Below are positions 1-36,182 of a DNA stretch of 36,182 bases, piece after piece. The notes under the pieces were generated by a model. The model worked only from the letters and a program-made list of their open reading frames with translations, did not search any database and was not told where the DNA came from. Location: contig JADGHQ010000022.1 of assembly GCA_019683805.1 (NCBI GenBank), positions 1 to 36,182 on the forward strand. The letters run 5' to 3'. Origin of the DNA: Thermoleophilaceae bacterium (GTDB taxonomy: Bacteria > Actinomycetota > Thermoleophilia > Solirubrobacterales > Thermoleophilaceae). Numbering within the stretch: the first letter of the stretch is position 1; every line of letters starts with the position of its first letter. The translations under genes were made by a program, and so were the position numbers.

Positions 1-1
1 G

Positions 2-604
2 GCCACCGAGGTCCTGCCGGTGAGCGCCGAGGAGCAGGCCGCGGGCGCGCTCGAGGCCGCGGCGGCGCGCGACGCGGCGCGCCGCGGCCGCCTCGAGGAG
101 GCGGCGCGGCGCTGCGTGGCGGCGCTCGCGCGCGACCCCTGGAACGGCGCGGCGCGGGCCGAGCTGTCGGTCCTCCTGAGGCGGATCGAGCGTGCGCCGG
201 GCGTGCGCGTCCCCGCGCCGGTCACGCGCGCCGCGGCGGTGCTCGCGTTCGCGGACGAGCTGGTCGAGGACCCGTCGCTGCTCACGGCCTACGGGCGCGA
301 GCTGAGCGCGGACGACGACGTCACGCTCCTGATCCACGCCCCCGCCGCGCACGTGGAGGAGCTGGGCGCCGCCCTCTCGCGCGCGGTCGCGGAGGCTGGG
401 CTCGACGGCGACGACGCCGCCGATCTCCTGCTGCACCCCTGCGAGGAGCTCGCCGACGTGCTCGGCGCTCCGCTGCGCGCCGTCTACACGCGCCGGCGCA
501 AGCCCGCCGACGTGGTGACGCTGCCGCGGGTGGACGACACGACCGTGCGCGAGCTGCGCTCGCTGCTCGGGCCGGCCGCGCGGGAGCCGGCGGTGGCGCG
601 GTGA
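2..604 (+). CDS. C-terminal part of a TPR/glycan-associated protein (5' partial)
   Basis: The frame is open back to the window edge, so the true start is probably outside; an internal GTG lies at position 20. The first part is an Ala/Arg-rich helical segment that reads like a tetratricopeptide unit. From about position 230 it enters a domain with a central DDDVTLLIHAP strand and an AGLDG turn. This domain closely resembles residues 545-640 of the large glycosyltransferase/methyltransferase encoded at 2384-6091 (NDDATLVIYAP, LGLDG). The gene is therefore most likely the end of another multi-domain glycan enzyme of the same kind. Its stop overlaps the GTG of the next gene by four bases, so the two are probably translated together. 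The domain itself is not one I can name. Confidence 0.7.
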   Translation, partial: ATEVLPVSAEEQAAGALEAAAARDAARRGRLEEAARRCVAALARDPWNGAARAELSVLLRRIERAPGVRVPAPVTRAAAVLAFADELVEDPSLLTAYGRELSADDDVTLLIHAPAAHVEELGAALSRAVAEAGLDGDDAADLLLHPCEELADVLGAPLRAVYTRRRKPADVVTLPRVDDTTVRELRSLLGPAAREPAVAR

Positions 605-2280
605 CCGTCGCGGCCGGGATGGCCGGCGGCCTCGCCGCCGCCGCGGACGCCGCCGAGCAGGCGTTCCTCGCGGGCGACGCGGCCGCCGCGCGCCGCCTGC
701 TCGAGGAGATCGAGCCGCGCACGCACGGCGACCGGGAGCTGCGCCTGCGGGTGCTGAACGACCTGGCGGTGATCGCGGCCGGCGAGGGCCGCGAGGCGGA
801 CGCCGAGTCGCTGCTGCTCGCCGTGCTCGCCCTCGACCCCCGCTACGCGCCCGCGCTCGAGAACCTCGCGGACCTGCGCGAGCGCGCCGGCGACCTCGTG
901 CAGGCGTCGCACTGGCGGCGCCGCGCGGCCGAGGCGAGCCCCGGCGCGCCCGCCGGCTGGCGGGCGCTCGCGAACGCGCTCAACGCCCGCCGACGCTTCG
1001 CCGAGGCGCTCGACGCGCTGCGCCGGGCGCAGGCGCTCGATCCGCTCGACCCCCCCGGGGAGGCGCTGCTCGCCGAGCTCGAGCGGCGGGTCGGCGACGC
1101 GCGCCGGCCGTCCGCCGGGCCGCTCCCCGAAGGCGGCCGGGCGCTCATCGTGGTCGACTACTTCCACCCCTCGGTCGGCGGGTCCGAGCGGCTTGCCGAG
1201 AGCGCCGGCGTGGCGCTCCAGGAGCACGGCTGGGAGGTCGAGGTCGCGACGCGCCGGCTGCCCGAGCGCGACTCCCGCGAGCACCGCGGCATGCGCGTGC
1301 ACGAGGTGGACGGCGACCCGCGCGCCGCGCTCGCCGCGATCGTCGCCGCCGGCTCCTACGACGCGCTCGCGATCTTCTCCGCCCCCACCTCCTGGCCCCT
1401 CGCGGCCGCGCTCCAGCTCCCGCGGCCGCGCCCGCGGCTCGTGCCGGTGCCGTGCATCAACGCGGAGAACCACGGCCTGCTCCAGGCGCAGCCCGGTCTG
1501 CTCGCCAGCTACGCGAGCCTGCTCGCCGGCGCGGACGCGGTCGGCTACAGCTCGCTCAGCGGCTACGACGTGCGCCTCTGCGAGCAGCTCGGGATCGAAG
1601 GCGTGTACCTGCCGAACGCCTCGAACCCCCCGCCGCCGGCCGCCCCGTTCAGGGAGTCGCTCGGGATCGACGACGCCCGGCCGCTGCTGCTCGCCGTGGG
1701 CAACATGTGGCCCGAGAAGAACCACGCCGGGCTGCTGCGCGCGCTGGCGGCGCACTGGGGCGACTGGCGGCTCGTGCTGATCGGCAGCCCCTCGCCGAAG
1801 GCGCCGCACGTCGCCGACGAGGTGCGCGCGCTCGCGCAGGCCGACCCGCGCGTGGTGCTCCTCGGCGGAGCGCCGCCCGCCACCGTCGCGGCGGCGATGC
1901 GCGAGGCCGACGCGCTGCTGCTGCCCTCGCTCGCCGAGGCCACGCCGCTCGTGCTGCTCGAGGCGATGGCGTGCGGCACCCCGTGGATCGCGACCCCCAC
2001 CTGCGGCTCGGCCCACGACCACGCGGGCGGCCTGATCCTGCCGCTCGAGCTGTTCGGCGAGGGCGTCGACTTCCTGCTCGAGGACAGCCGCGCAGCGCGC
2101 GAGCTCGGCGAGGCGGGGAGACGGCACTGGCGCGCGTCCTACACCTGGGAGGTGATGGGCCCGCGCTACGCGCGCGTGCTCGCGGGCGTCGAGCCCGGGC
2201 CGCTCGAGGCGCCCAGCGACGCGCTCGCGGCGACAGACGAGATCCGCGCGCGCTTCTACGACGGCCGCGCAGGCGCGTAG
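601..2280 (+). CDS. TPR-containing GT-B (family 4-like) glycosyltransferase
   Basis: The protein has 559 residues. Residues 10-175 are Ala-rich TPR-like helices (ALDPRYAPALENLADL, ALDPLDPPGEALLAEL). From about residue 180 comes a GT-B fold: the donor-site opening strand ALIVVDYFHPSVGGSERLAE, then the C-terminal Rossmann half with LAVGNMWPEKNHAGLLRAL and the E-x7-E element (Glu446 and Glu454) in EATPLVLLEAMACGTP. These are hallmarks of retaining nucleotide-sugar glycosyltransferases of the GT4 type. No signal peptide or membrane segment is visible, so it should act in the cytoplasm. The GTG start overlaps the stop of the preceding gene. The TPR part probably recognises a protein or partner enzyme, which would suit transfer to a protein such as flagellin; that is inference from domain layout and the sigma-28 site just downstream. 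Confidence 0.88.
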   Translation: MTVAAGMAGGLAAAADAAEQAFLAGDAAAARRLLEEIEPRTHGDRELRLRVLNDLAVIAAGEGREADAESLLLAVLALDPRYAPALENLADLRERAGDLVQASHWRRRAAEASPGAPAGWRALANALNARRRFAEALDALRRAQALDPLDPPGEALLAELERRVGDARRPSAGPLPEGGRALIVVDYFHPSVGGSERLAESAGVALQEHGWEVEVATRRLPERDSREHRGMRVHEVDGDPRAALAAIVAAGSYDALAIFSAPTSWPLAAALQLPRPRPRLVPVPCINAENHGLLQAQPGLLASYASLLAGADAVGYSSLSGYDVRLCEQLGIEGVYLPNASNPPPPAAPFRESLGIDDARPLLLAVGNMWPEKNHAGLLRALAAHWGDWRLVLIGSPSPKAPHVADEVRALAQADPRVVLLGGAPPATVAAAMREADALLLPSLAEATPLVLLEAMACGTPWIATPTCGSAHDHAGGLILPLELFGEGVDFLLEDSRAARELGEAGRRHWRASYTWEVMGPRYARVLAGVEPGPLEAPSDALAATDEIRARFYDGRAGA

Positions 2281-2320
2281 CGCCTCGGCCGGCACGCGCC
2301 GGAGCGCGCCCGCCGCCGCC

Positions 2321-2347
2321 TAAAGGCGCCGGCGCGCATGCCGATTG
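2321..2347 (+). promoter_or_regulatory. Sigma-28 (FliA-type) promoter before the large glycosyltransferase gene
   Basis: TAAAGGCG (2321-2328), 11 bases, then GCCGATTG (2340-2347). The flagellar sigma-28 consensus is TAAAGTTT-N11-GCCGATAA; the spacing is exact and 11 of 16 bases agree, including all of TAAAG and GCCGAT. Transcription would begin near 2353, leaving a leader of about 30 bases before the ATG at 2384. The in-frame TTG at 2345 lies inside the -10 element, which argues against it as the start. Confidence 0.72.
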
Positions 2348-2383
2348 ACCGGGGCGACCCCGTCCAGCGACGCCCTCCCGCCC

Positions 2384-5300
2384 ATGCTCGATCTCGTCAT
2401 CTTCTCGAAGGACCGGGCCTGCCAGCTCGACCTGCTCCTGCGGAGCTACAAGACCTTCTTCCGCGACCAGGACGCGGTCAGGCTCCAGGTCATCTACACC
2501 TACGAGGGCGAGGACTTCGGGCGCGCCTACCAGGTCGTGCGCGAGCTGCACCCCGAGCCGCGCTGGGTGTGCGAGCTCGACTCGGCCGTCGGGTTCCGCC
2601 AGCTCGCGCTGGACGCGGTCGGCCACAGCCCCTACGTGATGTTCCTCGTCGACGACGACGTCTTCAAGGAGCCGTTCACGCTCTCCTCGCCCGAGTTCGA
2701 GCGCTTCGCGCAGGATCCCCAGATCGCCGCCCTCTCCCTGCGCATGTGCCCGCGCATGAACTACGCCTACACGCTCGCGCGGCTCACCCCGATCCCCGAG
2801 CTCGAGCCCGGCAACGTCTGGGACTGGACGCGCGCCGACGGCGACTGGGCCTACCCGATGTCCGTCGACGGCAACGTCTTCCGCAGCGACGAGCTCGTGC
2901 CGCTGATGGCCGAGCTCGACTTCCGCAACCCCAACACCCTCGAGGCGGCGCTGGCGCGCAACCCGCTGCGCAACCCCAAGATGGTCTGCTTCGACGAGTC
3001 GAGGGTCATCAACCTGCCGCTCAACCGCGTGCAGGAGGTGGTGAGGAACCGCCACGGCCAGGTCACCGCCGAGTGGCTGAACGAGCAGTTCCTCGCGGGC
3101 CGGCGCCTCTCGCTCGCCACCGTCGCGGGCGTGCGCAACCCCTCGCCCCACCACGAGCTCGACCTGCGCTGGGAGGACGACCCGCCGGCCGAGGCGCCGC
3201 CCGCCGGGCCGCGCGTGTCCGTGGTGATCCCCTGCTTCAACTACGGGCGCCACCTCGAGGAGACGGTCGAGAGCGTGCTCGCCCAGACGTTCGCCGAGCT
3301 CGAGGTCGTGATCGTCGACGACGGCTCGACCGACGACACCGCCGCGGTGGCGGAGGCGTTGATCGCGCGGCACCCCGAGGCCGAGATCGCGCTGATCCGC
3401 CAGGAGCGCTCGGGCCACCCGGCGCACGCCCGCAACGCCGGGATCGCCGCCTCGCGCGGCGAGTACGTGCTCTGCCTCGACGCCGACGACCGCCTCCACG
3501 ACCGCCGCTTCATCGGGGCGCTCGTGAACGCGCTCGACGTGACGCCCGAGGCCGGCGTTGCCTACAGCGACCTCGACGAGTTCGGGGCGCGCGAGCGCCG
3601 GCACGTCTACCCCGAGTACGACCTGCGCCGGCTCAGCCGCCGCAACGAGATCGGCATCTGCTCGCTCTTCCGGCGCGAGGCCTGGGAGGCGGTCGGCGGC
3701 TTCGAGGAGCGCGGCTACGAGGACTGGAGCTTCTGGCTCGCGCTCGGCGAGCGCGGCTTCACGGGCGTCAAGGTGCCGGGCGTGACGTGGGGCTACCGCG
3801 TGCACGACGAGGGCCGTCACGCCGCCGACCTCGCCTCCGACGCCGAGATCAAGGCGCGCCTCGTGCTCGACAGGCCCTCGCTCTACACCGAGGCGCAGCG
3901 GGAGTGGGCGGAGCGCCTGCTCGCCGGCGATCCGGTCGCGCTCGCCGTGCCGCACGCGCCCGGCGAGATCCCCGAGGTGTCGTCGCTGCCGCCGGCCGGG
4001 GCCGCGGGCGCGGACGACGACGGCGTGCGCTCGTTCACGACGGTCGTGCTCGCCGACGAGGCGGTCTCCGCCCCCGATCTGATCGGCGCCTACGCGAGCG
4101 CCTTCGGGCCGAACGACGACGCCACGCTCGTGATCTACGCCCCGGACGCCGATCCCGAGGCGGTCGGCGAGCGGCTCATGCCGGTGCTCTCCTCGCTCGG
4201 GCTCGACGGGCCCGGCGCGCCCGACATGATGGCGCTCGCGGTCCCGGGCGTCGAGGGGGACAGCGCGATCTCCGCGCGCGCGGACGCGTTCCTGACGCGC
4301 GGCCCCGCGCCCGCGGCGCTCGCCGGCCTGCGCCGCTTCGAGCCGGGCTCGATCGCGCAGCTGCGCGCCCACGCCGAGGCCGCGTGGGGCCTCGCCGCCC
4401 CGGCCGCCGCGGACGGCGCGCCCGCCGTCGCGCCCGAGCCCGGCATGCGCGGCTTCTACGCGCAGTTCATCCGCCCGGGGGACCTCGTCTTCGACGTCGG
4501 CGCCAACGTCGGCGATCGCACCGAGGCGTTCCTCGCGCTCGGCGCGACGAAGGTCGTCGCGGTCGAGCCGCAGGAGCGCTGCGCGGAGTCGCTGCGCGAG
4601 CGCTTCGGGGCGTCGTGCGCCGTGACGGTGGTGGACAAGGCCCTCGGCCCCGAGGAGGGCCGGCGCGAGATCTACGTCTGCGAGACGAGCACGATCACGA
4701 GCATGTCGCCGGAGTGGATCGAGAAGGTGCGCGCGAGCGGCCGCTTCGCGGAGTTCGAGTGGGCGCCGCCGACGCTCGTGGAGGTGACGACGCTCGACCG
4801 CCTGATCGAGGCGCACGGGGTGCCAGCGTTCTGCAAGATCGACGTCGAGGGCTTCGAGGAGGAGGTCCTCGCCGGCCTCAGCCGCCCGTTGCCCGCGCTC
4901 TCGATCGAGTTCACCAAGGAGACGCTCGACAAGACCTGCGCCTGCGTGCGCCGGCTCGCCGAGCTCGGGATGTCCGAGCTCAACTACTCCGTCGGCGAGT
5001 CGATGGAGTGGGGCTCACCGACGTGGCTCGACGCGGACACGCTGATCGAGCGGCTCAGCGCGCTGCCCGACGCGGAGCTGCCGTGGGGCGACGTCTACGC
5101 CCGCACGCCGCAGCGGGACGGGCTGCCGGCGATCGCCTCCGCGCCCGCGGCGGCCGTGGCGCCGGCGCCCGCCGAGAGCGACCCGATCCCCGCCGCCGCG
5201 GCGGAGCTCGCCCGCCGCAAGCCGAAGCAGCGCGAGCGCTTCGAGAAGCTCGCCCGCCGCGCCGGTGAGCTCTGGCTCGGAGCGCCCGACCGCCCCGCGT

Positions 5301-6091
5301 TCTCCACCGCCGCCTGGCGCGACTTCGTGCAGTCGCTCGCAGCCGACGTCCTCCCCACCCCGCCGTTCGACTTCCTCAACCACGGCGTGATCCGCCGGAC
5401 GATGTTCGTCGACTACGGCGGCGCGCAGCTCGAGCTGCAACTGCGCAGGCTCGAGGAGCACTACGGGGAGCTGCGCATGCGCGAGCTCGTGGAGGAGGAC
5501 CCCGTCGGCGCGCCCCTGCTCCAGGCCCCTGCGCACCTGACCTCCCACAACGCCGTGATGCACCTCTACCACCTCGCCCGCTACGAGCGGACGAGCGGGG
5601 TGGACTGGAGCCGGATCGAGCGCGTGGTCGAATGGGGCGGCGGCTACGGCAGCATGGCGCGCCTGCTGCACCGCGTGTGCGGGCACGACCTCACCTACGT
5701 GGTCGTGGACCTGCCGCTCTTCTCGGTCCTCCAGTGGCTCTACCTCGGCAGCGTGCTCGGCGAGGACCGCGTGACCTTCCTCACCGTGACCTCGCCGGAG
5801 GTGCGCGAGGGACGGGTGAGCATCGCCCCGGTGGGCCTCGTCGACGCCGTCGACCTCCGCGCGGACCTGTTCGTGTCGACCTGGGCGCTCAGCGAGTGCG
5901 AGCGCGCGGCGCAGGACTACGTCGCAGAGCGCCGCCGCTGGTTCGGCGCCGAGCGGCTCCTGCTCGGCTACCAGCAGGCGGGGCCGCTGTTCCCCGACGC
6001 CGAGCGCGTCGGCGAGCTGGCGCGCGCCGAGGGCGCCGCGATCGAGGATCTCGACGAGGTCCTCGAAGGCCAGCGCTACGCCTTCCGCTAG
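2384..6091 (+). CDS. Multi-domain glycosyltransferase/methyltransferase, candidate flagellin glycan enzyme
   Basis: The protein has 1235 residues from the ATG at 2384. Residues 1-265 form a GT-A-like domain (VIFSKDRACQLDLLLRSY; acidic triad Asp90-92). Residues 274-515 are a GT2 domain with SVVIPCFNYG, VDDGSTDD (Asp312, Asp313) and DADD (Asp366-Asp369). Residues 545-640 are an unclassified domain shared with the first gene of the window. Residues 686-875 are an FkbM methyltransferase (DVGANVG at 704, CKIDVEGFEEEVL). Residues 940-1235 are a second SAM-type methyltransferase with VEWGGGYGSM (Glu1083). It could build and methylate an oligosaccharide in one polypeptide. The sigma-28 promoter just upstream ties it to flagellar expression, so flagellin is the favoured acceptor by inference. 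A longer in-frame TTG start at 2345 was rejected because it falls inside the promoter. No Shine-Dalgarno sequence is evident. Confidence 0.85.
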   Translation: MLDLVIFSKDRACQLDLLLRSYKTFFRDQDAVRLQVIYTYEGEDFGRAYQVVRELHPEPRWVCELDSAVGFRQLALDAVGHSPYVMFLVDDDVFKEPFTLSSPEFERFAQDPQIAALSLRMCPRMNYAYTLARLTPIPELEPGNVWDWTRADGDWAYPMSVDGNVFRSDELVPLMAELDFRNPNTLEAALARNPLRNPKMVCFDESRVINLPLNRVQEVVRNRHGQVTAEWLNEQFLAGRRLSLATVAGVRNPSPHHELDLRWEDDPPAEAPPAGPRVSVVIPCFNYGRHLEETVESVLAQTFAELEVVIVDDGSTDDTAAVAEALIARHPEAEIALIRQERSGHPAHARNAGIAASRGEYVLCLDADDRLHDRRFIGALVNALDVTPEAGVAYSDLDEFGARERRHVYPEYDLRRLSRRNEIGICSLFRREAWEAVGGFEERGYEDWSFWLALGERGFTGVKVPGVTWGYRVHDEGRHAADLASDAEIKARLVLDRPSLYTEAQREWAERLLAGDPVALAVPHAPGEIPEVSSLPPAGAAGADDDGVRSFTTVVLADEAVSAPDLIGAYASAFGPNDDATLVIYAPDADPEAVGERLMPVLSSLGLDGPGAPDMMALAVPGVEGDSAISARADAFLTRGPAPAALAGLRRFEPGSIAQLRAHAEAAWGLAAPAAADGAPAVAPEPGMRGFYAQFIRPGDLVFDVGANVGDRTEAFLALGATKVVAVEPQERCAESLRERFGASCAVTVVDKALGPEEGRREIYVCETSTITSMSPEWIEKVRASGRFAEFEWAPPTLVEVTTLDRLIEAHGVPAFCKIDVEGFEEEVLAGLSRPLPALSIEFTKETLDKTCACVRRLAELGMSELNYSVGESMEWGSPTWLDADTLIERLSALPDAELPWGDVYARTPQRDGLPAIASAPAAAVAPAPAESDPIPAAAAELARRKPKQRERFEKLARRAGELWLGAPDRPAFSTAAWRDFVQSLAADVLPTPPFDFLNHGVIRRTMFVDYGGAQLELQLRRLEEHYGELRMRELVEEDPVGAPLLQAPAHLTSHNAVMHLYHLARYERTSGVDWSRIERVVEWGGGYGSMARLLHRVCGHDLTYVVVDLPLFSVLQWLYLGSVLGEDRVTFLTVTSPEVREGRVSIAPVGLVDAVDLRADLFVSTWALSECERAAQDYVAERRRWFGAERLLLGYQQAGPLFPDAERVGELARAEGAAIEDLDEVLEGQRYAFR

Positions 6092-6124
6092 CCCGGCGCC
6101 GGCCCGCCGGCGACCCGCCAGGCG

Positions 6125-6130
6125 CTACGA
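6125..6130 (+). promoter_or_regulatory. Possible -10 element of the ccr operon
   Basis: TACGAT fits the actinobacterial TAnnnT -10 pattern and lies 48 bases before the ccr start. No convincing -35 element is visible, which is common in high-GC actinobacteria. The call rests on position and a single hexamer. Confidence 0.3.
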
Positions 6131-6177
6131 TCCGCGGGCTTCCGAGCTCCTGGACTACTGGAGGGACGTACCGACCG

Positions 6178-7431
6178 ATGTCGCAAGTGGACCTGACGAA
6201 CGTGGCCGAGGTGGGAACGCCGCCTGGCGAGCTGCCGAAGACGATGGCCGCCTGGGTGATCCGCCAGGACCGCGAGGGCGAGCCGATCGACGCCTTCCAG
6301 CTCGAGGAGATAGAGGTTCCCGAGCCCGGCGCGTTCGAGGTGATCGTGCGCGTGATGGCCGCCGGCGTGAACTACAACAACGTCTGGGCGGCGCTCGGCA
6401 AGCCCGTGTCGGTGTTCCGCTACCACCCGGAGGAGGACCACCACATCGGCGGCTCGGACGCCTCCGGCATCGTCTGGAAGGTCGGTCCCGGCGTCACCCG
6501 CTGGAAGCCCGGCGACGAGGTGGTGATCCACTGCAACCAGGCGTCCTACGAGGATCCCGAGGTGCACGGGCTCGACCCGCTCGCCGCGCCCTCCCAGAAG
6601 ATCTGGGGGTACGAGACCTCCTGGGGCTCCTTCGCCCAGTTCACCAAGGTCCAGGCCCAGCAGCTCCTCCCCAAGCCGCGCAACCTGACCTGGGAGGAGG
6701 CGGCGAGCTACGGCCTCACGTACTTCACCGCCTACCGCATGCTGGTCGACCAGTGCGGGCTCCAGGCCGGGCACAAGGTGCTGATCTGGGGCGCCGCGGG
6801 CGGCCTCGGCGTGTTCGCGATCCAGCTCTGCAAGCTGGCGGGCGCGAAGTGCGTAGGCGTCGTCTCCTCCAAGGAGAAGGGCGAGCTCGTGATGCAGCTC
6901 GGCGCGGACGGCTACATCGACCGCAACGAGTTCAAGGGCATGATGCGCCGCGGCGGCGAGACGCCCGAGGAGGAGAAGGCGCGCTTCGCCGAGTCGCGCC
7001 GCTTCGCCAAGGCGGTGAAGGAGATCCTCGGCGACGCGCCCGACATCGTGTTCGAGCACGTCGGGCAGGCCACCTTCCCGACGTCGGTGTTCGTGGTCAA
7101 GCCGTTCGGCAAGGTGGTCATCTGCGCGGGGACCACCGGGTACAACCTCGACTTCGATGTCCGCTACCTCTGGATGCGGCAGAAGCAGATCATCGGCTCG
7201 CACTTCGCCAACGCCTGGGAGTGCAACAAGGCGAACGAGCTGATCGAGCAGGGTCACATCCGCCCCGTGCTGTGGCGCACGATGGGCTTCGACGGCGTCG
7301 CGGAGGCGCACCAGCTGATGAGAGAGAACAAGCACTTGGGCAAGATCGCCATCCTGGTCGGCGCCGCCGAGCCCGGCCAGGGCAAGACAGAGGAAGGCCC
7401 CGGCGCGATCTACGCGGAGGTGGGCGCATGA
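6178..7431 (+). CDS. ccr: Crotonyl-CoA carboxylase/reductase
   Basis: The protein has 417 residues and belongs to the medium-chain dehydrogenase/reductase family. Ccr reductively carboxylates crotonyl-CoA with NADPH and CO2 to (2S)-ethylmalonyl-CoA, in the ethylmalonyl-CoA pathway or for polyketide extender supply. Visible marks are the N-terminal lid strand PKTMAAWVIRQDREGEPIDA, the substrate-site NYNNVWAALGKPV (around residue 65), HHIGGSDASGIVWKVG, the nucleotide-binding WGAAGGLGVFAIQLCKLAGA and GSHFANAWECNKAN near the C-terminus. The length is typical of the family. The start is the ATG at 6178, with GGAGGG at 6160-6165 upstream. Its stop overlaps the next ATG (ATGA), and an ethylmalonyl-CoA mutase-type gene lies 1.5 kb downstream, which supports the assignment over a generic enoyl reductase. 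Confidence 0.93.
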   Translation: MSQVDLTNVAEVGTPPGELPKTMAAWVIRQDREGEPIDAFQLEEIEVPEPGAFEVIVRVMAAGVNYNNVWAALGKPVSVFRYHPEEDHHIGGSDASGIVWKVGPGVTRWKPGDEVVIHCNQASYEDPEVHGLDPLAAPSQKIWGYETSWGSFAQFTKVQAQQLLPKPRNLTWEEAASYGLTYFTAYRMLVDQCGLQAGHKVLIWGAAGGLGVFAIQLCKLAGAKCVGVVSSKEKGELVMQLGADGYIDRNEFKGMMRRGGETPEEEKARFAESRRFAKAVKEILGDAPDIVFEHVGQATFPTSVFVVKPFGKVVICAGTTGYNLDFDVRYLWMRQKQIIGSHFANAWECNKANELIEQGHIRPVLWRTMGFDGVAEAHQLMRENKHLGKIAILVGAAEPGQGKTEEGPGAIYAEVGA

Positions 7432-7778
7432 TCGGCACGCCGGGCAAGCCGTTCGTGCGTATCGTCTGGGCAGCCAACCCCTTCCGCGGCGACAAGGTCG
7501 AGGAGTGGGGCCGCCGCCTGGCCGAGCTCGCGCTCGACTACGGCGCCAGCGCCTGGGCGTGGGTGCGCTCGCAGGAGGACCCGCTCACCTTCGAGCAGTA
7601 CGCGGTCTTCCCCTCGAAGCTCGACTTCGAGCGGTACTGGTACTCGGAGGAGGTCTCGGCCCTCCGCACCGAGGCGCAGGGCTGGTTCCACGTCCCGGTG
7701 CTGCCGGAGTGGTTCACCCTGGTCGACGCCGGCGAGGCGCTCACCCTCGAGGAGCTGCAGGGGCCCGCGAAGCGGTAG
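7428..7778 (+). CDS. Small uncharacterised protein translationally coupled to ccr
   Basis: The protein has 116 residues; its ATG overlaps the ccr stop (ATGA), with GGAGGTG at 7417-7423 as ribosome binding site, so co-expression with Ccr is likely. I do not recognise the family. The pattern (VRIVWAANPFRGDKVEEW, a helix, SAWAWVRSQEDPLTFEQYAVFPS, then DFERYWYSEEV and GWFHVPVLPEWF) looks like an alpha/beta ferredoxin-like barrel of the dimeric monooxygenase/ABM shape, but no catalytic residues can be assigned. It is rich in Trp, Tyr and Phe and has no signal peptide or membrane segment. A role beside Ccr is inferred only from the overlap. Confidence 0.75.
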   Translation: MIGTPGKPFVRIVWAANPFRGDKVEEWGRRLAELALDYGASAWAWVRSQEDPLTFEQYAVFPSKLDFERYWYSEEVSALRTEAQGWFHVPVLPEWFTLVDAGEALTLEELQGPAKR

Positions 7779-7798
7779 GGCGCGCGCCGCGCCCTACC
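7774..7798. terminator. Bidirectional hairpin between convergent genes
   Basis: An 11-bp perfect inverted repeat with a three-base loop (arm GTAGGGCGCG at 7775-7784). It contains the stop codon of the + strand gene (7776-7778) and that of clpS (7794-7796). There is no U-tract on either side. Confidence 0.6.
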
Positions 7799-8087
7799 CC
7801 TGCTCGAGCGGCGCCATCGTCAGTCCGGCGTCGTTGAGCTGCTCCCAGTACAGCTCGGCCGGCTCGCGCGGGCCCGACCAGACGATCGCCTGCCCGGTGT
7901 TGTGGATCCGGTTGGCGATCTCCATCCCCTGCTCGTAGGTGACCCCCGGGATCACGCGCGCCAGCGCGCGCGCGACGCCCTCGAAGGTGTTGTGATCGTC
8001 GTTGAGCACGATCACGCGCCAGTTGCCGCCGAGGCCCTCCCCCGGCCCGGCCTGGCGAGGTCGCTCGATCGTCTGCGTCGCACTCAT
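7794..8087 (-). CDS. clpS: ATP-dependent Clp protease adaptor ClpS
   Basis: The protein has 97 residues. ClpS binds proteins with N-degron residues and delivers them to the ClpA/ClpC unfoldase for degradation by ClpP. The family core is clear: WRVIVLNDDHNTFEGVARAL with the NDDxNTF signature, then GVTYEQGMEIANRIHNTGQAIV and a C-terminal strand and helix ending AGLTMAPLEQG. The first 25 residues form the usual flexible N-terminal arm. Its ATG overlaps the stop of the preceding hydrolase gene (ATGA), so the two form a coupled pair. No clpA or clpC lies nearby. The start at 8087 gives a standard length. Confidence 0.93.
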   Translation of the reverse strand: MSATQTIERPRQAGPGEGLGGNWRVIVLNDDHNTFEGVARALARVIPGVTYEQGMEIANRIHNTGQAIVWSGPREPAELYWEQLNDAGLTMAPLEQG

Positions 8088-8929
8088 CTCGCCGAAGTCG
8101 TCTCCTCCTGCTTCTTCCAGTAACGCGCGAGACCGGCGTAGAGCTGATCCGGCGGAGCGGCCTGGAAGAACCTGACCGCGGTGTCGGGGTCGGCCGACTC
8201 GAGGATCTCCTCCTCCACCTCGCGCACGAACTCGTCCCTGCCCGCCGCGCGCGCGAGCTCGCCCCAGTTGCGGAGCCGCTCGCGCACCTGGAGGATCTGC
8301 TCCTCCACGTCGCCCACGTAGCCGAAGTGCGTGAGCCGGAGAGCGGCGGGACGCCAGCGCTCGACCGCGTCGAGCGAGAGCTGCCAGCGCTCGAGGTCGA
8401 TGTCGGGCGGCGGCGTCGGCGCGATCGCGTAGCCGGACGGCGGGATGATCACGCCGCACACGTCCCCCACGAACGCCTCGCCCGTCTCCTCGTGCAGATA
8501 GGCGACGTGGTGCCAGGCGTGGCCCGGCGTGTACTCCACGCGGAAGCCCTCCACCCGCTCGCCGCCCGAGAGCGCGCGGATGCTCGCCTCGGGCACGGGG
8601 AGCACCTCGCCCCACAGCCGCTCCATCTCGCCGCCGTAGAGCCGCGTGGCGCTGGCGAGCAGCTTCGAGGGATCGGCCAGGTGGGGCGCGCCCCGCTCGT
8701 GGACGTAGACCCGCAGGTGCGGGAAGCGGCGCACCAGCGCGCCGGTCGCGCCCGCGTGGTCGAGGTGGATGTGCGTGAGCAGGATCGCCCGCGGCTCGGC
8801 GTCGCCGAGCCCCTCGAGCAGGGTCTCGAGCGTGCTCTCCGGCCCCGGGTCCACTATCAGGCCGTCGACCTCGTGCGCCGCGATCACCCGGTCGCGGCCG
8901 AGGTGCATCACGTCGATCTCGCGGATCAT
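8084..8929 (-). CDS. Metallo-beta-lactamase-fold hydrolase
   Basis: The protein has 281 residues. The zinc-binding H-x-H-x-D-H signature is present in THIHLDHAGATG near residue 52, followed by the downstream His in YTPGHAWHHVAYL and the bridging Asp in FVGDVCGV, so both metal sites appear intact. The C-terminal third is helical. The family includes glyoxalase II, lactonases and other thioester or ester hydrolases, and the substrate cannot be read from the sequence. Its position between acyl-CoA genes makes a CoA thioester conceivable but unproven. A longer start at 8944 (five more residues) is possible; 8929 was chosen because a TATGGT element at 8940-8945 would then serve as promoter. Confidence 0.85.
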   Translation of the reverse strand: MIREIDVMHLGRDRVIAAHEVDGLIVDPGPESTLETLLEGLGDAEPRAILLTHIHLDHAGATGALVRRFPHLRVYVHERGAPHLADPSKLLASATRLYGGEMERLWGEVLPVPEASIRALSGGERVEGFRVEYTPGHAWHHVAYLHEETGEAFVGDVCGVIIPPSGYAIAPTPPPDIDLERWQLSLDAVERWRPAALRLTHFGYVGDVEEQILQVRERLRNWGELARAAGRDEFVREVEEEILESADPDTAVRFFQAAPPDQLYAGLARYWKKQEETTSAR

Positions 8930-8943
8930 CGGGCCAGGGACCA

Positions 8944-8949
8944 TACAAT
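8944..8949 (+). promoter_or_regulatory. -10 element for a leaderless ecm transcript
   Basis: TACAAT lies seven bases before the GTG at 8957, which would place transcription start within a base of the start codon. No Shine-Dalgarno sequence precedes the GTG, consistent with leaderless translation, which is common in actinobacteria. On the other strand the overlapping TATGGT (8945 down to 8940) may serve the divergent hydrolase gene. No clear -35 is visible. Confidence 0.5.
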
Positions 8950-8956
8950 TCCGGCC

Positions 8957-10954
8957 GTGCCGAGCTTCGACCCACGCCTCCCCGAGCGCGATCGCCCCTG
9001 GGTGATGCGCACCTACGCAGGGCACTCGAACGCGCGCGAGTCGAACGCCCTCTACCGCAAGAACCTCGAGAAGGGCCAGACCGGCCTCTCGATCGCCTTC
9101 GACCTGCCCACCCAGACGGGCTACGACCCCGACCACGAGCTCGCGCGCGGCGAGGTCGGCAAGGTGGGGGTCTCGATCGCCCACAAGGGCGACATGCACA
9201 CGCTGCTCGACGGCATCCCCCTCGGGGAGATGAACACGTCGATGACGATCAACGCGACGGCGGCGTGGCTGCTGGCGCTCTACATGACCGTGGCGGAGGA
9301 GAACGGCGTCGACCGCAAGCTCCTCCAGGGCACGACCCAGAACGACATCATCAAGGAGTTCCTCTCGCGCGGGACCTACGCGTTCCCGCCCGGCCCCTCG
9401 ATGCGCCTGATCGCGGACATGATCGCGTTCACCGTCGACGAGGTCCCGAAGTGGAACCCGATCAACATCTGCAGCTACCACCTGCAGGAGGCGGGCGCCA
9501 CGCCGGTGCAGGAGATCGCCTACTCGCTGTCCACGGCGCAGGCGGTGCTCGACGCGGCGCGCGAGCGCGTGGACGAGGCGACGTTCCCGCGCGTGTTCGG
9601 CCGCATCTCGTTCTTCGTCAACGCCGGGATCCGCTTCATCGAGGAGCACGCGAAGCTGCGCGCGATGTCGGCGCTGTGGCGGGAGATCGGGCGCGAGCGC
9701 TACGGCGTGACCGACGAGCGCCACCTGCGCTTCCGCTACGGCGTGCAGGTCAACTCGCTCGGCCTCACCGAGTCGCAGCCCGAGAACAACGTGATCCGCA
9801 TCGTGCTGGAGGCGCTCGCGGTCACGCTCGGCCGCGACGCGCGTGCCCGCGCGATCCAGCTCCCGGCCTGGAACGAGGCGCTCGGCCTGCCGCGCCCCTG
9901 GGACCAGCAGTGGTCGCTGCGGATCCAGCAGATTCTCGCCTACGAGACCGACCTGCTCGAGTACCCGGACATCTTCGAGGGCTCGAAGGTCGTGGAGGCG
10001 CTCGTCGAGGAGCTGATCGAGGGCGCCCGGCGCGAGATGGCCGTCGTCGAGGAGCACGGCGGCGCGGTCGAGGCCGTGGGCTACATGAAGACGCAGCTCG
10101 TGGAGTCGCACCGCGCGCGCGTGCAGCGGATCGAGCGCGGCGAGCTCAAGGTGGTGGGCCAGAACGTCTTCACGAGCACCGAGCCCTCTCCGCTCCAGCA
10201 GGGCGACGACGGCGGCATCCTCACCGTCGATCCGGAGGTCGAGCGCGAGCAGGTCGAGGCGGTGAGGCGCTGGCGCTCGGAGCGCGACCAGGCGGCTGTC
10301 GACGCGGCGCTCGCGCGGCTCGCCGAGGCGGCGCGCGACGAGTCGAGGAACATCATGGGCCCCACGCTCGAGGCCGCGCGCGCGGGCGCGACGACCGGCG
10401 AGTGGGCGGCCGTGCTGCGCGAGGTCTTCGGCGAGTACCGCGCGCCCACGGGCGTGGCGGACGCCGCCGCGAGCCCCGACGACGACTCGCTCGAGCAGCT
10501 CCGCGAGCGGGTCGACCGCGTGTCCGAGGCGCTCGGGCGGCGGATCAAGATCCTGGTCGGCAAGCCCGGGCTCGACGGCCACTCGAACGGCGCCGAGCAG
10601 ATCGCCGTGCGCGCCCGCGACGCGGGCATGGACGTGGTCTACGAGGGCATCCGCCTGACCCCCGCGCGCATCGCCACGACGGCGGTCCAGGAGGGCGTGC
10701 ACGTGGTGGGGCTCTCGATCCTGTCCGGGTCGCACCGCGAGCTGATCCCCGCCGTGCTCGAGGCGCTGCGCGGGGCCGGCGCGGACGTGCCGGTCGTCGT
10801 CGGCGGGATCATCCCCGCGGCCGACGCCGAGCAGCTCCGCGAGCAGGGCGTCGCCCGCGTCTACACGCCGAAGGACTTCGAGATCACGCGCATCATGGGC
10901 GACATCGTCGATCTCGTGGCGGAGCGGCACGGCGTGGCTGCCGGTGCCGCCTGA
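8957..10954 (+). CDS. ecm: B12-dependent acyl-CoA mutase, ethylmalonyl-CoA mutase (Ecm/MeaA) type
   Basis: The protein has 665 residues. Residues 1-510 form the mutase barrel and residues 530-665 the cobalamin domain, whose base-off B12 motif DGHSNG carries Asp540 and His542. The N-terminal signature RTYAGHSNARESNALYRK and FDLPTQTGYDPDHELARGEVGKVGV matches the Ecm/MeaA branch; true methylmalonyl-CoA mutases instead read ATHRGYDSDHP there and are usually longer. Ecm turns ethylmalonyl-CoA into methylsuccinyl-CoA, the step after Ccr and its epimerase, and Ccr is encoded 1.5 kb upstream. The GTG start is set by the TACAAT element seven bases before it. The next gene overlaps by 11 bases and encodes the matching GTPase chaperone. 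Confidence 0.88.
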   Translation: MPSFDPRLPERDRPWVMRTYAGHSNARESNALYRKNLEKGQTGLSIAFDLPTQTGYDPDHELARGEVGKVGVSIAHKGDMHTLLDGIPLGEMNTSMTINATAAWLLALYMTVAEENGVDRKLLQGTTQNDIIKEFLSRGTYAFPPGPSMRLIADMIAFTVDEVPKWNPINICSYHLQEAGATPVQEIAYSLSTAQAVLDAARERVDEATFPRVFGRISFFVNAGIRFIEEHAKLRAMSALWREIGRERYGVTDERHLRFRYGVQVNSLGLTESQPENNVIRIVLEALAVTLGRDARARAIQLPAWNEALGLPRPWDQQWSLRIQQILAYETDLLEYPDIFEGSKVVEALVEELIEGARREMAVVEEHGGAVEAVGYMKTQLVESHRARVQRIERGELKVVGQNVFTSTEPSPLQQGDDGGILTVDPEVEREQVEAVRRWRSERDQAAVDAALARLAEAARDESRNIMGPTLEAARAGATTGEWAAVLREVFGEYRAPTGVADAAASPDDDSLEQLRERVDRVSEALGRRIKILVGKPGLDGHSNGAEQIAVRARDAGMDVVYEGIRLTPARIATTAVQEGVHVVGLSILSGSHRELIPAVLEALRGAGADVPVVVGGIIPAADAEQLREQGVARVYTPKDFEITRIMGDIVDLVAERHGVAAGAA

Positions 10955-11906
10955 GGGCGCCGCGACGCTCGGCCGGCGGCTGCGCGAGCGCGATCGCTCC
11001 GCGGCCCCGCAGGCGCTGAACCTGATCGAGGACCGCACGCCCGCGGGCCGTGAGCGGACGCGCGAGCTCCTGGCCGAGGTGTCCCCGGCGGCGCTCGGCG
11101 GCGAGGCGCCGGGGCACCTCGTCGGGCTCACCGGCCCGCCGGGCGCCGGCAAGTCGACCCTGCTCTCGGCGCTCGTCGCCGAGTGGCGCTCGCGCGGGCG
11201 CACCGTGGCGGTGCTGGCAGTCGATCCGTCCTCGAAGCGCTCGGGCGGATCACTGCTCGGGGACCGCGCGCGCATCGCGCACGACCCCGCCGACGACGGC
11301 GTCCTGATCCGCTCCACCGCGGCCGGCACGCGGCTCGGCGGGCTGGCGGCCCCCACGCGCGAGGCCGCCGCCGCGCTCGCGGCCGCGTTCGACATGGTGG
11401 TGGTGGAGACGGTCGGCGTCGGCCAGTCGGAGACCGACGTCGAGGAGCTCTGCGACACCGTCGCGGTGGTGGTGCAGCCGGGATCGGGGGACACCCTCCA
11501 GTTCCTCAAGGCGGGGATCATGGAGGTGCCGGACGTGCTCGTCGTGACCAAGGCGGATCTCGGCGAGGTGGCGCTGCGCGCCCGCCGAGACCTCGCCTCG
11601 GCGCTGCGCTCGCTCGGGCGGCGGGACACGCCCGTGGTGGCCGTCTCCTCGCTCCCGCCGACCTCCGGGATCGACGCGCTCGCGGACGCGATCGACGCGC
11701 ATCGCGAGCGCATCGACCTCCCGGCGCGGCGCCTGCGCTCGCGCAGGCTGTCGGCGCTCGCCGACTTCACGGTCGAGCACGGCGAGAGCGCGCTGCGCGC
11801 GCTCGGCGGGCGCAGGGCGGCTGAGCGGCTGCTCGCCGAGCAGGACCCCGCGCTCGGGGTGCCCGAGCTGACGGCGCTGCTGGCAGCGCGCGCGGGCTTG
11901 CGCTAG
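10944..11906 (+). CDS. meaB: MeaB/ArgK-type GTPase, chaperone of the B12 mutase
   Basis: The protein has 320 residues and is a G3E-family P-loop GTPase that loads and protects the cobalamin cofactor of acyl-CoA mutases. Visible motifs are Walker A GLTGPPGAGKSTL (about residue 60), the family signature DPSSKRSGGSLLGDRARI, switch region VVVETVGVGQSETDVEELCDTV and the guanine-specificity motif TKAD. The C-terminal helical part (LRSRRLSALADFTVEHG onward) is the usual dimerisation arm. The GTG start overlaps the end of ecm by 11 bases, giving tight coupling with its client enzyme. Only 23 bases separate it from the convergent LuxR-type gene. Confidence 0.93.
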   Translation: MPPEGAATLGRRLRERDRSAAPQALNLIEDRTPAGRERTRELLAEVSPAALGGEAPGHLVGLTGPPGAGKSTLLSALVAEWRSRGRTVAVLAVDPSSKRSGGSLLGDRARIAHDPADDGVLIRSTAAGTRLGGLAAPTREAAAALAAAFDMVVVETVGVGQSETDVEELCDTVAVVVQPGSGDTLQFLKAGIMEVPDVLVVTKADLGEVALRARRDLASALRSLGRRDTPVVAVSSLPPTSGIDALADAIDAHRERIDLPARRLRSRRLSALADFTVEHGESALRALGGRRAAERLLAEQDPALGVPELTALLAARAGLR

Positions 11907-11920
11907 CGCCGGAGTGGCGC
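11906..11920. terminator. Small hairpin between meaB and the LuxR-type gene
   Basis: GCGCC (11906-11910), five-base loop, GGCGC (11916-11920) lies in the 23-base gap between convergent stops. It is short and has no U-tract, so it is a weak call. Confidence 0.3.
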
Positions 11921-11929
11921 GGGCACGGC

Positions 11930-12343
11930 TCAGAGCTCGTCGGCCTCGATCGCGTCCTCGGTGATCGCGATTGCGACCGCGTGCGCGCGGGTGCGGGCGC
12001 CGAGCTTGCGCATGATGTTCTTGACGTGGGTGCGGACCGTGTGCGGGCTCACGTGCAGCCGCTCGGCGATCTCGTCCGTCGAGATGCCGCGCGCAAGCTC
12101 GGCGAGGACGCGCCGCTCGCGGCCGGAGAGCAGGGCGGAGCGGAGCCGCTTCGGGGCGGCGCCGGCGGGGCGCTCGGTCAGCGCGTCTCCGGCCTGCGCA
12201 CGCCGCGGCGCGATCGCCCGGGCGCGCCCATCCCCCAGCACCTCGCGAGCCTCTGCCGGGCCGGCCGGGGCTGCCCGCAGCAGCCCGTCGATGTGCGACG
12301 GCCCGCGGTCGGCATCGAGCTGTCTGGATGTGATCTCAACCAA
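11930..12343 (-). CDS. HTH-only LuxR-family transcriptional regulator
   Basis: The protein has 137 residues. The C-terminal half (about 68-130) is a LuxR/GerE DNA-binding domain: LSGRERRVLAELARGISTDEIAERL, then HVSPHTVRTHVKNIMRKLGARTRAHAV. The first 65 residues are Arg/Ala-rich and show no receiver or ligand-binding domain, so this is not a standard response regulator. The start is uncertain: the TTG at 12343 overlaps the stop of the CHAP gene upstream by eight bases, and no ATG occurs early. It is probably co-transcribed with the wall hydrolase and may regulate flagellar or wall genes, but no target is visible. Confidence 0.8.
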   Translation of the reverse strand: MVEITSRQLDADRGPSHIDGLLRAAPAGPAEAREVLGDGRARAIAPRRAQAGDALTERPAGAAPKRLRSALLSGRERRVLAELARGISTDEIAERLHVSPHTVRTHVKNIMRKLGARTRAHAVAIAITEDAIEADEL

Positions 12344-12953
12344 GGCGCACGAAGCCTATTGCTTCGGTCGGTCGGTGAGACCTGCGCGCGACCCGGTCGG
12401 ACGAGTTCCCCTCGATCGTCTGGAGCGTGCCATCCGGGCTTACGGCCTCGACCAGCCCCACGTGCTCGTGGAACACGACCAGGTCGCCCGGCTGCGGCTG
12501 CAGCCCGCTCCCCGGCGCGAAGGCGCGGCCCGACCGCTGCGCCCAGGCCCAGAGGGCGTCCACCGACCCGAAGCCCTGCCCCTGCTCGCCGAGCGGCACG
12601 CCCGCCTGGCGCGCCACCCACGAGACGAAGTACGCGCACCACGGGCCGGGGCCGGGAGCGCCCGCGGTGGCGGCGCGGTACTGCGCGATCCGCGGCGAGT
12701 CGTTCGAGCCGGGCGGCTGCTCGGCCACGCCCAGCTCGCCCTGCGCGATCGCCACCATGCGCGCGCCCACCCCGCCGCCGGGCGCGATCGCCCCCAGGGC
12801 GGCGCTCGCCTTCGCGGCGACCGCGCCCTGGAGCGCGCCCGCGAACGAGCCGGGCGCCGTGCTCGGCGATGCTGGGACGGGTGCGGGTGGAAGCGACGAC
12901 GCGAGCGCGGACTGGATCTCCGCGACGCGCGCGAGCGCCGACTCGATGCTCAC
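12336..12953 (-). CDS. CHAP-type peptidoglycan hydrolase with flagellar-style N-terminus
   Basis: The protein has 205 residues. The C-terminal part (about 62-205) looks like a CHAP amidase/endopeptidase: catalytic Cys106 in GPGPWCAYFVSWVARQAG, His164 in VVFHEHVGLVEAV and the acidic EGN at 181-183. There is no signal peptide. Instead the N-terminus MSIESALARVAEIQSAL resembles that of the lytic transglycosylase at 30146-30745 (MSVTSAVSRMAELEAL). This suggests a shared export or docking signal, perhaps for the flagellar secretion system; that is inference. The gene lies beside flagellin, and a weak sigma-28-like site ends seven bases before its GTG. Its likely role is local opening of peptidoglycan for the flagellar rod. 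Confidence 0.78.
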   Translation of the reverse strand: MSIESALARVAEIQSALASSLPPAPVPASPSTAPGSFAGALQGAVAAKASAALGAIAPGGGVGARMVAIAQGELGVAEQPPGSNDSPRIAQYRAATAGAPGPGPWCAYFVSWVARQAGVPLGEQGQGFGSVDALWAWAQRSGRAFAPGSGLQPQPGDLVVFHEHVGLVEAVSPDGTLQTIEGNSSDRVARRSHRPTEAIGFVRLG

Positions 12954-12960
12954 GAACAGT

Positions 12961-12987
12961 TACTCGGAGGGAACCGCCGGGACTTGA
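12961..12987 (-). promoter_or_regulatory. Weak sigma-28-like promoter before the CHAP hydrolase gene
   Basis: On the minus strand: TCAAGTCC, 11 bases, TCCGAGTA; 10 of 16 bases match the consensus at exact spacing. The -10 element ends seven bases from the GTG, so the transcript would be almost leaderless. It is weaker than the sites before fliC, fliO and motA. Confidence 0.4.
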
Positions 12988-13079
12988 GCCGGCATCGCCG
13001 AGTCGTCCCGATCCGCTCGACCGTGCAGTTTTCCCCCTGTGTCGTGGCGAACTGCGGGTTTCGTCGCGGAGAGAGAAAG

Positions 13080-13109
13080 GAGACGGGCGGCCCGAAGGCC
13101 GCCCGTCTC
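13080..13109 (-). terminator. Hairpin terminator downstream of flagellin
   Basis: A perfect 13-bp stem (arm GAGACGGGCGGCC) closes a CGAA loop, about 85 bases past the flagellin stop. On the minus strand it is followed by a pyrimidine run containing CCTTTCTCTCTCC rather than a pure U-tract. The rest of the 239-base gap to the CHAP gene holds only the weak promoter described separately. Confidence 0.75.
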
Positions 13110-13192
13110 GACCCGTCCCTCGAGGTATGCGCCTCGATGGTTATGTCGCAGATCCGGGCCGTGCGGCCCAAACCCGGTTCTTGCTGCCCGCC

Positions 13193-13993
13193 TTAGCGGA
13201 GCAGTGAGAGAACCGACTGCGGCTCCGTGTTGGCCTGCGCGAGCATGCTCGTGCCGGCCTGCTGGAGGATCTGCAGCTTGGAGAACTCGACCATCGCCGC
13301 GGCCATGTCGACGTCGCGGATGCGGCTCTCCGACGCCGTCAGGTTCTCCTGATACGTCGAGAGGTTGTTCAGCGTGTGCTCGAGACGGTTCTGAACCGCG
13401 CCGAACGTGGCACGCTGGGCCGACACGGCGTTGATCGCCGCATCGATCTCCGAGATGTCGGCGGAGCCGCCCAGCGCGAACACCGACGCCCCGACCACGC
13501 TGCCGAGGCTGATCGTCGACACCGAGATCGAGTCCCCGTCGTTCGCGCCCACCTGGAACGTGATCGACGTGGCAGCGGACAGCAGGTTGATCCCGTTGAA
13601 GGTCGAGCTCGAGCCGATCCGCTCGATCTCCGAGCCGAGCTGGTTGACCTCCGACTGGATCGCAGAGCGGTCCTCGGCCGACAGCGTGCCGTTGTTGTAC
13701 TGCACGGCGAGCTCACGGACGCGCTGCAGCATCGCGTGGACCTCGTTCAGCGCGCCCTCCGCGGTCTGCACGAGCGAGACCGCGTCCTGGGCGTTGCGGC
13801 TGGCCTGGGAGAGACCGCCGATCTGCCCGCGGAGCTTCTCGCTGATCGCGAGGCCGGCGGCGTCGTCAGCCGCGCGGTTGATCCGGTAGCCCGACGACAG
13901 CTGCTCCATCACCTTGGAGATCCTGCCGCTCGTGCCCGCGAGCTGACGCTGGGCGTTGAACGCCTCGATGTTGTGCTGGATGCGAAGGGACAT
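13193..13993 (-). CDS. fliC: Flagellin
   Basis: The protein has 266 residues and polymerises into the flagellar filament after export by the flagellar secretion system. The D0/D1 parts are conserved at both ends: MSLRIQHNIEAFNAQRQL, ISKVMEQLSSGYRINRAADDAAGLAISEKLR and C-terminal SRIRDVDMAAAMVEFSKLQILQQAGTSMLAQAN ending QSVLSLLR. The variable centre is very short (about residues 130-190), so the filament would be thin-domained like Bacillus Hag. That centre is rich in Ser and Thr, giving possible O-glycosylation sites for the enzymes at 601-6091. The start is fixed by AAGGAGG seven bases upstream. It stands alone, with its own sigma-28 promoter and terminator. Flagellin export normally needs FliS and FliW, neither of which is encoded here. 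Confidence 0.97.
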   Translation of the reverse strand: MSLRIQHNIEAFNAQRQLAGTSGRISKVMEQLSSGYRINRAADDAAGLAISEKLRGQIGGLSQASRNAQDAVSLVQTAEGALNEVHAMLQRVRELAVQYNNGTLSAEDRSAIQSEVNQLGSEIERIGSSSTFNGINLLSAATSITFQVGANDGDSISVSTISLGSVVGASVFALGGSADISEIDAAINAVSAQRATFGAVQNRLEHTLNNLSTYQENLTASESRIRDVDMAAAMVEFSKLQILQQAGTSMLAQANTEPQSVLSLLR

Positions 13994-14068
13994 CGATCAT
14001 CCTCCTTGATGACGTGTCGGTCCCAAGGGGGCCACTCCGTGTGGCCCAGTTCGACTGTTCGGCCCGGT

Positions 14069-14095
14069 TGATCGACCGCGAGCGGCGGACCTTTA
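14069..14095 (-). promoter_or_regulatory. Sigma-28 promoter of flagellin
   Basis: On the minus strand: TAAAGGTC (14095-14088), 11 bases, GTCGATCA (14076-14069); 12 of 16 bases match the FliA consensus at exact spacing. The predicted leader is about 70 bases and carries the strong AAGGAGG. The site sits immediately downstream of the antiporter stop. Confidence 0.85.
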
Positions 14096-14097
14096 GC

Positions 14098-15879
14098 TCA
14101 ACGCGCGAGCGCGCCCACGACCTCCTGCCACCAGCCGCGCTGAGAGTCGTCGCGCGCGAGCGCGATCCGCCGGCGCGCGTATTGCTGCAGCGCCTGCCGC
14201 CCGCCGACCGCGAGCACCGGGCCGGTGACCGCGTAGCGCCCGTCCTCGAGCAGCACGAGCGCGCCACGCTGGTCGCGCCGCGTGCGCAGGTGCTCGATCA
14301 CGTGCACGCCGCCCAGCTCGCGCGGCCGCCCCGGGTCGCCGTCGCCGTCCCGCCAGCGCCGCGTGCTGAACACCGACGGGTGGCCGCGCGGCGGCCGCCG
14401 CTCGCCGGCCGCGTAGCCGATCGGGCCCTCGCGCCAGCGGCGCTGGAGGTCGTCGAGCTCCGAGGCGAACTCCGAGCGCACCAGGACGTGGAGCTGGTCG
14501 CCCGCCTCGATCGCGGTGGAGCCGCGCGGCGGGATCGCCTCGGAGCCGCGGACGATCACGTTGACCACGGCCTCGCGCGGGAGGCCGAGCTCGCGCACCC
14601 TGCGCCCCACGATCGCGTCGCCCGGGCCGACCGGGAACTCGAGCACCTCCGCCCCGAGGCGCCGGATCGTGCCGCTCTCGGCGAGCGGCCGGGGCAGGGC
14701 AGGCTCGCTCGTGGTCACCCCGAGCGTCCGCGCGAGCGGCTCGAACACGACGCCCTGCAGCACCGTGGACACGAGCACCACGAAGAAGGCGATGTTGAAG
14801 AAGTCGACGCTGTGCGGCACCTGGTCGATCACGGGGAAGGTGGCGAGCACGACCGGCACCGCGCCGCGCAACCCTGCCCAGCCGAGCACGACGCGCTCGG
14901 CGTTCGTGAAGCGCGCGGGGAGCGTGACGAGGAAGGCGGCGAGCGGCCTCGAGACGAGGACCAGCGCGAGCGCGAGCGCGACGGACTCGGCCGCCACCGA
15001 GCCGAGCTGGCTCGGGAAGACGAGCACGCCGAGGGTGAAGAACAGCGCGAGCTGCGCGAGCCAGGCGAGCCCGTCGTGGAAGGCGGCGACTGTCCGCCGG
15101 GCCGGGATGCGGTGCCCGCCGAGCGCGAGCCCGGTCATGTACACGGCGAGGAAGCCCGAGCCGTGCAGGGTGTCCGCGGCGCCGTAGGCCAGCGCTGCCG
15201 AGGCGATCGAGACGACCGGGTAGAGCCCGCTGGTCGCGAGCCGTGCCCGCCTGAACGCCTGCACCGCGAGCCAGCCGGTCGCGAGCCCGACCGCGCCGCC
15301 GACGGCGAGCTGCCGCAGGAACAGCCCGACCATGTCCGCCAGGCCGTAGCCCGGCTGCTCGATCCAGTCGACGAAGCCGAGCACGAGCAGCACGGCCACG
15401 GGGTCGTTGAAGCCGGCCTCCCCCTCCAGCGTGCGAGCCACGCGGCGCCGCAGGGTCGAGCCGCGCAGGATGCCGAAGATCGCCGCGGCGTCCGTCGTCG
15501 CGAGGATCGAGCCGACGAGCAGGCTCTCGAGCAGCGAGAAGTCGAACAGGAGCGCGGCGGCGAGCCCCGTGACGAGCGCGGTCAGGAGCGTGCCGGGCAG
15601 GGCGAGCGCGAGCGAGGGCCAGATCACGGGGCGCACCTCGGGCCAGCCGGCGGCGAGCCCGCCCTCGAAGAGGATCAGCGCGAGCGCGATGACGCCCACC
15701 CGGCGCGCGAGCTCGTAGTCGTCGAGGCTCACCCAGCCGACGCCGTCCGAGCCGACCGCCATCCCGAGCCCGAGCACGAGCACGAGCCCGGGCAGCCGCA
15801 GCCGTCCCGCGAGCAGCGAGACGCCGAGGCCGGCCGCGAGCAGAGCGCCCACGGCAAGCAGCAGGTGACCGTCAGCCAT
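14098..15879 (-). CDS. CPA1-family K+(Na+)/H+ antiporter with TrkA-C domain
   Basis: The protein has 593 residues. About 12 membrane helices fill residues 1-390, with the family motifs LALILFEGGL, ATTDAAAIFGILRGSTL, LEGEAGFNDPVAVLL (the ion-binding ND pair) and GWAGLRGAVPVVLA. Residues 405-490 form a RCK_C/TrkA-C ligand-binding domain (AIVGRRVRELGLPREAVVNVIVRG, AGDQLHVLV). The last 100 residues are Arg-rich. This layout matches the NhaP2/CvrA-type potassium/proton antiporters, which handle osmotic and pH balance. ATG 15879 was chosen because it begins just before the first helix; upstream in-frame residues are polar and lack a binding site. It interrupts the flagellar region and shows no functional tie to it beyond position. 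Confidence 0.88.
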   Translation of the reverse strand: MADGHLLLAVGALLAAGLGVSLLAGRLRLPGLVLVLGLGMAVGSDGVGWVSLDDYELARRVGVIALALILFEGGLAAGWPEVRPVIWPSLALALPGTLLTALVTGLAAALLFDFSLLESLLVGSILATTDAAAIFGILRGSTLRRRVARTLEGEAGFNDPVAVLLVLGFVDWIEQPGYGLADMVGLFLRQLAVGGAVGLATGWLAVQAFRRARLATSGLYPVVSIASAALAYGAADTLHGSGFLAVYMTGLALGGHRIPARRTVAAFHDGLAWLAQLALFFTLGVLVFPSQLGSVAAESVALALALVLVSRPLAAFLVTLPARFTNAERVVLGWAGLRGAVPVVLATFPVIDQVPHSVDFFNIAFFVVLVSTVLQGVVFEPLARTLGVTTSEPALPRPLAESGTIRRLGAEVLEFPVGPGDAIVGRRVRELGLPREAVVNVIVRGSEAIPPRGSTAIEAGDQLHVLVRSEFASELDDLQRRWREGPIGYAAGERRPPRGHPSVFSTRRWRDGDGDPGRPRELGGVHVIEHLRTRRDQRGALVLLEDGRYAVTGPVLAVGGRQALQQYARRRIALARDDSQRGWWQEVVGALAR

Positions 15880-15910
15880 ACGCGACTTATGACAGGAGCG
15901 CGCCGGCACT

Positions 15911-15948
15911 GCCTGCGCGCCCGCGCCAAGCGCGGACGCCTCGCAGGC
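15911..15948 (-). terminator. Nested hairpin at the end of the flagellar operon
   Basis: Outer arms GCCTGCG (15911-15917) and CGCAGGC (15942-15948) enclose a second stem CCGCG/CGCGG (15921-15925, 15931-15935). It lies between the last small flagellar-operon gene and the antiporter start. No U-tract follows. Confidence 0.5.
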
Positions 15949-15978
15949 TACCCGGCCGGCACGAGCCCCCGTAGACCG

Positions 15979-16173
15979 CTAGGCGAGCACGTCCACGTGG
16001 CCCTCGCCGCGATCCGGCCCGCCGCCGCCGGGGTCGCGCCGCTGCTCGGGCCTGCCGCGCCTGCGGCGGCGCTCAGGCTCCCCGCGCTCGCGCCGCTCCT
16101 CGACCTCGCGGCGGATCCGCTCCACCGGCGGCGCCTCGGGCAGCCGCGGCTCGATCCGGCCGATCGGGTCCAC
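15979..16173 (-). CDS. Small charged protein at the end of the flagellar operon
   Basis: The protein has 64 residues from GTG 16173, 13 bases after the stop of the preceding gene. The N-terminus reads MDPIGRIEPRLPEAPPVERI, the middle is a highly charged Arg/Glu stretch, and it ends GEGHVDVLA. No domain, signal peptide or membrane segment is visible. It is believable as a real gene because of the operon spacing and the ordered ends, but the Arg-rich middle could also arise from GC-rich non-coding sequence. Function unknown. Confidence 0.5.
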   Translation of the reverse strand: MDPIGRIEPRLPEAPPVERIRREVEERRERGEPERRRRRGRPEQRRDPGGGGPDRGEGHVDVLA

Positions 16174-16186
16174 CGCCGCTCAGCCG

Positions 16187-16546
16187 CTACGTCGCGGCCT
16201 GCCCCTCCGCCGGCGCGCCCGACTCGGCGCCCGGCTTCATGATCGCGGTCTGCTCGAGCTCGCCCGCGGCCCCCGCGCGCTCGCGCAGCCACTCGCGCTC
16301 CCGCTTGCGCACCTCCGCGATCGTGAGCTGGCGCCACACCTGCAGCGCCACGATCCACGCCACGAGCCAGCCGATCGACCCGCCGACGATGGCGCGCAGC
16401 GCCAGGTCGGCGAGCGGCACGCCGGCGGAGTGGGAGAAGAGCGCCACGAGCCCGAACCCCGCGAGCCCGCCCCAGCCCTTCGCGCGCCTTATCTGCTCCC
16501 GCGCGCGGGGGTGGGCGGCGATGCTCGGTGTCGTGCCCTCGCTCAC
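16187..16546 (-). CDS. Small membrane protein in the flagellar operon
   Basis: The protein has 119 residues. Residues 1-25 are basic, two hydrophobic segments follow at about 26-45 and 50-72 (GLAGFGLVALFSH; AIVGGSIGWLVAWIVALQVW), and residues 74-95 form a charged amphipathic helix (LTIAEVRKREREWLRERAG). The tail is Ala/Gly-rich. The GTG start overlaps the stop of the PilZ gene by four bases (GTGA), so it belongs to the same transcript. I do not recognise the family. A small double-spanning protein next to a YcgR-like brake could act at the motor or export gate, but nothing in the sequence proves this. Confidence 0.68.
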   Translation of the reverse strand: MSEGTTPSIAAHPRAREQIRRAKGWGGLAGFGLVALFSHSAGVPLADLALRAIVGGSIGWLVAWIVALQVWRQLTIAEVRKREREWLRERAGAAGELEQTAIMKPGAESGAPAEGQAAT

Positions 16547-17151
16547 GAGTTACGCACCTGGCGCTCGCGGCGCTGGCGCTCGAACACGAGCGCGACCAGG
16601 CGGTCCTGGTCGCGCTCCGAGATCGACTCGATGCGCACTCCCTTGTACCCCTCCTCGGTCACGCGCATGACGCGGCCGCGGGCCTCGATGGGCGGATCTC
16701 CCTCGGCGATCTGGATCGCGAGCCACAGCTCGTCGCCGACCTCGAGATCCTCCGGCCCTGCGAGCAGCACGCCGCTGCCGCTCACGTTCAGCGTGTTGGT
16801 GTGCCGGAGCTCGCCGCCCTCGCCGCGCGACACGGTCACAGGGATGTACGCGTCCACGCGCGCGTAGTCGCGGCGCTGGACGAGCCTCGGCTCCCCGGCG
16901 AGGTCGAAGCGCGCCACCGACGCCCCGACGCCCTGCCAGCGCATGCGGCCGGCGACCTCGTAGACGCCGCGCGGCACGGCGACGCGCAGCAGCGCCTCGG
17001 GCCCCTCGGGGAGCGTGGGCGGGTTGTCGGGGTCGATGTAGAGGGCGAGCACGAGCGAGCCCTCCCCCACCTTCTCGACGCTCGCCTGGATCGGCTCGTG
17101 CCCCGGGAGCTCCAGCGTGACGATCTGCCTCTCCTCGACGCCCCGGATCAT
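16543..17151 (-). CDS. YcgR-like PilZ protein, cyclic di-GMP flagellar brake
   Basis: The protein has 202 residues. Residues 1-85 form a YcgR-N-like beta domain (IVTLELPGHEPIQASVEKVGEG...VAGRMRWQG). From about 90 comes a PilZ domain with both cyclic di-GMP contacts: the RxxxR motif in QRRDYARVD (about 91-96) and NVSGSG (120-125), followed by the barrel strands ELWLAIQI and GRVMRVTEEGYKGVRIESI. In other bacteria such proteins bind cyclic di-GMP and slow or stop the motor. The ATG overlaps the flhF stop (ATGA), so it is translated with flhF. Intact binding residues suggest motility here responds to cyclic di-GMP. Confidence 0.88.
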   Translation of the reverse strand: MIRGVEERQIVTLELPGHEPIQASVEKVGEGSLVLALYIDPDNPPTLPEGPEALLRVAVPRGVYEVAGRMRWQGVGASVARFDLAGEPRLVQRRDYARVDAYIPVTVSRGEGGELRHTNTLNVSGSGVLLAGPEDLEVGDELWLAIQIAEGDPPIEARGRVMRVTEEGYKGVRIESISERDQDRLVALVFERQRRERQVRNS

Positions 17152-18518
17152 GCGACCACCGCCGCGGCGAGCTCGTGCGCGTCCGCCGCCGCGAGGCCGC
17201 CGGGGACCGCGCCGCCGGAGCTGACGTAGGAGAACGGGATCCTGGCCCTCAGGCTGAGGTCGACGGCGGCGCCGACGTGGCGCGTCTCGTCGGCGTGCGT
17301 GAGGGCGAGGCGCGAGATGCCGAGCGGCTCGAGCTCGGCGACGAGCTCGGCCGCCGCCGCAGCCCCCGCCGTGGCAGGGAGCGCCAGGTGCACCTCGTAC
17401 ACCGAGATCTCGCCGAGCTCGGCGGCCAGCCGCCCGACGCCCGCAGCGTCGCTCGGCGAGACGGACGGCGTGTCGATCAGGATCAGGGCGTGGTCGCGGA
17501 TGCCCGCCGCACGGGCGCGGGCCTCGGCCGCGCTGTCGACGGCGTGCACGGGCACGCCGACCGGGTCGAGCAGGCGCGCGAGCGCCGCGCCGCCGTCCCG
17601 CGGACGCAGCGTCACGCACACCACCGGCAGGTCGCTGCCGAGCGCGTAGGCCGCGGCGAGCCGCGCCACGCAGGTGGTCTTGCCGGCGCCGCCCGGCCCC
17701 ACGAAGCCGACGGTTCGGCCGCGGCGCGGCCAGGTCGGCTGGACCTGGATGCGGCGCGCGAGCGCGTCGCGCACCAGCTCGCGCAGCGGCCTCCCCGGCG
17801 CGAGCGGGGCGAGGTGCGACACCGCCTCGGTCACGATGCCCTCGGCGATCGCCTGGGTGATGCCGGCCTCGACCATGCCGCGCTCGATCGCGTCGGCCGC
17901 GGCGGGCCGCTCGCGGCGCACGAGCAGCGGCACGACCGGCTGCGCCGGCGCCTGCCGCGGCGCGGGCACGGGCGCCGCGCCGTTCTCGTCGTTCAGCGGC
18001 TCGAAGCGCCGGACTTCGCGCCCGTCCTGGCTGCGCTGCGCCGCCTCGAGCGCCTGCGCGAAGGGCGCGGCCTGGTCGAGCATCGCGCGGATCGCAGGGG
18101 AGCGCAGGCCCTCGGCGAGCGCCTCGTCGCGCGGCGCCGGCGGCGCGGGCGCCTCGTCCCGCCCCGCGGGCGGCTCATGCGCCTCGTCGGCCTCTTCGTC
18201 GTAGACGTCGATGCGCGTGCCGCGCGCCCGCTCGCGTCCGGGCCCCGCCTCCTGCGCGGCCGCGCGCCGCGCGCGCGAGAAGGGCGCCGCCAGCGGCGAG
18301 TCGCCCGGCACCGCCTCGACCTCCACGAACTGCTTCTGGAAGAACCCGGCGATGCCCCCCGCGAGCCCGTCGCGCTGGCGGGTGATGACCGCGTCGGGGC
18401 CGAGCTCCTCGCGGATCCGCGGGATCAGCTCCTCGAGCGAGCGCCCCCTGAACGTGCGCGCGCCCTCGCGCGCGCCCTCGCGCGCGCCCTTGGCGTCCAC
18501 GACCTCCACGACGCTCAC
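17148..18518 (-). CDS. flhF: FlhF-like SRP-type GTPase with altered GTPase motifs
   Basis: The protein has 456 residues. FlhF sets flagellar number and position. Residues 1-60 hold the usual N-terminal element (SLEELIPRIREELGPDAVI), 90-200 form a low-complexity linker, and from about 215 comes the NG domain with P-loop GFVGPGGAGKTTC near residue 268. Later motifs depart from the family: the usual DTYRIGAVEQL region reads VTLRPRDGGAALARL, DTAG reads DTPS, and TKxDE reads THADE. GTP binding is still likely, but hydrolysis or nucleotide choice may differ. The GTG start overlaps the flhA stop (GTGA) and gives the standard N-terminus. A 12-base unit is repeated three times at 18456-18491, encoding GAREGAREGAR. 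No flhG follows. Confidence 0.85.
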   Translation of the reverse strand: MSVVEVVDAKGAREGAREGARTFRGRSLEELIPRIREELGPDAVITRQRDGLAGGIAGFFQKQFVEVEAVPGDSPLAAPFSRARRAAAQEAGPGRERARGTRIDVYDEEADEAHEPPAGRDEAPAPPAPRDEALAEGLRSPAIRAMLDQAAPFAQALEAAQRSQDGREVRRFEPLNDENGAAPVPAPRQAPAQPVVPLLVRRERPAAADAIERGMVEAGITQAIAEGIVTEAVSHLAPLAPGRPLRELVRDALARRIQVQPTWPRRGRTVGFVGPGGAGKTTCVARLAAAYALGSDLPVVCVTLRPRDGGAALARLLDPVGVPVHAVDSAAEARARAAGIRDHALILIDTPSVSPSDAAGVGRLAAELGEISVYEVHLALPATAGAAAAAELVAELEPLGISRLALTHADETRHVGAAVDLSLRARIPFSYVSSGGAVPGGLAAADAHELAAAVVA

Positions 18519-20581
18519 GCCTCGACCACCCCGATCGTCTCCACTCGAATACCAGGCACGATCTCGTTGTAGGAGCAGACCGCGAGCTGCGGCATCGCCT
18601 GCTCGCAGAGCCGGCGCAGGTGGCGCCGCACGCGAGCCGAGCACAGCAACACCGGTCTACTGCCCTGCGATATCGCCCTGTCGAACTGCTCCTTGAGCTC
18701 CTGGACGAGGCCTTGCGCGCGCTCCGGCTCCATGACGAGGTACTCCCCGTCCGGGGTCTGCGCGATCGACTCGGACACCTCCTGCTCGACCGCGGGGTCG
18801 AGCGCGATCGCGGCGAGCCGCTTCTGCGCGTCGAGGTGGGGCGCGGTGATGGTGCGGCCCAGCGCCTGGCGCGCGTACTCGGCGAGCAGCGGGGGATCGC
18901 GCGTGACGCGAGCCTTGTCCGCGATCGCCTCGATGATCGTGCCGAGGTCGCGGATCGGCACGCCCTCGGACAGGAGCGCCTGCAGCACGCGCTGGATCTC
19001 CCCGACCGTGAGCACGTCGGGCACGACCTCCTCGACCACCGCCTCGTTGACCTCCTTGAGCCGGTCGAGCAGCTGGCGGGTCTCCTGACGGGTGAGCAGC
19101 TCGGCGGCGTGGGCGCGGATCGTCTCAGTGAGGTGGGTGACGATCACCGACTCGCGGTCCACAACCGTGTAGCCGAGCGCCTCCGCCTCGGCGCGCGCGG
19201 AGTCGGGGATCCAGGTCGCCGGCAGGCCGAAGGCGGGCTCGGTCGTCGGGATGCCCGAGAGCTGGCCGACGGCGTCGCCCGGGTCCATCGCGAGCTGGTG
19301 TCCCGCTAGCACCTGCCCGACCGCGACCTCCGCGCCGCGCACCTTGATCGCGTACTCGTGCGAGTCGAGGCCGATCTCGTCGTGGATGCGCACGGGCGGG
19401 ATCACCATGCCGAGCTCCGAGGCGATCTGGCGCCGGATCGCGCGCACGCGCGAGAGCAGCGAGCCGCCCGCGCTCTCGTCCACGAGCGGGACGAGGCCGA
19501 AGCCGATGGCGAGCTCGAGCGGGTCGATCTGGAGCGCCTCGAGCGCGGCGTCCTTCGACTCGCCGGACTCGGCGGGCGCCGCGAGCGCCGCGCGCGCGGC
19601 GTCGGCCGCGCGCGCCTCGTCGGCCTCGGCGCGCCTGCGCAGGAGCCACCACAGCCCGAGGAAGCCGCAGCCCATCACGAGGAAGGGGATCTTCGGCAGG
19701 CCCGGCACGACCGCGAGCAGGAGCATCGCCGCGCCCGCGACGAGCGGGGCCTTCACCTGGCTCGTTATCTGCCCGGCGATGTCGTTGCCGAGGTCGTTCT
19801 CCGACGCGGAGCGCGTGACGATGATGCCGGTGGCGACGGAGATCAGGAGCGCCGGGATCTGCGCGGTGAGGCCGTCGCCGACCGTCAGCAGCGAGAAGTG
19901 CCGGCCCGCCTCCCCGAGCGACATCTTGTGCTGGAGCACGCCGATCACGATGCCGCCGAGCAGGTTGATCGTCGTGATCAGCAGGCCGGCCATCGCGTCT
20001 CCCTTCACGAACTTCGAGGCGCCGTCCATCGCGCCGTAGAAGTCCGCCTCGCGCGCGATCTCGCGGCGGCGGGCCCGCGCCTCCTCGTCGGTGATCTGGC
20101 CCGCGTTGAGGTCGGCGTCGATCGCCATCTGCTTGCCGGGCATCGCGTCGAGCGTGAAGCGCGCCGCCACCTCGGCCACGCGGCCCGCGCCGTTGGTGAT
20201 CACGACGAACTGGATCACCACGAGGATCAGGAACACGACCAGGCCGACGACCACGTTGCCGCCCACCACGAAGCTCCCGAACGCCTTCACGACGTGGCCC
20301 GCGTCGCCGTGCAGCAGCACGAGGCGCGTGACGGACACGTTGATCGCGAGCCGGAAGAGCGTGGTCAGGAGCAGCACGCTCGGGAACGAGGAGAAGTCGA
20401 GCGGCCGCGGCATGTAGAGCGTGGTGACCACGATCGCGAGCGCCCCGGAGATGTTCAGCGCGATGCAGAGGTCGACGAGCGCCGGCGGCAGCGGGATGAT
20501 CATCATCACCACGACGAGCACGACCGCGCCCGCGGCCATCAGGTCGGTCTGCCGCGCGAGGCGCTGCGCCCAGGCCGGCAT
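18515..20581 (-). CDS. flhA: Flagellar export gate protein FlhA
   Basis: The protein has 688 residues and forms the nonameric inner-membrane export gate. Residues 20-320 hold about eight membrane helices with the conserved RLAINVSVTRLVLLHGDAGHVVKAFG and the cytoplasmic loop TLDAMPGKQMAIDADLNAGQITDEEARARR (the FHIPEP region). Residues 345-688 are the cytosolic ring domain that receives substrates and chaperones (FGLVPLVD, LGMVIPPVRIHDE, TVVDRESVIVTHL). Length and motifs are standard. The ATG overlaps the flhB stop by one base, and flhF overlaps its end, so the genes are coupled. Confidence 0.97.
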   Translation of the reverse strand: MPAWAQRLARQTDLMAAGAVVLVVVMMIIPLPPALVDLCIALNISGALAIVVTTLYMPRPLDFSSFPSVLLLTTLFRLAINVSVTRLVLLHGDAGHVVKAFGSFVVGGNVVVGLVVFLILVVIQFVVITNGAGRVAEVAARFTLDAMPGKQMAIDADLNAGQITDEEARARRREIAREADFYGAMDGASKFVKGDAMAGLLITTINLLGGIVIGVLQHKMSLGEAGRHFSLLTVGDGLTAQIPALLISVATGIIVTRSASENDLGNDIAGQITSQVKAPLVAGAAMLLLAVVPGLPKIPFLVMGCGFLGLWWLLRRRAEADEARAADAARAALAAPAESGESKDAALEALQIDPLELAIGFGLVPLVDESAGGSLLSRVRAIRRQIASELGMVIPPVRIHDEIGLDSHEYAIKVRGAEVAVGQVLAGHQLAMDPGDAVGQLSGIPTTEPAFGLPATWIPDSARAEAEALGYTVVDRESVIVTHLTETIRAHAAELLTRQETRQLLDRLKEVNEAVVEEVVPDVLTVGEIQRVLQALLSEGVPIRDLGTIIEAIADKARVTRDPPLLAEYARQALGRTITAPHLDAQKRLAAIALDPAVEQEVSESIAQTPDGEYLVMEPERAQGLVQELKEQFDRAISQGSRPVLLCSARVRRHLRRLCEQAMPQLAVCSYNEIVPGIRVETIGVVEA

Positions 20582-21636
20582 CAGACGGCCCTCCTACCAG
20601 CGACGCGGTAGACGAACGCGAGCAGCTGCGCGACCGCCTGGTAGAGCTCCTCGGGGATCATCTGGCCGACCTCGACGGACGCGTGGAGCGCGCGCGCGAG
20701 CGGCGGGTCCTCGATCACGGGCACGCCGTGCTCCTCGGCGATGCGCCGGATCCGGAAGGCGATCAGGTCGGGCCCCTTCGCCACGACCTCGGGCGCGGGC
20801 TTGGTTCCGTCGTACCTGAGCGCGACCGCGAAGTGCGTCGGGTTGGTGACGACGACGTCCGCCTCGGGGACCGCCGCCATCATGCGCGCGCGCGCCTGCT
20901 CCATCTGGCGGCGGCGGAGGGCGCCGCGCACCTCCGGCGGGAGCTGCTGCGACTTCGCCTCCTCCTTGACCTCGTGCCTGTCCATCCGCAGGCTCTTCTC
21001 GTGCTGGCGGCGCTGCCAGAAGTAGTCGGCGATCGCGATCACGAGATAGGCGGCCGCGGCGCGCTTGGCGATCTCGAAGACGCGGCTCGTGAGCTCGGAG
21101 AGGAGCTCCTGCGGCGGCATGCCGACCACGCCCCCGAGCTCTGACATGTGCGGCAGCACCGCGGTGGCTGCGATCGCGCCCACGACCGCGACCTTCACGA
21201 CGCTCTTGCCGCCCTCGAACGCGCCGCGCGGGCTGAGCAGCGTCTTGAGGCCGTTCCTGGGGTCGATCCGCTTGGGGTCGGGCTTCAGGAGCGACAGGTT
21301 GAGGCGCGGACGGACCTGGTACCAGTTGATCCCGACGCCGGCGAGGGCGCACACCGCGGCGATCGGCGCGACCGACGCGCCCACCGCCGAGAAGGCCCCG
21401 CCGAGCACGGCGCCGACGCCCTCGCGGCTCACCACGTCGGGATTCGCGATCAGCAGCAGGCCGCTCGTCATGCTCTCGCGCAGGCTGTTCAGGACCTTCG
21501 GGCCGAAGGCCGACAGCGCCAGGAGCCCAGCGATCGTCACCACCGCCCCGTTGAGGTCCGCCGAGCGGGCGACGTTGCCCTTGCGCTTGGCCTCGTCCCT
21601 GCGCTTTGGAGTCGGCTTCTCGGTCTTCTCCGCCAT
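20581..21636 (-). CDS. flhB: Flagellar export switch protein FlhB
   Basis: The protein has 351 residues. It has the N-terminal EKTEKPTPKRRDEAKRKGNVARS, four membrane helices between about 30 and 210, and the cytoplasmic autocleavage motif NPTH near residue 264 (VVTNPTHFAVALRYD). FlhB cleaves itself there and switches export from rod/hook to filament substrates together with FliK. The start ATG lies two bases after the fliR stop and the downstream flhA overlaps its stop. All features are normal for the family. Confidence 0.97.
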   Translation of the reverse strand: MAEKTEKPTPKRRDEAKRKGNVARSADLNGAVVTIAGLLALSAFGPKVLNSLRESMTSGLLLIANPDVVSREGVGAVLGGAFSAVGASVAPIAAVCALAGVGINWYQVRPRLNLSLLKPDPKRIDPRNGLKTLLSPRGAFEGGKSVVKVAVVGAIAATAVLPHMSELGGVVGMPPQELLSELTSRVFEIAKRAAAAYLVIAIADYFWQRRQHEKSLRMDRHEVKEEAKSQQLPPEVRGALRRRQMEQARARMMAAVPEADVVVTNPTHFAVALRYDGTKPAPEVVAKGPDLIAFRIRRIAEEHGVPVIEDPPLARALHASVEVGQMIPEELYQAVAQLLAFVYRVAGRRAV

Positions 21637-21638
21637 CG

Positions 21639-22421
21639 CTAGCCGGCCACCTTCAGCGCCTGGAGCGCGGACGAGACGGACTGCTCCACCTGATCGCCGA
21701 TCCAGCCGCCGACGAACGGGAGCGAGACGCCCATGATCAGGAGCCCCACCGCGATCTTCGCCGGCATGCCGACCGCGAACACGTTGAGCTGCGGCACGAC
21801 GCGCGACACCAGCCCGAACGCCGCGTCGGTGACGATCACGGCGAGCAGCACCGGCGCGGCGATCTCGAGCGCCGAGCCGAAGATCCCGACGAACGCGTGC
21901 TGCGCTCCGCCGACGAGGTCGGGGATCGAGGGCATGGCGTCGAGCGGGACGAGGTCGTAGGTGCGCGCCAGGCCCTGCACCACCCAGGCGTCGCCGCCGA
22001 TCGCGATGAAGATCAGCACGCCCACGAGCCCGTAGAGCTGGCTGAGCACCTGCGACTGGGCGCCCGTGATCGGGTCGATCACCGAGCCGTAGGAGAAGCC
22101 GATGGCGGTGTCGAGGAACGAGCCCGCCGCGCTCACCGCGGCGATCGTCGCCCCGACCGCGAAGGCGAACGCGAGCCCGACGAGGATCTCCTTCACCACG
22201 AGGCCGCCGAGGTCGGCGCCGCCGAGCGGCACCGGGCGCCCGCGCGTCGCGAGCGGCGCCATGCCGATCGCGAGCGCCACCGCGGCGATCCCGCGGGCGC
22301 GCGCGGGCAGCATGCGCGAGCTGAACACCGGCGCGAGCAGGAACAGCGGGCTGACGCGCGCGAGCACGAGCATGAAGCTCGCGGTCTGCTGCTCCGAGAG
22401 CCTTGTGAGGAGCTCGTTCAC
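21639..22421 (-). CDS. fliR: Flagellar export apparatus protein FliR
   Basis: The protein has 260 residues, an inner-membrane part of the FliP5-FliQ4-FliR1 export gate. It has about six hydrophobic segments (ASFMLVLARVSPLFLLAPVFSS, VKEILVGLAFAFAVGATIAA, IAAPVLLAVIVTDAAFGLVSRVVPQLNVFAVGMPAKIAVGLLIMG is the typical C-terminal block). The GTG start shares one base with the fliQ stop (TAGTG), which suggests coupled translation. Length is normal. Confidence 0.95.
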   Translation of the reverse strand: MNELLTRLSEQQTASFMLVLARVSPLFLLAPVFSSRMLPARARGIAAVALAIGMAPLATRGRPVPLGGADLGGLVVKEILVGLAFAFAVGATIAAVSAAGSFLDTAIGFSYGSVIDPITGAQSQVLSQLYGLVGVLIFIAIGGDAWVVQGLARTYDLVPLDAMPSIPDLVGGAQHAFVGIFGSALEIAAPVLLAVIVTDAAFGLVSRVVPQLNVFAVGMPAKIAVGLLIMGVSLPFVGGWIGDQVEQSVSSALQALKVAG

Positions 22422-22690
22422 TAGGACACGATCCCCGGGATGCTCGCCCAGAGCTGCTCGGTGTAGGACAGGAGCTGTCCGAGCATCCAGGGCCCGGCGA
22501 TGACGAAGACCGCGATCGCGGCGAGGATCTTCGGGATGAAGGTGAGCGTCATCTCCTGGATCTGCGTGATCGCCTGGAAGACGCTCACCAGCAGGCCGAC
22601 GAGGAGGCCGGCCAGGAGGATCGGCAGCGCGACCTTCAGCGAGACGGTCACGGCCTGCATCACGAGGTTGACGACGACGTCTGGGCTCAT
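22421..22690 (-). CDS. fliQ: Flagellar export apparatus protein FliQ
   Basis: The protein has 89 residues with two membrane helices (VALPILLAGLLVGLLVSVFQA and ILAAIAVFVIAGPWMLGQLL) joined by the conserved loop TQIQEMTLTFIPK, which lies at the gate. It is an obligate partner of FliP and FliR in the export channel. AGAGG precedes the ATG, and nine bases separate it from the fliP stop. Confidence 0.96.
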   Translation of the reverse strand: MSPDVVVNLVMQAVTVSLKVALPILLAGLLVGLLVSVFQAITQIQEMTLTFIPKILAAIAVFVIAGPWMLGQLLSYTEQLWASIPGIVS

Positions 22691-22699
22691 CCCGGCCTC

Positions 22700-23341
22700 T
22701 CAGTGGAAGGACTGGACGACGCTCTGGGTGACGAGGTTCCAGCCGTCGACCAGGACGAACAGCAGGATCTTGAAGGGCAGCGAGATGAAGACCGGCGGCA
22801 GCATCATCATGCCCATGCTCATCAGCGTCGAGCTGACGACCAGGTCGATGATCAGGAACGGCAGGAAGATCAGGAAGCCGATCTGGAAGGCGGTCTTGAG
22901 CTCGCTGACGATGAACGCCGGAATCAGCACCCAGGTGGGCACGTCGGCGCGCGTCTTCGGCTGCTTGACGTGCGCGAGCCTCACGAACAGCGCCAGGTCC
23001 TTCTCGCGCGTCTGCTTGAACATGAACTCGCGCAGCGGCTTCTGACCGCGGTCGAGCGCCTGCGCCTGCGTGATCCTGCCGTGGCTGAGCGGCTGGATCG
23101 CGTCGTCGTTGATGGCCTTGAAGGTCGGGGCCATCACGAAGATCGTGAGGAACACCGCGATCCCGACGAGCACCTGGTTCGGCGGCGCGCTGGGCGTGCC
23201 GAGGCCCGAGCGGATGAAGCCGAGCACGATCAGGATGCGCGTGAAGCCCGTGACCGTGAACAGCAGCGCGGGGACGAGCGAGAGGCCCGCCACGAACAGC
23301 AGGATCTGGACCGCGTTCGCCCCGTCGGTCGAGATCTTCAC
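22700..23341 (-). CDS. fliP: Flagellar export apparatus protein FliP
   Basis: The protein has 213 residues. It carries the FliP signature: LLFTVTGFTRILIVLGFIRSGLG, PPNQVLVGIAVFLTIFVMAP, then PAFIVSELKTAFQIGFLIFLPFLIIDLVVSSTLMSMGMMMLPP. The GTG at 23341 overlaps the fliO stop (GTGA) and gives a short N-terminus. Many FliP proteins are near 245 residues and begin with a cleavable signal peptide; here the first helix begins at about residue 10, so the signal appears to be absent or merged with the first membrane helix. Confidence 0.96.
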   Translation of the reverse strand: MKISTDGANAVQILLFVAGLSLVPALLFTVTGFTRILIVLGFIRSGLGTPSAPPNQVLVGIAVFLTIFVMAPTFKAINDDAIQPLSHGRITQAQALDRGQKPLREFMFKQTREKDLALFVRLAHVKQPKTRADVPTWVLIPAFIVSELKTAFQIGFLIFLPFLIIDLVVSSTLMSMGMMMLPPVFISLPFKILLFVLVDGWNLVTQSVVQSFH

Positions 23342-23898
23342 TTGCGCACCGTCCTGCGGCGGAGCTCGTCGATGAGCTCGCCGACCGTGGGGAAGCTCTG
23401 GCGCCCCGCGCCGCGGGCCGCGCGCACGCGCGCCCACGGCTGCGGGCGCGCGGCGGGCGGAGCGCCCGTCTCGTCGAGGAAGCCCGCCTGCCGCGCCTCC
23501 GCCTCGCTCCAGCTGCGGATCGGGGTGACGCCGTGCTCGGCGACGCCGAGCAGCACCACCTCGGGCCCGGTCTTGACCATGTGCAGCGAGCGGTTCGGCC
23601 CGAGCGGCAGCGTGGCGATCGTGGCGAGGCCGGTGCCCGACGCGCGCTCCTCGCGGCTCGCCTTCACCTGCTTGAGCAGCCAGTAGAGCCCGTAGATGAC
23701 GGCGAGCACGATCGCGAGCCCGACGAACGTGCGCACGAGGCTCCCGCCGCCGCCGGCGGCGGCGTGCACCGGCTGCTGCTCGTCGAGGTGCAGCGGCGTG
23801 TCCTCGCCGTAGGTGCGCGCCGCGAAGGCAGGCGAGCTGAGCACCAGCATCGCCGGCACGGCCACGGCAGGGACCATGGAGGGTCGAGGGACTTTCAC
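23338..23898 (-). CDS. fliO: Flagellar biosynthesis protein FliO
   Basis: The protein has 186 residues. FliO helps FliP assemble into the export gate. A signal-like hydrophobic start (VPAVAVPAMLVLSSPAFAA) is followed by a Gly-rich spacer, one membrane helix (TFVGLAIVLAVIYGLYWLLKQV, about 55-77) and a cytosolic beta domain (LATIATLPLGPNRSLHMVKTGPEVVLLGVAEHGVTPI). The start could be GTG 23898 or ATG 23877; neither has a clear ribosome site, and the first keeps the basic MKVPRP extension. A strong sigma-28 site lies about 40 bases upstream, so it begins a transcript running through fliPQR-flhBA-flhF. Confidence 0.9.
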   Translation of the reverse strand: MKVPRPSMVPAVAVPAMLVLSSPAFAARTYGEDTPLHLDEQQPVHAAAGGGGSLVRTFVGLAIVLAVIYGLYWLLKQVKASREERASGTGLATIATLPLGPNRSLHMVKTGPEVVLLGVAEHGVTPIRSWSEAEARQAGFLDETGAPPAARPQPWARVRAARGAGRQSFPTVGELIDELRRRTVRK

Positions 23899-23936
23899 TT
23901 GAGGGACGGGTGACTCGAGGGACTGAGTCGCCCGAG

Positions 23937-23963
23937 TAGTCGGCCGCGCGGAAGGGGTCTTTA
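23937..23963 (-). promoter_or_regulatory. Sigma-28 promoter before fliO
   Basis: On the minus strand: TAAAGACC (23963-23956), 11 bases, GCCGACTA (23944-23937); 11 of 16 bases match with exact spacing, including TAAAG and GCCGA. The start point would be near 23931, leaving a leader of about 33 bases. It lies in the 88-base gap between fliN and fliO, so export-gate genes can be transcribed separately from motAB-fliL-fliN. Confidence 0.75.
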
Positions 23964-23986
23964 GCGGGCGGGAGGCGCGCCCCGGC

Positions 23987-24442
23987 TCAGGCGGCCGCGC
24001 CGTCGGCGGACCGGGCCGCCTCGCCGTCGGCGGCGTCGGGCGCCGCGGCGTCGGGCGCCGCGGGCTGAGGCTCGGCCGGCTCGGCGATCGGCGGCGCCTC
24101 GAAGCTCGCCTCGCCGTCCGCAGCGCCGGAGCCGTCGCCCTCGCCGAGCTGCTGCGCCGGCGTCACGATCTCGGTGACCCGCAGGCCGAACTGCTCGTCG
24201 ATCACCACCACCTCGCCGCGAGCGATCGCCTTGCCGTTCACGAGCAGGTCGAGCGGCTCGCCCGCCAGGCGGTCGAGCGACACGATCGAGCCCGGGCCGA
24301 GCGCGAGCGTCTCGCCGATCGTCATCGTGGCGCGCCCGATCTCGACCGCGACCTCGACGGGCACCTCCGCGAGCCGGCCGATGGCGGCGGGCAGGCTCTT
24401 GCCCGCGGGCTGCTGCGCTGCCTCGAACTGGATCTCGCTCAT
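23987..24442 (-). CDS. fliN: Flagellar motor switch protein FliN
   Basis: The protein has 151 residues. Residues 22-98 form the SpoA (C-ring) domain: [69 protein letters not shown] in outline, with the family VNG...A.GEVV pattern. The remaining 50 residues are an acidic Ala/Pro/Glu tail with a repeated APDAA unit, which is unusual because FliN normally ends soon after the SpoA domain. AGGAG lies seven bases before the ATG. It follows fliL directly, where Gram-positive operons usually place fliM first; here fliM lies at the far end of the cluster. Confidence 0.9.
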
Positions 24443-24452
24443 GCCATCGCTC

Positions 24453-24890
24453 CTACTGGACGGCCACGTCGGTGAAGAGGACCTGCTCCACCTTCACGTC
24501 GGTGTGCTTCCTGAGGTCCCTGAGCAGGCGCCGCTTCAGCGCGTCCCGCCTGCGGCGGTCGATCAGGTCGCCGCCCGAGACGTCCGTGAGGTCGTCGGTC
24601 ACGATGTCGCGGATCACCGCCTCCTGCTCGAGCGTGCCGTAGCCGTCGGGGGGCTTCGCCCCCTCGGCCGCCCCGGCGGTCGCCTGGTCGTGCGCGAGCA
24701 CGAGCCCGACGCTCAGCTTCGCGAAGCGCCCGTCCGCGAGGTTCAGCAGGAACTCCTTGGGCAGCACGTACACCTGCCCCTCGACCCTCGGCTTCGGCGC
24801 CTGCGGCGGCTTGGCGAGCACCGTCTTGTAGACGCCGCCGACGACGAGCAGCAGGGCGACCGGAACGACGATCTTGAGCTTCTTCTTCAA
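24453..24890 (-). CDS. fliL: Flagellar stator-associated protein FliL
   Basis: The protein has 145 residues with one N-terminal membrane helix ([16 protein letters not shown]) and an extracytoplasmic domain: [26 protein letters not shown], then a helix and [30 protein letters not shown]. FliL surrounds the MotAB stator and tunes torque. The start is a TTG with a purine-rich GGGAGGGGAAG a few bases upstream. It lies between motB and fliN in the usual order. Confidence 0.92.
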
Positions 24891-24914
24891 TCGGCTTCCC
24901 CTCCCTGGCGCTCG

Positions 24915-25760
24915 TCACCCCGTCGCCGGGGCTCCCGAGCTCTCGTAGGCCTGGTTGAGGCGGAGCAGCACCACCTCGACCCTGCGGTTCCGCGACCGCC
25001 CGGCGGCGCTCGCGTTCGACGCCACCGGATGCAGGTACGCGTACCCCGCGGCGCCGAGGCGCCCGGGCTGCACACCCGCGCGTATGAAGTACCGGACCAC
25101 GGTCGACGCCCTGGCGGTCGAGAGCTCCCAGTTCGTGGGAAAGCGGGCGCTCTCGATCGGCACGTTGTCGGTGTGGCCCTCCACCATGATCGGATGCCTG
25201 CGCTCGGCCTTGAGCACTGCGGCGAGGCGGCCGAGGATCGGGCCCGACCGGGGCTTGAGCACCGCCTCGCCGGGGTCGAACAGCACGCGGTCGGTGAGCA
25301 GCCTCACGACGAGCCCCCGGCGGGCGATCACGGTCTGGATGTCGCGGGAGAGGCCGTGCCTGCGCGCATAGGCGTCGATCTGCCGCTTCAGCCGCCTGAA
25401 CTCCTCGTCCTCGCTGCGCGACGGGCGCTCGCGGCTCAGGCTCGTGTCCCCGACCGTCGGCTGGATCGCGGGGATCGGCGGCTCGGGCGCCTGGCGCGTG
25501 CTCGTGTCGGTGTCGCTCGCGCCGGTGTCGCGGATGGACTTGCCGCCGGGCAGGATCTTGCCGCTGAAGGCCTCGCGCAGCGACTCCCTGAGCTGCTCGA
25601 ACTTCGAGGTGTTCACGTTCGCGATGGAGAACATGACGATGAACAGCGCCATCAGCAGCGTGATCATGTCCGAGTAGGTGAGGAGCCAGCGCTCCTCGTT
25701 CTCGTGCTCCCCGTGCGCGCCGCCCCTGCGGCGCCGCCTGTTCCCACCGCGGGCGCTCAT
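24915..25760 (-). CDS. motB: Flagellar motor stator protein MotB
   Basis: The protein has 281 residues. A basic N-terminus leads to one membrane helix with the proton-carrying Asp31 in LLTYSDMITLLMALFIVMFSIA. A plug and linker follow, then an OmpA-like peptidoglycan-binding domain with VEGHTDNVPI (His196-Asn199) and NWELSTARASTVVRYF. Asp with no Na+-type signature suggests proton drive, but ion type cannot be settled by this alone. It begins seven bases after the motA stop. Confidence 0.95.
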   Translation of the reverse strand: MSARGGNRRRRRGGAHGEHENEERWLLTYSDMITLLMALFIVMFSIANVNTSKFEQLRESLREAFSGKILPGGKSIRDTGASDTDTSTRQAPEPPIPAIQPTVGDTSLSRERPSRSEDEEFRRLKRQIDAYARRHGLSRDIQTVIARRGLVVRLLTDRVLFDPGEAVLKPRSGPILGRLAAVLKAERRHPIMVEGHTDNVPIESARFPTNWELSTARASTVVRYFIRAGVQPGRLGAAGYAYLHPVASNASAAGRSRNRRVEVVLLRLNQAYESSGAPATG

Positions 25761-25767
25761 TGGTGCC

Positions 25768-26583
25768 CTAGACGCCCGCCGCGACCGGTTGCTCGCTCGC
25801 GCTCGCCTGCTCGGCCGCCCGCGCCGGCGCCTCCCTGTCCTCCGGCGGAACGAACGCCATCAGCTTGCTCTCCACGACGCGCGGGTTGTCGCCGGCCTGG
25901 ATCGAGAGCACGCCCTCGAGCGTGAGCGTGCGCAGCTCCATCTCCTGCGCGGAGAGGTACTTCAGCTTGTTCGCGGTGGGCAGCAGCACCACGTTGGCCG
26001 AGCCCACGCCGTACAGCGTCGCGATGAACGCGCCCGAGATCGCCGGGCCGAGCATGTCCGGCTGCGAGAGGTTCTCGAGCACGTGGACGAGCCCCATGAC
26101 GGTGCCGATGATCCCCATGGTCGGCGCGAAGCCGCCCGCCTTCTCGAAGGGCGCGACGCCCAGCGCGTGGCGGTGCGCCATCGCGTCCATCTCGTTCTCG
26201 AGGATCTCGCGGACGAGCTCGGGGTCGGTGCCGTCGACGACGAGCTGGAGCCCCTTCCTCGTGAACTCGTCGTCGATCTCCGAGAGCTGGTCCTCGAGCG
26301 CGAGCAACCCCTCCCGGCGCGCCATCTCGGCGTACCTGACCATCAGCTCCACCTGCGCGCGCAGATCCGGCTTCTCGGCCGTGAACGCCTTCGCGTAGAG
26401 TTTGGGAACCTTCTTGAAGTTGTCGAAGCCCGTGCCCGCGAGCGACGCGCCGAGCGTGCCGACCACCACGATCAGGAACGCGGGGATGTTGAGGAACGCT
26501 GGGAGCTTGTCGCCCTCCATGATCGCGCCGAGCGCGAGGCCGAAGAACGACACGGCGATTCCGATGGCGGTGTTGGCCTTCAT
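25768..26583 (-). CDS. motA: Flagellar motor stator protein MotA
   Basis: The protein has 271 residues with four membrane helices: two at the N-terminus (TAIGIAVSFFGLALGAIM, IPAFLIVVVGTLGASLAG) and two after the cytoplasmic loop (FAPTMGIIGTVMGLVHVLENL, AISGAFIATLYGVGSANVVLLP). The loop holds the charged residues that touch FliG (YAEMARREGLLALEDQL, DELVREILENEM-type segment). The ATG at 26583 has GGTGGAG upstream; a longer open frame exists but would start upstream of the sigma-28 promoter. It begins the motA-motB-fliL-fliN transcript. Confidence 0.95.
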   Translation of the reverse strand: MKANTAIGIAVSFFGLALGAIMEGDKLPAFLNIPAFLIVVVGTLGASLAGTGFDNFKKVPKLYAKAFTAEKPDLRAQVELMVRYAEMARREGLLALEDQLSEIDDEFTRKGLQLVVDGTDPELVREILENEMDAMAHRHALGVAPFEKAGGFAPTMGIIGTVMGLVHVLENLSQPDMLGPAISGAFIATLYGVGSANVVLLPTANKLKYLSAQEMELRTLTLEGVLSIQAGDNPRVVESKLMAFVPPEDREAPARAAEQASASEQPVAAGV

Positions 26584-26599
26584 GGGGGTCTCCACCGAT

Positions 26600-26626
26600 T
26601 GATCGACAAGCAGGAGGGAAACTTTC
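26600..26626 (-). promoter_or_regulatory. Sigma-28 promoter of motA-motB-fliL-fliN
   Basis: On the minus strand: GAAAGTTT (26626-26619), 11 bases, GTCGATCA (26607-26600); 13 of 16 consensus bases, the best match in the window. The -10 element is identical to that of fliC. Transcription would start near 26594, only about 11 bases before the ATG. Confidence 0.85.
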
Positions 26627-26641
26627 GCCACGCGAGCGCCC

Positions 26642-26680
26642 GCGGCGGAAAGCTCCGGGCAGGGACGGGAGCCCCGCCGC
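26642..26680 (-). terminator. Nested hairpin between flbD and motA
   Basis: Outer arms GCGGCGG/CCGCCGC (26642-26648, 26674-26680) enclose GCTCC/GGAGC (26652-26656, 26668-26672). It lies just after the flbD stop and before the motA sigma-28 promoter, a sensible place to end the upstream transcript. There is no U-tract. Confidence 0.45.
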
Positions 26681-26695
26681 GACGGCGCGGAAGGG

Positions 26696-26905
26696 TCAGC
26701 CGTAGAGCTGGTACGCGCCGACGGCCACGCGCGCGCGCCAGGCGCAGACGGCCGAGGCCACCTGCTCGGGGGTCTCGTGCACGAGCATCTTCGCGCCCGT
26801 GGCGAGCGTCACCACGGTGTCGGGCGTGGCCTCGACGGTGACGATGATGTCTGGGTTGAGGTGGAACTCCTCTTCGGGATGTCCGAGGCGGTGCAGGGCG
26901 ATCAT
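26696..26905 (-). CDS. flbD: FlbD-family flagellar protein
   Basis: The protein has 69 residues. It matches the small FlbD family found beside motA in Gram-positive flagellar operons: MIALHRLGHPEEEFHLNPDIIVTVE, then TPDTVVTLATGAKMLVHETPEQV and an amphipathic C-terminal helix. Its molecular role is not established. GGAG (in GAGGAGAC) precedes the ATG at a proper distance, which is why the shorter start was chosen over a 17-residue extension. Confidence 0.88.
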   Translation of the reverse strand: MIALHRLGHPEEEFHLNPDIIVTVEATPDTVVTLATGAKMLVHETPEQVASAVCAWRARVAVGAYQLYG

Positions 26906-26931
26906 GCTTGTCTCCTCTTCGTGGGCCTGCC

Positions 26932-26973
26932 GCGGGGCGGAACGGCGGTCCCTCAACGACCGTTCCGCCCCGC
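26932..26973 (-). terminator. Strong hairpin between the hook gene and flbD
   Basis: A 14-bp perfect stem (arm GCGGGGCGGAACGG at 26932-26945, partner 26960-26973) with a 14-base loop. It ends 27 bases before the flbD start and begins about 50 bases after the hook-gene stop. It may terminate, attenuate or stabilise the transcript; no U-tract follows. Confidence 0.5.
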
Positions 26974-27022
26974 CGGCAGCTCTTGCGCCGCGGGCGCCGC
27001 AGGCGCCGCGGCGTCAAGCTCG

Positions 27023-27892
27023 TCAGCGCTTCATGTTCACCAGGTCCTGGAGCATCTCGTCCGCGGCCGAGATGATCCGGGCGTTCGCCTGGAAGCCGCG
27101 CTGAGCGCTGATCATCGTGGTGAACTCCTGGGCGAGGTCGACGTTCGACATCTCGAGCGTGCCCGAGGTGGTCTGGCCGAACTCGGCGCTCGGGGTGCCG
27201 ATCTGCTCGCCGCCGGACGCCGTCGTGGCGCGCCAGTGCGACGCCGCCGCGCGCTCCAGGCCGTTCGGGTTCGCGAACTTGGCGAGCGAGATGTAGCCAG
27301 CGATAACCGGGCTGGTGCCGCCCGCCGGGATGTAGCTGACCGAGCCGTCGGGGCCGATCGAGATGCTCGTCGCGCCCTGCGGGATCTGGATGAAGATGTC
27401 GTTGCCCGGGGGCGCGGGCGTCGCGGTGGGGCTCACCGTGTCGCGCCCGACGACGTAGTAGCCGTCTGCCGTCACCAGGAAGCCCTGGTCGTTGCGGCTG
27501 AAGTTGCCCGCGCGCGTGTACTCGATGGTGGTGCCGGCCGGCACGTTGAACGGCGGGGCGCCGGGCGGCGTCGCGGCCGCGATGCGGAACCAGCCGTCGC
27601 CCTGCACCGCCACGTCGAGCGGCGAGCCGGTCGCCTGCAGCGCGCCCGACCCGATCACCGAGTCGATCGAGCCGAGCTGCACGCCCAGGCCGACCTGGGC
27701 CGGGTTCGAGCCGCCGAGCGTGCCGGACTGGCCCGACCCGCCCCTCTGGAGCTGGGCAAGCGAGTCCTTGAAGGTGGTGCGGCTCGCCTTGTAGCCGACC
27801 GTGTTGACGTTGGCGATGTCGTTGGCCGCCACGTCGAGCATGATCTGGTGGGCCTTGAGGCCGCTGATCGCGGCGAACATGCTCCGCATCAT
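27023..27892 (-). CDS. flgE: Short FlgE/FlgG-type flagellar hook protein
   Basis: The protein has 289 residues. The N-terminus MMRSMFAAISGLKAHQIMLDVAANDIANVNTVGYKASR and the C-terminus SNVDLAQEFTTMISAQRGFQANARIISAADEMLQDLVNMKR in outline are the paired helices of the rod/hook family; the middle holds the beta domain with DVAVQGDGWFRI and YTRAGNFSRNDQGFLVTADGYYVVG. Its position after flgD and the TIGR02530-type gene and before flbD is that of the hook protein FlgE. FlgE is usually 400 residues or more, so this would be a minimal hook; the length is nearer to FlgG. GGGAG lies ten bases before the ATG pair. Confidence 0.82.
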   Translation of the reverse strand: MMRSMFAAISGLKAHQIMLDVAANDIANVNTVGYKASRTTFKDSLAQLQRGGSGQSGTLGGSNPAQVGLGVQLGSIDSVIGSGALQATGSPLDVAVQGDGWFRIAAATPPGAPPFNVPAGTTIEYTRAGNFSRNDQGFLVTADGYYVVGRDTVSPTATPAPPGNDIFIQIPQGATSISIGPDGSVSYIPAGGTSPVIAGYISLAKFANPNGLERAAASHWRATTASGGEQIGTPSAEFGQTTSGTLEMSNVDLAQEFTTMISAQRGFQANARIISAADEMLQDLVNMKR

Positions 27893-27918
27893 CGGAACAT
27901 CACTCCCTTTCGCTGATG

Positions 27919-27946
27919 CGGCCTCCCCGTCCCTGGGGTCCGGCCG
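27919..27946 (-). repeat. Imperfect hairpin upstream of the hook gene
   Basis: CGGCC-t-CCCC (27919-27928) pairs with GGGG-tcc-GGCCG (27935-27946). It lies in the 108-base gap between the TIGR02530-type gene and the hook gene; nothing else was recognised there. Confidence 0.35.
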
Positions 27947-28000
27947 TGATTTCGGATACCGGTCTGCTGTCGGCTCGTGCGGGTCACCGCGGCTCCCCCG

Positions 28001-28402
28001 TCAGGCGATCACCGCCGAGTCGATGTTCGTGAACACGTGCTCGCGCATGTGCTCCCTGTCCACCGCCGTGATGACGGTGCGGTTGCGGACGGACACGACG
28101 AACGCGGTGCCGTCCACGAAGACCACGGACTCGCGCGACCCCTTCGAGGCGGCGCGCTCCACGCCGGCGGTGAGGCGCTCGAGCGTCCCGTGTCCGAGGT
28201 CGATGCCGCGACGCTCGATGCGCTGGACGGCGTGGCCCGAGAACTCGAGCTTCCCGGCCTGCTGCCGCAGCAGCTCGTCGAACGACGGCCCGGCGAGCGG
28301 ACGGGCGCGGCGCGGAGCCTCGGTCGCCCCTGCCCGGCCCGTCCGTTCCGCGGGCGCGAGCCCGGGCGGCACGAGCGCCGGGTTGTGGCTGAAGCCGCTC
28401 AT
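28001..28402 (-). CDS. TIGR02530-type flagellar operon protein
   Basis: The protein has 133 residues. A disordered N-terminus is followed by a conserved domain of about 85 residues: KLEFSGHAVQRIERRGIDL, ESVVFVDGTAFVVSVRNRTVITAVDREH and the closing FTNIDSAVIA, which is characteristic of the family located between flgD and flgE in Gram-positive operons. Its role is unproven, possibly in hook assembly. The ATG overlaps the flgD stop (ATGA) with GGAGGT just upstream. Confidence 0.85.
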   Translation of the reverse strand: MSGFSHNPALVPPGLAPAERTGRAGATEAPRRARPLAGPSFDELLRQQAGKLEFSGHAVQRIERRGIDLGHGTLERLTAGVERAASKGSRESVVFVDGTAFVVSVRNRTVITAVDREHMREHVFTNIDSAVIA

Positions 28403-28818
28403 CGGACCTCCATGACGTCCGCGGGATCGACCTCGGAGTCGCCCACGATCAGCGTGACCTTGCCCTTGTCGAGCTCGGCCTTCTCCACCACACCGGAGCG
28501 CGGCTCGCCGTCGTCGCCGAGCCAGCTCACCGTCTTGCCGACGAGCGCGAGGCTCTCCTCCTGCTGCGCCGTGCTCCGGAGCTGCTCCGCGGTGACCGCG
28601 AGGTTTGTGAGCTGCTCGAGGATCGAGAACTGGGTCATCTGAGCCATCGACTGCGCCGGGTCGCTCCCGGACTGGCTCAGCGGGTCCATGTTCTGGAGGG
28701 AGGCGACCATCAGCTTCAGGAAGTCGTCCTTCCCGAGCGTGCTGTTGTCGGTCTTCTGGGTAGTCGAGCTCGTCCCGGCGGCCGCCGTGCTCGAGCCGAT
28801 GGCGTCTGTCGTCGACAT
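28399..28818 (-). CDS. flgD: Flagellar hook-capping protein FlgD
   Basis: The protein has 139 residues. FlgD caps the growing hook and is then discarded. The Ser/Thr-rich N-terminus leads to the signature LGKDDFLKLMVASLQNMDPL and MAQMTQFSILEQLTNL, followed by a short beta part (ALVGKTVSWLGDDGEPRSGVVEKAELDKGKVTLIVGDSEV). The protein is shorter than the roughly 220 residues of enterobacterial FlgD, as usual in Gram-positive forms. AGGA precedes the ATG. Confidence 0.94.
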   Translation of the reverse strand: MSTTDAIGSSTAAAGTSSTTQKTDNSTLGKDDFLKLMVASLQNMDPLSQSGSDPAQSMAQMTQFSILEQLTNLAVTAEQLRSTAQQEESLALVGKTVSWLGDDGEPRSGVVEKAELDKGKVTLIVGDSEVDPADVMEVR

Positions 28819-28836
28819 CTGCCCTGTTCCTCCCGG

Positions 28837-30144
28837 TCAGGCGAGCACGTCGATCAGCACGCCGTTCGGCAGCGCGATCTTCGTGTCGGTCGAGGTCTCC
28901 TCCAGGGGCTCGGCGTGCGAGCCCTCGCTCGTGCCGTGCGCCCCGCGCCGGCTGCCCGCGCCCTCGTTCTCGAACGCGCCGGGTCGGCGGTCGTCGCCGC
29001 CCGCCGTGCCGATGTCGAGCTGGACGAGGTCGATGCCCTGGCCCTCGAGCGAGCGGCGCAGCTCGTCGCCCGCCCTCTCGAGCGCCTGGGCGGCGTCGTG
29101 GTGGTCGGCCACGACGTGCGCGACGAGCCCCGCCTGCGTGTGGCGCAGGTGGATCTCGACGCCGCCGAGCTCGCGCGGGCTGAGCGCGAGGCGGGCGTGC
29201 GTGACGCCGCGGCTCGCGGACAGGCGGATCGCGGCCTCCACGCTCTCGGCGGCGCGGCTGAGCGGCACGGGCGTGGCGGGCCGCGGGTCAACGACGGCGC
29301 GCGACTCGTGCTGCGGGGCGAGCGTCGCCGCGGCGGGCGCGGACGCCTGCTGCTGCGCGGCCTGCCCGGCCGCGGCGGGCCGTGGCGGCCGGGGCTCGCC
29401 CATCCCCGCCGGCCGGTCGGCGGCGCGCTCCTTCGGCTGCGCGGCGACGCCGGGCTCCGGGGCGGGCGTCTCGGGACGCCGGGCCGGCTGTACGCCTCTC
29501 GGCTCCGCCCGGTCCGCCGCAGCGGCGGCCTGAGCGCCGCCGTCCTGCGGGCGCACGGCGGGCGCGGAAGCCTGAGCCTCGCCCGCCGGGGCCGGGCCGG
29601 CCGCCGTCGCACTCGAAGCATCCGTGGCGTCGACGGGCGCGCCGGCCTGGGTGACCGCAGGCGCGGTCTGCGCCTGGGGGGCCGCGCCACCCTGCACAGC
29701 GGCCGGCAGGGCCGGCTCGAGCGCCGTCTGCGGCTGGGACGAGGTCGGCCGCGCGCCCTCCTCGCCCACGCCCGCGGCGAGCGCAGCGAGCGGGTCGAGG
29801 CTCGACCCGAGCGCGGCCGCGTCCCCCGCGGCGGGCTGCTCGACGGCGCCCACGGGCTGCTGCGGCTGCGCGGCGGCGGCTCGATCGGCGGGCGCCGCGC
29901 CGTCCGCGCGCTGCGATGAGTCGCCGTCGGCGCTCGTGCCGCGCTCCTTGCGCGGCTTCGCCTCCGGGCTCTTCGCTGCGCCCTTGCTGTCCTGGCCTTC
30001 CGCTCTGGCGGTCCGGGCCTGATGGTCCTCGAGGAGGGTCCCGAAGAGCCCCGGCGGGGCTTTCGCCTCCCTCCTCGTCTCGGCGCTCGGGCTCGGCGTT
30101 CCTGCCGGCCGCGCCGCGTCCGCGACGAGAGTCCGTTCTGTCAT
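28837..30144 (-). CDS. fliK: Flagellar hook-length control protein FliK
   Basis: The protein has 435 residues. About 300 residues of Ala/Pro/Gln-rich low complexity precede the conserved C-terminal Flg_hook domain: LALSPRELGGVEIHLRHTQAGLVAHVVAD and ALERAGDELRRSLEGQGIDLVQLDIG. FliK is exported, measures the hook and flips the FlhB switch. The start is one base after the transglycosylase stop (TGAGATG). The long low-complexity ruler next to a very short hook protein is consistent with hook length being set separately from subunit size. Confidence 0.9.
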   Translation of the reverse strand: MTERTLVADAARPAGTPSPSAETRREAKAPPGLFGTLLEDHQARTARAEGQDSKGAAKSPEAKPRKERGTSADGDSSQRADGAAPADRAAAAQPQQPVGAVEQPAAGDAAALGSSLDPLAALAAGVGEEGARPTSSQPQTALEPALPAAVQGGAAPQAQTAPAVTQAGAPVDATDASSATAAGPAPAGEAQASAPAVRPQDGGAQAAAAADRAEPRGVQPARRPETPAPEPGVAAQPKERAADRPAGMGEPRPPRPAAAGQAAQQQASAPAAATLAPQHESRAVVDPRPATPVPLSRAAESVEAAIRLSASRGVTHARLALSPRELGGVEIHLRHTQAGLVAHVVADHHDAAQALERAGDELRRSLEGQGIDLVQLDIGTAGGDDRRPGAFENEGAGSRRGAHGTSEGSHAEPLEETSTDTKIALPNGVLIDVLA

Positions 30145-30145
30145 C

Positions 30146-30745
30146 TCACGTGGTCCGGTAGGGGGTTGACTGGGAGGTCGGGGTCGTGGCCCGCGCGGCG
30201 TTGCGGTACTGCTCCGCGTAGGCCAGGACGCGCTGGACGTACGCCTGCGTCTCGGCGTACGGCGGCACGCCGCCGTAGCGCTCCACGGCGCCCGGGCCGG
30301 CGTTGTAGGCCGCCAGCGCCTTGCGCACGTCGCCGCCGAAGCGGTCGAGCTGCATGCGCAGGTAGCGCGCCCCGCCGTCGATCGACTGGGCGGGGTCGTG
30401 CAGGTCCTTCACCCCGAGCGAGGCGGCGGTGGCGGGCATGAGCTGGGTCAGGCCCTGCGCCCCCGCCGGGCTGCCGGCGTCGGGGTCGAAGCTCGACTCG
30501 GCGCGGATCAGGCCGCGCAGCAGCGCGGGGTCCACCCGGTACCTGGCGGCGGCCGCGTCGATCAGCGACGCGTAGGGCGTGTCGGCTCCGCCGGCGGCGC
30601 CGGCGTCCGCTGCGGCCTGCGCGGCGCTCGCGGCGGCGAGCTGCCTGTCGAAGCCGCCCGCGCTCGCCACGGGGGTCGGTCCGCCGAGCCGGGCGGCGAG
30701 CGCCTCGAGCTCTGCCATGCGCGACACGGCGGAGGTGACGCTCAC
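30146..30745 (-). CDS. Flagellar lytic transglycosylase (SLT domain)
   Basis: The protein has 199 residues. Residues 60-185 form a soluble lytic transglycosylase domain: catalytic Glu in LLRGLIRAESSFDPDAGSPAGAQGLTQLMP, then AAYNAGPGAVERYGGVPPYAETQAYVQRVLAY in outline. It cleaves glycan strands so the rod can cross the wall, a role played by FlgJ elsewhere. There is no signal peptide; the N-terminus MSVTSAVSRMAELEAL resembles that of the CHAP hydrolase at 12336-12953. The GTG start overlaps the fliJ stop (GTGA); a longer start lacks support. Confidence 0.9.
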   Translation of the reverse strand: MSVTSAVSRMAELEALAARLGGPTPVASAGGFDRQLAAASAAQAAADAGAAGGADTPYASLIDAAAARYRVDPALLRGLIRAESSFDPDAGSPAGAQGLTQLMPATAASLGVKDLHDPAQSIDGGARYLRMQLDRFGGDVRKALAAYNAGPGAVERYGGVPPYAETQAYVQRVLAYAEQYRNAARATTPTSQSTPYRTT

Positions 30746-31197
30746 GACGAGTGCCCCCTGCGGCAGTGGATCGACAGCGCCATCTCGTCGAGCGCCGCGC
30801 ACTCGCGGCGGGCGACCCGAAGCTCGTGATCTGCGCGGCGGCGCTCCTCGAGGCGCTCCAGCACCTGGCGCTCGCGCGCGGCGCTTGCGAGCGCGCGCCG
30901 GCGCGCCTGCACCTCGGCGTCGCGGCGGTCGAGGTCGAGCGCCGCGGCCTCCCGCTCGCGCTCGGTGCGCTCGAGGTACATCTGCCGCGCCACGAGCTCG
31001 CCCGCGGTGACAGCCGCCCCGGCGAGCTCCCGCCGCCTGCGACGGGCGCGCTCGACGGTCGCGCTCGCGGCGCGCAGCCGCGCCTCGCCCTGCGAGCGGT
31101 GGGAGAGCGACGCGGCGAGCTGCTCGCGCGCCAGCTCCTCGGTGCGCTCGCGCAGGGCGCGTACGCGCTCGAGGGAGAACTTGAAGGGACGGTCCAC
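30742..31197 (-). CDS. fliJ: Flagellar export chaperone/stalk protein FliJ
   Basis: The protein has 151 residues, almost wholly coiled coil and Arg/Glu-rich. The N-terminus FKFSLERVRALRERTEELAREQLAASL is typical of FliJ, the stalk of the FliH-FliI ATPase. FliH and FliI are not encoded here, although fliI usually precedes fliJ. The GTG start lacks a Shine-Dalgarno sequence; a TCCGACTA element ending eight bases upstream resembles a sigma-28 -10 box but has a poor -35 partner. Confidence 0.85.
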   Translation of the reverse strand: MDRPFKFSLERVRALRERTEELAREQLAASLSHRSQGEARLRAASATVERARRRRRELAGAAVTAGELVARQMYLERTEREREAAALDLDRRDAEVQARRRALASAARERQVLERLEERRRADHELRVARRECAALDEMALSIHCRRGHSS

Positions 31198-31251
31198 GGC
31201 CCGCTTAGTCGGACCGATCCCGGGGCGCTGAACGCCGTCTGGACGTGTGTT

Positions 31252-31536
31252 CTACCCCGCGACCGAGCGGACCTCGTCGCCGCCGACGAGGATCTCCTCG
31301 ATGCGGACGGCCCACTCGCCGTCGACGAGCTGCAGCCTGCCTGTGCCGAAGCGGAGCCCGTTCACGTACAGCTCGACCGGGTCGTCGGGCCGGCGGTCGA
31401 GGTCGACGATCGACCCCGCCTCGAGGGAGGCGGCGTCGCGCACGGGCAGGCGCGCGCGGCCGAGCTCGGCCCAGAAGCGCAGGTCCACGTCGCGCAGCTG
31501 CGCGGAGAGCTCCGCCGCGTGAGCGCGCTCGCTCAT
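31252..31536 (-). CDS. Second, small FliN/SpoA-domain protein
   Basis: The protein has 94 residues, one SpoA domain: LRDVDLRFWAELGRARLPVRDAASLEAGSIVDLDRRPDDPVELYVNGLRFGTGRLQLVDGEWAVRIEEI in outline, sharing the VNG...G...VDGEWAVR pattern with the FliN at 23987-24442 but without its acidic tail. The ATG overlaps the fliM stop (ATGA), so FliM and this protein are made together and may form the FliM-FliN unit of the C-ring. Whether it or the other copy is the main FliN is unclear. An alternative GTG five codons upstream is possible. Confidence 0.85.
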   Translation of the reverse strand: MSERAHAAELSAQLRDVDLRFWAELGRARLPVRDAASLEAGSIVDLDRRPDDPVELYVNGLRFGTGRLQLVDGEWAVRIEEILVGGDEVRSVAG

Positions 31537-32438
31537 CGCCCCTTGCTCCACTCCCCGCGCACCTGCACGGCGCGCACGTTGCCGTTGCGGCCGGGCGTCG
31601 CCACGTAGGCGGGCCGCCCCTCCACCGTCAGGACGACTCCCTTCGACGCCGGCCGCCGAAGGTTGACGAGGTCTCCGGGCCTGAGCGCGAGGACGCGCTC
31701 GAGCGGCATGCTCACGGCGCCCACCTCGGCGCTCACCTCGAGGTCGACCCGCCCGACCGCGGCGAGCATCGCGCTGCGGGTGGCGTCGTCTGCCTGCACG
31801 GCGCCGTAGTGGCCCTGCACGAAGCGGTCGAGCACCGGCTCGACCGACGCGTGCGGCACGACGAGGGTGATCGTCGACGCGTGGCCGTCGAGCTGCGCCG
31901 AGAGGTCGAGCAGCAGCGCCGGCTCGCTCGGCGAGACGACCTGGACGGTCAGCGGCGAGGTGTGGATCGAGCGCACCTCGAGCGTGACGCCGGCGAGGTC
32001 CTGCCAGGTGGCCGAGAGCCGCTCGACCATGCTGTTGACCATCCGCCGCGCCACGGCGATCTCGATCTCGGTGAGCGACGTCCGTCCGAGCGCCGTGGCG
32101 CTGTCTCCGGTCCCGCCCAGCAGCCTCGCGACGACCAGGTGGACGAGAGGGAAGTCGAGGATGAAGACGATTTCCGTCTCGAGCTCCACGATTCCGAGCT
32201 CGATCGCGAGCGCGTTCCGCGGCGCCTCCTCCGCCATCACGACGGAGTAGGGGAGCTGGTCTGTGCCCCGCACCGCGAGCTGCAGCTCCGCGCGCAGCTC
32301 CGCGGACAGGCGGCTGCCCGCCGACTGGCAGAAGTTCTCGTGCGCGACCTCGATGCGGCGCACCTGCTCGCGGCTGAACTTCGAGGGCCGGCGGAAGTCG
32401 ATCTCCCGCACGCGCGGTTGACGGGCGGCGGTCGCCAT
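31533..32438 (-). CDS. fliM: Flagellar motor switch protein FliM without the CheY-binding N-terminus
   Basis: The protein has 301 residues. It contains DFRRPSKFSREQVRRIEVAHENF, the middle CheC-like domain with LLGGTGDSA (about 106-114) that touches FliG, and a C-terminal SpoA domain (VDLEVSAEVGAVSMPLERVLALRPGDLVNL). FliM normally starts with the LSQxEIDALL peptide that binds phosphorylated CheY; here only about 12 residues precede the DFRRP block and no such motif is seen, nor in the frame upstream. CheY control of switching may therefore act differently. It lies first in the cluster, away from its usual place after fliL. Confidence 0.93.
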   Translation of the reverse strand: MATAARQPRVREIDFRRPSKFSREQVRRIEVAHENFCQSAGSRLSAELRAELQLAVRGTDQLPYSVVMAEEAPRNALAIELGIVELETEIVFILDFPLVHLVVARLLGGTGDSATALGRTSLTEIEIAVARRMVNSMVERLSATWQDLAGVTLEVRSIHTSPLTVQVVSPSEPALLLDLSAQLDGHASTITLVVPHASVEPVLDRFVQGHYGAVQADDATRSAMLAAVGRVDLEVSAEVGAVSMPLERVLALRPGDLVNLRRPASKGVVLTVEGRPAYVATPGRNGNVRAVQVRGEWSKGR

Positions 32439-32456
32439 TAGGCGCGCCCCGCGGTC

Positions 32457-32484
32457 GACTCGGAGATGGCCATTTGGCCCCTTA
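32457..32484 (-). promoter_or_regulatory. Possible promoter of the fliM-led transcript
   Basis: On the minus strand: TAAGGGGC, 12 bases, TCCGAGTC, an imperfect sigma-28-like pair with spacing one base too long. The spacer contains GGCCAAATGGCC, an inverted repeat that could bind a regulator. The end lies 18 bases before the fliM ATG. Confidence 0.3.
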
Positions 32485-32523
32485 GATCGGCAGGCCCGGG
32501 TGGAAGTTCAGCCCGCAGGACGA

Positions 32524-32551
32524 CGGAGGGGCGGCCGTGGCCGCCCCTCCG
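32524..32551 (-). terminator. Hairpin terminator after the repeat-containing secreted protein
   Basis: A perfect 13-bp stem (arm CGGAGGGGCGGCC at 32524-32536, partner 32539-32551) with a two-base apex. It lies 23 bases past the stop of the secreted protein. There is no U-tract. Confidence 0.7.
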
Positions 32552-32574
32552 CTCATCGCTTGCGGCTCGCGCCG

Positions 32575-35292
32575 CTACTTGCGCGACTTGTGCGTCTTAC
32601 GCGCCTTGCGCGTCTTCCTGCTCTTGGTGCTCTTGCTGCCCTTGCAGGAGACCGAGAGCGTGACGCTCTTGCTCACGCGCTTGCCGTTGTGCGCGAGGAT
32701 CGTCTCCTGCGCGCGCCGACTGCTCTTGCACAGGTCGGCCTTCGGCGAGAGCAAGCCCTTCGAGCCCCCGTTGAGCGTGAGCGTGAAGCGGCTCAGCGGC
32801 ACATCGGGGAGCCCGCTGAAGGTGCTCCGCAGGCCGGACCTGGTGAGCGTGTTGGTGCCGTCAACCTGAATCGACAGCTGGCCGTTCAGGAAGATCGACA
32901 GCCCGGGCAGACCCTGCCCGCCGGGGCCCTCGACGAGGTACACCGGCCCCGCCAGCTTGTCCTTCAGCAGCGGGGTGACCGCCTCTGCCGTGCCGACCTG
33001 GGCGTCGGCCGGGCAGCTCGCCGCCGCGAGCTGGTCGCGGGTGCAGAGACCCACGCCGGCCGGCGGCTGGACGCCGAGCGACGAGGGCAGCGTCAGCGAC
33101 ACGCTGCGCTGGTTGGCCTGGCCGGAGCGCTGCGTGAGCGTCACCTTGAGGCCGGGATGCCGGCCCGGCTTCGTGTTGGACCGGCCGCCGGTCAGCGACG
33201 CCGACAGCTTCGGCGAGAACGCGAGGTCGGCGCACCCGCCGATCTGGAACCGGGTCGAGACCGGCTGGCCGCTCACCGCGCCCGTGACCTGGCGCGCCGT
33301 GCACGAGGTCCCGTTGAGCATGAACCCGGCCCGGTCGATCGTCACGTTGACGAAGCGGAGCCGCAGCGGGATCCCCTGGAGGATCGTCGGCAGCGGATCC
33401 GACTTGACCGAGAGGTGGGCGTCGTGGCGGTCGACGAAGACCGCGGACCGGACGACCACCGTGCCCAGGTTGAACGGGCCGGCCACCGCGGGCACCACGA
33501 TCGAGAGCCCGAGCGGCGCCCCGTCGTACGGGCCGGTCAGGTAGACCTTGCCGCCCAGCGTGTACGGGTTCGAGCCCGGGCCGGCCCCGATCGTGACCTT
33601 GCCCACGAGGCTCTCGTCGCCGCAGGTGCCGGCGGCCGCCTGGGCCTCGGGGCACAGCGGCACCGACGCCAGCCTGCCGGTCAGGCCCGGCGGCAGGTTC
33701 ACGTCGATCGAGGTGATCGGCGACCCGCCGTCGGCGCGCCGCGCCGTCAGCGTGAACGGGCTGCTCGCCGCGGCGAGCGGGGTCACCACCCCGGCGGTGA
33801 ACGACGGGGCCGCGCCGCCGTCGCAGCCCGAGTCGACCGTGAAGCTGCTCGTCGGGGTCGCGAGCTGACCCGCGTACGAGGTGAGCTGCGTGGTCGTCGC
33901 CTTCGTGCCGCACGTCTCAGGCAGCGCGAGCGGAGCGCGCGAGCCGCCCTTGAAGTGCAGCTTCAGGTGCGTGAACGGCAGCAGCGGGTTGTTGTCGAAC
34001 GTGGCCGTGAGCTGGCCGGTGCTCGGGTCGGCGTCGAGCTTGCCCGGCAGCTTGAGGATCATGCCGGGGCCACGCGCCACCAGGTAGATGGCCAGCGTCG
34101 ACCCGAACGGGTTGTCGTTCTGGGCCGCGAGGTAGATCGGGCCCGTGAGCGGCTCCGTCAGGAGCGGGGTGTCGATCTCGACGGAGCCGATCTTCGACGC
34201 CTGCGGACAGGTCGGGTCGGCGTTCGAGCCGAGCGCGATCTGCGCCTGCGAGCAGGCGGCGAGCCCGTCGGCCGCGGACGGCGACACCGAGACGCCCTCG
34301 GGCAGCGTCACCACGGCCTTCTGCAGCGGCGGGGTGGCGAGGCTGTCGGGGTTCTCGTTCTGCGGGATCGCGAGGTCGACGCTGAGGCCGCTCGGGGCGC
34401 CCGCCTGCGTGAGGTCGGGCTGGACGTCGATTGTCGGCCGGAACGTCTGCCTGTCGCAGCCCGTCAGCGTCTGCGGGTCGGACGTGTAGGTGAGCCACGT
34501 GTCGGGGTCCTGCCACGAGCGCACCCGCAGCTTCGTGACGCCCTGCACGCCGCAGACCGACGGGAGCGTCATGAACGGCTTCCGCGGCGCGTCCGTGGAC
34601 GCCCCGAAGCTGAACGAGCTCGGGTCGTACCGATCCGGGTCGTGCGCGGGGTCGGCCGGCACGCCCCAGAAGGTGAGCGTCGAGCCCGTGAGCGCGACCA
34701 GCGAGGAGACCTTCGAGATCGTCGTGACGAGCGAGTACTGGTCGACGCCGAAGGTCCCGTCCGTCTTCACGGCCGCCCGGATGTGCACGGGCGCGATGCC
34801 GAGCGCCTTGAAGGCGAAGTCGGCCGCGACCCCGTCCGGCGGGACCATGTTGTAGACGGGCCGCTTGTCGTTGATCACGAACGGCCCGTTGCGGAGCTCG
34901 AGCACGGTGACGCCCACCTGGCTCGAGATCGGGCAGCGCGCGTTCTGAAGCTGCTGGCCGGTGCACTTGGGCGTCGCCTGGGGGTTCCCGATCATGCCCG
35001 GCGGGAGCGTCACCTCGATGTCGCGGACGTTCCCGTCAGCCTCCTCGAAGCCGTTCGGCGACTTCGTGTTGAACTGGAAGCTGGTGGTTGCCGTGAACGG
35101 GTGCGCGCCCGCCTGGTTCACGGGGTCGCCGTTGGCGTCGAGGGCCTCCGCCCTGAAGGTCCCCGGCTTGACGCCGAAGTCCGCACGCGCGGGCCTCGCG
35201 GCCACCGCGGCGAACAGCAGCGCCGCCAGCACGCAGGCGCCGATCAGGAGCGCCCGCGTGAGGGACCGCCGGCTCCTCACCGTCGTGGTCAT
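32575..35292 (-). CDS. Secreted four-repeat surface protein with basic C-terminus
   Basis: The protein has 905 residues. A signal peptide (basic RSRRSLTR, hydrophobic core ALLIGACVLAALLFAAVA, probable cleavage after ARPARA) precedes about four repeats of 200-240 residues. Each carries an LPPG- or LPxG/S-type strand, a Cys, 8-16 residues, a second Cys (often CP) and a VG: near residues 108, 345, 545 and 749. The Cys pairs could form disulphides. The last 20 residues are almost all Lys, Arg, Ser and Thr. Proteins of this style are known as large families in Solirubrobacterales; function unknown, presumably cell-surface. The start was chosen for GGAAGGG six bases upstream; a frame extending to 35346 lacks a signal-peptide context. 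Confidence 0.85.
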   Translation of the reverse strand: MTTTVRSRRSLTRALLIGACVLAALLFAAVAARPARADFGVKPGTFRAEALDANGDPVNQAGAHPFTATTSFQFNTKSPNGFEEADGNVRDIEVTLPPGMIGNPQATPKCTGQQLQNARCPISSQVGVTVLELRNGPFVINDKRPVYNMVPPDGVAADFAFKALGIAPVHIRAAVKTDGTFGVDQYSLVTTISKVSSLVALTGSTLTFWGVPADPAHDPDRYDPSSFSFGASTDAPRKPFMTLPSVCGVQGVTKLRVRSWQDPDTWLTYTSDPQTLTGCDRQTFRPTIDVQPDLTQAGAPSGLSVDLAIPQNENPDSLATPPLQKAVVTLPEGVSVSPSAADGLAACSQAQIALGSNADPTCPQASKIGSVEIDTPLLTEPLTGPIYLAAQNDNPFGSTLAIYLVARGPGMILKLPGKLDADPSTGQLTATFDNNPLLPFTHLKLHFKGGSRAPLALPETCGTKATTTQLTSYAGQLATPTSSFTVDSGCDGGAAPSFTAGVVTPLAAASSPFTLTARRADGGSPITSIDVNLPPGLTGRLASVPLCPEAQAAAGTCGDESLVGKVTIGAGPGSNPYTLGGKVYLTGPYDGAPLGLSIVVPAVAGPFNLGTVVVRSAVFVDRHDAHLSVKSDPLPTILQGIPLRLRFVNVTIDRAGFMLNGTSCTARQVTGAVSGQPVSTRFQIGGCADLAFSPKLSASLTGGRSNTKPGRHPGLKVTLTQRSGQANQRSVSLTLPSSLGVQPPAGVGLCTRDQLAAASCPADAQVGTAEAVTPLLKDKLAGPVYLVEGPGGQGLPGLSIFLNGQLSIQVDGTNTLTRSGLRSTFSGLPDVPLSRFTLTLNGGSKGLLSPKADLCKSSRRAQETILAHNGKRVSKSVTLSVSCKGSKSTKSRKTRKARKTHKSRK

Positions 35293-35320
35293 CCTCATCC
35301 CTTCCGTAGTCGTGGTCGGG

Positions 35321-35360
35321 CCGGTGGCGATGAGAGTCGTGCTCATGACCGCCTCACCGG
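35321..35360 (-). terminator. Nested hairpin at the junction of the two secreted-protein genes
   Basis: Outer arms CCGGTG/CACCGG (35321-35326, 35355-35360) enclose ATGAG/CTCAT (35330-35334, 35342-35346). It overlaps the stop of the upstream gene and could end or attenuate its transcript. Confidence 0.35.
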
Positions 35361-36182
35361 CCCTTCCGCGTAGCCGTGTGCCGTGCGTTCGCCGAGCTCC
35401 TGGCCTGGCGGAGCGTGACGGTCGCCGTCGCGCTGCCAGGCAGCTCCGAGAAGCGCACCACGAACCGCACCGTCAGCCGGTGCCTGCGGGCGAGCTCCCG
35501 CCTCGCGGCCGTGGAGAGCTTCAGCGTCACGTGGACCGTCGAGGCCCTCGAGGCGTGGCGCGAGGCCCGCGCGACCCGGGCGAGAAGCCCCTTCACGCGC
35601 GCGCTGGCGGTCGCCTCGACCGTGCCCTCGTCGGGGACGCGGACGGAGAGCGTGATCCGGCCGGTGCGCGCGAGCCTGCGCTGCGCCGAGCCGCTGATCC
35701 TCGCCACGCGGAACGTGGGCGTCCCGGCAGCCGAGACGTCGCCCGGGCCCGCGAACGACACGCTCGCGGGGACCGGCAGCTCGGGCTGCGGGCTCGCCGG
35801 GCCCTGGCAGCCGTCGTCCCTGCACTCGGCGGGCGGAGTCGGGACGGGGAAGCCGCCGCCGATGCGGGCGTCGTAGATCGCGCCCGTGTGGCTGATCTCC
35901 TGCGGCGCCAGCTTGTCGAAGCTGTACAGGAAGACGTCACGGCCGTCGGGCGTGATGTTGGTGAACACGTTGTCGCTCGAGCTGGTGCTCGGGGTCGTGC
36001 CGTCGGTAAGCAGCGACAGCGTCCCGTCGTGCCACTCGTACACGTCCCAGCCCTGTGGCGAGAAGGTCCCAGGGGCGAAGTTGGTGTCCTCCGTGACGAG
36101 CGGGTCCGGGGTCTGGAACACGATGGTCCGGCCGTCGGCCGTCATCGCGCTTGGATCGAGCCCAGCCAGGGTGGATCCGCCG
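35354..36182 (-). CDS. Secreted beta-propeller-type protein, C-terminal part (5' partial)
   Basis: The frame is open to the window edge, so the N-terminus lies outside; 276 residues are visible. The first 90 read as TolB/WD40-like propeller blades with TADGRTIVFQTPDPL, QGWDVYEWHDGTLSLLTDG and TPDGRDVFLYSFDKLAPQE. Then comes a short Cys-containing, Pro-rich linker (ECRDDGCQGP) and a basic all-beta domain of about 120 residues rich in Arg, Ala and Thr. The arrangement suits an extracellular protein; the function is unknown. It may share a transcript with the repeat protein, 61 bases downstream. Confidence 0.75.
   Translation of the reverse strand, partial: GGSTLAGLDPSAMTADGRTIVFQTPDPLVTEDTNFAPGTFSPQGWDVYEWHDGTLSLLTDGTTPSTSSSDNVFTNITPDGRDVFLYSFDKLAPQEISHTGAIYDARIGGGFPVPTPPAECRDDGCQGPASPQPELPVPASVSFAGPGDVSAAGTPTFRVARISGSAQRRLARTGRITLSVRVPDEGTVEATASARVKGLLARVARASRHASRASTVHVTLKLSTAARRELARRHRLTVRFVVRFSELPGSATATVTLRQARSSANARHTATRKGR

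What the first reader, a model, noticed from the sequence alone, without database searches (positions are those of the whole stretch)
12336..12953. Two wall hydrolases share a signal-peptide-free N-terminal segment
The CHAP protein (MSIESALARVAEIQSAL) and the SLT transglycosylase at 30146-30745 (MSVTSAVSRMAELEAL) align over their first ~16 residues, and both then have an Ala/Pro linker with a (S/G)F-x2-(A/Q)L element. Their catalytic domains are unrelated. Neither has a signal peptide, and both lie in flagellar gene blocks. This suggests an export or rod-docking tag, with the FlgJ job split between two enzymes of different bond specificity.
Basis: partly seen in the sequence, partly recalled or inferred. 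Interest (0 to 1): 0.66.

Follow-up and report, generated by a model that had tools for sequence, protein, structure and literature searches.

The report
Shared flagellar export tag on wall hydrolases
Two otherwise unrelated wall-cutting enzymes in this flagellated actinobacterium start with the same short address tag, and the same tag heads at least six kinds of wall-cutting enzyme in most flagellated actinobacteria checked, which suggests they are sent out through the growing flagellum to cut the thick cell wall exactly where it must pass.

Summary
The CHAP protein (12336-12953, -) and the SLT transglycosylase (30146-30745, -) share an N-terminal segment: an amphipathic helix with an invariant Arg9, an Ala/Pro linker, then F-x3-L. 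The similarity is far above chance: profile-profile E 2e-11, score 50 against a maximum of 15 in 200 column shuffles. A profile from relatives alone ranks these two sites first and second of 10,574 in the window. The tag recurs in relatives and tracks flagella (11 of 11 FlhA-positive near relatives). Across the phylum it also heads NlpC/P60, SLT+NlpC, NlpC+SLT, GH73-like and VanY enzymes, usually in the fliJ-[enzyme]-fliK slot or after flagellin. Its two parts match the known export signal of early (rod/hook) flagellar type III substrates: non-polar N-terminus plus FxxxPhi gate-recognition motif. FlgD, FliK, FlgE, FlgG, FlgJ and TIGR02530 of the same genome carry the same FxxxPhi at residues 33-41, and the FlhB docking pocket is conserved. 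Best reading: a portable type III export tag that delivers wall hydrolases through the flagellar channel. FlgJ itself is a separate, single-domain protein. The role of Arg9 is unexplained. Export has not been shown experimentally. New variant of a known kind.

The parts
12336..12953 (-). CHAP-domain hydrolase gene (205 aa, GTG start), first tagged enzyme
   Evidence: ORF; Pfam CHAP 50.1 bits, cut-off 26; Cys106 and His164 invariant in 12 orthologs
12894..12953 (-). tag helix of the CHAP protein, residues 1-20 (MSIESALARVAEIQSALASS), Arg9 invariant
   Evidence: alignments; AlphaFold2 helix 3-20, pLDDT about 83
12831..12845 (-). F37-A-G-A-L41, gate-recognition-like FxxxPhi motif of the CHAP protein
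   Evidence: FxxxPhi present in all 12 CHAP orthologs
12405..12650 (-). CHAP catalytic domain, residues 102-183
   Evidence: Pfam
30146..30745 (-). SLT lytic transglycosylase gene (199 aa, GTG start overlapping the fliJ stop), second tagged enzyme
   Evidence: ORF; Pfam SLT 102 bits, cut-off 21.3; Glu83 invariant
30686..30745 (-). tag helix of the SLT protein, residues 1-20 (MSVTSAVSRMAELEALAARL)
30638..30652 (-). F32-D-R-Q-L36, gate-recognition-like FxxxPhi motif of the SLT protein
   Evidence: FxxxPhi at residues 31-45 in all eight SLT orthologs listed
30269..30565 (-). SLT catalytic domain, residues 61-159
   Evidence: Pfam
20581..21636 (-). flhB; proposed receptor of the FxxxPhi motif, pocket residues A281, P282, A336, L339
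   Evidence: aligned with solved FlhB structures, indices; pocket defined in PMC9307174
30742..31197 (-). fliJ, directly upstream of the SLT gene
   Evidence: Pfam FliJ
28837..30144 (-). fliK, directly downstream of the SLT gene; early substrate with FxxxPhi at F34
   Evidence: Pfam
28399..28818 (-). flgD, early substrate with FxxxPhi at F33
   Evidence: Pfam
28001..28402 (-). TIGR02530 flagellar protein, FxxxPhi at F41
   Evidence: NCBIfam
27023..27892 (-). flgE-type hook/rod protein, FxxxPhi at F41
   Evidence: Pfam
13193..13993 (-). flagellin, directly upstream of the CHAP gene; order conserved in relatives
   Evidence: Pfam; synteny

Best explanation
[quoted passage not shown] Its two elements are a non-polar, probably helical N-terminus with an invariant Arg9 and, after a flexible Ala/Pro linker, an F-x3-L gate-recognition motif. 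Proposed steps: (1) the enzyme is made in the cytoplasm without a Sec signal; (2) F-x3-L docks it in the hydrophobic pocket of FlhB-C; (3) the N-terminal non-polar helix engages and opens the gate; (4) the small enzyme passes unfolded through the channel and refolds at the tip of the growing rod; (5) there the SLT cuts glycan strands and the CHAP enzyme cuts peptide bonds, opening the thick wall only where the rod must pass. FlgJ in this genome is a separate, single-domain rod protein. The tag, its conservation, its swapping between catalytic domains, its link to flagella, and the motif and pocket matches are shown here; steps 1-5 as events are inferred. What Arg9 does is unknown.
For: Tag homology between the two families. 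FxxxPhi in every CHAP and SLT ortholog and one FxxxPhi at residues 32-41 in all eight own-genome proteins of this class tested (CHAP, SLT, FlgD, FliK, FlgE, TIGR02530, FlgG, FlgJ), against none in the soluble controls FliN, FliM, flagellin, LuxR, MeaB, FlhF and a glycosyltransferase. The known signal is the same in kind: FlgD 2-SIAV-5 plus 36-FLTLL-40, at least 19 residues apart (PMC8983047); FlgB F45 recognised by FlhB A286/P287/A341/L344 (PMC9307174), all four conserved here. Flagellar link: all 11 FlhA-positive near relatives have the tagged CHAP, and the one further genome is 72% complete (Fisher p 4e-9). Of 48 genomes with CHAP orthologs, 44 have flhA and the other four have flagellin beside the CHAP gene. 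Tag HMM hits at E<=1.3e-4 fall only in FlhA-positive genomes, 11 of 11 in a 296-genome sample with 52 positives. Domain swapping behind a constant tag. Conserved gene slots. Helix, disordered linker, helix starting at F37.
Against: No secretion data. FxxxPhi alone is a weak motif; integral membrane proteins in the window also contain it, and FliJ has one at residue 5. Arg9 is not part of the known Salmonella signal and is absent from FlgD, FliK and FlgE here, so the tag does more than, or something other than, generic export. The CHAP gene lies beside flagellin, a late-class gene, although a terminator separates them, so its timing is unclear. The known C-terminal targeting signal of early subunits (PMC10936197) was not tested. 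About 12 of 52 FlhA-positive genomes gave no recognisable tag.
Confidence: 0.78

Rival explanations
1. The tag is a docking module, not (or not only) an export signal: after export it anchors the enzyme to a rod, rod-cap or MS-ring component, with Arg9 and the helix face as the contact, so that cutting is confined to the rod tip.
For: Arg9 is invariant in the 43 tags counted and in the A4 and A7 alignments but lacking in other early substrates of the genome. SltF of Rhodobacter is localised through FlgJ (PMC7277832). A free enzyme released at the rod tip would need to be held.
Against: It does not explain how the enzymes leave the cytoplasm without a signal peptide. The FxxxPhi element fits export directly.
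Confidence: 0.14
2. The enzymes leave by another route (Tat, ESX/WXG-type, holin-like or lysis), and the tag is a cytoplasmic coupling or sequestration helix, for example to FliJ, FliH or FlhA.
For: The SLT gene overlaps fliJ and the slot next to fliJ is conserved. Small helical N-termini are used by other secretion systems (general knowledge).
Against: No twin-arginine or WXG motif is seen in the N-termini. Strict co-occurrence with FlhA and flagellin and the FxxxPhi placement argue for the flagellar route.
Confidence: 0.05
3. Chance or compositional similarity of Ala-rich N-termini.
For: Both linkers are Ala/Pro-rich in a 73% GC genome.
Against: 200 column shuffles of the same composition reach at most score 15 against 50; invariant Arg and Phe positions; rank 1 and 2 of 10,574 windows.
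Confidence: 0.01

Closest known systems
FlgJ of Salmonella and relatives (bifunctional rod cap and glucosaminidase)
   Same: A wall hydrolase exported by the flagellar type III system to open the wall for the rod; a GH73-like domain also occurs behind the tag in some genomes
   Different: FlgJ carries the enzyme on its rod-binding domain. Here the rod-binding FlgJ is a separate protein and the enzymes carry only a 40-50 residue tag, with several catalytic types
SltF (Rhodobacter sphaeroides) and BB0259 (Borrelia burgdorferi)
   Same: Stand-alone SLT enzyme working with a single-domain FlgJ; the SLT domain here matches the BB0259 NCBIfam model below its cut-off
   Different: Both are exported by Sec signal sequences (PMC7277832, PMC8517470); the proteins here have none and carry the tag
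Early flagellar export signal (gate recognition motif plus N-terminal non-polar signal) of FlgD, FlgE, FlgB
   Same: FxxxPhi near residues 30-50 preceded by a non-polar N-terminus at adequate spacing
   Different: The hydrolase tag adds a conserved helix with invariant Arg9 and sits on enzymes, not structural subunits
CwlQ of Bacillus subtilis
   Same: Flagellum-related wall enzyme in a Gram-positive (title of Sanchez et al. 2021, cited in PMC12153297; paper not held)
   Different: Reported as required for swarming but not for flagellar assembly; its N-terminus could not be compared here

Membership tests
Early (rod/hook-class) flagellar type III substrates | FxxxPhi gate-recognition motif in the N-terminal region | tested here: met
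   F37 and F32; in all orthologs
Early (rod/hook-class) flagellar type III substrates | Small non-polar residues near the N-terminus, at least about 19 residues before the motif | tested here: met
   Residues 3, 6, 7 and 10 non-polar; more than 25 residues from residue 5 to F32 or F37 (rule)
Early (rod/hook-class) flagellar type III substrates | FlhB in the same genome keeps the docking pocket | tested here: met
   A281, P282, A336, L339
Early (rod/hook-class) flagellar type III substrates | No Sec/Tat signal peptide | tested here: met
   Hydropathy only; SignalP not available
Early (rod/hook-class) flagellar type III substrates | C-terminal targeting signal described in some early subunits (PMC10936197) | not tested
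   C-terminus is the catalytic domain
Early (rod/hook-class) flagellar type III substrates | Secretion dependent on the export gate | not testable with these tools
   needs an experiment
Bifunctional FlgJ | PF10135 rod-binding domain in the same protein | tested here: not met
   No PF10135 match in either protein; separate single-domain FlgJ on G000:C25
SltF / BB0259-type flagellar transglycosylase | SLT domain | tested here: met
   Pfam SLT; NF047373 E 1.7e-32 but 113 bits against a cut-off of 234
SltF / BB0259-type flagellar transglycosylase | Sec signal sequence | tested here: not met
CHAP amidase/endopeptidase | CHAP domain above cut-off with conserved Cys and His | tested here: met
   50.1 bits; C106 and H164 invariant
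SLT lytic transglycosylase | SLT domain above cut-off with the catalytic Glu | tested here: met
   102 bits; E83 invariant

The most novel reading that the evidence does not exclude
The Arg9 helix is a hydrolase-only address, distinct from the general export signal: a partner at the gate, rod tip or FlgJ recognises it, so that most flagellated Actinomycetota run a dedicated, modular delivery line in which any wall-cutting domain can be mounted behind one tag and released only at the rod tip.
Probability: 0.4. Interest if true: 0.78.

Novelty: new variant of a known kind. Interest (0 to 1): 0.68.

Why it matters
How a flagellar rod crosses the thick wall of Actinomycetota is named as an open question in the 2023 survey of their flagella (PMC10746217). 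This gives a concrete, testable answer for a large part of the phylum: stand-alone wall enzymes sent through the flagellar channel by a shared tag. The tag is a compact probe for the early export signal and a marker for finding flagellar wall enzymes of any catalytic type, including ones not otherwise recognisable as flagellar (VanY in G013, CHAP outside the main cluster). It also predicts a new recognition element (Arg9) not known from Salmonella.

Tried and rejected
FliE as ancestor of the tag: FliE proteins of these genomes share an FxxxPhi-like element but not the Arg9 helix, so not pursued. Known-structure matches: the CHAP protein has no PDB sequence match; Foldseek gives NlpC/P60 and CHAP hydrolases, none below E 0.001. 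The SLT model has low confidence (mean pLDDT 67) and was not used. Literature searches for the tag or for type III export of actinobacterial wall enzymes found nothing in the open-access library, which does not cover subscription journals. Two weak tag hits, G192 (E 2e-4, a long unrelated ORF) and G207 (E 0.005), were judged false. GH73 assignments are below Pfam's cut-off (E 2e-4 and 0.003) and are called GH73-like only. Other phyla could not be searched with the tools left.

Full report
What is there. The window is the minus-strand flagellar cluster of a 73% GC actinobacterium; named carriers of the closest CHAP orthologs are Thermoleophilia/Solirubrobacterales such as Conexibacter, Patulibacter, Solirubrobacter and Svornostia. 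Pfam places FlhA, FlhB, FliP, FliR, FliN, FliM, MotA, MotB, FlgE-type, FlgD, FliK, FliJ and flagellin. The SLT gene lies between fliJ and fliK and its GTG start overlaps the fliJ stop. The CHAP gene lies just downstream of flagellin, followed by a LuxR-type regulator.

Check of the observation. Both N-termini are as described. The window pair alone is suggestive (14 of 100,000 shuffles reach its score). With orthologs it is decisive: hhalign E 1.9e-11, score 50, against at most 15 in 200 column-shuffled controls. A position matrix from relatives, own genome left out, ranks the two sites first and second among 10,574 Arg-centred windows of the six-frame ORFs, with a wide gap to the third. Invariant across both families are Met1, Arg9, Phe and Leu of F-x3-L.

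Recurrence and link to flagella. Of 41 genomes (own plus relatives), 11 have FlhA and all 11 have the tagged CHAP; a twelfth tagged genome is 72% complete. A 45-residue tag profile alone finds, in the own genome, only the CHAP and SLT proteins (E 1e-12 and 4e-12; next hit 0.055). In 296 genomes of the phylum, all 11 genomes with a hit at E<=1.3e-4 are among the 52 with FlhA. One further hit at 2e-4 in a genome without FlhA is an unrelated long ORF. Among 55 CHAP orthologs from named genomes, 44 pass the tag profile and at least five more carry it by eye (L193, L206, L217, L218, L219); several of the rest are truncated or masked. Of 48 of these genomes tested, 44 have flhA, and in the other four flagellin lies beside the CHAP gene.

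Same tag, many enzymes. Outside the order the tag heads NlpC/P60 proteins (G222, G233, G211, G315, G118, G125), SLT+NlpC fusions (G149, G243, G043), CHAP (G117, G232, G324), GH73-like proteins (G117, G324, G211, G315, G118); within the family, in G013, a VanY-type peptidase is a third tagged protein. In FlhA-positive genomes without a profile hit, the SLT proteins, or NlpC+SLT fusions (G292, G198, G101, G124, G079), mostly begin with the same R-I-x2-I helix and a downstream F-x3-L. A matrix trained only on the order-level tags ranked 17,306 windows at these loci, and 14 of the top 16 are such N-termini. Their alignment matches the CHAP-tag profile at E 8e-10. This batch was picked by eye before alignment, so the matrix ranking is the fairer test. 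In sum, 36 of 52 FlhA-positive genomes in the sample have a clear tag and about four more a weak one (my count). The enzyme usually sits between fliJ and fliK, about 5-7 kb from fliE, or after flagellin in the case of CHAP. The same slot thus holds different catalytic domains behind one tag.

Mechanism. Early flagellar substrates of Salmonella carry a non-polar N-terminal signal and an FxxxPhi gate-recognition motif that docks in a hydrophobic pocket of FlhB-C; spacing of at least 19 residues is needed (PMC8983047; PMC9307174). The tag has both at suitable spacing. In this genome FlgD, FliK, FlgE, TIGR02530, FlgG and FlgJ each have one FxxxPhi at residues 33-41, like CHAP (37) and SLT (32); the soluble controls FliN, FliM, flagellin, LuxR, MeaB, FlhF and a glycosyltransferase have none in their first 80 residues. 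All four FlhB pocket residues are conserved. AlphaFold2 gives the CHAP tag as helix 3-20, a disordered linker and a second, low-confidence helix starting at F37. The proteins lack a hydrophobic signal core, while a related CHAP (L016) has a Sec-like N-terminus and an own-genome SLT paralog has a membrane-spanning segment upstream. Catalytic residues are intact. The inference is export through the flagellar channel and wall cutting at the rod tip. That the SLT cuts glycan and the CHAP enzyme cuts peptide bonds follows from their families and was not tested.

What does not fit neatly. Arg9 is invariant but is not part of the Salmonella signal and is missing from other early substrates here. It suggests an extra function, such as docking or a hydrolase-specific receptor. 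The CHAP gene neighbours a late gene, flagellin, though a strong hairpin terminator (13082-13107) lies between them.

Known and new. Type III exported wall cutting is known from bifunctional FlgJ; stand-alone SLT enzymes with a single-domain FlgJ are known from Rhodobacter and Borrelia, but those use Sec. A portable tag on several hydrolase types across a phylum was not found in the literature searched. I file it as a new variant of a known kind.

Noticed in passing
11930-12343 (-): A short LuxR-type (GerE) protein directly follows the CHAP gene, and the flagellin-CHAP-LuxR order recurs in several relatives (L122, L123, L186, L187, L189, L193, L198). It may be a flagellar regulator.
   Followed up: partly
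13082-13107 (-): Perfect G+C-rich hairpin followed by a T-rich stretch between flagellin and the CHAP gene (GACGGGCGGCC-TTCG-GGCCGCCCGTC), so the two genes are probably transcribed separately.
   Followed up: no
just upstream of 13993 (-): TAAAGGTC-N11-GTCGATCA upstream of flagellin resembles a sigma-28 flagellar promoter; no clear copy before the CHAP gene.
   Followed up: no
L273 (G000:C25) 1227-1553 and 7699-8499: Near the rod genes of the same genome: a stretch matching FlhB at 38% (possibly an FlhX-like FlhB C-terminal homolog) and a second flagellin, 71% identical to the one in the window.
   Followed up: no
L077 (G013:C9:113493): Third tagged protein in one genome: a VanY-type peptidase with the full tag (MSIESAVLRVAELQ...GGFAGAL), on a different contig from the tagged CHAP and SLT.
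   Followed up: partly
32575-35346 (-): 923-residue ORF with a hydrophobic signal-like N-terminus and no NCBIfam match, beside fliM.
   Followed up: no
L214 (Solirubrobacter sp. CPCC 204708): A strain of this name is described as non-motile (PMC10722151), yet the genome has flhA and the tagged CHAP.
   Followed up: partly
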